Part shown: positions 1 through 42,876 of the stretch, in pieces
Position numbering within the stretch: position 1 is the stretch's first letter
How the letters are laid out: the number at the start of each line of letters is the position of its first letter
From: a virus
Strand: one strand, 5' to 3'
DNA: 42,876 bases
IMG/VR virus record: IMGVR_UViG_3300042002_000032
Span: 1 to 42,876 of that record
Notes under the pieces: model-generated
Told to the model about the DNA's origin: nothing
Database searches by the model: none
The model's input: only the letters and a program-made list of their open reading frames with translations
Translations under genes and position numbers: made by a program

Positions 1-173
1 CGAGTATAGATGGAGGAGATGATTGACTTATCAGAAGCAGTTCGCAATCGAACCCGATCAGGTCGAACATTCCCATAGCTTGCGCCTTCGTTTCGCCATG
101 CATCAAACTGATTTGCTGTTGAATCACTAGTAAATGCATTCCAAGCGTGAGCGAGTCTATCTGTAAAACCCAT
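1..173 (-). CDS. Portal protein, N-terminal fragment (runs off left edge)
   Basis: Reading leftward from an ATG at 171-173, the frame stays open to the window edge and gives 57 complete residues. A strong AGGAGGTG ribosome site lies just upstream. The segment RPDRVRLRTASDKSI followed by ISSIYT matches the N-terminus common in actinobacteriophage portal proteins. The portal forms the dodecameric DNA entry ring at one capsid vertex. The position downstream of the large terminase and the tagged head-module genes fits. The catalytic or structural core is outside the window, so the call rests on the N-terminus and on gene order. Confidence 0.72.
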   Translation of the reverse strand, partial: MGFTDRLAHAWNAFTSDSTANQFDAWRNEGASYGNVRPDRVRLRTASDKSIISSIYT

Positions 174-232
174 TATTCACCTCCTTTCTGTTTAGTCTTG
201 AAGCCCGTTAGGGTTTAAGTCTTCACCCATAC

Positions 233-700
233 TTAAATCCAGTTTCCAGTAGTTGGGTTTTGTTGAAGACGTATGGTTTCATAGTTCGCAATTCCGCGCT
301 TTTCTGCGAACAGATTGGCAGCATGTTTACGACCATTAGAAGCCTTCTTAGCCACAACTGCTTGATCTAGAGCAATTCCAGCTGCTGCTTTTAAGACTGG
401 GCCAAAGACATATGCCGTGTAAGCACCCGCTGCTATGCCAGTTGCAATCTTAGCATTGCGATTGTAGCGTTCTGTCATAACCTCTTCACGGGCTTTTGAC
501 AGCTTTTTACCTTCAGCAACCTTTTGATGGACCTTTTCGATGCCTTTATCACCACCGACACGTCGGCGATCATTTTCTTGCATTCGATTGGTATACCCAG
601 CTGCGCGAGGGGCAGGTGTCTTTTCGGCTTTACCTTTTTTCTTGCCCCAACGCATTCCTCTTACACCGTAATGTGAGAGAAAAGCATCAACTTCGCTCAT
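233..700 (-). CDS. Head-module protein with N-terminal HYGVRGMRWGK tag
   Basis: A 155-residue basic protein. Residues 5-20 carry the tag DAFLSHYGVRGMRWGK, which is shared with three neighbouring genes. The remainder is unlike them: a charged region, then a hydrophobic, alanine-rich stretch around residues 85-115 that could be a membrane or buried helix. The start codon overlaps the stop of the preceding gene as ATGA, which indicates translational coupling. It is the last gene before the portal. The tag is widespread in phage head-region proteins, but I know of no assigned function. A role as virion or scaffold-associated cargo is inference only. Confidence 0.8.
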   Translation of the reverse strand: MSEVDAFLSHYGVRGMRWGKKKGKAEKTPAPRAAGYTNRMQENDRRRVGGDKGIEKVHQKVAEGKKLSKAREEVMTERYNRNAKIATGIAAGAYTAYVFGPVLKAAAGIALDQAVVAKKASNGRKHAANLFAEKRGIANYETIRLQQNPTTGNWI

Positions 701-1056
701 TCTCGAGCCATCTTTCGTGCTTTGAGTTCGATCGCAAGAGCTGCACCGGGAGCTCCACCAAGTGCACCCATTGCGATGGATTTACCCTTAGAGAATCCGG
801 CACCGCGCATCATTTGAACACCAACAACTACGCTTCCGGTAGTCCCACCAGTAAGGAGGCTAGTTGCTACTGCTGCTCCAGCAGTAACTTTTGCGCTCTT
901 ACTATTGTTGTAGTACTTCTTGACGTCACCATAAATCTCTTTACGAGCAGACTTCAATTTTTCCTTGTCAACGGGACCCTTTTTGGTTCCGCGCTTACCC
1001 CAGCGCATTCCTTTTACGCCGTAGTGTGCGAGAAAATCATCTACTTCAGTGCTCAT
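697..1056 (-). CDS. Head-module protein with N-terminal HYGVKGMRWGK tag
   Basis: A 119-residue basic protein. Residues 6-21 read DDFLAHYGVKGMRWGK. A lysine-rich linker follows, and then a glycine/alanine/valine-rich hydrophobic region from about residue 55 to 110. That region may contain two membrane-type or amphipathic helices. The gene ends in TGA overlapping the ATG of the next tagged gene. The first 20 codons are clearly similar at DNA level to the three other tagged genes, which supports duplication of the tag followed by divergence of the body. Confidence 0.8.
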   Translation of the reverse strand: MSTEVDDFLAHYGVKGMRWGKRGTKKGPVDKEKLKSARKEIYGDVKKYYNNSKSAKVTAGAAVATSLLTGGTTGSVVVGVQMMRGAGFSKGKSIAMGALGGAPGAALAIELKARKMARE

Positions 1057-1090
1057 ATCAGACCTTTCTTAGTCAACTTCCGACATTTAG

Positions 1091-1474
1091 CTACCTTCTT
1101 TCGGAAGGCTTATACTCCGGGGTTGGATTGGGGTTAAGAACAAACTGTCCTTGTTTCTTATCCAATATTGCAAATATGTCAGTAGTCTTAGCATTCAAGA
1201 GAGCGCCTCGACCTGCCATGTCTACAAACTGTTTACCGGTCATGATGGTTGTCGCATAGTCGCCGGGAAGCTGAGTTTTTACGAGGACATCCTCGCCACC
1301 CTTCATAGCAGTCTTTATGACACCTTCAAGCTTTTTCTTTTCATGGGCTTGCCGCTCACCCTTGATTCGCTTCTTGTAATCCCTACGTGATTCTGTAGGA
1401 CGCGATCCTCGCTTCCCCCAACGCATACCTTTGACGCCATAGTGCGCGAGAAAATCATCTACGTTAGTACTCAT
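1091..1474 (-). CDS. Head-module protein with N-terminal HYGVKGMRWGK tag
   Basis: A 127-residue, strongly basic protein with DDFLAHYGVKGMRWGK at residues 6-21. A long charged helix-like region (residues 25-60) leads to a C-terminal part ending in a proline-rich tail. No enzyme motif is visible. The ATG overlaps the terminase stop codon as ATGA, so it is translationally coupled to terL. Within the run terL, tagged gene, tagged gene, tagged gene, portal, it is the first of three consecutive tagged genes. Confidence 0.8.
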   Translation of the reverse strand: MSTNVDDFLAHYGVKGMRWGKRGSRPTESRRDYKKRIKGERQAHEKKKLEGVIKTAMKGGEDVLVKTQLPGDYATTIMTGKQFVDMAGRGALLNAKTTDIFAILDKKQGQFVLNPNPTPEYKPSERR

Positions 1475-3219
1475 TCAAACGCCTCCTTAGTGGCCTTGTA
1501 GGCAACGAAAGCGTCCATCATGGCAGCAACGTTGTCGATTTTTTGTTCAGTACGCTTCTTAAAAAGCTTACGGTTACCGTTGGTATCTTCAAGGGTGATG
1601 GAGTTACCCATCGTAAAAGACATCAAACTTTGATTGAAGATGAGCTGTCGATTTTCGCTAAGGTTCTTAAGTTCACCGAGAGGAACTGATTCCGTTCTAG
1701 CCCCCTGTTGAACCTTAACAATTCCGAATGGGCCGTTCTCCTGTTCCCAACGTTTTACGAATTCTGAGGCATTATAAGGGTCATAACCAAATGATCGTAC
1801 ATCGAACTCATTCTCCATGATAAAGGAATCTACATCATCAAAGACTTCCATCATGTCGAGGTTTACACCTTCAAGTACATGCAGACTTCCTTCTTGTCGG
1901 AACTCATCATACTTAAGACGCATAGCTCCGGGAAGTTTCATCAATGTATTCGAAGAGATGTAGCTTCGAGTTATGATTCCGAATTCTTCATATGGAAGAG
2001 GAAAGAGGAAAGTGAAGGCACAGAAGTCATCACCCTGCGATAGGTCGGCTCCCATAGAACAAGGTAACCCTCGGAGGTTCGGAACATACCTATGGGGAAG
2101 GGTTTCCTCATAAGTAAAGAAGTACGTAAAGCCTTCCATGGGAATTCCGAAACGCTTAGCCAAGATATCGTTCCGAGTTGCAGGTGCTTTCTCAGCTCGT
2201 TCGACATCTCGTTGGTAAGTGTCATAGGTGACAGTGAGGTCAATGTTAGGCTGGGCCTTAGGCCACATTGCTGGGTCATTGACTTCCTCCAATGTATCAA
2301 GCTTGTAATGCCAGATTGAGATGTGAGGCGCATAGAACTCACCCTTGAGGATGGTCTGGAGTTCCATTTTGATTGTGTCGCCACTACCATTACGGACAGT
2401 ACCTTCAGAACTAATTGCAACAATCAGGTAGTCTTCCAGCTTAGAAGCACCCTGTTCAATAGCACCGATGACGTCCTCTCGAACATCTCCGGATAGCCAT
2501 TCATCAACGGTAGAGACAAAGGGTCGAAGCCCCTGAAGCTTGTTGATGGACATTGGGCGAATCTCAAGGATCGAACCAGTAAGAAAGTTCTCAATTCCCT
2601 TCTTAGTAGAAGCGAGTTTCACCCTGTTTGCCCTAGAGCCAGTGGTGTTCTGCAGTGAACCCTCAGTCAGGAACTGAAAGAGTGGCCCCCGGGCGCGAGT
2701 AATGGCAGTCCGGAATGGGGACATAACCTCTTCGGCCTGTTTCATGGTAGGCGCTGTAGTGATCTGATGCGAGGTTGCAGTGTTAACATTCAAGAAGTAA
2801 CTCTGAATGCATTCTGCATACATTGACTTAGCTGCGCCTCGAGCAACGATGAGGTATTGCTTTGTCGTTAGACGCTTCTTGATCCTCTTCTTTACGTATT
2901 GTCCACCGTTACCATCTTTAGACGGCACGTATACAGTACGCTCAACGAAGTAGTACCACCCAAAGATTTGCTCCGCCCAAAGTTTGAACGTATCAAGCAT
3001 ATGGAAATCACTACCATCGGTGAGTGTAAGCTCACTTTCGCAGTAAAGGATAAAACCATCTACTGCTTTGTCATCATAGTAGAAAGTAGGATCGTCGATG
3101 AGCGCATCGATACGATTCATCTCCATAGCAATCTCTTTGTTTACCGGAATTTCTCCGCGGATTACTTTATCACGGAATTCGCCGTAGTAAATAGGAACTG
3201 CTTTATTAGAGAGGCCCAT
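1471..3219 (-). CDS. terL: Terminase large subunit
   Basis: A 582-residue packaging motor. The N-terminal ATPase has a Walker A variant VARGAAKS at residues 125-132 and a Walker B VSTVDEW at 235-241. The C-terminal nuclease starts with GADLSQGDDFCAF near residues 390-402, where the aspartates are the expected metal ligands of the RNase H-like fold, and continues with FGYDPYN. It translocates DNA into the prohead through the portal and cuts concatemers. The ATG at 3217-3219 follows an AGGAGGG ribosome site. Tagged head genes lie on both sides and the portal is downstream, as expected for a packaging module. Confidence 0.93.
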   Translation of the reverse strand: MGLSNKAVPIYYGEFRDKVIRGEIPVNKEIAMEMNRIDALIDDPTFYYDDKAVDGFILYCESELTLTDGSDFHMLDTFKLWAEQIFGWYYFVERTVYVPSKDGNGGQYVKKRIKKRLTTKQYLIVARGAAKSMYAECIQSYFLNVNTATSHQITTAPTMKQAEEVMSPFRTAITRARGPLFQFLTEGSLQNTTGSRANRVKLASTKKGIENFLTGSILEIRPMSINKLQGLRPFVSTVDEWLSGDVREDVIGAIEQGASKLEDYLIVAISSEGTVRNGSGDTIKMELQTILKGEFYAPHISIWHYKLDTLEEVNDPAMWPKAQPNIDLTVTYDTYQRDVERAEKAPATRNDILAKRFGIPMEGFTYFFTYEETLPHRYVPNLRGLPCSMGADLSQGDDFCAFTFLFPLPYEEFGIITRSYISSNTLMKLPGAMRLKYDEFRQEGSLHVLEGVNLDMMEVFDDVDSFIMENEFDVRSFGYDPYNASEFVKRWEQENGPFGIVKVQQGARTESVPLGELKNLSENRQLIFNQSLMSFTMGNSITLEDTNGNRKLFKKRTEQKIDNVAAMMDAFVAYKATKEAFE

Positions 3220-3235
3220 CGACGACCCTCCTTTC

Positions 3236-3793
3236 TTATTTAAGAAGACCCTTTGCTATGGCCATACCAATTTCTATACCATGTTTGGCGATAACCTGCT
3301 TACCCGTGGAGAGCAAGATATCACCCACAACCTGTTTAGTGGATGGTTTTGCAAGAGCTGTACTAACTGGTTGTTCTGAGACTGGTTGCTGTGGCTTTCT
3401 AGCCTGAGCATTTTCCCACAACAATGCACCAGCGGTTGGCATAACTGTAGCCACCAATTGCTTTCCGAGAGAAAGCTGAGGTGGATTCAATCGATCATAC
3501 TGAGCTTCAAGATTCATTCTCTCTACGAGAGCTTTCAATTCTTTTGTACTCAGTGCGTCGGTTCCTGATGTTTTTGCACGTGACTTATAGTTGATTGCCT
3601 TTTGTGCATCTACGGATTTCGGTGCAACGTTGAGGTTACGATGAGGACTTTTACCGCCATAAGTCTTCTTAGATCCTCGATTACTGTTGTTGACAGTCAT
3701 CGATTTCTTTGAATCGTTATTAGCTTTCTTCTTCCCCCAACGCATTCCCTTTACTCCGTAGTGTCGGAGGAAGTCGTCTGCGTCGTCAGCCAT
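3236..3793 (-). CDS. Head-module protein with N-terminal HYGVKGMRWGK tag
   Basis: A 185-residue basic protein. The preferred ATG at 3791-3793 follows GGAGGGGGTGAGA and gives DDADDFLRHYGVKGMRWGK near the N-terminus. A longer in-frame extension to 3835 exists but lacks a better ribosome site. The middle is low-complexity (Asn, Lys, Ser rich). The C-terminal third has a hydrophobic stretch and ends in a helix with glycine-alanine spacing. It is the only tagged gene upstream of terL. Its first 43 nt overlap the end of the connector-like gene. Confidence 0.8.
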   Translation of the reverse strand: MADDADDFLRHYGVKGMRWGKKKANNDSKKSMTVNNSNRGSKKTYGGKSPHRNLNVAPKSVDAQKAINYKSRAKTSGTDALSTKELKALVERMNLEAQYDRLNPPQLSLGKQLVATVMPTAGALLWENAQARKPQQPVSEQPVSTALAKPSTKQVVGDILLSTGKQVIAKHGIEIGMAIAKGLLK

Positions 3794-4146
3794 TCTTGAT
3801 ATCTCACCCCCTCCATGTGAGTATGTAGACGCCACTCCAACATCTCTGCTTGTTTAGTCATAGCATCGACAGCTGGACCGGTCTGTGGTGGGTCGAAAAG
3901 AAGACGAACACGCAAGCCCATAAGGGACTTAACCGCATTGATCTGCTCTTCTTCAATGAAATCTTCCCAATTACTTGTGTTATCAGTGATGAAGAAACCT
4001 TCAGGTTTTCCAACACCCAACTGTGTAAGCGTAAAGAAGACTGAGTTGATATGCGTAATGATGTCAAGATCAAATGCCGTGTATTCTGGCATGATCCCGA
4101 TTAGCTTCTTGGTAGTATCGAGAATGCTGTCGTTCAGTTCAGGCAC
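3751..4146 (-). CDS. Conserved phage head-region protein, gp6/connector-like
   Basis: A 131-residue acidic protein with a GTG start at 4144-4146 and a GGGAGGTGG ribosome site. It resembles a conserved family common near phage terminase and portal genes. The family pattern includes DYTAFD, THINSVF, LGVG, WEDF and LRVRLLFDPP, and this sequence matches each of them closely. The all-helical, acidic composition is compatible with a head-tail connector or small packaging factor. The exact role is not established, and the connector name is by analogy with gene position. Confidence 0.7.
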   Translation of the reverse strand: MPELNDSILDTTKKLIGIMPEYTAFDLDIITHINSVFFTLTQLGVGKPEGFFITDNTSNWEDFIEEEQINAVKSLMGLRVRLLFDPPQTGPAVDAMTKQAEMLEWRLHTHMEGVRYQEWLTTQTTSSDTTE

Positions 4147-4312
4147 CTATTCCACCTCCCTTAACAAACAGTTCGTAAAGGAATGAACCAATGCTATGGA
4201 TGTTTGTAACGAAAGTTACAAAGAGTGGAACAAGGAATCCAATAAGGAAGCCCAGAACTGAAATGATCAGCAAGTAGAGGACGAATCGTTCCTCAACCCA
4301 CTGCTTAATCAT
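4139..4312 (-). CDS. 57-residue membrane protein after endolysin, possible holin or antiholin
   Basis: A short gene whose ATG (4310-4312) overlaps the endolysin stop as TAATG. Its stop overlaps the next gene's GTG region by 8 nt. The product has a charged N-terminus (MIKQWVEERF), then one long hydrophobic segment from about residue 10 to 36, then a short aromatic tail ending in GGGIGA. A small single-span membrane protein coupled directly to the lysin is the usual setting for a holin, antiholin or lysis regulator. A separate r1t-type holin candidate lies at 35269-35655, so this may be the second lysis membrane protein. Confidence 0.7.
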   Translation of the reverse strand: MIKQWVEERFVLYLLIISVLGFLIGFLVPLFVTFVTNIHSIGSFLYELFVKGGGIGA

Positions 4313-5436
4313 TAGCTATACCGACGATTTACTTCGGCCTGAACTTCATCGAAGAGATCTCCGAGACGAGCACGACGGTCATCGCCGTTACCGAATTCAC
4401 CACGAATTACTGCATCGGCAAGAGCACCAATATCGACAGTACGAGCAGCAGGAGCAGCAGCTACACCGCCACCAAAGCGACGATTGACTTCAGCCTGAAC
4501 AGCATCGTAATGAACACCGAGATTACGAACTCGATCATCGCCATTGCCGTACTCACCACGGAGAACAGCATCGGCAAGAGCAGAGATGTTTACACCCTGA
4601 GGTGCTACCCCGCCACCACCGAGACGGCGATTGATCTCATTTTGAACTTCGGTGTATCGGTCTCCAAGAGAGCGGACTCGATCCTCACCATTACCGTGAG
4701 CACCAGCCAGAACTTCATCAGCTAGCTGAGAAACTGACTTGACTTCAGGGACGGCTGACCCAACACCGAAGCGACGATTGACTTCAGACTGAACTTCGTC
4801 ATAGCGAGAACCGAGGGAAGCTTTGCGAGCATCCCCTGTGCCATGAAGACCGGCAAGAACTTCATCAGCAAGCTGCCAAACAGACTTACCTTCTACGACT
4901 GGAGCCTGAGGAGCTGGTGCGGGCTCTCCACCCTGATAGACGGCCTGAGCCTGAGCACGAGTGTTGTCCATTCGAGCCCAAAGGAAGCCACCCGGGCAAG
5001 CTGTTGCAAAGAACTCGCGGTGTCCACGATAGTTGCCCCAAGCAATGCCACCCCAACCGTATCGCTGAGCAATGTCAGCAATCAGAAGAATGATCGCGTC
5101 ATAGGCAGCTTCAGAGATCTGCCAAGAAGATGGATGGTTGTCATCTCCGAACTCCTGACCATTGATGTTCTGCACCTCGATGGTGATCGCATCTCCGTCA
5201 GCTTCGAAACTTCCCGAGGTCCAAGGACGAAATTCTTCAGGAACGTGTCCAAGAATACGTCCATCGGTTGTGATGACATATGAGCAGGATGCCTGATCCG
5301 GGCCTTCCATACGCTCGATACCACCACCGGTACCAGCCCAGTGATGCTGAACGACCTTAAGGACGGGACGTCCCTGACGGGAAGAATACTTACCGTTATG
5401 CGCAATGGTTCCCGAGATGAGAGGTGAAAAGGTCAT
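4312..5436 (-). CDS. Endolysin: N-acetylmuramoyl-L-alanine amidase with four CW_7 repeats
   Basis: A 374-residue lysin. The first ~165 residues form an Amidase_2/PGRP-type domain. QHHWAGT supplies one zinc histidine, and GHREFFATACPG supplies the second histidine and the cysteine. A proline/alanine linker follows, then four tandem ~42-residue repeats of the form LADxVxxGxxGNGxxRxxxLGxxYxxVQxEVNRR, matching the CW_7 (CPL-7) cell-wall-binding module. Four copies is a high number. It cleaves the stem-peptide amide bond in peptidoglycan. The ATG follows AAGGAGAA. No signal peptide is visible, so export should need a holin. Confidence 0.93.
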   Translation of the reverse strand: MTFSPLISGTIAHNGKYSSRQGRPVLKVVQHHWAGTGGGIERMEGPDQASCSYVITTDGRILGHVPEEFRPWTSGSFEADGDAITIEVQNINGQEFGDDNHPSSWQISEAAYDAIILLIADIAQRYGWGGIAWGNYRGHREFFATACPGGFLWARMDNTRAQAQAVYQGGEPAPAPQAPVVEGKSVWQLADEVLAGLHGTGDARKASLGSRYDEVQSEVNRRFGVGSAVPEVKSVSQLADEVLAGAHGNGEDRVRSLGDRYTEVQNEINRRLGGGGVAPQGVNISALADAVLRGEYGNGDDRVRNLGVHYDAVQAEVNRRFGGGVAAAPAARTVDIGALADAVIRGEFGNGDDRRARLGDLFDEVQAEVNRRYS

Positions 5437-5458
5437 GTCGTTCTCCTTCGTTGAATAG

Positions 5459-5872
5459 TTACCAAAGCCGAGTGTCTCCCGGCCGTCGCTCCACAGGTAG
5501 TTGCATCAAAGATGAACTATCCCCATAGTGGATTGCATTGTGTGTTCGAAGAGTGGTAGATATGAGGAACTCAGGATCAAGAATGTGTTCCTCTCCATGA
5601 TGGAGCTCTTCTGGAGTCATGGGATTCATGTGATGCACGATAATGTTTCTTGCTTCGAAAATCTCACGACCCGGGATACCAAGATCCATAGCTTCATCTC
5701 GAGCAATGACCTCGGTTCTTATATCTTTCCACTGCTTCGAGCGATAGAACTGCTGGTTGAGATAACGCTCAACGCCGAAAGTTTCTGCACTAACAGAACC
5801 CTTGAGTTGAAGATAATGGAACCGATCTTCGAAAGAAGTAAGACGTCTAAGTTCAGAATAGGTTCTCTTCAT
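5459..5872 (-). CDS. HNH endonuclease of phage packaging region
   Basis: About 137 residues. The motif RSKQWKDIR leads to IVHHMNPMT, where HH supplies the catalytic and metal histidines, and then THNAIHYG supplies the last N and H of the HNH fold. This family sits beside terminase genes in many phages and can be needed for packaging-site cleavage. Two in-frame ATGs exist. The inner one (5870-5872) is six bases from AGAGG, so it is preferred over 5876-5878. The gene overlaps the end of the small-terminase-like gene by 20 nt. Confidence 0.85.
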   Translation of the reverse strand: MKRTYSELRRLTSFEDRFHYLQLKGSVSAETFGVERYLNQQFYRSKQWKDIRTEVIARDEAMDLGIPGREIFEARNIIVHHMNPMTPEELHHGEEHILDPEFLISTTLRTHNAIHYGDSSSLMQLPVERRPGDTRLW

Positions 5873-6245
5873 CTTCATCCTCTGGGTCTTGTCCTGCGTA
5901 TGCCTTCATAGCATTGAGTGCCCTACCATACAGTTCCTCGACACGAGCCTGCGAAGCTGCATTATCGATCTTCGATTGGAGAAGTACGGTTTCCTTCTGG
6001 ATCTTGGCACGTTCCAGCTTTTCGCGTTCGGTGCCGAGCTTCAAGAAATGAGTGATCACCTGCGAAGAGGCAGTCCCGTCATCGATTTGCCTTTCGGCCA
6101 AGTCGTACGCCTTAGCGATAAGCTGATGCTCTCTGCCTTCTGGCGTTCTTGCTGCCGGACGTCGAATTACTACTTCGTCATCTGGAACAATGTCAGCTTT
6201 GTATGCCTTTGGCGTTCGAGCTACAGCCTTACGGGGGGCTGCCAT
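5853..6245 (-). CDS. Small terminase-like conserved protein
   Basis: A 130-residue protein starting at the ATG at 6243-6245, seven bases after GGAGGTG. The first 50 residues are basic and proline-rich. The centre (about residues 50-110) is a long charged helix, EREKLERAKIQKETVLL and onward. The end is very acidic. Similar proteins of this length directly precede HNH and large-terminase genes and are often annotated as terminase small subunit. The DNA-binding end could contact the structured gene-free region immediately upstream. That function is inferred from position, not from a recognised domain. Confidence 0.6.
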   Translation of the reverse strand: MAAPRKAVARTPKAYKADIVPDDEVVIRRPAARTPEGREHQLIAKAYDLAERQIDDGTASSQVITHFLKLGTEREKLERAKIQKETVLLQSKIDNAASQARVEELYGRALNAMKAYAGQDPEDEDEENLF

Positions 6246-6332
6246 AGGTGAATCACCTCCTAAAGTGGTCATGGGGCATTGCCCACAAATGTGGCCACCC
6301 ACATAAAAGGACACAAACATATATGGTGGGTA

Positions 6333-6456
6333 GTCCATGGGATTCCCTGAGAGTGCACCGGAGTCCTTACCACCGAAGTGGCTCTTGAAAGGACGCGGGA
6401 AGATGAACCCCACTTGTTGTGGAATCCAGTACACTCTCATGGGGAATCCCATGGAC
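6333..6456. repeat. Inverted repeat 1 with nested hairpins
   Basis: The left arm 6333-6355 (GTCCATGGGATTCCC then TGAGAGTG) matches the reverse complement of 6433-6456. The only difference is two extra bases in the right arm. The ~77-nt spacer itself holds GTCCTT/AAGGAC around CCAC-cgaa-GTGG, and a CCAC-ttgtt-GTGG hairpin at about 6410-6422. The result is a branched potential structure. Confidence 0.8.
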
Positions 6457-6464
6457 ATTTAGAA

Positions 6465-6507
6465 CCCCTTAAGTAGCTCCGGCAGGAGTTCGCAACTACT
6501 TAAGGGG
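6465..6507. repeat. Inverted repeat 2, 12-bp arms with inner hairpin
   Basis: CCCCTTAAGTAG (6465-6476) pairs perfectly with CTACTTAAGGGG (6496-6507). Inside, CTCC-ggca-GGAG (6477-6488) forms a second small stem directly stacked on the first. On the plus strand the structure is followed by a short T-rich run, but there is no plus-strand gene for it to terminate. Confidence 0.85.
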
Positions 6508-6524
6508 TAGTTTTAAAAGAGGCC

Positions 6525-6620
6525 TTAAACCTCTAGGTAGGGCGACAGGTCGGAATCTAGCTTAAGTATTATTCAACTATTATCTCTAGTGTGAACTGAC
6601 GCCCCTACCTAGGGGTTTAA
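6525..6620. repeat. Inverted repeat 3
   Basis: The left arm 6525-6544 (TTAAACCTCTAGGTAGGGCG) matches the reverse complement of 6600-6620 with one substitution and one single-base gap. The spacer is about 55 nt and AT-rich. Confidence 0.8.
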
Positions 6621-6627
6621 AGAAAAA

Positions 6628-6744
6628 CTATACATCTTGACTGGGCTCTAGGGGTGGGAGTAGCCCTCAACCAACACATTCAGACCTAGGTCGTGACCCC
6701 TAGCTTTTGTCTGAGAACCCCTAGAGCCCTGTCAAGATGTATAG
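6628..6744. repeat. Inverted repeat 4, 28-bp arms
   Basis: The arms 6628-6655 and 6717-6744 are reverse complements over 28 nt with a single mismatch. Each arm contains CTTGAC followed by GGGCTCTAGGGGT in its 5'-3' sense. The 61-nt spacer carries another stem, CAGAC-CTAGG paired with CCTAG and GTCTG (about 6681-6713). Confidence 0.88.
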
Positions 6745-6750
6745 GAAAGA

Positions 6751-6789
6751 ATTGAGTGAGCTCTGAGATTCTTTCAGAGCTCACTCAAT
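6751..6789 (-). terminator. Perfect 16-bp hairpin after 6793-7014 gene
   Basis: ATTGAGTGAGCTCTGA (6751-6766) and its exact complement (6774-6789) flank a 7-nt loop, beginning four bases past the stop codon of the gene at 6793. The following minus-strand sequence is TCTTTCC, a weak U-tract. It is probably a terminator or an mRNA-end stabiliser. Confidence 0.7.
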
Positions 6790-6792
6790 AAA

Positions 6793-7014
6793 TTAGGCAG
6801 TTACGCCGGAAGCCGTGAGAGCGGCTCGAATTGCATCGACGGCAGTCTTGAGGGAGGCAGCGTCAGCTGTGGGAGAGGCGATAACTGCCGTTCCCTTCTT
6901 GGCGAACTCGGCATCATTCTCCGTGTCCTGAATGACCTCGGCCTCTTCGATTTCGACGTTGATTACTTCTTCGACATCTTCCTGATGAAGAATTCGGGTG
7001 GGGTTTTCAGACAT
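6793..7014 (-). CDS. Small acidic protein, function unknown
   Basis: 73 residues. The N-terminal half is very acidic (EDVEEVINVEIEEAEVI). The C-terminal part, about residues 45-73, is an alanine-rich helix ending ALTASGVTA. That ending resembles the C-termini of some phage head-fibre or decoration proteins, but the match is too short to name it. The ATG at 7012-7014 uses a TTAGGAA ribosome site that overlaps a palindrome. It is the last gene of the operon that includes the RNA polymerase-like protein. Confidence 0.7.
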   Translation of the reverse strand: MSENPTRILHQEDVEEVINVEIEEAEVIQDTENDAEFAKKGTAVIASPTADAASLKTAVDAIRAALTASGVTA

Positions 7015-7021
7015 GATGGTT

Positions 7022-7033
7022 CCTAACGTTAGG
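7022..7033. promoter_or_regulatory. CCTAACGTTAGG palindrome over the ribosome site
   Basis: A perfect 12-bp palindrome whose right half on the minus strand, TTAGGA, is also the ribosome binding site of the 6793-7014 gene. It could be an operator or a translational control element. Confidence 0.45.
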
Positions 7034-7066
7034 TAATCAGTGGTTTAAAAGTGGATTGTTTGTCTC

Positions 7067-7090
7067 AAAAATTCCCCCGGAGCATTTTTT
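7067..7090 (-). terminator. AT-flanked inverted repeat, likely intrinsic terminator
   Basis: On the minus strand an A-run and GCTCC are followed by GGGGGAATTTTT. The short GC stem between A- and T-tracts could terminate in either direction. Similar sequence recurs at 33844-33868. Confidence 0.5.
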
Positions 7091-7110
7091 GGGAGCCCGG
7101 CGATGCAGAG

Positions 7111-7136
7111 GGGGGGTCAGATTTGCGAGACCCCCC
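7111..7136 (-). terminator. GC-rich hairpin after the 7150-7419 gene
   Basis: GGGGGGTC (7111-7118) pairs with GACCCCCC (7129-7136) around a 10-nt loop, 14 bases past the stop of the upstream gene. There is no U-tract, so it may cooperate with the AT-flanked repeat just downstream. Confidence 0.5.
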
Positions 7137-7149
7137 TCCCCGTCCAGCA

Positions 7150-7419
7150 TTACTCTGAAGTCTCAACCTTTTGGGTTGTATTGTCCGCAGAAACCTTTTT
7201 ATAGAGACCGAGGACATCTTCAGAAATTATTTCATCAATACCGTATTCCAATGCCAGATCCTGATCTGTTACTGAAATCTGATCTGATGAACGTACTATC
7301 CTAGCTAGGTAGGCACAGGTACCGTACCCCATCTCAAGATCGAACGCATTCCACTCATCGAACTGTGTGAAAGGTGAATAGGGATTGTCAACTGTAGTGA
7401 TAGCTACTTGCTGTGTCAT
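7150..7419 (-). CDS. Conserved small phage protein next to RNA polymerase-like gene
   Basis: 89 residues beginning MTQQVAITTVDNPYSPFTQF. The pattern TTVDNPYxPFTQFxEW and GYxTCxYLARI belongs to a small phage family that I recognise as widespread but without assigned function. No catalytic motif or membrane segment is visible. The ATG at 7417-7419 lies two bases downstream of the stop of the large RNA polymerase-like gene. The pair may therefore be co-translated, and a partnership with that polymerase is plausible but unproven. Confidence 0.8.
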   Translation of the reverse strand: MTQQVAITTVDNPYSPFTQFDEWNAFDLEMGYGTCAYLARIVRSSDQISVTDQDLALEYGIDEIISEDVLGLYKKVSADNTTQKVETSE

Positions 7420-7421
7420 AC

Positions 7422-10187
7422 CTAAGCTCCTTCCTCAAGTACACTGTTAAGAGTAGTAACACTAACACCCAAAGCTTCTGCTACTTCCGCCCTAGTGTAG
7501 TCCGCATTCAACATGTTCTTAGCACGTGTGACATTAGCAGGTAGCATACCTGGCTTCTCTCGTGGAGTAGCCAATGCCTTGATGTCTTCGTCCTTCATGT
7601 TGTCTAGGATCTGCTCTAGTTTGTTGTTACTAATAGCGCCCGCTTGAATAGCATTCCATTCCATGGGGGTTAGTACAATGTTGGTCTTCTTAGCGTTTAC
7701 CCTATTACGGGCTTCGTTCTGAGCCAACGTCTTTAGCTTCTTGATCTCTGCTTTGTCCATGTCAGGATTAGCTTGTAGCTTAGCCTTAACGGTGATGTTA
7801 GCAAAGACCTGGGCTTGTCTTTCAAGGGGCTTGTTTCTGAGAGCGATAGCTAGCTTATCATCCAGAGACTTAACTTCTGGAGCGTAAGCTTTCCGAGCAG
7901 AGGCATTAAAACTTTGAGGTGGGGTATTAAGCCACGCTAGACGTGCCTCATTTGCCATTCCCTTAAGTTTGTTTGCATGCAGAGCATACTCGACTTCAAT
8001 AGGTCGACCTCCATTCCTAGAGATCAATGAGATAGCATCATTGGTTTCTGCCATCTTTGTAGACTTTTCAGTCTTGTACCTAATGTTACCCTTCGAATCC
8101 AGAAGGGGGTTACCTTCTTTATCCTTCATCATAGCATCATCAGCAATGGTTCGGATCTTCTCACCAGTCTTAGGATCGATAGTGCGAGCACTGGGGTTCC
8201 ATTGCTTACGCTTCGGTACTGATGACTGTGATGTTGCTTTCGATATAAGAGTTGATGCACCTGCTCGAGCAGACCCTTGATATTTAGCTTTAAGATCGGC
8301 GATATTATTATCTTTAGCCGATTGCTTATAATTGAGATGGTGTTTCTGAGCATCAATAACAACCATAGAATGCTTAACGGCTCGAGCAAGCTCATGATCA
8401 TTTGCACCCAATATAGTCATATCTGTAATCAGATTTGAAATATCACCCATCAATCGCTGCGTCATACCAGTAGGATTCTTCATATGCTTAATGCCCGGCA
8501 TATCGTCCGGCATACCATATTTAGATTTAGCATCGAAGCCCTCAAGATCTTGAAGGGGGGGTTTATTTTTGAGAGACCGATTGTTATTCGGAATCACAAG
8601 AACCGTATCCCCATCAAAGTCTGCACCCGACAACCGTTCTGCGACCTTTGAATGGATACCAACGGCATCCTTTGCGCCCTTAATAGGTTCAATCGCAGGT
8701 CTGTTTCGGTTATTTACTGTGAGTTCTGGAATCTCAAATATACCACCGTGAGGGTAGCGAATAAGAGAAACCTTTTCTCCATTGTTAAAGTTCGGTGCAT
8801 ATATCTCATCTTCCTTCAGTTTATTGATAGGAAGAATAACCTGAGTACGCTGTCTCGGAAGCGCAGCAGCTTTAAGATGAACAGCTGAAGAATCAAGATC
8901 GTCAGCCAGCGAGTTCAAGAGTTTCCTCTTAATTGCTGGGTTTGTCAGAGCCATGATTTCTTCGAATTCTGCCCGTTTCTCATCAGCACGAAGAGCAAGC
9001 TGTCGCTTAGCTAGAACTGGAGACTGCTTGGACAAGACCTGTGAAGATATACTCTTCGACCACTTATCCCAGTCACCCTCTTCATAGACGATATTCATCG
9101 CCGAGGAGACCTTTTTGTTTCCATTCTTATCGACAATATCGTTGCCGTCTTTATCCTTTGCGAACTGTTGACGAACAATCGATCCGAAGGGATTAGTCTG
9201 ATCAACCTTTCCCGTTTCTTTGTCGATCTTCTGAGGTTTCATTGCATCGAGCTTGTTTCCGGTATCGCTCTTGTTCGTATTGAACATGAGATCGACTCCA
9301 GGAGGTAGATCGTCATTGTAGACGGCCATACCTTTCAAGTAGTGAGTACCAGCAACACCGATTCGAACCTGTGCATAACGAGACTTACCCAAGGAAATAT
9401 CCTCGACACCTCGACGAACGTGAATAACACCATCCATCGCGGCTCCTCCATCAGGTCCATACCGAACGCCGACTCTCGAGAGGTCTACGTTCAGTGGAGG
9501 CTGAATTTGGTCAAAGGATCTACCATTGTCGCGAGTGAAGGCCATGATCTGACTGATGTTTTCTTGCTTCTGATATACGTCAGAGTAAGGAACATCAGGT
9601 CGAGCAAGAACCTTCATGTTTGTTTTCTTACCGCTCATTTGGTCGACTTGGAATCCGTAAACGTGATATCCTTCGGACTGAAGTTTAGTAACTGCAGCAC
9701 TTAGACGTTCACGGCTAACGCCGAGCTGAGCCTCGACGCCTTGACCAATATCGACCATCGCTTTCTCATCAACTGCAGCTCGAACAGTATTAGAGAGTGT
9801 CTCGAGCTTCTCGACCTTTTCCTTGGTTCGCTCCGAAAGGAGTGCTCGAACAGATGACTCATTTGCCATACCCAACTTCTCAGCGATAACTGTGTTGGAA
9901 TTGCCTGCTTCTTTGAGCTTAGTAGCTCGAGCAATAAGATCCTGTTTGATCTCATGTTTAGCAATGGCTTTGTTGTCTCGAAGTTGCTTTGAAGTAAGAC
10001 CGACGCCCTCGGCAATTTCCTTCTCTGAGAGACCCTTTTTCTTCAGGTCATCAACATACATTAGGAATGATTTATTGCGCTGACCAGGGTTCTCGCCACT
10101 ACCCCAAGGGTAGCGACCAGAATGCTTCGGTGTTCCGATATGGAATATGAGTGGACCCTCGTCATTAAGGAAGGTACCCGTTGTCAT
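7422..10187 (-). CDS. Single-chain RNA polymerase-like protein (YonO/beta-prime-type DFDGD)
   Basis: 921 residues from the ATG at 10185-10187, eight bases after AGAGGAGG. A longer frame to 10208 lacks this site. The catalytic signature is SGADFDGDTV near residues 520-529, preceded by RYPHGGIFEIP. This is the arrangement of the metal-binding double-psi barrel of beta-prime-type RNA polymerases and of the phage YonO family. The N-terminus has HSGRYPWGSGENP and then two helix-turn-helix-like segments (about residues 50-75 and 90-120). The C-terminus has a third one, YTRAEVAEALGVSVTTLNSVL. The likely role is transcription of some phage genes. The DFDGD signature is firm, while promoter use is unknown. 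Confidence 0.78.
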   Translation of the reverse strand: MTTGTFLNDEGPLIFHIGTPKHSGRYPWGSGENPGQRNKSFLMYVDDLKKKGLSEKEIAEGVGLTSKQLRDNKAIAKHEIKQDLIARATKLKEAGNSNTVIAEKLGMANESSVRALLSERTKEKVEKLETLSNTVRAAVDEKAMVDIGQGVEAQLGVSRERLSAAVTKLQSEGYHVYGFQVDQMSGKKTNMKVLARPDVPYSDVYQKQENISQIMAFTRDNGRSFDQIQPPLNVDLSRVGVRYGPDGGAAMDGVIHVRRGVEDISLGKSRYAQVRIGVAGTHYLKGMAVYNDDLPPGVDLMFNTNKSDTGNKLDAMKPQKIDKETGKVDQTNPFGSIVRQQFAKDKDGNDIVDKNGNKKVSSAMNIVYEEGDWDKWSKSISSQVLSKQSPVLAKRQLALRADEKRAEFEEIMALTNPAIKRKLLNSLADDLDSSAVHLKAAALPRQRTQVILPINKLKEDEIYAPNFNNGEKVSLIRYPHGGIFEIPELTVNNRNRPAIEPIKGAKDAVGIHSKVAERLSGADFDGDTVLVIPNNNRSLKNKPPLQDLEGFDAKSKYGMPDDMPGIKHMKNPTGMTQRLMGDISNLITDMTILGANDHELARAVKHSMVVIDAQKHHLNYKQSAKDNNIADLKAKYQGSARAGASTLISKATSQSSVPKRKQWNPSARTIDPKTGEKIRTIADDAMMKDKEGNPLLDSKGNIRYKTEKSTKMAETNDAISLISRNGGRPIEVEYALHANKLKGMANEARLAWLNTPPQSFNASARKAYAPEVKSLDDKLAIALRNKPLERQAQVFANITVKAKLQANPDMDKAEIKKLKTLAQNEARNRVNAKKTNIVLTPMEWNAIQAGAISNNKLEQILDNMKDEDIKALATPREKPGMLPANVTRAKNMLNADYTRAEVAEALGVSVTTLNSVLEEGA

Positions 10188-10759
10188 GCTAGTGCCTCCT
10201 CTTTCCAAGAATCAAGCAGATCGCTGTAGGACTTCATAAGACTCATGATCTCAACAATCTCGGGAACCAAATCAGGATTCGTCTCGAGGTTGCAATATTT
10301 GATCTCATCCATTTGGTAGATGCGCAGTTCAATATCAATACTGCCTGGAAGGATCTGGTATTCGTGACAGAACATTGCCGCGTAGACCATGAGTTGATCC
10401 ATCTTTGCTGGGGTTTCACCAGTCTTAAGATCATGGATCCTCAGCATGTTGTTACGGAAGGATATGGCATCTGCAGTACCGAAACAGTTGTCTGAGTAAT
10501 ATAGAACCTGCTCCGGTGTCATACGAAAGCCGATTGCATCATTGACATACATCGCCATCGTAGTATTTGAGCCACGAAGCTTGAGTCCCTTCTTAATAAG
10601 GAGGGACGCAATATCATGGAGTTCAGATCCTTCTTGGGCAGCGAGGGCTTTTCGGAATGTTTCCGCTAGCTGTTCCTCATCATAGCGAATCCAAGCGTAT
10701 TTACTTGCGCTTAGAAACGCGTGTTTTCCTTGAAGGTTGAAGTGCGTGTTGAAGTTCAT
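10184..10759 (-). CDS. PD-(D/E)XK exonuclease, Cas4/RecB-like
   Basis: 191 residues. The nuclease core is visible as an N-terminal helix with EGSELHD, then GTADAI (first catalytic Asp), then IHDLKTG (the D-x-K pair), then a helix with QLMVYAAMF whose Gln and Tyr match the family's motif IV. Such proteins process DNA ends in phage recombination or replication. There is no visible iron-sulphur cysteine cluster. The stop overlaps the start of the RNA polymerase-like gene as ATGA. The gene start overlaps the upstream VRR-NUC gene by 59 nt. Confidence 0.85.
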
Positions 10760-11033
10760 TGAGGACTGCCTCTTTATTCTCAGGGCTGATAAAGGACGCG
10801 TAGGACATGTTGTTAAACTTGTCTACGTAATAAGCTTGATTTGGCTGGCGCGTTGATTTGGTTTCACGTTTCCATTCCAATGCGGCCCAGCGATCACCAT
10901 TGATGATCAATAGGTCAGGAATACCCTGCTGCCGCTGTGGGTCCAATCGGAAGACTTCGCCATCGGGAAACTTTTCCCGTATTTCTTTTACGAAGGCTCG
11001 TTGGAATTCAATCTCTTTTTTAGCAGGTGGCAC
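10701..11033 (-). CDS. VRR-NUC-type nuclease
   Basis: 110 residues with a GTG start at 11031-11033 after GGAGGT. The segment [19 protein letters not shown] holds the PD and ExK catalytic residues of VRR-NUC and Holliday-junction-resolvase-like nucleases. A helix with [17 protein letters not shown] follows. It is the first gene after promoter 11094-11120, so the nucleases and the RNA polymerase-like gene probably form one early operon. The basic C-terminal tail, RKTRVSKRK, may bind DNA. Confidence 0.88.
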
Positions 11034-11093
11034 TTAAGTAACCTCCGTCACACAAAAGGGTAATGCGTGAATACGACAGATATCCTATTCCTA

Positions 11094-11120
11094 TCATTAT
11101 AATCGATGTATAAAATGCGT
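11094..11120 (-). promoter_or_regulatory. Leftward promoter, motif copy a
   Basis: Minus strand reads ACGCA, 5 nt, TACAT, 3 nt, TTATAATGA. It is the most divergent and most distant of the twelve copies. It faces the nuclease-RNA polymerase operon, and its upstream side is the repeat-rich region. Confidence 0.7.
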
Positions 11121-11463
11121 GGGCAACGCCCCACTGGTCAAATGGCCAATTTTGATTTGTCCAAAAAACTTCTTCCTATTACTATTTTTTCCTTATAAAG
11201 GTTTTAGTGATTTTTTTCAAAAATGGCCAGCGTTGGGCACAAAGTGTGGGCATGTGTGGGCAAGGGACAAAGAAAACAGCCCTTTTTGATCCTTTTTGTT
11301 CGCTTATAGCGTAAAATTAGTGCCCACTTATTGTGCCCAACGTTGCCCACCTTGCTGGCCAAATCTGAAATTCTGGCCACGTTTTTGGCCACTTTTGCGG
11401 TACTTTGGGCACAAAATGCCCACAAACTTTTTTCAGATTTGGCCAGTTGGCCAGAAGTGGCCA
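11119..11463. repeat. Dense TGGCCA and TGGGCA repeat region, possible origin or operator array
   Basis: TGGCCA occurs eight times, starting at 11143, 11224, 11356, 11374, 11386, 11440, 11448 and 11458. TGGGCA-type sites occur at 11120, 11234, 11247 and 11257 in one orientation. In the other orientation they occur at 11321, 11333 and 11344. A facing pair, TTGGGCAC and TGCCCACA, lies at 11405-11424. About 22 nt near 11232-11252 are an imperfect inverted repeat of about 11321-11342 around an AT-rich centre. The ~430 bp contain no convincing gene. Iterons of a replication origin or multiple operators for promoter a are the two best readings. Confidence 0.75.
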
Positions 11464-11466
11464 CGA

Positions 11467-11649
11467 CTATTCTGGGTCTTCTTTACTGTGTCTATGGTAA
11501 ATAAAGATGAGTTGTCCAGCGAGAAGAACGAAATAGATTACCAAAGCGATTATAAACGGTAAAGTAAATCCCGCCATAACTGCAAAATACCCAACAATGA
11601 TGATGGAGCAAGACCAGTACCAAACCCAAAGCTTTTCCCAGAAAGTCAT
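11467..11649 (-). CDS. Small membrane protein
   Basis: 60 residues with two adjacent hydrophobic segments (about residues 10-28 and 30-51) and a charged C-terminus HRHSKEDPE. The ATG directly follows the TGA of the previous gene and has GGAGG eight bases upstream. I do not recognise the family. It is the last gene before the repeat-rich region. Confidence 0.7.
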   Translation of the reverse strand: MTFWEKLWVWYWSCSIIIVGYFAVMAGFTLPFIIALVIYFVLLAGQLIFIYHRHSKEDPE

Positions 11650-11931
11650 TCAGTAATCCTCCCAGTAAAATCGCTCAACTCTTCCTCCTAATTGCTCAAT
11701 CCGTTTGATATGATCCTCGGTCTCACGCATGCGATTGCGACAAGGATCTGTTGTTGGTGCCCACATCTCTTCCGGAAGAGTGACTACCTTTATCGAATCA
11801 AGAGTCGAGATACCCATGATCTTCGATGGTTCAGTAGCCTTGATGATGTCTCTGTAGTTCATCCCATGCTTCTCAGCATAACGAACACAGTGAACATAGT
11901 TTCCGAACATCACTACTCGAGTTCTACCCAT
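11650..11931 (-). CDS. Hypothetical small protein
   Basis: 93 residues. The ATG at 11929-11931 overlaps the preceding TGA (TGATG). A GTG immediately before it could also start. GGGGAG precedes the start. The N-terminal part, VVMFGNYVHCVRYAEKHGM, looks like a small alpha/beta fold, and the end is rich in charged residues. No family is recognised. It lies in a tightly overlapping run of short genes, so translation is probably coupled. Confidence 0.7.
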   Translation of the reverse strand: MGRTRVVMFGNYVHCVRYAEKHGMNYRDIIKATEPSKIMGISTLDSIKVVTLPEEMWAPTTDPCRNRMRETEDHIKRIEQLGGRVERFYWEDY

Positions 11932-12182
11932 CACTTATCTCCCCGTTCAAGATCTTTTGATGTTCGATAACCAACTCGCTCTAGAAGCTTCCCCACATAA
12001 ACTACTGCTATTAGAAACATAAGTAGGAATGCCGGTAGCCAGTAGACAACTCGCCAGTCAAAGAAGATACCTATAACGATTACAACATTGGACAGCGCTA
12101 GAATAAGTAGAAGATACCACCAACCCCAACCCATTCGATTGGAAGCCTCGATAGCATCTGTGGTTATTAGTGGTTTTGTCAT
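11931..12182 (-). CDS. Small membrane protein, two transmembrane segments
   Basis: 83 residues. Hydrophobic segments at about residues 20-42 and 46-66 are followed by a basic, soluble tail. Both ends overlap neighbouring genes by TGATG-type junctions. There is no recognised family or catalytic motif. Confidence 0.75.
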   Translation of the reverse strand: MTKPLITTDAIEASNRMGWGWWYLLLILALSNVVIVIGIFFDWRVVYWLPAFLLMFLIAVVYVGKLLERVGYRTSKDLERGDK

Positions 12183-12937
12183 CAGGCAGCTACCTCTTTC
12201 AGGTCAGGAAAGACCTCCATCACCAGGTCTTCAATTTTTCGCTTGACTGATCCCTCATCGCTAAATAGAACAGCGTATTCAATATCGCCATCCCATTCCG
12301 TCGGTCGAGGTCGACGAGTATTCTTATAACGAACTTTCCCGTCAGGATGAATCTCGTATTTTGGATAACCCGGAATCTCTCGGTACCATCCTCGCCTCGC
12401 ATAGGCTCTGGGAGTGTTCGGCTCCTTCTCTGTAGGAGGAGGGAAGTTCTCCGGCCATGCAGCCCTTAGAAGGCTTTCTCTGCTTCTCTGAGTGGACTTA
12501 CCATCGTTTGTTCGAAGAGAATAAGCCCAAGATCCAGTTCTTGAGTTCTGCTTGTAGGCAATTGTTTTCTTAGTCCAGTTATTTCGAACCTCACCATCCT
12601 TAGATATCTCATACTTAGAGAATTCAGGATGACGTCGGAAGTCTCCGCGAGGACGAACAGATTCCTCTCGTATCTTCCTCTCAACAGCTTTTCGTTCCTG
12701 TCGAGCTACTTCTTTGATCCGATCTCCGAAAGTATCCTTAATCAGATCCTTGAGAGCATGGGCACTCTTGAATCCTGTTATGTTTTGAATACGAACACGA
12801 GGGTGAAGATTCTCCCCAACCTTCGTACGCCCCATGTAGATCTCAACTGGCTGCTTCGAGACTACTGTGCGAATATCCCCCGTTATCGTAACTTCATAAT
12901 CAGGAAACGTAGGGATCCTAACCCATTCTTCAGACAT
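12182..12937 (-). CDS. Protein with three NUMOD4-like modules and no visible nuclease domain
   Basis: 251 residues. Three copies of a short module of the type EWxxIPxxxxYExxxxGxxR are visible at about residues 4-25, 99-118 and 182-205 (for example WVRIPTFPDYEVTITGDIR). This is the NUMOD4 pattern found in HNH homing endonucleases, where it binds DNA. No HNH or GIY-YIG core is seen, so it may be a DNA-binding protein built only from the specificity module. The ATG follows AAGGTCTCAGC. The leader resembles that of the NUMOD4-HNH gene at 15541-16038, which suggests duplication. Confidence 0.7.
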   Translation of the reverse strand: MSEEWVRIPTFPDYEVTITGDIRTVVSKQPVEIYMGRTKVGENLHPRVRIQNITGFKSAHALKDLIKDTFGDRIKEVARQERKAVERKIREESVRPRGDFRRHPEFSKYEISKDGEVRNNWTKKTIAYKQNSRTGSWAYSLRTNDGKSTQRSRESLLRAAWPENFPPPTEKEPNTPRAYARRGWYREIPGYPKYEIHPDGKVRYKNTRRPRPTEWDGDIEYAVLFSDEGSVKRKIEDLVMEVFPDLKEVAA

Positions 12938-12954
12938 GCTGAGACCTTATTCTA

Positions 12955-13122
12955 TTAGATGTTTGTTTTAATTACTGTAATCCGCTCAATACAGCTTGCG
13001 CTTTTGTTAGGATCACGATTGATGCTGTCCCATTCCTTTAATGCTTCAGGAAGGGTATCGAAGGAAATGCGAATTGGCATGAAACCTCCGTTGTAATACG
13101 TTACTCGGTATTCGTCATCCAT
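12955..13122 (-). CDS. Hypothetical 55-residue protein
   Basis: A short gene whose ATG at 13120-13122 lies within the end of the preceding gene. A second in-frame ATG at 13078-13080 directly follows GGAGGTTTC and would give 41 residues. The sequence MDDEYRVTYYNGG, then ISFDTLPEALKEW, looks like a compact beta-alpha fold. No family is recognised. The coding assignment rests on the intact frame, the overlap with its neighbour and the lack of competing frames. Confidence 0.6.
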   Translation of the reverse strand: MDDEYRVTYYNGGFMPIRISFDTLPEALKEWDSINRDPNKSASCIERITVIKTNI

Positions 13123-13699
13123 TTGCCCACATTGTCTCGGCTAGAGTTGGTCCATCGATCCATACTGGCTTCCCATTGACGATGAGCTTAACTGTAACCA
13201 TCTGATAAAACTCATCGTATTTCGGTTCCTGAACCCGACCAGAACTCTTGTGTCGAATGGTCCCCAGACGGTTAATCTCGAAGGAGTTAGTACCAATACC
13301 TTCAACCGTACGCCACTCTTCTTCAGTGAGCTCTGTTTTTCCCTTAGGGAAGGTTTTAACCAAGATATCTTCTAACGCTAGAGTCTCTTCCATCCCACCA
13401 TTGTCATGAATAGTGACAGTAATAGGCTCTCCCAAATTACTACTAACCATCTCAATTTGATTCTTAGTAAGCGCATGACGGATCAAACCTCTATTGCTAG
13501 CCTCAAAGAATGAGTAGCCTGGAATAAGACGCCACTCTTCAACGAAAGGTTCTTCCGGAGGATTCCATCCATCATTAACCAGACGAATACCAAGTACTAG
13601 AGCTATATCATGAGTCGACATGTATCTGGTTGAGTATTTACCTAGTTCTTCTGTAATCGCCTCAGTAATTACACTCAACTTATCTTCAGGGCTGCTCAT
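13115..13699 (-). CDS. NUMOD4-like protein
   Basis: 194 residues from the ATG at 13697-13699, which overlaps the preceding gene by 14 nt. Two NUMOD4-type modules are seen: EEWRLIPGYSFFEASNRGLI at about residues 60-79, and EEEWRTVEGIGTNSFEINRL further on. The N-terminal 55 residues are helical, possibly a separate dimerisation part. No HNH motif is present. It belongs with the neighbouring NUMOD4-like genes. Confidence 0.65.
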   Translation of the reverse strand: MSSPEDKLSVITEAITEELGKYSTRYMSTHDIALVLGIRLVNDGWNPPEEPFVEEWRLIPGYSFFEASNRGLIRHALTKNQIEMVSSNLGEPITVTIHDNGGMEETLALEDILVKTFPKGKTELTEEEWRTVEGIGTNSFEINRLGTIRHKSSGRVQEPKYDEFYQMVTVKLIVNGKPVWIDGPTLAETMWANG

Positions 13700-14018
13700 T
13701 GATAATTTCTTCTTCCTGCTCTTCCGGATACTCCTCGACAATCTCTGGAAGAGCCTCCTCGGGATAATCGGAAACATTCGCAACTGCTACTGGAGTCGTT
13801 TCCTCGAATGCTTCTTTAATCACCTCATGGAGTCTACGAGTAATTATGACTCCGTCCACCAAAAACTCTACTTCGTTGATAGGCATGAATTCACCAACGG
13901 GTGGTACGCGAAGACCAACGGAAGCTCCATTGGTTGTACGTATCAAACCATTACGAGTTACCTCATAACCATCAGCGCCTTTTACCGGGCGCCAGTCCAT
14001 AAATCTGCTATCTGCCAC
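13686..14018 (-). CDS. NUMOD4-like protein with acidic tail
   Basis: 110 residues with a GTG start at 14016-14018 and AGGAG ten bases upstream. Residues 6-30, DWRPVKGADGYEVTRNGLIR, form a single NUMOD4-like module. The last 30 residues are strongly acidic (EEYPEEQEEE). The start overlaps the end of the SF2 helicase gene by 11 nt and the end overlaps the next NUMOD4-like gene, so the three are coupled. No nuclease core is present. Confidence 0.65.
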   Translation of the reverse strand: MADSRFMDWRPVKGADGYEVTRNGLIRTTNGASVGLRVPPVGEFMPINEVEFLVDGVIITRRLHEVIKEAFEETTPVAVANVSDYPEEALPEIVEEYPEEQEEEIINEQP

Positions 14019-15237
14019 GATTCAGAAACTCCTGTTCATTGAAAGATGTTTTATTAGCAAGAGATCTCATGATCGCTCTATCAATTATGGTGTTGGACCA
14101 GAAGACGTAGTACCAGAGGTCTCGGTACCTTGTGTTTCGTCGATCGATTCGTCCCTTACTTTGTTCATTGATTTTATAGCTATAGTTAAGGGAGTAAAAC
14201 ACTGTACAATCTGTCTCGACACAGTTCCATCCTTCAGCTCCAGCGGTATACTGGACAAGATAGAGCCAATTATCTCCTGTGGGGATTTGATCATGGTTTT
14301 GTCCGTTCCATTCGGCATATGGGAGACCTGCCTTTATGCAATATTCACGAAGGATATCTAGCTCGTAGTTGAAATTGTAGAAGACGACAACACGGTTATG
14401 TTTCTTCTGGATCCCGTCAAGAGCGAGTACTCGGCTCTTATCTGAATTGACGAGTTTTCGCATGACTCGGAATAGCTCGGCAACGTCTCGAATAGGTCGA
14501 TCTTCATAGATGTTCCATCGTTCTTTGTAGACTCGGTGGAAGAGTTGTTTGTCATTATCTACCGTCACATTCTGAATATGCCTCGTTGTGTGACGAGGAA
14601 CCGGCATGTCAACTAGAAGTTGTCGTCGGTACTTTTCCAGACGAGCCGTCTCGATAAATCGATCAATTTGAGGGAAGTTCCTAAATGGCTTATAAATGAC
14701 ATGCGTCTGTATAAACTCGCGTCGAGATTTATAGAAACCGTTCGCGACGAAGACTGGAAGGTAATCCATCCAGTGATCCCCAGGAGTAGCACTAGCCATA
14801 ATCCACTGATTGTGTTCCACAATCTTATAGAAGGCCTTGACCCATGTGCCATTGCCCACCAGACGTTGCTCGTCGAAGATGAAAAATGCATCTTTTACAT
14901 CCTGATAGTTGGTAATGTTGTTCCACGAATCCACTTTGAGTTGAATGCCATAGACTGACGTTTCACGGTTCGTAGATATACCGAAGGATACTGCTTCCTT
15001 CTCCCAGTCGAGATCATTTCTCTTTCGGGCTGTTGTGATGATATAGACATCACGAGGCTTCGACATGTCTCTAAGACCGCCAAAGCCATTGATGCGAAGG
15101 TCTCCATCACAGACTTTAGTATAGAAGTAAGCGAGTGCAGTGCGTGATTTACCCGATCCCACACCTCCACAAAGGATTTTGCCATTTGATAACTCCTCAA
15201 TTGCTTTAAGCTGAATTTTGTCTAGCTCGACTGCCAA
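14008..15237 (-). CDS. SF2 DNA helicase/translocase
   Basis: 409 residues with a TTG start at 15235-15237. Walker A is GGVGSGKS (about residues 24-31), motif II is FFIFDEQ, motif III is MASATPG, and motif VI is QSKGRIDRRNT. This is the pattern of a minimal SWI/SNF2-like helicase common in phages and expected to act in replication or recombination. Motif II carries DEQ rather than the usual DEAH or DEAD. The TTG start is unusual but no better start lies near, and AGGTAAG precedes it. Confidence 0.88.
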   Translation of the reverse strand: MAVELDKIQLKAIEELSNGKILCGGVGSGKSRTALAYFYTKVCDGDLRINGFGGLRDMSKPRDVYIITTARKRNDLDWEKEAVSFGISTNRETSVYGIQLKVDSWNNITNYQDVKDAFFIFDEQRLVGNGTWVKAFYKIVEHNQWIMASATPGDHWMDYLPVFVANGFYKSRREFIQTHVIYKPFRNFPQIDRFIETARLEKYRRQLLVDMPVPRHTTRHIQNVTVDNDKQLFHRVYKERWNIYEDRPIRDVAELFRVMRKLVNSDKSRVLALDGIQKKHNRVVVFYNFNYELDILREYCIKAGLPYAEWNGQNHDQIPTGDNWLYLVQYTAGAEGWNCVETDCTVFYSLNYSYKINEQSKGRIDRRNTRYRDLWYYVFWSNTIIDRAIMRSLANKTSFNEQEFLNRGR

Positions 15238-15240
15238 AAC

Positions 15241-15522
15241 TTACCTAAATCTGCTAGTTGGTCGTTCTTGTCCACAGACTTCGCAAACAAACATCATCGT
15301 ATTTTCATCAGACTTATCTGAATTGATACGATAAAAGTGTTTGTGTGAGTAAACAGGAGGATAACCTAGATCTTCTCGTATCCTGTTCACCGTCTTAAGT
15401 GGCATACCAAATCTTAAAAGCTCAATCCCTTTACCGGGACATTTTCTTTTAAACCCAAACACTTTAGTTAGATAAGTGTGTGACAAGTGTGGACTAGGGC
15501 TTCCACAAAGCTTTTTCTTCAC
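15241..15522 (-). CDS. Hypothetical protein with C-terminal CxxC
   Basis: 93 residues with a GTG start at 15520-15522 after GAGGAG. The N-terminal half is basic, with two cysteines (LCG and KCP). The middle, MPLKTVNRIREDLGYPP, looks like a small helical DNA-binding segment. The end holds CEVCGQERP, a probable zinc-binding half-site. No family is recognised. It ends three bases before the helicase start, so it is likely co-translated with it. Confidence 0.7.
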   Translation of the reverse strand: MKKKLCGSPSPHLSHTYLTKVFGFKRKCPGKGIELLRFGMPLKTVNRIREDLGYPPVYSHKHFYRINSDKSDENTMMFVCEVCGQERPTSRFR

Positions 15523-15540
15523 TAATTCTCCTCGAGTCTA

Positions 15541-16038
15541 TTAGTAATATTCGAAGGACAATCCTCTATGGGACTTGCGATCTCCTCTGAGACACGCATA
15601 TATACTGCTATAATCACCATTGATATAGTCAGCACAATCTCGTACGGTTCGGAATACTTGTTCCGTCTCAATAATACGAATGCGTTGACCCCATTGGCGC
15701 TTGTACTCTTTCTCAGACCCCTCTTTTAGAGGAGTCGTTGCCATTACCTGTCGTACTCGTTTCTTAAGTCGCAGGTTTGTAGCATTGTTATTCTGTACAT
15801 TACCATCGTAATGAATGGTCTGATCTGTCATAGAGAAGTTCCAGAAAGCTCTACCAACGAGCTTATGGATATAGAACTCCCTCAGACGATGTTCGTCATC
15901 TGCGAGGCGTACTCGAAGATAACCCCTATCGTTTGGACGAGGGGACAGGATCTGTCCGGTATGGACATTCATGACTTGACCAAGATTACTGACGGCATAG
16001 GTTGGGTAGCCCTCAACTTCCACCCAAGTTTCTGACAC
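15541..16038 (-). CDS. NUMOD4-HNH homing-type endonuclease
   Basis: 165 residues with a GTG start at 16036-16038. The order is NUMOD4 (WVEVEGYPTYAVSNLGQV, residues 5-22), then an HNH-like core with YIHKLVGRAFW and IHYDGNVQNNNATNLRL, then a C-terminal NUMOD1-like module ending RGLSFEYY. In typical relatives the core reads VDHINGNxxDNxxxNL. Here the first part is IHYDGN, so the metal site may be altered. It is a free-standing mobile-type nuclease, possibly degenerating. Confidence 0.78.
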   Translation of the reverse strand: MSETWVEVEGYPTYAVSNLGQVMNVHTGQILSPRPNDRGYLRVRLADDEHRLREFYIHKLVGRAFWNFSMTDQTIHYDGNVQNNNATNLRLKKRVRQVMATTPLKEGSEKEYKRQWGQRIRIIETEQVFRTVRDCADYINGDYSSIYACLRGDRKSHRGLSFEYY

Positions 16039-16075
16039 TGAGACCGTTCCCCTCTTCCAAATATATAAGCGACGT

Positions 16076-16114
16076 ATAGTGGGGATAAGAGCCCAACGCC
16101 CCTATCCCCACTAT
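16076..16114. terminator. 12-bp hairpin between 16122 gene and NUMOD4-HNH gene
   Basis: ATAGTGGGGATA (16076-16087) is exactly complementary to 16103-16114 around a 15-nt loop. It starts just past the stop of the 16122-16469 gene on the minus strand. There is no U-tract, so it is a weak or factor-assisted terminator or an mRNA end structure. Confidence 0.6.
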
Positions 16115-16121
16115 TTGAGAC

Positions 16122-16469
16122 CTAGTTATCGACGAATCTGATCGGAATGGTATTTTCCAGATCATCTGCAACATCATCCAATGCTTTGGCAAACTCATAA
16201 AGAGTCTTTGCTAAATTGTATTCTGTGCGCAACATACCACCATCAGGCTTTGGGTTATTCGCTCGAATTTTATTAGCAACCAAATGCATTTGCTTTGGAC
16301 TCATGAACATGCTTCCCCCAGCCTTAGCGATCTGTTCCTTTGTGTTATATGCTAGTGCTTCCTCAAAACATGTGTTGCATAGTTTAGGACCTCCACATCG
16401 GATGACGGTATCAGGAGGAGTTGAATCCTTAACTGAACCGGTAATATGATGCCCGTGACTGGTGTACAT
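16122..16469 (-). CDS. Conserved hypothetical protein with Cys pair
   Basis: 115 residues. The start MYTSHGHHITGS and the stretch VIRCGGPKLCNTCFEEA resemble a small phage family typified by YTSHGHHIPGT and RCGGPxLCxxC. The cysteines and histidines suggest a metal site in the first 40 residues. The rest is helical. The ATG at 16467-16469 follows AGGACTC. I know the family only as uncharacterised. Confidence 0.75.
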   Translation of the reverse strand: MYTSHGHHITGSVKDSTPPDTVIRCGGPKLCNTCFEEALAYNTKEQIAKAGGSMFMSPKQMHLVANKIRANNPKPDGGMLRTEYNLAKTLYEFAKALDDVADDLENTIPIRFVDN

Positions 16470-16474
16470 GAGTC

Positions 16475-16654
16475 CTACTTCTTCTTTTTACGGATGTCGC
16501 AGGGCCCAGCATGATTATTGTGCAGCCGGCAATAAGACTGAGAGCATGGGCCCTTGATCTCGAGGAGTTCCTTCTCTCGAATACGAAGAACGGCAAACAT
16601 CCCTTCTACTTTACGAGGAGCGCCTGCCTGAGGCTTACGGGTCGTTTCAGTCAC
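16475..16654 (-). CDS. 59-residue zinc-knuckle-like protein
   Basis: A short gene with a GTG start at 16652-16654 after AAAAGGAAC. The N-terminal half is basic. The end has CSQSYCRLHNNHAGPC, a C-x4-C-x2-H-x6-C spacing typical of a zinc knuckle, followed by a lysine tail. The stop lies five bases before the next start. It may be an RNA- or DNA-binding accessory protein, but no partner can be named. Confidence 0.65.
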   Translation of the reverse strand: MTETTRKPQAGAPRKVEGMFAVLRIREKELLEIKGPCSQSYCRLHNNHAGPCDIRKKKK

Positions 16655-16807
16655 TTAATGTTCCTTTTCTATGTCGCGGTAATGTTTAGCTGCTGGTTCC
16701 CAACTATCGAACTGACAAATTAGAATTCCGCCGGGATGCAGGTATTCGGGTCCTTTTTCGAAATCTGAAGGACTCAATTCGCTCCCGCATTTTGGGCAGA
16801 ACTTCAT
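16655..16807 (-). CDS. 50-residue zinc-ribbon protein
   Basis: Starts MKFCPKCGSELSPSD at the ATG 16805-16807. CPKCG is a classic zinc-ribbon half, and the second half is incomplete, with a single later Cys (LICQF). Its TAA is followed at once by the GTG of the next gene. Its first two thirds lie in another frame inside the gene at 16704-16958, so one of the two frames may be a remnant. Confidence 0.6.
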   Translation of the reverse strand: MKFCPKCGSELSPSDFEKGPEYLHPGGILICQFDSWEPAAKHYRDIEKEH

Positions 16808-16958
16808 TCTTTGTATGCTCCTCGTTGAGATGTTTGATTGATTCTGCTGTCAACACCCATTGACTAGGGTGTAGATCTGGATCCCGCACATAATACCTAA
16901 GAGTAAAATCACATTTAGGACATACGGGTTTAAATACGGGCGTGAGACCGACACCCAT
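16704..16958 (-). CDS. Hypothetical CxxC protein, overlapped out of frame
   Basis: 84 residues from the ATG at 16956-16958, with no clear ribosome site. CPKCDFTLRYYV at about residues 13-24 and KHLNEEH (about 42-48) could form a zinc finger of C-C-H-H type. From about residue 52 the sequence becomes arginine-rich (RFRKRTRIPASRR). Here it shares 104 bp with the zinc-ribbon gene in another frame. The C-terminus may be read-through after loss of an earlier stop, or both frames may be used. Confidence 0.55.
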   Translation of the reverse strand: MGVGLTPVFKPVCPKCDFTLRYYVRDPDLHPSQWVLTAESIKHLNEEHTKNEVLPKMRERIESFRFRKRTRIPASRRNSNLSVR

Positions 16959-16960
16959 GG

Positions 16961-17239
16961 CTATACTTGCTCGTAACCTTCAGCGATTAGTTCTTCAGGA
17001 CGGATAACTCTAAATGAGCCATCCTGATTCCGCATGATCCAATCACCAACAAAGGCACAGTCATAACGACGAGATTCTGGGTTATCGTAGAGTTTGATAT
17101 ATTCCGGTGCTGATTCTCCAGATATATGAGTAGCTCTACTACCGTTTGAGAACACCCAGAACATTAGATCGCTACCGTTTTGTATCCCGCCTATAAATTG
17201 ACGAGCATCTGAAAATTCAGTCTTCTTGAACGTTGCCAC
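16961..17239 (-). CDS. PGDYG-like small protein
   Basis: 92 residues from the GTG at 17237-17239, overlapping the end of the preceding gene by 23 nt. The end of the protein, CAFVGDWIMRNQDGSFRVI then RPEELIAEGYE, matches the pattern of the PGDYG family (vGDwIv, dG, pEeF). These small domains are found in phage and bacterial proteins without a defined reaction. There is no membrane segment. An upstream in-frame extension exists but reads like shadow sequence. Confidence 0.7.
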   Translation of the reverse strand: MATFKKTEFSDARQFIGGIQNGSDLMFWVFSNGSRATHISGESAPEYIKLYDNPESRRYDCAFVGDWIMRNQDGSFRVIRPEELIAEGYEQV

Positions 17240-17876
17240 GGTTAGCCACCAACTGTTCTTTGGGAATACTGTGAATGATTGTGTCCCTGTCATCAACAAG
17301 GTAGTAAGTCTTGCCAGCATCATGGGAGAATGCTCGTCCATCACGACGGTTCTGCCAGACACCTTTATTTCCATCCCACACTTCTTTGCCGTGGTACTGC
17401 CACTCGTCCAAGTCATCTGTGAGTTCAGTGAGAGGACGGAAACGAAGTAGTTCTTCTAAGACGATCGCTGTTGCCCATGCGGATCCGCCGGAATGACCAA
17501 ATGTCGAATATTCGCGGATTACTCGCAGGTACCACTCGATAACTTCAGGTTCTTCACCGATAAGTTCGAGCTCATGACGAGCGTGCTTGACGAGGTTAGA
17601 TTCCTCAGGAACCCCATTAGATTCCTCATTCTTCAACAACTTCTTGACAAAGAGGTGGTCTTTCGTCCACTTGTAAGCGTTGACTGCGAAGATAACGAAG
17701 TATACCGCAGCAGTAACAAGAAAAGCCGGTTGTCCAGTAACAAACGCATATAGGGCCCAGAGAATCTGGCAACCCAAGTTTATGTACCATGACCACCATT
17801 TCCTTTTACCTGCAAAGTAGAATCCGATAAGTCCTACTGCGCCTACGATCCATGAAAGGATCTGTCCATAATCCAA
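17217..17876 (-). CDS. Membrane domain fused to conserved phage domain
   Basis: 219 residues. The first ~70 carry three hydrophobic helices with GKRKWWSWYINLGCQ, resembling small PnuC-like or phage multi-span proteins. From about residue 90 a soluble domain begins, NLVKHARHELELIGEEPEV, with GHSGGSA and EVWDGNKGVWQN. I recognise this part as a common stand-alone phage protein of unknown function. The fusion would tether that domain to the membrane. The start is uncertain: TTG at 17874-17876 or ATG at 17867-17869, with no strong ribosome site. Confidence 0.75.
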   Translation of the reverse strand: MDYGQILSWIVGAVGLIGFYFAGKRKWWSWYINLGCQILWALYAFVTGQPAFLVTAAVYFVIFAVNAYKWTKDHLFVKKLLKNEESNGVPEESNLVKHARHELELIGEEPEVIEWYLRVIREYSTFGHSGGSAWATAIVLEELLRFRPLTELTDDLDEWQYHGKEVWDGNKGVWQNRRDGRAFSHDAGKTYYLVDDRDTIIHSIPKEQLVANRGNVQED

Positions 17877-17900
17877 AATAAGCTACTTTCTGACTGAGAC

Positions 17901-17933
17901 CAAAAGGTGGAGGAGCCCTAAGACTCCCCCACC
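17901..17933 (-). terminator. Intrinsic terminator after 17941-18255 gene
   Basis: GGTGGAGGAG (17906-17915) pairs with CTCCCCCACC (17924-17933), one G-U in RNA, around an 8-nt loop. On the minus strand TTTT follows. It starts eight bases past the upstream stop codon. Confidence 0.75.
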
Positions 17934-17940
17934 AAACTGT

Positions 17941-18255
17941 TTAGTTGTACTCTTTGGTTATTGCAATATGATGGCCGAGCATAGCGTCTTCCCATACCGA
18001 ACGACTAACACATCTAGTATGCTCATTACCGTTATATTCAACGATTTTGAGTCTGTGGCACTCGGGTTTTCTAATAAAACAACCCTTACCACAGTAAGAA
18101 AGATAACTATCGGAATGTGACTTCTCGGTAACAGTACCCTCACCATACCAAGGACCCTGTATCATAAGATAAATACATAGCCCAATAATAAAGACAGTAC
18201 CGGCTCCTATCAGTACGAATATTCCGATAAGGACTCGATCGACCCAATCACCCAT
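17941..18255 (-). CDS. Single-span membrane protein with Cys-rich exterior domain
   Basis: 104 residues from the ATG at 18253-18255, which overlaps the upstream stop. A transmembrane helix spans about residues 8-32. The remainder has VTEKSHSDSYLSYCGKGCF, ECHRLKIVEY and CVSRSVWEDAMLGHHI. I recognise these as a phage family with conserved cysteines and a C-terminal SVWEDAxxGHH. The cysteines and the membrane anchor suggest an exterior domain, perhaps disulphide-bonded. The function is unknown. Confidence 0.75.
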   Translation of the reverse strand: MGDWVDRVLIGIFVLIGAGTVFIIGLCIYLMIQGPWYGEGTVTEKSHSDSYLSYCGKGCFIRKPECHRLKIVEYNGNEHTRCVSRSVWEDAMLGHHIAITKEYN

Positions 18256-18517
18256 TGGCTGTCTCAAACTCTGAGATATCGATCCCAAGCTCAAGAAGTC
18301 GACCAGTCCAATCATCGATAATTGCACCGATGGGAGATGGTTTACCAGTTGCTACAGCATAGGTTTCCATAAGACCCAAACAGGATGCACGAAGTACCTC
18401 GTAAGTACCCGCAGGCACTTTATCCTGCATGGTCTCACACAATTCCACCGTATTCTTGAGAGTACGAAAGAGCTTCTGGATCTCAGGATCAGGATGTCCC
18501 CCCAGCTTGTTTGCCAT
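18248..18517 (-). CDS. Hypothetical helical protein
   Basis: 89 residues, predicted mainly helical: DPEIQKLFRTLKNTVELCETM, split by a proline at KVPAG. The ATG at 18515-18517 follows GAGGCATAACC directly after the preceding stop. The pair with the ssDNA-binding-like gene upstream suggests a replication accessory role. That is inference from position only. Confidence 0.7.
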   Translation of the reverse strand: MANKLGGHPDPEIQKLFRTLKNTVELCETMQDKVPAGTYEVLRASCLGLMETYAVATGKPSPIGAIIDDWTGRLLELGIDISEFETANG

Positions 18518-18519
18518 GG

Positions 18520-19104
18520 TTATGCCTCGAGCTCGTACTGGCGGTGGTAGTTCTCTCCGAGGTCCTCGAATTCGACAACCTGCTCTCCACTTTCCAGAGC
18601 CAGAAGGTTGCCATTACGATCCAGTTCTGGAATATCAGCATAAGCCAGATCAAGCTCATCTTCCTGAATCGTAATATAGAGAGATTTGCAATAGGCCGTG
18701 ATACCCGACTTGCCGGAAACATTCCAGCGATATGGGTTGATGATGATATCTGCCTTTGCAATGACCACATAGTCGAGGGCCCCAACCAGGTCCTCATCAA
18801 GAGCGGTCTTACCCTTTCGAGTAACCATGACGATCTTAGGAGGACGTCCATTAAAGTTCACCTTAACAGGCAAATGTGCCTGCAGAGGCTCGTTCGGGTC
18901 ATCACCCTCCTGAGGCTTCATGAACTTGATATTCCAACCATCGGCAAGCATTGCCTGAGCATCGTCTGGTCCGATGAGAATCGAGAAGTTTCGCTGACCC
19001 TTAGGGTTGAACTGCTTTTCTTCTCCACTGAAGTTTCGCCAGATAAGCTTAACGTCGTAGATTGTGAGGTCGCCGAGTCGACGCTGTACTGCTTGTGTTG
19101 CCAT
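18520..19104 (-). CDS. Conserved phage protein, probable ssDNA-binding protein
   Basis: 194 residues. The fold pattern is beta-rich: IYDVKLIWRNFSG, RNFSILIGPDDAQAM, WNIKFMKPQEGDD, NFNGRPPKIVMVT, INPYRWNVSGKSG. This matches a widespread phage family in replication clusters that I associate with ssDNA-binding OB-fold proteins. The tail is acidic (EFEDLGENY), as in many ssDNA-binding proteins, though no DDxPF tip is visible. It lies with the helicase-primase-polymerase genes. The identity is moderately certain. Confidence 0.7.
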   Translation of the reverse strand: MATQAVQRRLGDLTIYDVKLIWRNFSGEEKQFNPKGQRNFSILIGPDDAQAMLADGWNIKFMKPQEGDDPNEPLQAHLPVKVNFNGRPPKIVMVTRKGKTALDEDLVGALDYVVIAKADIIINPYRWNVSGKSGITAYCKSLYITIQEDELDLAYADIPELDRNGNLLALESGEQVVEFEDLGENYHRQYELEA

Positions 19105-19128
19105 GATGTGGGTGTTCTCCTAAAGGGA

Positions 19129-19410
19129 CTAGTTGAGCTTGTTGGTAAGGTTGTTACGGGACATCATTCCGGTGAAAGACACCGCAGAGAGAGCACCAGT
19201 TCCGATGAACTCGGCAATATCCCGTCCTTCCTTAGTGTTGAAGTGGACAACCATCTTGTTCTCAGCAGGATTGAATACAGCATCACCCAGCTGCGCGAGA
19301 TCCGAACCCTTTCGCATCATGACTGGGAGGATAATCTCCACAGCCTGAGGGAGGTTGGCAAGATGTTCAGTAGTCGACTCTTCAGTTTCTGGAAGATTGT
19401 TGTTACTCAT
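19129..19410 (-). CDS. Hypothetical small protein
   Basis: 93 residues. After a polar N-terminus the sequence has an alpha/beta pattern, NKMVVHFNTKEGRDIAEFIG, and ends in a glycine and hydroxyl-rich helix. The ATG directly abuts the previous TAA. No family is recognised. It lies in the same tight run as the ssDNA-binding-like gene. Confidence 0.65.
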   Translation of the reverse strand: MSNNNLPETEESTTEHLANLPQAVEIILPVMMRKGSDLAQLGDAVFNPAENKMVVHFNTKEGRDIAEFIGTGALSAVSFTGMMSRNNLTNKLN

Positions 19411-19590
19411 TTAGTCTTTTATCTTTCGCTCGATTGACAGGTGTTCGATACTACCGACTTCGAAGTTTCGAGCAACGATATCGGAATTGAGGGTCATGGT
19501 CAGAAGACCGGAATTGCTCATTATAGCGTTCCCGATCTTCTTTCCCTCCATGAATACGGGAAGAGTTTCCCTCTGGTAATTTTGAGACAT
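19411..19590 (-). CDS. 59-residue protein, unknown
   Basis: ATG at 19588-19590 overlaps the previous TAA by one base (TAATG), and its own TAA abuts the next ATG. The sequence includes LPVFMEGKKIGNAIM and then LTMTLNSDIVARNF, which looks like a small beta-sandwich fold seen in short phage proteins. The coding call rests on perfect coupling on both sides and on the composition. Confidence 0.65.
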   Translation of the reverse strand: MSQNYQRETLPVFMEGKKIGNAIMSNSGLLTMTLNSDIVARNFEVGSIEHLSIERKIKD

Positions 19591-19751
19591 TACTTCTTTC
19601 TGAGGTGTTCTAAGCTCTTTCTGTAGTCGAGAAGAGCATAGTGAAGGTGTAGTGATGGGGAGTGAAAGATAGACCCATGCTTCGGACGAAAGCCATGTCG
19701 ATATACGGATCTACGAGTAGCACGAATTAGGGCGACTAATAGCTTCTTCAT
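19590..19751 (-). CDS. 53-residue basic protein, unknown
   Basis: ATG at 19749-19751 with AAGGAGAAGAA just upstream. The sequence, with RPKHGSIFHSPSLHLHYALLDY, is basic and histidine-rich. I recognise the pattern RPKxGSIFxSPS from small phage proteins without known function. It ends TAATG into the next gene. Confidence 0.65.
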   Translation of the reverse strand: MKKLLVALIRATRRSVYRHGFRPKHGSIFHSPSLHLHYALLDYRKSLEHLRKK

Positions 19752-19778
19752 TTCTTCTCCTTGTTATAGGGACGGTTA

Positions 19779-20000
19779 CTACTCTTTTATACGTTTCAGT
19801 TTCCATGAGTCTCTCGCTACATCATAGTAGACCGAAACATATCCTTCAGCCGTAATGTAGTCAAAGCGAGGTATCTCTACTTCATCGACACCAAGCTTGT
19901 CCATGATCAGACCCATTATCTGAGCGTTCTCTGGAATGCCTTGAAAGAGAAATTCCTCCGAGGGCTTTTCGGGTTCTTTATTTTCAATGAGCTCACTCAT
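19779..20000 (-). CDS. Hypothetical acidic protein
   Basis: 73 residues from the ATG at 19998-20000, which overlaps the previous stop as ATGA. GGAGG lies eight bases upstream. The first 20 residues are charged. Then GIPENAQIMGLIMDKLGVDEVEI and a small beta region VSVYYDVARDSWKL follow. No family is recognised. Confidence 0.65.
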   Translation of the reverse strand: MSELIENKEPEKPSEEFLFQGIPENAQIMGLIMDKLGVDEVEIPRFDYITAEGYVSVYYDVARDSWKLKRIKE

Positions 20001-20158
20001 CGACGGACCTCCAGTTTCACGCAACCATATTTTCGGTTCTTCCACATTGCCCAGATCGCCCCCAATAAAGTGTTTCCTGTGTAATAACTCTGGTAGTGGT
20101 AGTCCCGACGACCGTAGCCTTTATTGGTCCAGATGCAGACCTCATATTTATGCCCCAC
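19997..20158 (-). CDS. Conserved 53-residue phage protein
   Basis: GTG start at 20156-20158, inside the end of the zinc-binding gene. The sequence YEVCIWTNKGYGRRDYHY, then YYTGNTLLGAIWAMW, ends YGCVKLEVRR. The features YxVxxWTN, a central helix and CVKLEvR are a recurrent small phage family of unknown function. It is coupled to the next gene by ATGA. Confidence 0.7.
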   Translation of the reverse strand: MGHKYEVCIWTNKGYGRRDYHYQSYYTGNTLLGAIWAMWKNRKYGCVKLEVRR

Positions 20159-20351
20159 TATTAGTACGCCTTTCTTCGAGAGCTTTTTGGAATGCATCTC
20201 GACAGTCGTCGCAAAGATCAACGGACTCTTGCGTTCCGTAATGCAAGATGTACCGAACAGTCACCCAATGAAATGGTAGATGCGAATCCTTGGTAATTGC
20301 TTGTGCGCCACAGTTATCGCAGACGTATTCGATTACTTCTTTCTCGGCCAC
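20148..20351 (-). CDS. Small zinc-binding protein
   Basis: 67 residues with a GTG start at 20349-20351. CDNCGAQA (residues 11-18) and CDDCRDAFQ (about 47-55) supply four cysteines at zinc-ribbon spacing, flanking HWVTVRYILHYG. It is probably a small treble-clef or ribbon protein. The partner is unknown. Its stop overlaps the following gene. Confidence 0.7.
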   Translation of the reverse strand: MAEKEVIEYVCDNCGAQAITKDSHLPFHWVTVRYILHYGTQESVDLCDDCRDAFQKALEERRTNSGA

Positions 20352-20352
20352 G

Positions 20353-20469
20353 TTATTTCACCACCCTTCTAGCAGCCTTTGCTGCGCGAGCAATGAAAAT
20401 GTAAAGTGCAAGCTTGAATCCGATGAACAGAGCCAAGCGCTTTAGTAAATCTTTCTCTAGCCGATTCAT
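20353..20469 (-). CDS. 38-residue basic membrane-associated peptide
   Basis: ATG at 20467-20469 follows AAGGAGAATCGTC. The peptide has a charged start (MNRLEKDLLKR), a single hydrophobic segment of about 18 residues, and a basic end (ARRVVK). It is the first gene after the polymerase and its hairpin. The coding call rests on the strong ribosome site and on the exact fit between its neighbours. Confidence 0.6.
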   Translation of the reverse strand: MNRLEKDLLKRLALFIGFKLALYIFIARAAKAARRVVK

Positions 20470-20494
20470 GACGATTCTCCTTAATTAAGGGACT

Positions 20495-20522
20495 GGGTGG
20501 GGCTACCGAAATAACCCCACCC
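20495..20522 (-). terminator. Hairpin after DNA polymerase fusion gene
   Basis: GGGTGGGG (20495-20502) pairs perfectly with CCCCACCC (20515-20522), seven bases past the polymerase stop codon. No U-run follows on the minus strand. Confidence 0.6.
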
Positions 20523-20528
20523 GATTTA

Positions 20529-23500
20529 CTATGAACTTTGTGCCAGAACCATTTCAGTGTATTCCGGCGAAGAGAGGAACCATTCAACATCTCCGAACTT
20601 TCCGAGAGTTTCATAAGCCTCATTGATGAGGGTCTCGAAATATGACAGATCGATGTCTGATTCTTTACCGAGGGTCTTTACCATCTCAGCTTCGAGCCAG
20701 TACCATCCCTTGGTTCCTTGAACAGCACCATATTTACCATCCTTCTCACGAACAAGCTGTCCGCCACCCTTACCCGGAATGATCGGGCAGAACAATCCAC
20801 CCTTACCGACAAAGTGCATCTTCTCATCCTGAGAATATGGCTCGAGAAGACCATTCTCGATAGTGGTGAAGTCGAGGAACATATTGCCGACCTTGACGTG
20901 TGCTTCTACCGTCTTGTCTGCGAACTGGATCGGATCCTTAGTAAACATTGTCTTGAATACATAAGGAATCTGGAACTGCTTACCGGTAGCTGTCCATTTT
21001 CCAATCTCACTCTCATCAGGTGCCCAACCCACCTTGGCAACGTAAACGGCATCATTTACCAGTGCCATCTTCTCGTAAGTGTATTCGTGCTCGAAGTCAT
21101 ATCCATACTTCTTGCCGAACTCAAATACCTTCTCGATAATCTCAGGAGTTGCATCTGGGATTTTGATCGAGTCCGTCTTGATGTGTGCGGCGATGAATCC
21201 CTCACCTTCAACCATCTTCTGAAGATCCTTCATGAACAGGGCTCCTCGTTTCGCAACGATGTTGTCCTTGTTCTTGTGATCCTTGAACGGGTTGTCGAAC
21301 TTCGCCGAGGTCAGTCCATAGACGATGTTGATTGCGATCTTGAGGGCGTACGCCAACGCTTTAGCCTGATCAGTATCTTCGAGATATGGTGCAAGCTTTC
21401 CATCAAGCATCTTGGATGCTTTGTCGAAGTCCTTGTGTTTGATGGCCAGACGAGCATCGACCAGATCACCGAAGTTATCAGTGTAAGGACCGAAAGCCTT
21501 GAGCGCACGGATGGACGCTGGGTGCATCGAAGCCACGTCCAGAAGCGCAACATTTGTATACATACCTGGTTTAGCACGAACAAGACCGCCCTCTCCAATT
21601 TCCTCGTCCATGTATGTGGACTTACCATAGTCATATTTGTAGCCCGGAAACATCTCCGAGAGATCCGTGTAGATGAAGTGTTCCTTCGCCGAACGGACAT
21701 CGTCACCGAAGATGATCGCAGCAGTATGCCTCTGAGTGGATTCGTTGATCAGCAGACCAGAGAGCTCTGCCAGGATAAGACGGGCAGTGTAGTCACCCTT
21801 ACGGTGCTTGTGAACTGCCTCTGTTGCACGAACATCGTTTTCACAGTATTCAGCAACACGATCCCACTGATCTTCCGGAACATCGGAGTCCCAGTCGAAA
21901 CCCAGCTCATCATGTGGAAGACCCAATTCGATCTGCCACTTCTTCAGACCCTTCTTCTCAGAAGCATAGTCATAAATATCGACGTATGAGATGTTGTAAG
22001 CAGCACCGAACTTTGCATTCGGAGTGTTCTCAATAATCTTCTTACTGAGTTCATACAGCTGACGGTTGCTATATCCCATAGATGCTGCATAGAGAATGTG
22101 GTTGTCATACTGTCGGCAGTTGTAGCCAACCAGCTTGAGCAACTCGATAATCTCAGCAACGGCTGGGGGTGCTGGATTAATCAGACGAACTACATTCGGA
22201 GAGTCCTCAAATTTCCAGCAGAGAACGAAGAGATTTGGAAAGACTTCACAGTCAAAGAATGCCAAACGCTCATCCCTAACTGGTGTAGAATAATTAGGGT
22301 TCTCTGGGTCTGATTCAACATCGCCCACACCCTCTTCGGATGCGAACTTCATATCGAGAACCCGCTTGATACAGTATGGTCCTTGGTGGGAACTGTTGTT
22401 GGCGAAAGCTATGAGCCGCGGACGCATATCCGTGACATCATATTTCAATCCGCTCTTGTAGGCATCTTCGAGAATCTTGTGCACGAAATCGATACTGGGC
22501 TTTGTACTACCCATGATTTCCTTGCGCAAATTACGTTCAATCAAGTTGCGAAGACTTTGCTCGCTCTTGACGCTATCAGCGTTAATCACTTTTTTCTCCT
22601 GTAGTGGCAGACCACTATTTATGGTTGCTATTGGGACATTGTTGCACTTGGAAAGTCGACGTCGCAGGGACGAGTCCCCATTGAACACCTTGACTTCGAT
22701 TCCTTCATCGTAGATCCGACTAAGGTCTGAAGTATCTCCGTCCCATATGTAGTGCAGATGCACGCCTGACCCAGACTTACTGTACTCGGCATAGGTCGAA
22801 GGCCAGCTGGAAGCGGCGGCAAGGTTTCGCTCAGCAGACTTATTTCCATCTCGGTCGGTAAGATCGAAGTCGATGACAATATGGTTCTGTGGAGGCTTAA
22901 CATAATGTTCCTTTGACGTATCTAGATCCAGCAGTTTAGTGCTGACAACCTGATGTGGCTTCGGAATGAAAGTTCCACCCTTACCATCTGACTTTGGACT
23001 ATCTGACCAATATTTGGCAGGAGTGCCGTTGGCCTTGGCGTATACTGCTGGTTGATCCATATAGATCGCATCCAGTAGAGATGTAGTCTCATCCATAATC
23101 AGAGAGAAAGCCTTTGGGTCTTCCTTGGATTTAACAGGCGCCTTGAACCGATCAGCATTGAAGTCCGAATACCAACTACGCACTCGAACTCCATCCACCA
23201 TTGCTCGATCCTCATATTCTGCAAAGTAGTTCTTAAGTTCCTCACGGAGCTTATACTGAGGCATCTTCCATTCGATTTCTGATTCCCTGACCCATTCTTT
23301 CCATAGATCGTGTGCCTGCTTCAACGAAACCCCGTTTTGGGATTCAAACAAGTCGTAGTGCGCTTCGATATAGTTGAAGAATACGTCAGTCTGCAGCATC
23401 ATCTCGAGAGGACGATATCCTGAATAGTAGTCCCTACCCATTTCTTGGTAAACCTCAAGGCAATAGTGCGCAATCGCACCAAGCTCAAAGTCTAGCTGAC

Positions 23501-24437
23501 TAACCAATGCATGGTATTTACGGGTGGCAAGGAGCGCTCCCGAAGGACGGATATCGATCATTCGTCGAACAAGACCCGACTTAGCATTTGTGAATTTAAC
23601 CGGATTATTAGTTGCTATCAGTAGGAATGCATGGATAACATCTGTATAAGTCGGCTTATATTTCTCATTGATGTTCATCGGTTCATGTGAGACGATTGAA
23701 TTCAACCTAGTATTGTCCGTAATTTTGGACAGGTCACCATCCGGATCAATAGCCACCAAGGGATTTGTCTTGAATGCTTCGACCGCGAATGAACCGGCGC
23801 TGGTTAGAGTCTGGGCTTCGAATGTTGATGTATAGCCCTTAAACAACTTCTGAATAACACCCAGAATTGTACCCTTACCAGCACCGGGGGCGCCGTACCA
23901 AACCATGAACTTTTGGATCTTCTTTGAGTCACCGGATACGATTGCACCGATGGCCCAGAAGATCTTTGCAGCCTCCTCTGGTTCGTAAAGTGTATTTACA
24001 ATTTCGAGGAAGGAGCTACAATCTCCGGGAGCCAGAGGATATGGCAGTCGCTTACTTACGTAGTCTGACTTCTTGACTTCGGTGTTTGCAAATGTCAAGT
24101 TTGTATCCAGACTCTGAGACGAGTCCGACAAGTGTCCTACGTAGTTACGAAACTGAAGCCAGCTGTTACTGCTGAAGTCACCCATGAGTTTTACCTGAAC
24201 TACGCCATCATTGCGCTTATCAAGCTTCTCCTTATGGGCAAGCAATTCAACATCAACCAATCGCTGAACGTCATATTCGTCGGTCGACCATAGGCCTTTG
24301 GCTTCGTCCCAAATTGCATAGAACTGCTTACCACGAACCATTAGGTCTTCTGAACGTCGTACTAGGAAGTCGGGATATACCTCCACAACGCCGTTCTTGC
24401 TACTGCGCTCTTTGATCCTAAGAAAATCTAATCCCAC
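20529..24437 (-). CDS. Helicase-primase-DNA polymerase fusion (SF3 + AEP + family B)
   Basis: 1302 residues with a GTG start after GGGAGGGAGG. Residues ~150-330 form an SF3/D5-like helicase: Walker A GAPGAGKGT (182-190), acidic motif VAIDPDGD (228-235), motif C IATNN (274-278) and RR at 291-292. Residues ~455-640 look like an archaeo-eukaryotic primase: VIDFD (521-525), SGSGVHLHY (555-563), EVKVFN. From ~725 to the end is a family B polymerase. Exo I is FFDCEVF (727-733), Exo II NCRQYD (773-778) and Exo III YCENDV (864-869). Pol A is DVASMHPAS (967-975), Pol B KIAINIVYG (1033-1041) and Pol C KTDSI (1087-1091). One chain could unwind, prime, synthesise and proofread. Confidence 0.88.
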   Translation of the reverse strand: MGLDFLRIKERSSKNGVVEVYPDFLVRRSEDLMVRGKQFYAIWDEAKGLWSTDEYDVQRLVDVELLAHKEKLDKRNDGVVQVKLMGDFSSNSWLQFRNYVGHLSDSSQSLDTNLTFANTEVKKSDYVSKRLPYPLAPGDCSSFLEIVNTLYEPEEAAKIFWAIGAIVSGDSKKIQKFMVWYGAPGAGKGTILGVIQKLFKGYTSTFEAQTLTSAGSFAVEAFKTNPLVAIDPDGDLSKITDNTRLNSIVSHEPMNINEKYKPTYTDVIHAFLLIATNNPVKFTNAKSGLVRRMIDIRPSGALLATRKYHALVSQLDFELGAIAHYCLEVYQEMGRDYYSGYRPLEMMLQTDVFFNYIEAHYDLFESQNGVSLKQAHDLWKEWVRESEIEWKMPQYKLREELKNYFAEYEDRAMVDGVRVRSWYSDFNADRFKAPVKSKEDPKAFSLIMDETTSLLDAIYMDQPAVYAKANGTPAKYWSDSPKSDGKGGTFIPKPHQVVSTKLLDLDTSKEHYVKPPQNHIVIDFDLTDRDGNKSAERNLAAASSWPSTYAEYSKSGSGVHLHYIWDGDTSDLSRIYDEGIEVKVFNGDSSLRRRLSKCNNVPIATINSGLPLQEKKVINADSVKSEQSLRNLIERNLRKEIMGSTKPSIDFVHKILEDAYKSGLKYDVTDMRPRLIAFANNSSHQGPYCIKRVLDMKFASEEGVGDVESDPENPNYSTPVRDERLAFFDCEVFPNLFVLCWKFEDSPNVVRLINPAPPAVAEIIELLKLVGYNCRQYDNHILYAASMGYSNRQLYELSKKIIENTPNAKFGAAYNISYVDIYDYASEKKGLKKWQIELGLPHDELGFDWDSDVPEDQWDRVAEYCENDVRATEAVHKHRKGDYTARLILAELSGLLINESTQRHTAAIIFGDDVRSAKEHFIYTDLSEMFPGYKYDYGKSTYMDEEIGEGGLVRAKPGMYTNVALLDVASMHPASIRALKAFGPYTDNFGDLVDARLAIKHKDFDKASKMLDGKLAPYLEDTDQAKALAYALKIAINIVYGLTSAKFDNPFKDHKNKDNIVAKRGALFMKDLQKMVEGEGFIAAHIKTDSIKIPDATPEIIEKVFEFGKKYGYDFEHEYTYEKMALVNDAVYVAKVGWAPDESEIGKWTATGKQFQIPYVFKTMFTKDPIQFADKTVEAHVKVGNMFLDFTTIENGLLEPYSQDEKMHFVGKGGLFCPIIPGKGGGQLVREKDGKYGAVQGTKGWYWLEAEMVKTLGKESDIDLSYFETLINEAYETLGKFGDVEWFLSSPEYTEMVLAQSS

Positions 24438-24463
24438 TTAAATCCCTCCCTCCCGGAGACTAG

Positions 24464-25018
24464 TTATGCGCCACGATATCTGCCCTCAAGCACATATGCG
24501 GAAAGCTGATACCACAATTCTTCTCTTCTTTGATCTCGTTGTGCATAGCGAAGAGGAAATAGACCCCCAGCTCCGTTCCTTTGATACTTCCGTTGGATAA
24601 CACGCTCACAGGCCTGATTTACAGCAATGACTGCATCCTCGTCAAAGGATCGATCATTGTACTGTTTGAGGCCTAGATTCTCCATGAATATCCAGAACCA
24701 ATCACCAGCTTCACCATCAGTCTCAAAGGCAGCCCTCTCAGCAAGAGCAACAAGCATCTCCAACATCGAGCAGTCTTCCATTTGATACCAATTGATCTCG
24801 ATATCTTCAATGCCTTCATCATTGACAAATGCGTAACGAAGGCTTTTACCATCTTCTGCTCGATTGTCATCATTGTGAACGAACCAATCAAAAGGAATGG
24901 AATATAGAAGACGTGCTAGTTGCCAATAAGTTCTTGATGGATTCTTGACCTGTAATGCCCCCATGGCTTTCTTATACAGCCATTCGATGTACTGGTCATC
25001 CAAAGTTCCCTCAGTCAT
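24464..25018 (-). CDS. Conserved phage protein of unknown function
   Basis: 184 residues. Typical segments are YIEWLYKKA, PFDWFVHNDDNRAEDGKSLR, MLEMLVALAERAAFETDG, WFWIFMENLGL and RREELWYQLSAYV. I recognise this as a widely distributed phage family found near DNA replication genes, with strongly conserved NDDNRAEDG and GGLFPL. The fold is mainly helical and acidic. No reaction can be assigned. It ends 26 bp before the polymerase start. Confidence 0.8.
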   Translation of the reverse strand: MTEGTLDDQYIEWLYKKAMGALQVKNPSRTYWQLARLLYSIPFDWFVHNDDNRAEDGKSLRYAFVNDEGIEDIEINWYQMEDCSMLEMLVALAERAAFETDGEAGDWFWIFMENLGLKQYNDRSFDEDAVIAVNQACERVIQRKYQRNGAGGLFPLRYAQRDQRREELWYQLSAYVLEGRYRGA

Positions 25019-25841
25019 CTCGGAACTTCCTTATTTTTGGCTCCATTGGGACTGGCTTTGCGTTGTCCCAACCATTGATTCCAAGGACATCATCCGAGAA
25101 GCTGTCGAATACTCGAACGATTTCGTAGTCGATCTTTCGACGTTCATTTCGAACATATACGGTATCGCCATTTCCAGATAGCTTTCCGAACTTGGTCAGA
25201 GTATCCGCACCGATGGTCTGACGAACGTCATCGATTGGTACTTCTGACTCATCGACCAACTGCTTGTCACCCTCGTAGTACGTAAGGGTAATGGAGTCTT
25301 CGTAGTCATCCATTCCCTCCATGTACTCATCGACAGAAATAATGTAAGGAAGCTTGTTCTGATCTTCCTCATACCGCTGGCGCTCTCGTTCAATAGCTTC
25401 CTCACGAGCATCTTCTTCTGCTGGAGAGGACCCATCGACAAGGGCATCGTTACGTACGTTAACAGTTACCTTCTTGATATTTACCACACTAGGCTCCTCT
25501 CCATTGGATGAATATCCGAGGTTATCAGCAAGACGCTGAGCTTCCTCTCTGCGCTGTTCCGAAGGCTTGATCTTGTTGTAAGCGATCGGTCCATCAGCAG
25601 GAGGTGCGACAACTGGCGGAACACCCGAAGGCTTGGTTACGATATCGTCACCTTCTTCGATATCCGTAATATCACCTCTGTCCACCAGATCGTCGTAATG
25701 CTTTTTGTAGGTGGTCTTCACCGAAGCGATTTCTGCATCGGCTATTTTCTGGTAATGCTTCTTGAGAACCAGCGTTGTAATGCCAGCACCAATCAACATT
25801 CCACCCACGACCAGAACTACCGCTTGTCCTCGTTCAGTCAC
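25011..25841 (-). CDS. Membrane-anchored conserved phage protein
   Basis: 276 residues with a GTG start after AAAGGAATATC. One N-terminal transmembrane helix (about residues 7-26) is followed by a long charged stalk with coiled-coil potential (to about 175). Then comes a C-terminal domain with YIISVDEYMEG, ITLTYYEGDKQL, VYVRNERRKIDYEIVRV. I recognise the domain from several phages, where it sits beside the NDDNRAEDG family gene as here. The function is unknown. Confidence 0.78.
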   Translation of the reverse strand: MTERGQAVVLVVGGMLIGAGITTLVLKKHYQKIADAEIASVKTTYKKHYDDLVDRGDITDIEEGDDIVTKPSGVPPVVAPPADGPIAYNKIKPSEQRREEAQRLADNLGYSSNGEEPSVVNIKKVTVNVRNDALVDGSSPAEEDAREEAIERERQRYEEDQNKLPYIISVDEYMEGMDDYEDSITLTYYEGDKQLVDESEVPIDDVRQTIGADTLTKFGKLSGNGDTVYVRNERRKIDYEIVRVFDSFSDDVLGINGWDNAKPVPMEPKIRKFRDD

Positions 25842-25850
25842 GATATTCCT

Positions 25851-26195
25851 TTACTTGTTACGAGCTTCGGAGTGAAGCTTACGCTGGAGGTCCTTCAGTG
25901 CTTCGCTTTCCCGGAAGGCAGGATTACGAACAGGTGCACTCCGCTCTTTACGTGGTTTGGGCTTAGGTGTTGCTTTGGCTTCACGTTCGTTGAGGTAGCC
26001 CAGTTCGAGGTCGCGAAGCTCATCGACGACAACAACACTCGGACGAATACCAGCAATTGTTTTAGGCGTTGGAGTAGACATTCTTTCCTCTCGAGAGTGA
26101 TGACAAAGGGGCACTCCGAAAATGATTGGTGCAGTACAGTCGCCCACACTGCACCAATCCGGAAATGCATTTGATGGGATAAGTTCCCCGGACAT
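25851..26195 (-). CDS. Protein with N-terminal zinc-knuckle and internal start
   Basis: 114 residues from the ATG at 26193-26195, two bases after the previous stop but without a clear ribosome site. The first 38 residues hold WCSVGDCTAPIIFGVPLCHHS, split here as C-x4-C, a spacer, then C and H. This is like the C-x4-C-x10-C-x2-H knuckles of actinophage proteins. A second in-frame ATG at 26079-26081 follows AGAGGAAAGA and gives 76 residues. Both products are possible. Confidence 0.65.
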   Translation of the reverse strand: MSGELIPSNAFPDWCSVGDCTAPIIFGVPLCHHSREERMSTPTPKTIAGIRPSVVVVDELRDLELGYLNEREAKATPKPKPRKERSAPVRNPAFRESEALKDLQRKLHSEARNK

Positions 26196-26197
26196 GA

Positions 26198-27112
26198 CTA
26201 GATCTGGTTCCAGACGATGCCATCTACGTTGAAGTTCATCAACAAGCAGTCGCCAAGTTCCTCATCCGAACCGAAGATACGTGCGTCACGATTACGACTT
26301 CCCTGAAGGTCTACGATGCCGAAGCTGATGTGGTTTTCGTTGTCCGGTCCGAGAACCCAACCAACAACGGAACCTTCCTTGGTACGAGGCATTCCGATCG
26401 CATCGAAGATATCGTTAAGGAAGACGTGACCACGAATGCTAAGAAGCTGGTTCGCGTAGGTCTCGTTGGCCGTAAGGGTCATCAGGTTGTAGTCGGGAGA
26501 GGTAGTCTTCCAGTTCGGGTTGTTGTGATCATAAATGAACGTGAATCCCTTGCTGAGATCGATCTCTCCTTCGACCTTGATGTCCTTGGTACCGTTTTCG
26601 TCAACGGTTTCAGTGACCTTGTAGCCTCGGTGGAACTCCTCGTCCTTCTCCAGACCAAACTCCTCAACAACGCGAGCACGGTAACGATCGAAGGTCTCTT
26701 CGAGAGTCTTGTAAGCAGCGATGGCACCGACAGTACGCTTGTACTGAATTCCCTGACCACCGATGATGCAAGAAATGGAGACAACACCGAGAGAGATCGG
26801 AAGACCATAAAGCTTGCCGAGGTTCTTGGCGGTGTGAAGATATACCTTAGTGACGTCCCTCTTGTGGTGGGTGCTAGAGTACTCCTCTGCCGTCATGGTG
26901 GTCTTCTTCTCGTGAATATCGCTCATTCGCTCCGAGTGTTCGTCGATTACACTTTCGAGCTTAAGAGTGGACTTAGCGGCAAGAACACCAGCCGCAACGA
27001 CACCTACTACACCGACGGTGGTGAGGATCTGAGGGCTGAACTTCTGAACAACAGCAGTCGCACGACCAACGCTGTTGATGTTCTTGATGGATTCGATTAC
27101 TGACAAAGACAT
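26198..27112 (-). CDS. DUF6353-like membrane protein, paralogue 1
   Basis: 304 residues. A hydrophobic segment lies at about residues 28-46 (TTVGVVGVVAAGVLAAKST). A second segment lies around 100-120 with LPISLGVVSISCIIGGQGI. A cytoplasmic-type domain with DYNLMTLTANETYANQLLSIRG follows. The paired-helix layout and the phrase SxACIIGxQ recur in the gene at 31739-32578, so the two are paralogues. The family is common in phages and has no assigned role. Confidence 0.78.
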   Translation of the reverse strand: MSLSVIESIKNINSVGRATAVVQKFSPQILTTVGVVGVVAAGVLAAKSTLKLESVIDEHSERMSDIHEKKTTMTAEEYSSTHHKRDVTKVYLHTAKNLGKLYGLPISLGVVSISCIIGGQGIQYKRTVGAIAAYKTLEETFDRYRARVVEEFGLEKDEEFHRGYKVTETVDENGTKDIKVEGEIDLSKGFTFIYDHNNPNWKTTSPDYNLMTLTANETYANQLLSIRGHVFLNDIFDAIGMPRTKEGSVVGWVLGPDNENHISFGIVDLQGSRNRDARIFGSDEELGDCLLMNFNVDGIVWNQI

Positions 27113-27115
27113 GGT

Positions 27116-27265
27116 TTATTTTCTCCTGCTGGATTTGTTTGCGCTGTTGATTAGACGCATGTGAATTGTATGTACTTGGGCGTCGGACATTTTTTGGACT
27201 TTCTGTGCCCACTTAACTCCGGGATAGGCATTCGCGACTGCCGCTCTTTTTTGTTCAGGTGACAC
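27116..27265 (-). CDS. 49-residue conserved phage protein
   Basis: GTG start at 27263-27265 with AGGAG seven bases upstream. The sequence has AAVANAYPGVKWAQKVQKMSD and AQVHTIHMRLIN. I recognise the pattern AxVAxAYPxxxWxxKVxxMSDxQV as a very common short phage protein of unknown function. It ends three bases before the next ATG. Confidence 0.7.
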   Translation of the reverse strand: MSPEQKRAAVANAYPGVKWAQKVQKMSDAQVHTIHMRLINSANKSSRRK

Positions 27266-27273
27266 AGAAACTC

Positions 27274-27504
27274 CTATGATGCGTGCTTGCCTCGTTGGAT
27301 ATGGGTAACGTTGTCTACCACTGGGATAGTTCCAGTAGGTGGTAGCGTTAGACTACCGGTCGGAGATATCCAGTGATCTGGTTCTCCATGCGAGAGTTGA
27401 CGGAAGGACCATCCTGACAACAAAAGGTCAAGACATGTTTCCTCCTTCAATCCAGTGCGCGCGGATATTTGCAATGCCCGGCGCTTCATTGCTTCGAGTT
27501 TCAT
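27274..27504 (-). CDS. Hypothetical small protein
   Basis: 76 residues. MKLEAMKRRALQISARTGL then LDLLLSGWSFRQLSH suggests a helical N-terminus. The C-terminal half is proline-rich. The frame is intact between two well-supported genes. The family is not recognised. Confidence 0.68.
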   Translation of the reverse strand: MKLEAMKRRALQISARTGLKEETCLDLLLSGWSFRQLSHGEPDHWISPTGSLTLPPTGTIPVVDNVTHIQRGKHAS

Positions 27505-27512
27505 GATTATTC

Positions 27513-28175
27513 CTAATCGAGTGATATAGGTTTGGGAAGATCGAGTCGATATCCTTCTCGATCACGACTAACACCAGCATCGCGAAGGTTTTTCCAACCC
27601 CACTTCTGGTCAGTGAATTCTCCAGTAACGCCTAGCATTTCTTTGAGCTCATGGACGGAGACTGTTCCATACTGATCAAGAACAGAACACATCCCATCAA
27701 TGACCTCTTCTGCTTGTCCACGCGATGGAATAACGAAGTCACGATAATCCAAGATTCCACGACTCTGCTCCGAAGGTGCTGAAGATCCATAGCCCCTGTT
27801 TTCGGATCCCTTATTTCGATTGACGTACATACTGTTATATGGCGTCGTCTGAGTGCGGTTATCCCTACTGCTTCCACTTCTGCGTGAGCTACCGAAGAGA
27901 GAACGGTGCATTCCCTCCATAGCAGCATCGAAGACGAGCTCCTTGAACTTGGGGAAGACTACATCAGTCATCACGTATCCAGCGACTGTTTTGAGATCTT
28001 CCCCACCAAAGGTTTCAGCAATTTTGCGACCGAGAGGCTTGCGCTGCTTAAGATCATTTTGATTAATGATCCGCTTTACTGGCTCCCGATCGGTTGGTGC
28101 GGACGAAGAAGCCTCACCTTTACCGGTGTAGTTGTTCTTGATTACAGGCTTGTTGGAGCCGATTTCTTCGGTCAT
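27513..28175 (-). CDS. Conserved phage protein of unknown function
   Basis: 220 residues. A low-complexity N-terminus leads to KPLGRKIAETFGGEDLKTV and GYVMTDVVFPKFKELVFDA. A Ser/Arg-rich linker and a C-terminal domain follow: FVIPSRGQAEEVIDGM, YGTVSVHELKEMLGV, QKWGWKNLRDAGV, GYRLDLPKP. I recognise the whole arrangement from many phages. The C-terminal part resembles a winged-helix fold. No role is known. Confidence 0.8.
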   Translation of the reverse strand: MTEEIGSNKPVIKNNYTGKGEASSSAPTDREPVKRIINQNDLKQRKPLGRKIAETFGGEDLKTVAGYVMTDVVFPKFKELVFDAAMEGMHRSLFGSSRRSGSSRDNRTQTTPYNSMYVNRNKGSENRGYGSSAPSEQSRGILDYRDFVIPSRGQAEEVIDGMCSVLDQYGTVSVHELKEMLGVTGEFTDQKWGWKNLRDAGVSRDREGYRLDLPKPISLD

Positions 28176-28191
28176 GATTTAGAGTATTCCT

Positions 28192-28317
28192 TTACTTACG
28201 GGTACCAGCGAGGAGCCACCAAATGAGCAGAACGACTAGCCATGCTCCACCGGTGACTACAGTCAAGAGTGTGTGAAGCAGTACAGCGCCGAGTCCAACC
28301 TTGGATTTACGAGCCAT
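28192..28317 (-). CDS. 41-residue membrane peptide
   Basis: ATG at 28315-28317 follows AAGGAACTGAAA and overlaps the previous stop. The product is MARKSKVG followed by one to two hydrophobic segments, including AWLVVLLIWWLLA, and ends in TRK. The composition is typical of a tiny inner-membrane peptide. Confidence 0.65.
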   Translation of the reverse strand: MARKSKVGLGAVLLHTLLTVVTGGAWLVVLLIWWLLAGTRK

Positions 28318-28513
28318 TTTCAGTTCCTTCTTCCGTATTAGTTTCAGTTTCATCCTTGACGACAACTTCACCGTCTCGAACCATGAATGGGTTGTCGGGA
28401 TCATCAGCATATTTGCTAGTGAGTACCACAACCGTGGCCATTGTGATGCTGACGAAGGCGATTGCTCCGAATGCTGCACCACTTGCGAATATAGCTACGT
28501 TCTTGCAGTTCAT
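28307..28513 (-). CDS. Single-span membrane protein
   Basis: 68 residues. A transmembrane helix spans about residues 6-32 (FASGAAFGAIAFVSITMATV). The outer or inner tail is acidic (VVVKDETETNTEEGTE). It is coupled to the previous gene by ATGA and overlaps the next by 11 nt. The family is not recognised. Confidence 0.68.
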   Translation of the reverse strand: MNCKNVAIFASGAAFGAIAFVSITMATVVVLTSKYADDPDNPFMVRDGEVVVKDETETNTEEGTENGS

Positions 28514-28686
28514 TTGATCGGTTCCTTACCGTAAAGAGCTTTCTCGATGATTTCTTTGATAGCGATCTTGAGAGCTTCTCGCATCGTGTCATTTCCACAA
28601 AGAATAACGAAAAGACCGAGACCACCAGTCAGGACTGCCAGAATAAGGAGAACAATGAGTCCGAAAAATGCCAGTAGCGTTTTCAT
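28510..28686 (-). CDS. 58-residue single-span membrane protein
   Basis: The ATG at 28684-28686 directly abuts the preceding TAA. MKTLLAFFGLIVLLILAVL, then GLGLFVILCG, forms a long hydrophobic hairpin. It is followed by an amphipathic helix, REALKIAIKEIIEKAL, that could lie on the membrane. It ends ATGA into the next gene. Confidence 0.68.
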   Translation of the reverse strand: MKTLLAFFGLIVLLILAVLTGGLGLFVILCGNDTMREALKIAIKEIIEKALYGKEPIK

Positions 28687-28896
28687 TTACTTGTTACCCT
28701 TCTTGGCGGTGTAGGGACGAAGACCCTTGGTCTTACGCTTTTTGTTGAGCTTTCGCTCGACCTTGTTGCTTACCGTATGAAGGAAGTGTTCACGGAGAGC
28801 AGGGAGCAGGAGAACCCAGATTACCCACACCAGAGCAGTGAGGATCGGCATAGCAAGAGCGAATGCGAGGTACTTAAAAGTCTTGGAGTTCATCAT
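28687..28896 (-). CDS. Basic single-span membrane protein
   Basis: 69 residues from the ATG at 28894-28896 after AAAGGAAAAT. A hydrophobic helix lies at about residues 9-32 (YLAFALAMPILTALVWVIWV). The remainder is strongly basic (KVERKLNKKRKTKG). It begins the run of four short overlapping membrane-protein genes to 28192. Confidence 0.7.
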   Translation of the reverse strand: MMNSKTFKYLAFALAMPILTALVWVIWVLLLPALREHFLHTVSNKVERKLNKKRKTKGLRPYTAKKGNK

Positions 28897-28932
28897 ATTT
28901 TCCTTTCAAGAAAATGTGTTATATCTATACAG

Positions 28933-28960
28933 AAACCTAGAACCCATGTTGGGCTCTAGA
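28933..28960 (-). terminator. Intrinsic terminator after 28970-29245
   Basis: CTAGAACCC (28937-28945) pairs with GGGCTCTAG (28951-28959), one G-U in RNA. On the minus strand GTTTC follows. It resembles the cassette terminators near 33 kb. Confidence 0.7.
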
Positions 28961-28969
28961 TTTTGAGTG

Positions 28970-29245
28970 TTACTCTACGTCGGTGATGTTATGAACTTTG
29001 GTTCCTTTCTTAATCTGTTCGTAGGCATCTACGCACTGATCGATGATTCCGCCGGTGTACTTGGAGGCAGCGTCAGAAACGATTCCAGCGACCGCGAAAC
29101 TACCGACGAAAATACCAACTTTTCGGATGGTGTTGATGTCGGCAGGCGTGGTCATGTTAATCGCATTCTTAACAATGACTCCTGCACCGTAAGAAGCAGC
29201 GCCAGTGGCGATGACTTTCGTTACTGTGATTGGGTTAATTTTCAT
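28970..29245 (-). CDS. Small membrane protein, cassette type
   Basis: 91 residues from the ATG at 29243-29245 after AAAGGAATTATT. Two glycine/alanine-rich hydrophobic segments are visible (about residues 8-28 and 42-62), followed by a helical tail. It has its own promoter (29272-29298) and terminator (28933-28960), like the units near 33 kb. The family is unknown. Confidence 0.72.
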   Translation of the reverse strand: MKINPITVTKVIATGAASYGAGVIVKNAINMTTPADINTIRKVGIFVGSFAVAGIVSDAASKYTGGIIDQCVDAYEQIKKGTKVHNITDVE

Positions 29246-29271
29246 AATAATTCCTTTCGATGAGAGGGTTC

Positions 29272-29298
29272 TCATTATAAGGTGTGTATTTCTTGCGA
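29272..29298 (-). promoter_or_regulatory. Leftward promoter, motif copy b
   Basis: Minus strand reads TCGCA, 5 nt, TACAC, 3 nt, TTATAATGA. It faces the gene 28970-29245. A GC-rich hairpin abuts its upstream edge. Confidence 0.8.
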
Positions 29299-29328
29299 GG
29301 GTGGAGGCCATATATTTGACCCCCACCC
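29299..29328 (-). terminator. Hairpin abutting promoter b
   Basis: GGGTGGAGGCCA (29299-29310) pairs with TGACCCCCACCC (29317-29328) with G-U pairs and a 6-nt loop. There is no U-run because the promoter motif begins at once. Confidence 0.6.
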
Positions 29329-29335
29329 ACACATA

Positions 29336-29521
29336 TTATTCAGAAGCTATTTCGAGAAGGACTCGATTTGCCTCTTCTAGACGGAGTTGAGCAAGATCGT
29401 ATCGACGTTCTGCTTCCCATAACTCCATCTGTACCCGAGCCACATTTTGCTCAGAGTCTTGTAGTTCCTTCTTGGCAGCATTAACTTCAGCAGCAGCCTC
29501 AGAAACTGTCGGCTTAGCCAT
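29336..29521 (-). CDS. Coiled-coil protein
   Basis: 61 residues that are almost wholly a heptad-repeat helix: AEVNAAKKELQDSEQNVARV and on to EEANRVLLEIASE. It overlaps the end of the tail-chaperone-like gene by 8 nt. It is likely an oligomerising or scaffold-like peptide. The family is not recognised. Confidence 0.68.
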   Translation of the reverse strand: MAKPTVSEAAAEVNAAKKELQDSEQNVARVQMELWEAERRYDLAQLRLEEANRVLLEIASE

Positions 29522-30146
29522 TACTCTGAAGTCGAGCGATCAGGTCATCCTTGGAAAGGGCACTGAGATCTTCTTCAGGAGCCTTTTCCAGAACAGGAGC
29601 AGCTGCCGGAAAGTTTGGAACATCCGACATATCCTTGACGACCTGAACAGAGGATTCCTGCTTCTTGTTGAATCCCTGCATCTGTGCCTCAGAACGCTCA
29701 CGAGCTGTCTGCGGTGTGTGGTTAGGAGCTTCCTCACCATTTCGCTTTGCGAGCTCACGCTGTACAGAATCACGGAGGTTGGCGGGCATGATGCCATTGA
29801 TGAACTCAGCTCCGGCGTCTGCATTCATAGACAGTTCCCAGATCAGTTCGTCATATGCACCAGAAGCCTTGAACTCCTTGAGGTGTTCCGGAGACTTGTC
29901 GAAAGTCGAACCATCAATGGATCGAACACCATAGGAACCATCGACGAACTCCTTGAAGAGCGCAACGATTTCCTTACCATTGCGTGAGTTGATAAGACGA
30001 TTTACCTTATCGTGCATGCCTTCGGTGTGTGCATCGACAGCTTCCATTTCGATGATGACGAGTTCACCACGGGAGAAGTTGAAGTAAAAGTCCTTCGACT
30101 GCTCCTTTTCATTGAAGTCCTGGTACTTAATGGTCTTCTTAATCAT
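29514..30146 (-). CDS. Tail-assembly-chaperone-like protein
   Basis: 210 residues. The N-terminal ~130 follow the pattern YxDFNxxExxxDFYFNxSxxEL, then GKEIVALFKEFVDGSYG, then AYDELIWELSMNADAGAEFINGIMP. I associate these with a family often annotated as tail assembly chaperone. The C-terminal 80 are low-complexity and end in a helix, DLSALSKDDLIARLQ. Its position among accessory genes rather than next to the tape measure is odd. The ATG overlaps the previous stop as ATGA. Confidence 0.55.
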   Translation of the reverse strand: MIKKTIKYQDFNEKEQSKDFYFNFSRGELVIIEMEAVDAHTEGMHDKVNRLINSRNGKEIVALFKEFVDGSYGVRSIDGSTFDKSPEHLKEFKASGAYDELIWELSMNADAGAEFINGIMPANLRDSVQRELAKRNGEEAPNHTPQTARERSEAQMQGFNKKQESSVQVVKDMSDVPNFPAAAPVLEKAPEEDLSALSKDDLIARLQSNG

Positions 30147-30271
30147 TTTTCTTCTTTCGTATGATGCGGGTTAGGACAAGAGCAAGGGACTACTTCATCA
30201 GAGACCGGGTGAAGAGCCCATTCGGTGCAGTTCTGGTGTTTACCGTCGCGGCACTCAGGACATAAAGCCAT
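30143..30271 (-). CDS. 42-residue zinc-binding protein
   Basis: Preferred ATG at 30269-30271. The sequence MALCPECRDGKHQNCTEWALH followed by PCSCPNPHH has five cysteines and several histidines at zinc-finger spacing. It overlaps the upstream gene by 17 nt and is coupled by ATGA to the next. The start could be nine bases further upstream. Confidence 0.62.
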   Translation of the reverse strand: MALCPECRDGKHQNCTEWALHPVSDEVVPCSCPNPHHTKEEK

Positions 30272-30728
30272 AGACTTCATCCGAGTAGCAGGTATTGCTC
30301 TGCTTGAAGTAGTGGTCGACATACGACTGCTTCTTATTTGCATCGTATGTTACTTCCCAATACTGCCCGGAAATGATGTCTGTACTTACGAGAGCCTTCC
30401 AGCTCCCTAGGACATATCCGAACATGACGACATAGAACATCGAGGCATCGGCAGCCTTAGTATGTGTATCGATCGGGAATGTTTCGTTAAAGTTCTTGGC
30501 AACAAGTTCTTTTGCCTTCTTGTGGTGCCGATCGTGGTCAAGAGTTTCTTCCTGAGCCATTTGTCTCCTTATGCTATTACCAATTATATCTTTAGAGCGA
30601 AGACGTTGACGTGTCTTGCAATCCTTTTGGTCTAAACAGACCGCTACTTCCCCTTGAAACATGAGTGTATCGATAGGGTCGTTGTATACACCACAGTCCT
30701 CACACTGAATTGCTTCTCGTGTAGGCAT
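30255..30728 (-). CDS. Zinc-finger domain joined to DUF6275-like domain
   Basis: 157 residues from the ATG at 30726-30728. Residues 1-50 hold CEDCG and CLDQKDC, a four-cysteine site. A second in-frame ATG at 30558-30560 follows AAGGAGACAA, with TATAAT at 30583-30588 just upstream. That product of 101 residues has MFYVVMFGYVLGSWKALVSTD and YWEVTYDANKKQSYVD, which I associate with DUF6275. Either one fused protein or two nested products could be made. The function is unknown. Confidence 0.7.
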   Translation of the reverse strand: MPTREAIQCEDCGVYNDPIDTLMFQGEVAVCLDQKDCKTRQRLRSKDIIGNSIRRQMAQEETLDHDRHHKKAKELVAKNFNETFPIDTHTKAADASMFYVVMFGYVLGSWKALVSTDIISGQYWEVTYDANKKQSYVDHYFKQSNTCYSDEVYGFMS

Positions 30729-30729
30729 C

Positions 30730-30864
30730 TTAGAACCCAAACAGGAAGAAGAGACAGGCGAAGCTGACAACGAGCAGGAAAAGAGCACACAGCGAAACAA
30801 TTGCCGTGAGTACAACATTGACGAGGCCGAAGGTCTTGATTACTGCAATGGGGTTAAACATCAT
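30730..30864 (-). CDS. 44-residue hydrophobic membrane peptide
   Basis: ATG at 30862-30864 (a second follows immediately) with GGAG upstream. From about residue 13 nearly every residue is hydrophobic (FGLVNVVLTAIVSLCALFLL and on), ending FLFGF. It is a single long or hairpin membrane segment without charged tail. Its stop lies one base before the next start codon. Confidence 0.62.
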   Translation of the reverse strand: MMFNPIAVIKTFGLVNVVLTAIVSLCALFLLVVSFACLFFLFGF

Positions 30865-30895
30865 AGCAATTACTCCTAAATATAGGGACAGACAG

Positions 30896-30928
30896 AAAAG
30901 GAGAGCCTACGTGATTGTAGGCCCTCCT
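30896..30928 (-). terminator. Intrinsic terminator after 30942-31154
   Basis: AGGAGAGCCTAC (30899-30910) pairs with GTAGGCCCTCCT (30917-30928) with one G-U, a 6-nt loop and TTTT on the minus strand. Confidence 0.8.
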
Positions 30929-30941
30929 TGGGGGTTTCCTG

Positions 30942-31154
30942 TTAGTTCTCTTCAGCCTTGGGGGCTTCAGGTTCGGTTGTGGGTTCCGATGGTTCAGTTG
31001 TTTCGACGTTAATGACTGGTGCGTTTGAAGGCTTGGGTCGGCTGATAGCGCTGCTGAAAATCATTCCAACGGCGATACCAGCAAATCCGACTGCCTTCAA
31101 GGCAAGGTCACTACGACGTTCGGGGCTGATCTTATCGGCGAATTTCTCGAACAT
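30942..31154 (-). CDS. Small membrane protein, cassette type
   Basis: 70 residues. MFEKFADKISPERRSDLALK leads to one hydrophobic glycine/alanine segment (about residues 21-38). The tail is acidic and Pro/Thr/Glu-rich. It has its own promoter (31187-31213) and terminator (30896-30928). The ATG follows AAGGAGAAATC, the same leader as in other cassettes. Confidence 0.72.
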   Translation of the reverse strand: MFEKFADKISPERRSDLALKAVGFAGIAVGMIFSSAISRPKPSNAPVINVETTEPSEPTTEPEAPKAEEN

Positions 31155-31186
31155 GATTTCTCCTTATGTAAGGGATTTAACGGGTG

Positions 31187-31213
31187 TCATTATAAGGCGT
31201 GTGATTCTTGCGA
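31187..31213 (-). promoter_or_regulatory. Leftward promoter, motif copy c, inside a gene end
   Basis: Minus strand reads TCGCA, 5 nt, CACAC, 3 nt, TTATAATGA. It coincides with the last codons of the 31190-31729 gene, and the stop TAA is part of the TATAAT box. It drives the 30942-31154 gene. Confidence 0.78.
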
Positions 31214-31729
31214 ATCAAGTGGGTAAGTTTTGAGTTTGACCTCGTTGACGTTTATTTCGGCAACCTCAACAGGATCGGTAAATTCTTCTCTCCTACGTCG
31301 CACTGGATAGATATTCGATTCGCTTGGTTGAAAGACAGGATGGTCGGCAGGAAGCGATCCTTCAGGCATAGGTTCCTGCACCCGCTCCGGAATATACCGG
31401 TCATCGAATTCGGGTTGCTCCAACTGGAATACCAAAAGGGTCATTGCGTGGAAGGCGACAGCTGCCATATGAGATTCACCCATTTCTGGGTCGATATCCT
31501 CCCCGGACCAGAAAGCTGCCGCGTGACGATGCAATGCGTCATATGACTTCGACCAGTCATATCCACGACGCCAGTTGTGCGCATCATATTTCTCAGCACC
31601 CTTGGCGTATAAACGAGCAATAGCATTGAGTGCTTCCACCGGAATAAGCGAATGACGCTCCGGTTTGACACCCTTCTCGCCCCCCGTAGGGGACACGGTA
31701 CGGATTTCGTTAGGGTTCAATTCAGTCAT
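31190..31729 (-). CDS. dATP/dGTP-diphosphohydrolase-like protein
   Basis: 179 residues. The first ~105 match the N-terminal domain of phage dATP/dGTP diphosphohydrolases: GGEKGVKPERHSLIPVEAL, RLYAKGAEKYDAHNWRRGYDW, ALHRHAAAFWSGEDIDPEM, SHMAAVAFHAM. The E, H and D residues of the MazG-like helical core are present. The reaction would be hydrolysis of dNTPs to dNMP and pyrophosphate, affecting nucleotide pools. The C-terminal 70 residues are not recognised. No purine-modification partner (PurZ-like) is seen nearby. Confidence 0.75.
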   Translation of the reverse strand: MTELNPNEIRTVSPTGGEKGVKPERHSLIPVEALNAIARLYAKGAEKYDAHNWRRGYDWSKSYDALHRHAAAFWSGEDIDPEMGESHMAAVAFHAMTLLVFQLEQPEFDDRYIPERVQEPMPEGSLPADHPVFQPSESNIYPVRRRREEFTDPVEVAEINVNEVKLKTYPLDSQESHAL

Positions 31730-31738
31730 GCTGGAGTT

Positions 31739-32578
31739 TTATCCTCCGAACTTCCAGTAGTTTCGTATCGGGTTCATAGAGAAGGTGATCACGATGCAGG
31801 GTTCATCGTTAGTGAGTACTACTGACTTGCGTACGTTCAACAAGTCATCCGCTTGCCAACCGAGTTCTTCACCCATCTCGGTGTGGTCTAGATCAAGATA
31901 ACCATAGAACTCGTTCAACGATGCGTATGCATTATTGTTCAAGTCGAAGTTGATCTTGTTTACGGCCTTGTCGACTTTGTCTACCGTGCTACGGAAATAA
32001 CGACCAGACAACTTGTCCATGAACAGATGGTCATTTCCAGAGGACACAACCACTACCTGCTCTTGAACTGGAGGGTTTGAATCAACGGTATCCTGAGCGA
32101 TATCCGTATGAACCTTATCGGACTTATTCTTTCCGAAGGTTTCTTCGACTTTCTCCTGAAGTTCTATAAAGGACTTCTCAGAAAGAGCATAAGCACTAAC
32201 AAGTGCAGCATGCCTACGAGTGTTGACAGACTGTGCACCAATGATGCAAGCGATCGTTACAACACCCACACCAGCGGCAGGTACATAATGCTTCCAGCAG
32301 AGCTTTACAACTTCGGTCTTGGTTAGGGGTTCGGTTCGTTCGGACTCTGCGTGCTGAATATCAATAAGCGCTGGTTTGGTTGCCCTGACTGCAAGTACAG
32401 CAGTCGTTACTACTCCCGCAATGGCTACGCCAGTGAGAATAGCAGGCGAGTTATTTGTAGCGAAGTCGCGAGCCTTCCCGGCAATACTCGCAATATGCAT
32501 CATTTTGTTAGGCCTGACTTTCTGTTTCGATCCAAGTACAAACTGAACATATGTTCGAACTGGGTTAGAACCCGACAT
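31739..32578 (-). CDS. DUF6353-like membrane protein, paralogue 2
   Basis: 279 residues from the ATG at 32576-32578 after GGAAGGAGAAG. Hydrophobic segments lie at about residues 48-64 (AILTGVAIAGVVTTAVLAV) and 102-120 (AAGVGVVTIACIIGAQS). A C-terminal domain with NNAYASLNEFYGYLDLDH follows. The layout and motifs mirror the gene at 26198-27112. A terminator-like hairpin ending in eight U residues lies only ~22 bp upstream of the start, so expression may be attenuated. Confidence 0.78.
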   Translation of the reverse strand: MSGSNPVRTYVQFVLGSKQKVRPNKMMHIASIAGKARDFATNNSPAILTGVAIAGVVTTAVLAVRATKPALIDIQHAESERTEPLTKTEVVKLCWKHYVPAAGVGVVTIACIIGAQSVNTRRHAALVSAYALSEKSFIELQEKVEETFGKNKSDKVHTDIAQDTVDSNPPVQEQVVVVSSGNDHLFMDKLSGRYFRSTVDKVDKAVNKINFDLNNNAYASLNEFYGYLDLDHTEMGEELGWQADDLLNVRKSVVLTNDEPCIVITFSMNPIRNYWKFGG

Positions 32579-32600
32579 TGTACTTCTCCTTCCAAGAGAC

Positions 32601-32629
32601 AAAAAAAAGTGTAACCCGCTAAGGTTACA
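32601..32629 (-). terminator. Terminator or attenuator upstream of 32578 gene
   Basis: TGTAACC (32610-32616) pairs with GGTTACA (32623-32629), followed on the minus strand by C and eight T. It ends the 32601-32750 RNA and directly precedes the ribosome site of the DUF6353-like gene. Confidence 0.82.
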
Positions 32630-32750
32630 GTGAGGGAGGTGAGCGGCCCAGTCGAAGCCAACTCCGTTAACTACCTGTATATCTTTCTGGTAGCACGCTA
32701 GGCAGGATTTGAACCTGCATTCGATGTCTTAGCATCCAAACAAATGGATC
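32601..32750 (-). ncRNA. Short RNA with tRNA-like T-arm, or attenuated leader
   Basis: Transcript expected from promoter 32755-32781 to the U-run at 32601-32608. It contains GCAGG-TTCAAAT-CCTGC (32702-32718), a perfect T-arm. Just 5' are a stem GATG/CATC with a 6-nt loop and a stem ATCC/GGAT. Downstream, CTACC pairs with GGTAG. No acceptor stem is found and the loop before the T-arm is one base short for an anticodon loop, so it is not a canonical tRNA. No ORF is present. Confidence 0.6.
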
Positions 32751-32754
32751 TCTC

Positions 32755-32781
32755 TCATTATAATCTGTGTAATTCTTGCGA
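32755..32781 (-). promoter_or_regulatory. Leftward promoter, motif copy d
   Basis: Minus strand reads TCGCA, 5 nt, TACAC, 3 nt, TTATAATGA. It drives the tRNA-like RNA or leader 32601-32750. The U-run of the second RNA (32786-32791) abuts it. Confidence 0.8.
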
Positions 32782-32785
32782 ACAC

Positions 32786-32870
32786 AAAAAAGGGAGAAGG
32801 CCCGAGGGGAGCGACGAACTTCCTCGAGACCGGTTACATCTAAGTAACTACATTCGCGTTACAGTGCTTC
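32786..32870 (-). ncRNA. Short RNA of about 85 nt, function unknown
   Basis: Bounded by promoter 32875-32901 and a terminator-like end. GGTCTCGAGG (32822-32831) pairs with CCTCGGGCC (32799-32807) with one bulge and two G-U pairs, then TTCTCCC and six T. Inside, GTAAC, GTTAC and GTAAC can form two alternative stems. No start codon with a ribosome site and no frame of useful length is present. A loop TTCGTCG near the 3' side resembles a T-loop. Confidence 0.58.
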
Positions 32871-32874
32871 CTTC

Positions 32875-32901
32875 TCATTATAAGGCGTGTAAATCTTGCG
32901 A
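32875..32901 (-). promoter_or_regulatory. Leftward promoter, motif copy e
   Basis: Minus strand reads TCGCA, AGATT, TACAC, GCC, TTATAATGA. It drives the ~85-nt RNA. The terminator of the next unit ends four bases upstream. Confidence 0.82.
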
Positions 32902-32905
32902 ATGC

Positions 32906-32934
32906 AAAAAAGTAGAACCCGTGTTGGGTCCTAC
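32906..32934 (-). terminator. Cassette terminator after 32942-33181
   Basis: GTAGAACCC (32912-32920) pairs with GGGTCCTAC (32926-32934), one G-U, then six T on the minus strand. Confidence 0.85.
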
Positions 32935-32941
32935 CTTGTGA

Positions 32942-33181
32942 TTAGTTGTTCTTCTTGTCGAAGGCGTTTTCGGTTGCAATAACAGTGATCTGATTGATCG
33001 TCTTAAGTACCATGGCAGCACCCATGACGGAGACAGTTGCGACTGCCGCGTACTTAACAAGGTCTTTAGCGTGTGCTATAGTTTCCTCGTTAATGAACGG
33101 GTTAGTCTTCACTGTTTCCTCCATTGGGGTCTGCTCGTTGTCTTTGACGAGCTTAATCTTGATCGAGTGGTTCTTGAACAT
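32942..33181 (-). CDS. Small membrane protein, cassette type
   Basis: 79 residues. A polar N-terminal half (MFKNHSIKIKLVKDNEQ) is followed by a hydrophobic segment at about residues 44-62 (YAAVATVSVMGAAMVLKTI) and a short polar end. The leader AAGGAGAAATC is shared with the 30942-31154 gene. It has its own promoter (33215-33241) and terminator. Confidence 0.73.
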   Translation of the reverse strand: MFKNHSIKIKLVKDNEQTPMEETVKTNPFINEETIAHAKDLVKYAAVATVSVMGAAMVLKTINQITVIATENAFDKKNN

Positions 33182-33214
33182 GATTTCTCCTTGTGTAAAG
33201 TGGTGAATTTCTTC

Positions 33215-33241
33215 TCATTATAAGGCGTGTAAATCATGCGA
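33215..33241 (-). promoter_or_regulatory. Leftward promoter, motif copy f
   Basis: Minus strand reads TCGCA, TGATT, TACAC, GCC, TTATAATGA. The T-run of the preceding terminator shares base 33241 with this promoter. Confidence 0.84.
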
Positions 33242-33267
33242 AAAAGTAGATCCCGTGTGGGATCTAC
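33241..33267 (-). terminator. Cassette terminator after 33278-33445
   Basis: GTAGATCCC (33246-33254) and GGGATCTAC (33259-33267) form a perfect 9-bp stem with a 4-nt loop, then five T running straight into the next promoter. Confidence 0.88.
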
Positions 33268-33277
33268 TTTTAAGTGA

Positions 33278-33445
33278 TTAGTCGTTTAGTTCTTTTTTGG
33301 CGAATTTCTTCTGGAGTTCTTTAACTTCAATTGTTCCTACCCAGTCAATTGCCAGCTTACCAACCTGGTATGCGCCAAATGCGGCGAGTCCAATGATTGC
33401 GTAGGCCTTGATGTCCTTGGCAGAAATTTTCTTGTCATTTTCCAT
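33278..33445 (-). CDS. Small membrane protein, cassette type
   Basis: 55 residues from the ATG at 33443-33445 after AAGGAGAACATC. MENDKKISAKDIKAY is followed by one hydrophobic segment (AIIGLAAFGAYQVGKLAI) and a basic amphipathic tail. It has its own promoter (33478-33504) and terminator. The family is unknown. Confidence 0.72.
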   Translation of the reverse strand: MENDKKISAKDIKAYAIIGLAAFGAYQVGKLAIDWVGTIEVKELQKKFAKKELND

Positions 33446-33477
33446 GATGTTCTCCTTAGTAGAGGGTGTACTTCTTC

Positions 33478-33504
33478 TCATTATAAGGCGTGTAAATCAT
33501 GCGA
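33478..33504 (-). promoter_or_regulatory. Leftward promoter, motif copy g
   Basis: Minus strand reads TCGCA, TGATT, TACAC, GCC, TTATAATGA, identical to copy f. The T-run of the upstream terminator abuts it. Confidence 0.84.
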
Positions 33505-33534
33505 AAAACGAGAGCCCGTGTTAAGGGCCCTGCG
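33504..33534 (-). terminator. Cassette terminator after 33537-33776
   Basis: CGAGAGCCC (33509-33517) pairs imperfectly with GGGCCCTGCG (33525-33534), then five T on the minus strand. The stem overlaps the gene end closely. Confidence 0.75.
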
Positions 33535-33536
33535 TT

Positions 33537-33776
33537 TTATAGGGGGTTGTTGCGAAACTCTTCAATTTCTTCTCGGTCGGCTCCGATGAATTTCCAGAAC
33601 TCTTCCTGAAGATCGTGCTCCTGAAGGAACTTGTCGACAGTCTTCTGCTGCGCACGCATGATTACTACCAAGCCGACAGTTGTGGCTGTAGCGGTAATTG
33701 CGATTGCACCTTTCTTCCTGTCCCAAAAGTTCTTCATAGCAGCAATCTTTGAGGGTTTGTTGTTTACGATTTTCAT
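33537..33776 (-). CDS. Small membrane protein, cassette type
   Basis: 79 residues. A basic start (MKIVNNKPSKIAAMKNFWDRKK) is followed by a hydrophobic segment (AIAITATATTVGLVVIM) and an acidic helical tail (EEFWKFIGADREEIEEF). The ATG follows AAAGGATAATCTA. It has its own promoter (33807-33833) and terminator. Confidence 0.72.
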   Translation of the reverse strand: MKIVNNKPSKIAAMKNFWDRKKGAIAITATATTVGLVVIMRAQQKTVDKFLQEHDLQEEFWKFIGADREEIEEFRNNPL

Positions 33777-33806
33777 TAGATTATCCTTTATGATAGTGGG
33801 GGTGTT

Positions 33807-33833
33807 TCATTATAAGATGTGTAAAAACTGCGA
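33807..33833 (-). promoter_or_regulatory. Leftward promoter, motif copy h
   Basis: Minus strand reads TCGCA, GTTTT, TACAC, ATC, TTATAATGA. About 50 bp, including an AT-flanked inverted repeat, separate it from the preceding terminator. Confidence 0.82.
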
Positions 33834-33843
33834 TTGTTTTGTC

Positions 33844-33868
33844 AAAATTCCCACCCGGGCAATTTTTT
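33844..33868. repeat. AT-flanked inverted repeat, second copy
   Basis: AAAATTCCC and GGGCAATTTT flank a short CCCG-rich centre, closely resembling 7067-7090. It sits between the terminator and promoter h. On the minus strand it could form a short stem followed by a T-run. Confidence 0.5.
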
Positions 33869-33881
33869 AGAACCCATGTAG

Positions 33882-33907
33882 AAAAACAGAACCCATGTTG
33901 GGTCCTG
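33882..33907 (-). terminator. Cassette terminator after 33916-34131
   Basis: CAGAACCC (33887-33894) pairs with GGGTCCTG (33900-33907), one G-U, then five T on the minus strand. Confidence 0.8.
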
Positions 33908-33915
33908 CCTTTATC

Positions 33916-34131
33916 CTATAATTGGGTAATGACATCAAGATATTCTTTAATCTTCTCGTCACTTGGCTCATCGCCGAGGTTCTCGTAGAGAGTCGTAGCC
34001 TTTAGGAAAATACCTTCACGGCGCTTAATTTCAGAAAGCTCCTTATGGGTATTAACCATTATGGTTCCGACTCCTTTCAAGACTCCTACAACGATAGCGG
34101 AAACGAGCATTTGCTTCATCTTCATTTTCAT
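33916..34131 (-). CDS. Small membrane protein, cassette type
   Basis: 71 residues from the ATG at 34129-34131 after AAAGGAAACCC. MKMKMKQMLVSAIVVGVLKG gives a short hydrophobic segment. The rest is a soluble helix (HKELSEIKRREGIF and on) with an acidic tail. It has its own promoter (34153-34179) and terminator. Confidence 0.7.
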   Translation of the reverse strand: MKMKMKQMLVSAIVVGVLKGVGTIMVNTHKELSEIKRREGIFLKATTLYENLGDEPSDEKIKEYLDVITQL

Positions 34132-34152
34132 TGGGTTTCCTTTCATAGGGGG

Positions 34153-34179
34153 TCATTATAATCGGTGTAGAACTTACGA
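34153..34179 (-). promoter_or_regulatory. Leftward promoter, motif copy i
   Basis: Minus strand reads TCGTA, AGTTC, TACAC, CGA, TTATAATGA. One base in the first box differs from most copies. Confidence 0.8.
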
Positions 34180-34182
34180 CAC

Positions 34183-34207
34183 AAAAATAGAGCCCATGTG
34201 GGCCCTA
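34183..34207 (-). terminator. Cassette terminator after 34215-34445
   Basis: TAGAGCCC (34188-34195) pairs with GGGCCCTA (34200-34207), one G-U, 4-nt loop, then five T on the minus strand. Confidence 0.83.
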
Positions 34208-34214
34208 CTTTTAA

Positions 34215-34445
34215 CTAACGATTGATTATTCGGTTCCAAATTGATTTGATGTCTGGCTGAAGTACTGCTTTGATCTCGTACTCAAGCATGAACTCTTCAT
34301 AATGTATATCGCGAAGGTCCTTCATCATCTGAATAATATTCGGTGATGAAGAAGACTTTGCAATCTCATTCTCTAGAGTACAAGTGTTGAGGTTGAGCTC
34401 TGAGCGTCGTGCATAAAGCGCTTCGATCTTATCGAACTTGTCCAT
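34215..34445 (-). CDS. Soluble helical protein, cassette type
   Basis: 76 residues. Unlike its cassette neighbours it has no membrane segment. MDKFDKIEALYARRSELNL leads to further charged helices (MKDLRDIHYEEFMLEYEIK). It probably forms a helical hairpin or coiled coil. It has its own promoter (34467-34493) and terminator. Confidence 0.7.
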   Translation of the reverse strand: MDKFDKIEALYARRSELNLNTCTLENEIAKSSSSPNIIQMMKDLRDIHYEEFMLEYEIKAVLQPDIKSIWNRIINR

Positions 34446-34466
34446 AATTTTTCCTTTCGTTGGTGG

Positions 34467-34493
34467 TCAATATAACCCGTGTAAACTATGCGA
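34467..34493 (-). promoter_or_regulatory. Leftward promoter, motif copy j
   Basis: Minus strand reads TCGCA, TAGTT, TACAC, GGG, TTATATTGA. The -10 differs by one base from the others, so it may be weaker. Confidence 0.78.
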
Positions 34494-34497
34494 AGAC

Positions 34498-34528
34498 AAA
34501 AAAGGAGAACCCGTGTTAGGGGTCCTCC
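34498..34528 (-). terminator. Cassette terminator after 34535-34771
   Basis: GGAGAACCC (34504-34512) pairs with GGGTCCTCC (34520-34528), one G-U, then six T on the minus strand. Confidence 0.84.
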
Positions 34529-34534
34529 TCTTAA

Positions 34535-34771
34535 TCAATACTTCTTGATAATACTCTCGAAATCTTCATATGTCTTTTTGCGTTCTCGTCGTGAACGGAT
34601 CTTCTCTACTTTTGGTCCTTTGGTTTGGAACTTAGCATCTTCACGTTTGCGCTTCGCTAGTTTCTCGAAGGTAACTTCTGTGATGATACCGAGTCCTACT
34701 CCCGTAGCATATGCGGTAGCAGAAATTCCGGCAGTGGCTCCAACAGCAATCAGAATATGCTTGGGTTTCAC
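34535..34771 (-). CDS. Small membrane protein, cassette type
   Basis: 78 residues. MKPKHILIAVGATAGISATA and on to GVGLGIITEV form one hydrophobic hairpin-like segment. The remainder is strongly basic (FEKLAKRKREDAKF, RSRRERKK). It has its own promoter (34793-34819) and terminator. The family is unknown. Confidence 0.72.
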   Translation of the reverse strand: MKPKHILIAVGATAGISATAYATGVGLGIITEVTFEKLAKRKREDAKFQTKGPKVEKIRSRRERKKTYEDFESIIKKY

Positions 34772-34792
34772 GGTATTCCTTTCATAGTGGTT

Positions 34793-34819
34793 TCATTATG
34801 AGGCGTGTAAATTTTGCGA
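34793..34819 (-). promoter_or_regulatory. Leftward promoter, motif copy k
   Basis: Minus strand reads TCGCA, AAATT, TACAC, GCC, TCATAATGA. The -10 is CATAAT instead of TATAAT. Confidence 0.78.
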
Positions 34820-34850
34820 TTGCCGACACAATTTTTTATAACCCCTGCAG

Positions 34851-34895
34851 AAAACTGTATGCCGTGTCTAATTAACTTCTAGACACGGCATACAG
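34851..34895 (-). terminator. Strong terminator after 34921-35214
   Basis: A perfect 16-bp stem, CTGTATGCCGTGTCTA (34855-34870) with its complement (34880-34895), 9-nt loop, then TTTT on the minus strand. Confidence 0.88.
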
Positions 34896-34920
34896 CTGTG
34901 ATTACTTGTTGGTCGCGTGT

Positions 34921-35214
34921 TTAACGGAACTTACCAACGAAACCAAGGGCTTTGGTGGAAATGACGTGCAGCTTCTCGTGGTTGAGGATCAGGATGATAC
35001 CTGCGAGGTTACCAGCGACTGCGAGGAGAGCGTCTTTGCTAATCGGCTTCTGTGCTTCCGGTTCGGGAAGTCGAAGCTTGTAAAGCCTTTCGATCTCTTC
35101 GAGAATCGCATCGTACTCGGGGGTGCCAGACTGGGTCTTAGCAAGCTCGAGAAGTGCGTCGTCAATAGCCTTTTCAAGGCCGGGGCGGTTTTCTGGTTTG
35201 TTCTTGTTGAACAT
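34921..35214 (-). CDS. Conserved small phage membrane protein, cassette type
   Basis: 97 residues. The first 55 form charged helices (EKAIDDALLELAKTQSGTPEY). The C-terminal part DALLAVAGNLAGIILILNHE then ALGFVGKFR is a hydrophobic segment plus basic tail that I recognise from many actinobacteriophages. The ATG follows AAAGGAGAACC. It is the first unit of the cassette run, with promoter 35234-35260. Confidence 0.78.
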   Translation of the reverse strand: MFNKNKPENRPGLEKAIDDALLELAKTQSGTPEYDAILEEIERLYKLRLPEPEAQKPISKDALLAVAGNLAGIILILNHEKLHVISTKALGFVGKFR

Positions 35215-35233
35215 GGTTCTCCTTTCAAGAGGG

Positions 35234-35260
35234 TCATTATAACCCGTGTATTTTTCGCGA
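35234..35260 (-). promoter_or_regulatory. Leftward promoter, motif copy l
   Basis: Minus strand reads TCGCG, AAAAA, TACAC, GGG, TTATAATGA. It lies eight bases past the holin stop codon with no terminator in between, so late transcripts may also read into the cassettes. Confidence 0.8.
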
Positions 35261-35268
35261 CCTTAGTA

Positions 35269-35655
35269 CTAGTTAGAGATAAGACCCTTAATCAGCAGTT
35301 GCTCCTTGTTAAGAATATTAGAAGCACCCTGCTTGTTGAGCTCTACTCGAACTACGGATTCGCCATCTACGATATCTTCCACAACAGCTCCATCAAAGCT
35401 GCCGTCTGTCACTACTGAGGGAACGTACCCCCGTCGTGCAAGAGTAAGAAGAATACCTCCAAATACGCTGAGAGCGGCAAATGTACCACCGACCTCTACA
35501 GCATAATTCCATCCCCAGATAGCAGCGATGGTTGCGTAAAGTGCACCTAGACCCGGGAAGACTTTCTCAGTCAATGCTCGAAGAACGTTATACATCCCAT
35601 CCGAAAGGACAAGACCAGTGTTCTGAGAGGGGACAATTGCTACGTGTTCACCCAT
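35269..35655 (-). CDS. Holin, r1t-type
   Basis: 128 residues from the ATG at 35653-35655 after AGGAAAGAG, overlapping the previous stop. The core, NVLRALTEKVFPGLGALYATI then AAIWGWNYAVEVGGTFAAL and SVFGGILLTLARRG, matches the r1t holin pattern with two membrane helices. The C-terminal 40 residues are a soluble addition. It would permeabilise the membrane to release the endolysin. It is at the end of the tail operon and far from the lysin at 4312-5436. Confidence 0.78.
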   Translation of the reverse strand: MGEHVAIVPSQNTGLVLSDGMYNVLRALTEKVFPGLGALYATIAAIWGWNYAVEVGGTFAALSVFGGILLTLARRGYVPSVVTDGSFDGAVVEDIVDGESVVRVELNKQGASNILNKEQLLIKGLISN

Positions 35656-35947
35656 TGTTATTCTCTTTCCTAAGATCAGAGCCATACCGTATAGGTTCAG
35701 CTCCTAGTTCTCGAATTTGTCGTTTGAGGATTGAAACGTGTTCTTCAGCTTCTCGACGAAGATCATCTGCCTCGTCTCGTTCTTTTTCAGCTTTAGCCCT
35801 TCGAACGGCCAAACTAGTGTTCCTTATTTGTTCTCGGTGAGCTGCCCCAGACAGCCATTTACCAATACCCCGTATAAGGAATACCAAGAAAGCACTACCA
35901 CCTGCTGTCCCCGCAAAGGTGAGTAGAGCTTCCATAGTTGTGCCCAT
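35648..35947 (-). CDS. Membrane-anchored coiled-coil protein
   Basis: 99 residues. One hydrophobic segment lies at about residues 8-25 (LTFAGTAGGSAFLVFLI). A long charged coiled coil follows (RRAKAEKERDEADDLRREAE). The start overlaps nothing, while the end overlaps the holin gene by 8 nt. Anchored coiled coils next to holins are sometimes spanin-like or antiholin factors, but that is only a positional hint. Confidence 0.7.
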   Translation of the reverse strand: MGTTMEALLTFAGTAGGSAFLVFLIRGIGKWLSGAAHREQIRNTSLAVRRAKAEKERDEADDLRREAEEHVSILKRQIRELGAEPIRYGSDLRKENNNG

Positions 35948-35950
35948 ACT

Positions 35951-36382
35951 TTACCCCTCTCTTGGCGCTAGCAAAAACTCCTTGATATCTAGCAGCCTAA
36001 GAGTGCAGATAAGGATGATTATAAGCGGAGTCAATGTTATTAAGAATGAAGCTCCAAAGAACAACAGAGTAATGGTATAAAGACCAACACCTGTAATTAT
36101 CGAAATCAAAGCTGCTCTTTCCAGCCACCAAATTCCGGGAAGAACCGCTATCAATGCTAGTACTGCTCCGACGACGATGAATATTCCAAACATCCAAATC
36201 CAGAAGTAACCAGCCAAGAAACCAGCCAATTGCCTAGGGGGATTATAGAATACGCTCGTTCCAGCAATAGCAAGACAAGCATAAATAAAGAAATGTATGA
36301 TTCGTCGAACTCGAGGTTCTGCAATCATCATATACACATCGTAGAAACTATCTACTAATGGTTTTATTAGGCGTTTTGGCAT
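35951..36382 (-). CDS. Multi-span membrane protein
   Basis: 143 residues with about four hydrophobic helices: FFIYACLAIAGTSVF, WIWMFGIFIVVGAVLALIAV, ALISIITGVGLYTITLLF, LITLTPLIIILICTL. The ATG overlaps the stop of the preceding tail gene as TAATG. It probably belongs to the lysis or membrane module with the two following genes. The family is not recognised. Confidence 0.72.
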   Translation of the reverse strand: MPKRLIKPLVDSFYDVYMMIAEPRVRRIIHFFIYACLAIAGTSVFYNPPRQLAGFLAGYFWIWMFGIFIVVGAVLALIAVLPGIWWLERAALISIITGVGLYTITLLFFGASFLITLTPLIIILICTLRLLDIKEFLLAPREG

Positions 36383-37182
36383 TATTCACTCTTCTTCCAC
36401 GATCCGTTTACTTTGATATGCGGCTGCGCCATTTTCCACACACCACCCGTTTTTACATACGGAACAGCCTGTTTCCAAACGCCACCGATCTTTATTCGAG
36501 CTCCAGCTTTTGTATTTGCCTGAGTTCGAGGAGACCAAGCACCCCAACCAATGTCATTACGACCACGAGACCAGAAGTAATATGTTTTACCCGGAAGCAA
36601 GCCACCAATACGAGTTGAACCATCTGAACCTGTGGCATATTCACCAAAGCTAGGATTAAGCCCATAATGAACTTGCCACTCACGAATTGGTGAACCACCA
36701 TCATAGTTCCCGGAGAACAAATATTGGATAGAGGTTTGATCAATTATGCCCCAACCTATTGGAGTCGGAGCGTCAGGCTCTCGTGCTAATCGAGGAAGTG
36801 ATCGAACACCAGTCGTTGCCGAAGCGAATCCCAAGTTAATTAGGTTTAGGTTTCCCGTAACATAATAGACCTGAGTACCATCAGCATTGTGTGTGATGTT
36901 AAACGTACCCTCTGCCATGAGAAAGGTACCGGACATTTGACCATTCTGGAAGTTGTATTCCAGATTGCCATTGTTCCATAGGTCAGGGTTTCCACCAACG
37001 TTTGAGTCAGCAGTTCCCCAGCTGCCTGTGTTACCCCAAGCAGCGTGACCAGTTGTGTTTGTTTTTATGACGTAGATGCGCCAGTAAATAGTCGAGTAAT
37101 TACCCGCCAAGTTCTGTGAGATTACTGTCGCATCTACGTCAATCTTATAATTACCGTTACCACTAAATGTTGCCTGTGGCAT
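36382..37182 (-). CDS. Minor tail protein with Fn3 domain and C-terminal GVWK repeats
   Basis: 266 residues. The N-terminal ~135 are a beta-rich domain with YSTIYWRIYVIKTN, resembling the DUF859-like fold of siphovirus tail proteins. A fibronectin type III-like domain follows (REPDAPTPIGW to YYFWSRGRNDIGWGAWS, about 135-225). The end has three short repeats of the type IKxGGVWK. Such proteins decorate the tail tip and may bind the host surface. It is coupled to the next gene by TAATG. Confidence 0.78.
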   Translation of the reverse strand: MPQATFSGNGNYKIDVDATVISQNLAGNYSTIYWRIYVIKTNTTGHAAWGNTGSWGTADSNVGGNPDLWNNGNLEYNFQNGQMSGTFLMAEGTFNITHNADGTQVYYVTGNLNLINLGFASATTGVRSLPRLAREPDAPTPIGWGIIDQTSIQYLFSGNYDGGSPIREWQVHYGLNPSFGEYATGSDGSTRIGGLLPGKTYYFWSRGRNDIGWGAWSPRTQANTKAGARIKIGGVWKQAVPYVKTGGVWKMAQPHIKVNGSWKKSE

Positions 37183-37425
37183 TTACAACACCTGAAGCCA
37201 GATTTCGCCCTCAACTCCATCAGTTGGACCGGGAATACCAGAGCCATAGCTGATCTTAGAAGCAGAGCGATAACCACCAATGCCTACAGGAATTAGGGCT
37301 TTAGTTTGTGCCACATAGTCACGGGTACGGTTGATTTCACGAGCTCCCCAACGGACTCGACCCTCTTCTCCAGTATCGGGAACAGTGGTAAATCCCGCTG
37401 CAAGAGCATCATCTCCTACGGCCAT
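37183..37425 (-). CDS. Small tail-linked protein
   Basis: 80 residues. Contains VRWGAREINRTRDYVAQTKAL and ends GEIWLQVL. It is next to the Gp37-like and minor tail genes, and its stop abuts the following ATG. The pattern of a helix plus glycine-rich end is common in short proteins encoded before receptor-binding genes. The ATG follows GGAGAAATC. No precise role is known. Confidence 0.7.
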   Translation of the reverse strand: MAVGDDALAAGFTTVPDTGEEGRVRWGAREINRTRDYVAQTKALIPVGIGGYRSASKISYGSGIPGPTDGVEGEIWLQVL

Positions 37426-37443
37426 GATTTCTCCTTAAATATG

Positions 37444-38607
37444 TCATGCATCAACCCAGTCTCCAGTTTCATCGGACCACTGGCTGCCGTAATCCCAAGA
37501 GCTCCACGATCCCGGGGTAATGAAGAGGTTCAGAGATAGGGTTGGATATGAACGTTCACCTTCTGCATCCGAGACAAATATCTGCTCTGTGACTCGCATC
37601 ATACTGGCTACACCATCAGAGTTACGAACCTCCACAAGATCACCAAGGAAGTAGTCAACTCCATATTTATATGCACCGAATTGACTTACCTCCCCGTCAA
37701 ATGCCTGAAGAGGTCGAGCTTTTGCTAACTCATCTTTACCCTTATTTACTAGGATTGAAGTTAGTGTTGCTCCAGCAGGTTCGTCGACATCTCGAGCATC
37801 CACATAAAGAACCCGACGATTGAACCCGATAGTTTCTGCAGAATACCCATCAGCATAAACAATCTCTGATCCATTTTGACTAAAGACATAAGCGACATTT
37901 TTAAAGCCCGATATGGAATTCAGTTCGGTTTCATTGGATAGGTTATCTAGATCCGAGCTAAATACAATCGCAGGATATGTGGTTTGTCTTGTTGTTCGGT
38001 CACTACCCGCATAGATATTGAATCGAAGCTCTCCTAGATCTCTGTTCCGATATAGCCTAAATCCAAGATCATATACTTCACAGAGTTCCTTAATCGCATC
38101 GTAAACCGAGGTTAGAGGAATTGCTGCTTGAATGACCGTAGAAGGTTCTGAAATCGTATCTATCGGGTATGTGTTTCCTGATACTATGAAAGGTATGATG
38201 TCACCCGGACTAAGTAATCCATCGACACATATTTCTTGGAAGATCTGACGACAGATATTGCCCGGAGTTCCCGTAAGAATCCAGTCAGTATCTGCCATCA
38301 GACCTGCCATACCCTCAGTCGCTACTCGATCTTCAAGAGTTTGTTCAATGGAACGACCGGTGACTTTGAGCATAAGCTTTCCATCAGCGTCCTTTTTGTT
38401 CTCGAAGACCTCAATTGTCTGAACTCGATCCGATTCGTTCACCACGAACTTAGTTCCGGGAGTCAGGAGGTTTCGATTCTCGGGAGTGGAATGAACCACC
38501 AATTCAAAATCGCCATAGCCAGCGAATCGCTCTGTCCAGATGAGAGAGACATAGCGGTCTAGAACCGCGGTACGACGAAGAAGATTGTCGAGAATATACA
38601 CCTCCAT
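37444..38607 (-). CDS. Tail protein, ReqiPepy6 Gp37-like family
   Basis: 387 residues. The start MEVYILDNLLRRTAVLDRYV, SLIWTERFAGYGDFELVV and the later VNESDRVQTIEVFENKKDAD match the Siphovirus ReqiPepy6 Gp37-like family. It is a baseplate or Tal-like protein that follows the distal tail protein in many actinophages. The frame is complete and its stop is followed closely by the small tail-linked gene. The ATG overlaps the Dit gene end. Confidence 0.88.
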   Translation of the reverse strand: MEVYILDNLLRRTAVLDRYVSLIWTERFAGYGDFELVVHSTPENRNLLTPGTKFVVNESDRVQTIEVFENKKDADGKLMLKVTGRSIEQTLEDRVATEGMAGLMADTDWILTGTPGNICRQIFQEICVDGLLSPGDIIPFIVSGNTYPIDTISEPSTVIQAAIPLTSVYDAIKELCEVYDLGFRLYRNRDLGELRFNIYAGSDRTTRQTTYPAIVFSSDLDNLSNETELNSISGFKNVAYVFSQNGSEIVYADGYSAETIGFNRRVLYVDARDVDEPAGATLTSILVNKGKDELAKARPLQAFDGEVSQFGAYKYGVDYFLGDLVEVRNSDGVASMMRVTEQIFVSDAEGERSYPTLSLNLFITPGSWSSWDYGSQWSDETGDWVDA

Positions 38608-39425
38608 TACAGACCTCCGTACTTAGTTGTGTAGGTTACGGTGTAGGGAATCGGAGCCCCATCAGAAACTACCCTAAGATAGTTCGTTCCGGGGAACAGA
38701 TTAATCCAGTTAGAATACGGAGAGATTCCGTACAATACAGAACTTTCAGAACCTGTCCTAATTCGTTTAGCGAACTTAAGACCAGTAACTGTACTTATGA
38801 TGAGTTGGTCACCGGAAATAAGGTTTGCCTCAAACTCAAGACTTCGAACAACTCCGTCAGGTGCTCGATGGAAAATATCCAAAGAAACCTGTGTTCGGTT
38901 GAGTGTCATCGCCAATTGAATCCCGGTCTCTACAGTTCCGTCATATTCGACTGCGAATTCTGTAGTGTCCTGTACTGTATTAGCATTGATTACATTCGGA
39001 GTCGGATCAAAGAAGTCCGGATCGAAGCACGTCAAGGAAATAAACGCTTCTGGGTCTTGTGTGAAGAGCGCCGACTCCATTGTTTCGATATGACCAATAA
39101 TATCGACAGGATCGATGCCCTCCACAAAGAAGCGCAAGCGAACGTTTGTTTTAGGCATGAAGAAGGAATATAGCCTTGTCCGAATTTCACGGATACTTAG
39201 ACCATACCCCAACTCCATACCCAGCTTGACGATGATCCCCCGAGTTTCGCGACGGGAAGACTGATACTGTGCTCCGTCCACCGTCGCGAAACTCGAAGAT
39301 ACAAGCGTTGCTTTTACCGGATCCAAGCCCTCGATATCTTTGATAAAGATGCCTTCAGAAGGATCATACAAAGGAATAGCGAGCGTTTGGCCCTGATTGT
39401 TTGTGACTTCTACTTTCGTAAGCAT
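38607..39425 (-). CDS. Distal tail protein (Dit)-like
   Basis: 272 residues. The phrases IEGLDPVKATLVSSSFATVDG, GIIVKLGMELGYGLSIREIR and DPEAFISLTCFDPDFFDPTP follow the siphovirus distal tail protein pattern. It is the gene directly after the tape measure, as expected for Dit. The protein forms the hexameric ring that joins the tail tube and baseplate. Its ATG overlaps the tape measure stop as TAATG. Confidence 0.88.
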   Translation of the reverse strand: MLTKVEVTNNQGQTLAIPLYDPSEGIFIKDIEGLDPVKATLVSSSFATVDGAQYQSSRRETRGIIVKLGMELGYGLSIREIRTRLYSFFMPKTNVRLRFFVEGIDPVDIIGHIETMESALFTQDPEAFISLTCFDPDFFDPTPNVINANTVQDTTEFAVEYDGTVETGIQLAMTLNRTQVSLDIFHRAPDGVVRSLEFEANLISGDQLIISTVTGLKFAKRIRTGSESSVLYGISPYSNWINLFPGTNYLRVVSDGAPIPYTVTYTTKYGGL

Positions 39426-42400
39426 TACTTAACCAGCACTCCCTTCGCTCTAGATATCTGGTTCTTAGTGTTCCGATAGGTCTCCACCGGAGAGATTGCC
39501 TTCGGTGAATAATTGTTCTGAATAAACGTGAGACTGGAGCGCTCTGCTTCAATATCTCGTTCACCCTGAGTCATCTCTGCTTGTGAAGCCTTTGCTGCAG
39601 CAACGACAGCCGAAGCTCTCGAATACGTACCCTCTAGCTCAAGTGCAGGAGGTGTGATCATACCACTCATAGAAGTGGCATCTTTCTTGAAGGTAGTGAG
39701 GTCCAAGACCGGAGTGATTACCGGAGCTAGTTCCATGTTTCCATCGAGACCATCACCGATTCGAGACATGGTTTCTTGCATCTTTTCCAGTGCCGTTTTA
39801 GCAACGCCCTTAGCCGCATTAGCAACCATGCCTCCATACTTAGTGATACCAATCGCCATACCTTCTGACGACCATTCACCAATCTTGCGGAACTCCCTTG
39901 ATGGGGACTTAATACCCAACCAACTCTTAACAGTGTCAAGGGCGCTGGATGCGATATTTCTAGCAGCTTCAGCTACCTTACCGATACCGTTACGAATACC
40001 GGATGTCATACCATCAATGATTGCACTGGCAAGGTTTGCACCTGCCGAATTCATTCGCTCTGTGTTATTTCGAATGGTGTTGGCTAGAGAGTTCACGAAG
40101 TTAATAATCGTGTTATAGCCCTCTTCAGCCAGTCTTCCAGCTTGTTTACCAATGCCCTGAATAAAGGCAATGATAATATTAGCTCCAGCCTCAGTGATTC
40201 TGCCAATATTATTAGCAATACCATTGAGGAAGTTGACTATCAGATCTACTGCAGCATTGATAACGTTTCCTATTTGACCCGCAATACCTGCAATGAATCC
40301 GACGATGATACGCATACCAGCATCGACAAATCGCTGTATGTTGTTAGCGATAGAGTCGAGTAGCATAAATATCATGTCTAATACGAATGAAATCACATTT
40401 GGTAGAACTATTCGCAGTCCATCAAGAAGACCAGTAATTAGCTTCACGCCCAAGTCGACAAATGTTTGTACATTATCTCCAAGGACCTGAGCCAAAGCTA
40501 CGAGAGCAAGGCCTACCTGCTGAAATGCGAATGGTAGCAATCCCAATAGTCCGGCAACTGCAGCAATTAGAACTGTAGTGGCAGCACCACCAGCAGCGGC
40601 AAGAAGGGTAAGACCTGTTGCAAATGCAAGCATACCAATACCCGCCAAAGCCGCACCCGCACCCAAGAGACCAACAGCAATACCCAAGCCCATAAGTGCC
40701 GGGATGACCGGAGTCAGCACTAGCGCAGCAACGCCAAGAAGAGCAAGTGATGCAGCAAGAGTAGCAAGACCCGTAATGATCTCTTCGATAGACATACCAC
40801 CCAGTGTCTTTAGGACATTGGCAAGCATAAGAAGAGCTCCACAAGCGATGATAAGAGCAGCGGCTCCCGCCAAGGCTCCATTCATAACATTTAGAGCTAC
40901 CGCGATAAGGAGCAAGGAACCAGCCAAAGTAATAAGGCTCTTTCCAATTTCCTCAACGGACATACCACCCAATTGACCCAATACATCAGCTAGGATCTTG
41001 AGTGCTGCAGCAACGATAACCAAACCTACGGATTTAGAAACTATGTCTTTAGGCATAAGATGCATTGCAAGACCAATGGCCACTAGTGCGCCTGCCATTC
41101 CAGCTAGGCCTCGACCTAGTATCTCCCAAGGGATATTTCCAAAGTCAGTCACAGCTGTAGCCATGATCTTCAGAGCACCACCGAGAATAACCATTGCTGT
41201 GGCAGTGGATATCATTCCAGCAGGCTTCACAATTTGCGTAAATCCAGCCAGAACAAACAACACACCAGTCAATGCGCCGAGACCCTGCTGAATCGTAGAG
41301 GGATTCATATTTGCAAAGTCCAAAACTGCACTTGCCATAATCTTCAAAGCAACACCAAGAAGAACAAGACCAGCAGCCTGAGCCACTGCCCCCTTGTTTA
41401 CTTGAGCGATCCTCGTAAATATAGCGAGTGCACCAAGAACCGTACCTACTCCAGTAAGCCCCCTAGCGATTTCCTCCCAGCTGAGACTGGAGAAATCACG
41501 GCAAGCACTAGCAAGAATCTTGATAGCACCAGCAATCGCAAGAAGAGCGATACCAGTCCCAGCAAGATTCCCTACTTGAGGACCCATTATTCGTACAGCA
41601 GAAGCTAGTCCAATAAGCAGACCAGTAACACCAGCAAGACCCTTAAGAATTTCTTCCCAACTGAGCTTAGAGAGATCTTCCATAGCAGATGCTAGAATCT
41701 TAATGGCAACAGCAAGAAGGATCATAGCAGTACCAATGGCAGCCATATTTCCTACACTTGACATGATGTTCATTTTGTCCATTACAGCCAAAGCTGCAGA
41801 CAGCTGTGCAAACATGATTGCTATAGCCGATAGAACTGCTGGTAGCTTTTCGGCATCGATCCTAGACAGCTGAACAACGGAAATGGTAAGGATACCAATA
41901 GCTGCGGCAATCATAAGAAGCGTACTGGCTTTCAGGGTCGCTTGCATTTGACCCAGAACGTCAGTGATTCCACCAAATGCATCCTTGATGGTTCCAAGGA
42001 TTCCATCCCCATCTTTGAAGTCCTCAATAACACCCATGATGTTACTGAAGAACCTCTTTACAACGATAAGGATACCGCCAAGGGCACCAACACCCAACAT
42101 ACCAAGAATGGTTTGGAAGTTAACACCTTCGGTGGCTTCTTGCATACCGCCGCCGAGTTTCTTAAAGGCTTCACCGAGCTTCGCAGCTAGAGTTTGCCCA
42201 ATCTCCAAAGCCCTTTTGAAGATAGCTATAAGTCCATCCCATATTCTGGCTATTGATTCGCCAGTTGGTTTGAGCTTTGCAATACCTTCTTTAAGGTTCT
42301 CGATTGCTCCTTGGAATCCACTGAAATCTGGCTTAAACTCTTTGAGCTTTTCCATAAGAGCAGGAAGTTTATCCATCAAAGCTGGAATCTTACCGACCAG

Positions 42401-42876
42401 CTCTGTGATCCATTTAACTGGAATCCTTAGATATTCACCCAACTTGTAGAAGAAAGTCCCAAATGCTTCGCCATTACGAACGGTATCCCGAACTTTAACT
42501 AAGAAGTCACCAATTCGTGCAGTGATCTGGAGAATACTGTTTCCGCCACCATCCATGGACTTGAACAGTCGTTCAAATATACCCCAAACAGCTTGGATGA
42601 TTGCCCAACCGATATCGAAAACTGCAAAGACACCCTTTGCTGTTCTCTTAATCAACTCGAGAGTTTCAGGACCTGGCTTTAGGTTCAAGAAGAATGCTTT
42701 GAACTTATTGGTCAGATCGAAAAGACTCTGTGCTGTTACTGGAGGGAATATCTCACGGAATGCAGAACCTATTGCCTTAGCAACATCGACCAATGAGTTA
42801 AAGATGCTACCCAATGTTTCGATAATTGCTGTTCGACCACCGAGAGCAACCCAGTCTTTGATCAGATTGTTTCGAG
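39425..42876 (-). CDS. Tail tape measure protein, N-terminus beyond right edge
   Basis: At least 1149 residues. The frame is open to the last base, so the true start lies outside the window. It is alternating hydrophobic and helical, with six tandem ~60-residue repeats (KILASAMEDLSKLSWEEI type) and then shorter ~33-residue repeats (ITEAGANIIIAFIQGI). It closes with IKSPSREFRKIGEWSSEGMA. Both are typical of tape measures, which set tail length and line the tube. No lysozyme or peptidase motif is visible. It reads directly into the Dit gene. Confidence 0.92.
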   Translation of the reverse strand, partial: RNNLIKDWVALGGRTAIIETLGSIFNSLVDVAKAIGSAFREIFPPVTAQSLFDLTNKFKAFFLNLKPGPETLELIKRTAKGVFAVFDIGWAIIQAVWGIFERLFKSMDGGGNSILQITARIGDFLVKVRDTVRNGEAFGTFFYKLGEYLRIPVKWITELVGKIPALMDKLPALMEKLKEFKPDFSGFQGAIENLKEGIAKLKPTGESIARIWDGLIAIFKRALEIGQTLAAKLGEAFKKLGGGMQEATEGVNFQTILGMLGVGALGGILIVVKRFFSNIMGVIEDFKDGDGILGTIKDAFGGITDVLGQMQATLKASTLLMIAAAIGILTISVVQLSRIDAEKLPAVLSAIAIMFAQLSAALAVMDKMNIMSSVGNMAAIGTAMILLAVAIKILASAMEDLSKLSWEEILKGLAGVTGLLIGLASAVRIMGPQVGNLAGTGIALLAIAGAIKILASACRDFSSLSWEEIARGLTGVGTVLGALAIFTRIAQVNKGAVAQAAGLVLLGVALKIMASAVLDFANMNPSTIQQGLGALTGVLFVLAGFTQIVKPAGMISTATAMVILGGALKIMATAVTDFGNIPWEILGRGLAGMAGALVAIGLAMHLMPKDIVSKSVGLVIVAAALKILADVLGQLGGMSVEEIGKSLITLAGSLLLIAVALNVMNGALAGAAALIIACGALLMLANVLKTLGGMSIEEIITGLATLAASLALLGVAALVLTPVIPALMGLGIAVGLLGAGAALAGIGMLAFATGLTLLAAAGGAATTVLIAAVAGLLGLLPFAFQQVGLALVALAQVLGDNVQTFVDLGVKLITGLLDGLRIVLPNVISFVLDMIFMLLDSIANNIQRFVDAGMRIIVGFIAGIAGQIGNVINAAVDLIVNFLNGIANNIGRITEAGANIIIAFIQGIGKQAGRLAEEGYNTIINFVNSLANTIRNNTERMNSAGANLASAIIDGMTSGIRNGIGKVAEAARNIASSALDTVKSWLGIKSPSREFRKIGEWSSEGMAIGITKYGGMVANAAKGVAKTALEKMQETMSRIGDGLDGNMELAPVITPVLDLTTFKKDATSMSGMITPPALELEGTYSRASAVVAAAKASQAEMTQGERDIEAERSSLTFIQNNYSPKAISPVETYRNTKNQISRAKGVLVK
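40720..41710 (-). repeat. Six tandem ~60-residue repeats in the tape measure
   Basis: Units begin near plus coordinates 41703, 41523, 41346, 41170, 41002 and 40830. They share K-I-[LM]-A-x-A, a DF or DL, a SWEEI or VEEI segment, and GLxxLxGxLxxLA. The nucleotide period is about 170-180 bp. Identity is partial, so the units are old. Confidence 0.8.

Follow-up and report, generated by a model that had tools for sequence, protein, structure and literature searches.

In T4-type phages, promoter-early stem-loops (PeSL), which Arbiol et al. are said to have described in 2010, reportedly place a terminator stem-loop and a promoter between small dispensable ORFs, with host sigma-70 early promoters, and provide repeated homology for cassette shuffling. 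Lambdoid morons are scattered single insertions, patchily present, in which one gene or a few come with a promoter and a terminator of their own; most are driven by host promoters. The cluster K mycobacteriophages possess start-associated sequences (SAS/ESAS), the ESAS being imperfect inverted repeats of 17 bp whose spacer varies (PMC3203893). Among phage polymerases, gp64 and gp96 of P23-45 have conserved phage-specific promoter motifs, AT-rich or GC-rich (PMC10770324), while the promoter of YonO of SP-beta was reported as undetermined in 2017 (PMC5467207).

Here we analysed a window of 42,876 nucleotides (the complete stretch of IMG/VR record IMGVR_UViG_3300042002_000032), stemming from a virus of a soil bacterium. 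As in the T4 PeSL, a putative promoter and a stem-loop are found between ORFs, and cassette gain, loss and swaps are bounded by these elements; in contrast, the phages are unrelated, the element of the window shows no features of a sigma-70 promoter and goes together with a phage RNA polymerase, and RNA-only cassettes also shuffle in arrays of this type. As the element does not fit a T4-type early promoter, read with host sigma-70, the array is PeSL-like in its working and not a PeSL. Like morons, the cassettes are patchily present and carry their own putative promoter and terminator signals, however as many as 20 or more units occur in one array with a single promoter type. SAS/ESAS similarly precede many small actinophage genes and are conserved by gene, whereas the window element is one rigid directional motif with TATAAT, paired with terminators and without inverted-repeat halves. 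A literature search recovered no description of the array or the promoter; subscription journals were mostly uncovered, and an earlier description can thus not be excluded.

Layout of the array and its junctions

The array is built of nine head-to-tail units, seven with a small ORF and two with an RNA, each opening with a 27-bp element. Permitting up to 3 mismatches, the window holds 12 element sites against 0.01 expected, all on the minus strand and none on the opposite one, which are distributed over the nine array units, two isolated units and the exonuclease-RNA polymerase operon:

34921-35260, minus strand: unit A; element 35234-35260; ORF 34921-35214, 97 aa, phrog_5818
34535-34819, minus strand: unit B; element 34793-34819; ORF 34535-34771, 78 aa
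34215-34493, minus strand: unit C; element 34467-34493; ORF 34215-34445, 76 aa, not hydrophobic
33916-34179, minus strand: unit D; element 34153-34179; ORF 33916-34131, 71 aa
33537-33833, minus strand: unit E; element 33807-33833; ORF 33537-33776, 79 aa
33278-33504, minus strand: unit F; element 33478-33504; ORF 33278-33445, 55 aa
32942-33241, minus strand: unit G; element 33215-33241; ORF 32942-33181, 79 aa
32787-32901, minus strand: RNA-only unit alpha; element 32875-32901; structured RNA about 32785-32876
32604-32781, minus strand: RNA-only unit beta; element 32755-32781; RNA 32604-32756
30942-31213, minus strand: isolated unit; element 31187-31213; ORF 30942-31154, 70 aa
28970-29298, minus strand: isolated unit; element 29272-29298; ORF 28970-29245, 91 aa
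11094-11120, minus strand: variant element ACGCATTTTATACATCGATTATAATGA, ahead of the exonuclease-RNA polymerase operon

An earlier note on this DNA had proposed nine successive leftward units with a common 27-bp element, two of them RNA-only, and isolated units of the same type near 28.9-29.3 kb and 30.9-31.2 kb, all of which is recovered here; neither the alpha nor the beta RNA contains an ORF. The variant element, with counterparts in Sporto, ProfFrink, CapnMurica, Uzumaki and Mudcat, had been missed. Each of the seven ORF units (55-97 aa) has a ribosome-binding site and a leader of 19-33 nt. The suggestion that most products are tiny membrane proteins rests on hydropathy only, and holds for six of the seven ORFs (19-aa window mean of at least 1.36), unit C (0.28) being the exception.

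The units are separated by the following signals:

34855-34895, minus strand: unit A end hairpin, a 16-bp perfect inverted repeat
34494-34529, minus strand: unit B terminator; T-run, then 4 nt to the next element
34180-34211, minus strand: unit C terminator; T-run, then 3 nt to the next element
33834-33911, minus strand: double junction after unit D; terminator-family copy (33876-33911) and AT-rich hairpin near 33840-33865
33504-33535, minus strand: unit E terminator; T-run overlaps the next element by one base (33504)
33241-33272, minus strand: unit F terminator; T-run overlaps the next element at base 33241
32902-32937, minus strand: unit G terminator

At six junctions the T-run lies 0-4 nt from the next element, congruent with the earlier claim of abutment or overlap in at least six: base 33241, which had been given as shared, is indeed common to T-run and element, as is 33504, and at 34179, 34493, 32901 and 32781 the gap is 3-4 nt. 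In a strict hairpin scan only 5 of the 12 window sites scored, other unit ends being formed by different hairpins (34855-34895 and near 33840-33865); such strict single-hairpin scanning overlooks many real junctions. Across 12 genomes, a hairpin with a T-tract was present within 70 nt upstream of 61 of 136 elements, against 167 of 3600 random positions. The terminator-loop motif TAACA[CA]G occurs in 21% of the 45-nt stretches upstream versus 0.8% of random ones, a real observation without explanation.

Cassette differences among relatives

Comparison of the array with those of 14 phages of Arthrobacter globiformis and of contigs from IMG/VR yielded the following cassette orders:

Window and contig L062: A-B-C-D-E-F-G-alpha-beta
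Sporto: A-H-D-I-E-J-G-gamma-beta
L075: A-H-D-K-E-J-G-gamma-beta
ProfFrink, Egad and Stayer: A-I-C-E-J-G-L-gamma-alpha
Shiba and DoctorPepper: as the preceding, without L

Unit A is the head cassette in every lineage examined, and has tblastn matches in 226 phage records with genus counts nearly equal to those of the RNA polymerase. E and G are likewise kept in all lineages compared, and D recurs as a homologue in Sporto and L075, where the cassettes are ordered differently. B and F are restricted to the lineage of the window, the second slot being occupied by H (Sporto, L075) or I (Shiba, ProfFrink), and that of F by J. Cassette L represents a clean indel of 302-303 bp between near-identical phages, with both edges inside the terminator repeat AAAGCTAGGACCC(C)AACACGGGTTCTAGTTTT. 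Between conserved junctions, I and K substitute for one another, and the double junction following unit D recurs ahead of both in relatives. Between ProfFrink and Shiba, C is only 75.6% identical, whereas the flanking I (99.4%) and E, J and G (100%) are nearly or fully so, with the edges of this allele swap within the junctions. Judged by these comparisons, single cassettes are gained, lost or replaced among relatives with edges inside the terminator-promoter junctions. The idea of a uniform modular layout permitting gain and loss at shared junctions is hence supported by these single-cassette differences, and the comparison of order, clean swaps and junction conservation that had been suggested as its check came out positive.

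In the mechanism we infer, a cassette of about 90-440 bp would comprise a phage promoter, a terminator and, between the two, a single small ORF or structured RNA. As neighbouring terminators and promoters are near-repeats, homologous recombination between them, whether inside a single genome or between relatives that co-infect a cell, would add, delete or replace one cassette per event. Alternatively, the repeats could serve not as promoters but as operators or sites of recombination, with the units expressed through read-through. The location of cassette edges at the repeats would fit, and stoperator-like repeats in other actinophages offer a precedent, but the elements are strictly oriented with transcription and hold a fixed place before ribosome-binding sites and RNA 5' stems, the terminators just upstream would stop read-through, and edges fall in the terminator or T-run as often as in the element. 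We deem this alternative very improbable.

The element and its predicted start site

That the motif is a promoter is an inference. The consensus reads TCGCA-N5-TACA-N5-TATAAT-GAGA, and its spacing is rigid, with 122 occurrences of TCGC-N15-TATAAT, at most 4 of any other spacing, and conservation extending into GAGA. Ordinary host sigma-70 promoters, repeated by happenstance, would explain the TATAAT and the position of the element 19-38 nt ahead of start codons; the conserved T-12, A-11 and T-7 of the -10 are present in the window elements. Against this speaks, besides the rigid spacing, the absence of the -35 hexamer TTGACA, which such promoters have about 17 nt ahead of the -10: TTGAC is not enriched 15-21 nt upstream of TATAAT, and TTGACA-N-TATAAT is found 0 times in the 50 kb of Sporto and once on the transcribed strand of the window versus 4.35 expected from shuffles, consensus sigma promoters being scarcer than in shuffles. 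Moreover, 257 Gb of bacterial genomes returned about 40 single element matches, against a chance estimate of about 30, and the hexamer drifts at equivalent positions in relatives, to AGTAAT (four of four sites in one contig), TCTAAT and TGTAAT, variants without the A-11 of the -10, with TAATGAGA kept. Happenstance is thus hardly credible, and on these grounds a sigma-70 promoter is improbable.

The RNA-only units shed light on the start. The outer stem of the alpha RNA begins at the G directly 3' of TATAAT; 13 of its 26 pairs are altered on both sides (0 of 500 shuffles), and its covariance model detected an independent homologue in L037 (E 6.8e-12). Across 21 RNA units, the pairing probability is 0.46 at T25 and jumps to 0.91 at G26, and mean pairing of positions 26-31 is 0.889, versus 0.632 (sd 0.038) in shuffles and 0.396 in mRNA units; several of the RNA units are homologous, and the independent families are therefore fewer than 21. 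Since the RNA units fold from this G, transcripts probably begin there, a start deduced from RNA pairing without mapped 5' ends.

The beta RNA, which is kept in Sporto and L075, has a tRNA T-arm-like hairpin GCAGGTTCAAATCCTGC, yet scored 18.1 bits with the tRNA model, below the gathering threshold of 29, and ARAGORN found no tRNA in it; Rfam returned no family for alpha or beta. A permuted tmRNA, considered for its T-arm and UUCGAC-like block in reversed order, was dropped, as no tmRNA model matched even at lax thresholds and covariation in L075 extends across the would-be CCA.

The main rival retains the host enzyme: its RNA polymerase, equipped with the main sigma factor, would read TATAAT as -10, and a phage activator or appropriation factor on TCGC/TACA would replace the -35, resembling T4 MotA/AsiA at middle promoters. 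The hexamer is a perfect sigma-70 -10 in most genomes, and TCGC at about -31 is near a MotA-like position in the absence of a -35. On the other hand, AGTAAT, TCTAAT and TGTAAT lack the A that sigma-dependent melting requires, although the blocks on either side are kept, and the RNA structures, as judged by pairing, take in the base right after TATAAT, which would be too near for a sigma start, usually 6-8 nt downstream of the -10.

The candidate polymerase and its phage family

The gene downstream of the variant element offers a candidate reader:

7422-10208, minus strand: single-chain two-barrel RNA polymerase candidate; PHROG_4291, SGADFDGD motif, N- and C-terminal HTH-like segments

Translation probably begins at ATG 10187, which gives a coding range of 7425-10187, with Sporto gp83 as one homologue; the match to PHROG_4291 has an E of 0. 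The three aspartates of SGADFDGD and G526 occupy invariant columns among 30 homologues, meeting the DFDGD criterion of one-chain enzymes. PDB searches with the single sequence or a profile returned HTH fragments only, or nothing. The AF2 model (pLDDT 79.7), in contrast, matched QDE-1 (E 1.2e-10) and P74-26 gp62 (E 3e-7) in Foldseek with probability 1.0, and P23-45 gp64 (E 3e-7); the likeness to QDE-1 is at family level and not close (TM 0.3). On this predicted model, the fold search places the candidate with the single-chain two-barrel type, and DNA-dependent RNA synthesis from its own promoter is inferred. Many homologous genes are annotated merely as 'helix-turn-helix DNA binding protein'.

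Like P23-45 gp64 and YonO, the polymerase is a single chain with DFDGD and a fold that matches, and the phage, like P23-45, has conserved phage-specific motifs (their promoter role being inferred). One-gene promoter arrays like that of the window are not described for the P23-45 and SP-beta genomes, and YonO transcribes late genes as one long operon, a point against the reading favored below.

The element tracks one phage family, with Arthrobacter, Gordonia, Streptomyces, Rhodococcus, Curtobacterium and Lactococcus as hosts, that encodes this polymerase (PHROG_4291). All 19 motif-selected records of at least 50 kb encode it, and 12 of 13 polymerase-selected records match the element on a single strand, one of the 12 (G065) with a single weak site equal to control. 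The Lactococcus phages CHPC971 and P118 have diverged versions, that of P118 without the TCGC block, and the motif is absent from FP_oengus and contig G064 despite an encoded polymerase. What had escaped the earlier note, as far as sequence can tell, is that the element is no normal host promoter and tracks a phage RNA polymerase through hosts of two phyla. The occurrence of the same element in Actinomycetota and Lactococcus phages also counts against the host polymerase with a phage factor, although such a factor would likewise be common to the family; we regard this rival as unlikely. Because the tie is confined to one family, another conserved family gene could be the reader, and the assignment to this polymerase rather than another phage factor remains an inference.

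We favor, with fair confidence and in the absence of transcript-end, binding or in vitro transcription data, a shuffling cassette array that is read by the phage's single-chain two-barrel polymerase, for which the element would serve as promoter and which would initiate at the G directly following TATAAT. The enzyme may enter with the virion, given the variant element at its own operon and the near absence of host-type promoters. Somewhat less firmly, we lean towards a siphovirus family of Actinomycetota and Lactococcus with one-gene or one-RNA cassettes, about 5-30 dedicated promoters, a two-barrel polymerase and a T7-like geometry, i.e. a rigid element of about 25 bp and initiation at the base that follows.

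Many phages encode single-chain two-barrel RNA polymerases, and the question of the promoter, left open for YonO (PMC5467207), becomes directly testable with a candidate of more than 100 examples and a predicted base of initiation. If true, it would be the first defined promoter for the two-barrel polymerase branch, and the array would amount to an orthogonal expression system of natural origin that recombines and spreads tRNA-like RNAs as well. The array illustrates the one-by-one exchange of small RNAs and of small phage genes without known function, with their neighbours left intact.

Layout and exchange of the cassettes

The window, a 42.9-kb piece of a virus record, is akin to 14 Arthrobacter globiformis phages, of which Sporto is nearest. 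The earlier note had described a run of nine short units, each with its own element and with T-run junctions between them, and this description proved accurate; its inventory of array and isolated elements also stood, having only overlooked one site.

32.6-35.3 kb, minus strand: cassette array, nine consecutive units with a 27-bp element at the start of each
11094-11120: the overlooked element, ahead of the exonuclease-polymerase operon

Seven of the nine units carry a single ORF (55-97 aa) with a ribosome-binding site, while two lack an ORF. The window holds 12 elements, all on one strand (0.01 expected), and six T-runs terminate 0-4 nt from the following element, two of them sharing one base with it. 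Read in the transcription direction, with alpha, beta and gamma denoting the RNA-only cassettes, the orders are as follows.

Window and near-identical contig L062: A-B-C-D-E-F-G-alpha-beta
Sporto: A-H-D-I-E-J-G-gamma-beta
Contig L075: A-H-D-K-E-J-G-gamma-beta
ProfFrink, Egad, Stayer: A-I-C-E-J-G-L-gamma-alpha
Shiba, DoctorPepper: A-I-C-E-J-G-gamma-alpha (as ProfFrink, minus L)

C precedes D in the window, whereas D before I in Sporto and I before C in ProfFrink imply the reverse; thus, presence or absence alone cannot account for the orders. Cassette L is a 302-303 bp indel between near-identical phages, with both ends inside a repeated terminator of ~31 bp. Likewise between near-identical phages, C is swapped for a 75.6% allele flanked by neighbours of 99.4-100% identity, the divergence running from within one junction to within the following one. 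I and K interchange between conserved junctions. RNA units are also exchanged: of three RNA types, every array has two. By inference, homologous recombination would make use of the direct repeats at the junctions. The left end of Sporto (L121 1-584) is a non-coding 584-bp genome end with long inverted repeats.

RNA-only cassettes and the probable transcript start

The alpha RNA lies directly behind an element in every case.

Window 32787-32876, minus strand: alpha RNA
L002 7225-7314, L148 6595-6686 and L037 91-180: alpha RNA
Window 32604-32756, minus strand: beta RNA, conserved, with equivalents in Sporto and L075
L155 7207-7281 (ReqiPepy6): real tRNA-Ala
L153 6229-6295 (Pherobrine): tRNA-like RNA, 44.4 bits, anticodon arm degenerate
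L148 6476-6570 (CapnMurica): short RNA with acceptor and T-arm

A model built from three alpha sequences recovers the fourth, independent one (E 6.8e-12), 13 of 26 pairs are altered on both sides (0/500 shuffles), and Rfam contains no match. Judged by its sequences, alpha is an undescribed structured RNA family with strong covariation. Beta, in which a hairpin resembling a tRNA T-arm occurs together with a tmRNA-like UUCGAC block, is perhaps a tRNA mimic. Considering the last three cassettes, from related arrays, RNA cassettes span tRNA to tRNA-like. Directly behind the two RNA cassettes lies a DUF6353 protein (31739-32602, minus strand), as do its homologues in Sporto, Shiba and ProfFrink; a paralogue is found at 26198-27112 (minus strand).

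When 21 RNA-only units with a T-run were folded from TATAAT onwards, pairing probability rose from 0.46 at the last T of TATAAT to 0.91 at the next G. Mean pairing at positions 26-31 was 0.889, versus 0.632 with the body shuffled (sd 0.038, maximum 0.718) and only 0.396 in mRNA units. The 5' strand and its partner adjoining the terminator read, for example, GAGAAGAG/CTCTTCTC, GAGATG/CATCTC, GAGAAGG/CCTTCTC and GAAAGG/CCTTTC. On the simplest reading of this predicted pairing, the G directly after TATAAT is included in the transcript. Terminator loops of all arrays, across genera, have TAACACG/TAACAAG in common (e.g. window 32902-32937), present in 21% of 45-nt upstream stretches versus 0.8% at random and similar to the promoter's ACACG block.

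The element and its candidate reader

The 136 sites, drawn from 12 genomes, yield the consensus TCGCA-N5-TACA(C)-N4-TTATAATGAGA, with 15 nt between TCGC and TATAAT in 122 cases and at most four cases at any other spacing. TATAAT could be read as a sigma -10 hexamer. Nevertheless, no sigma-type promoter was found in 50 kb of Sporto on either strand, and in the window they are rarer than in shuffles. The core pattern occurs in 40 stretches of 257 Gb of bacterial genomes, nearly all single matches (chance estimate ~30), and the hexamer drifts in relatives, becoming AGTAAT at all four sites of contig G056 and TCTAAT or TGTAAT elsewhere, despite which TCG and TAATGAGA are retained. Rigid spacing, scarce sigma-type promoters, chance-level bacterial matches and hexamer drift, all sequence evidence, argue against the sigma reading.

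The reader is probably phage-encoded, since RNA polymerase-bearing phages that infect Arthrobacter, Gordonia, Streptomyces, Rhodococcus and Curtobacterium carry the element, as do the Lactococcus phages CHPC971 and P118 in a diverged form. The obvious candidate, by inference, is the polymerase itself (window ORF 7422-10208), a PHROG_4291 member whose predicted fold matches the single-chain two-barrel QDE-1 (E 1.2e-10), P74-26 gp62 and P23-45 gp64. It is encoded in 19/19 motif-found records of at least 50 kb; conversely, 12/13 protein-found records have at least one element match, on a single strand, including G065 with one weak site no better than its own control. The element was not found in FP_oengus, a phage encoding the polymerase, and a phage activator of host RNA polymerase as reader is not excluded. 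Phage-specific motifs have a precedent in P23-45 (PMC10770324), and the YonO promoter was left open (PMC5467207). The record of a homologue of the polymerase, L144 (ReqiPepy6 gp106), notes similarity to Lactococcus phage 1706 gp75, a 'structural protein', which gives a hint that virions may contain the polymerase.

Relation to known systems

The array operates like the promoter-early stem-loop (PeSL) cassettes of T4, but is not one of these, since its promoters are of another type and it sits in phages unrelated to T4; its element is also distinct from the start-associated SAS/ESAS repeats of cluster K. The array thereby unites shuffling cassettes with a phage polymerase regulon, the role of the polymerase being inferred.
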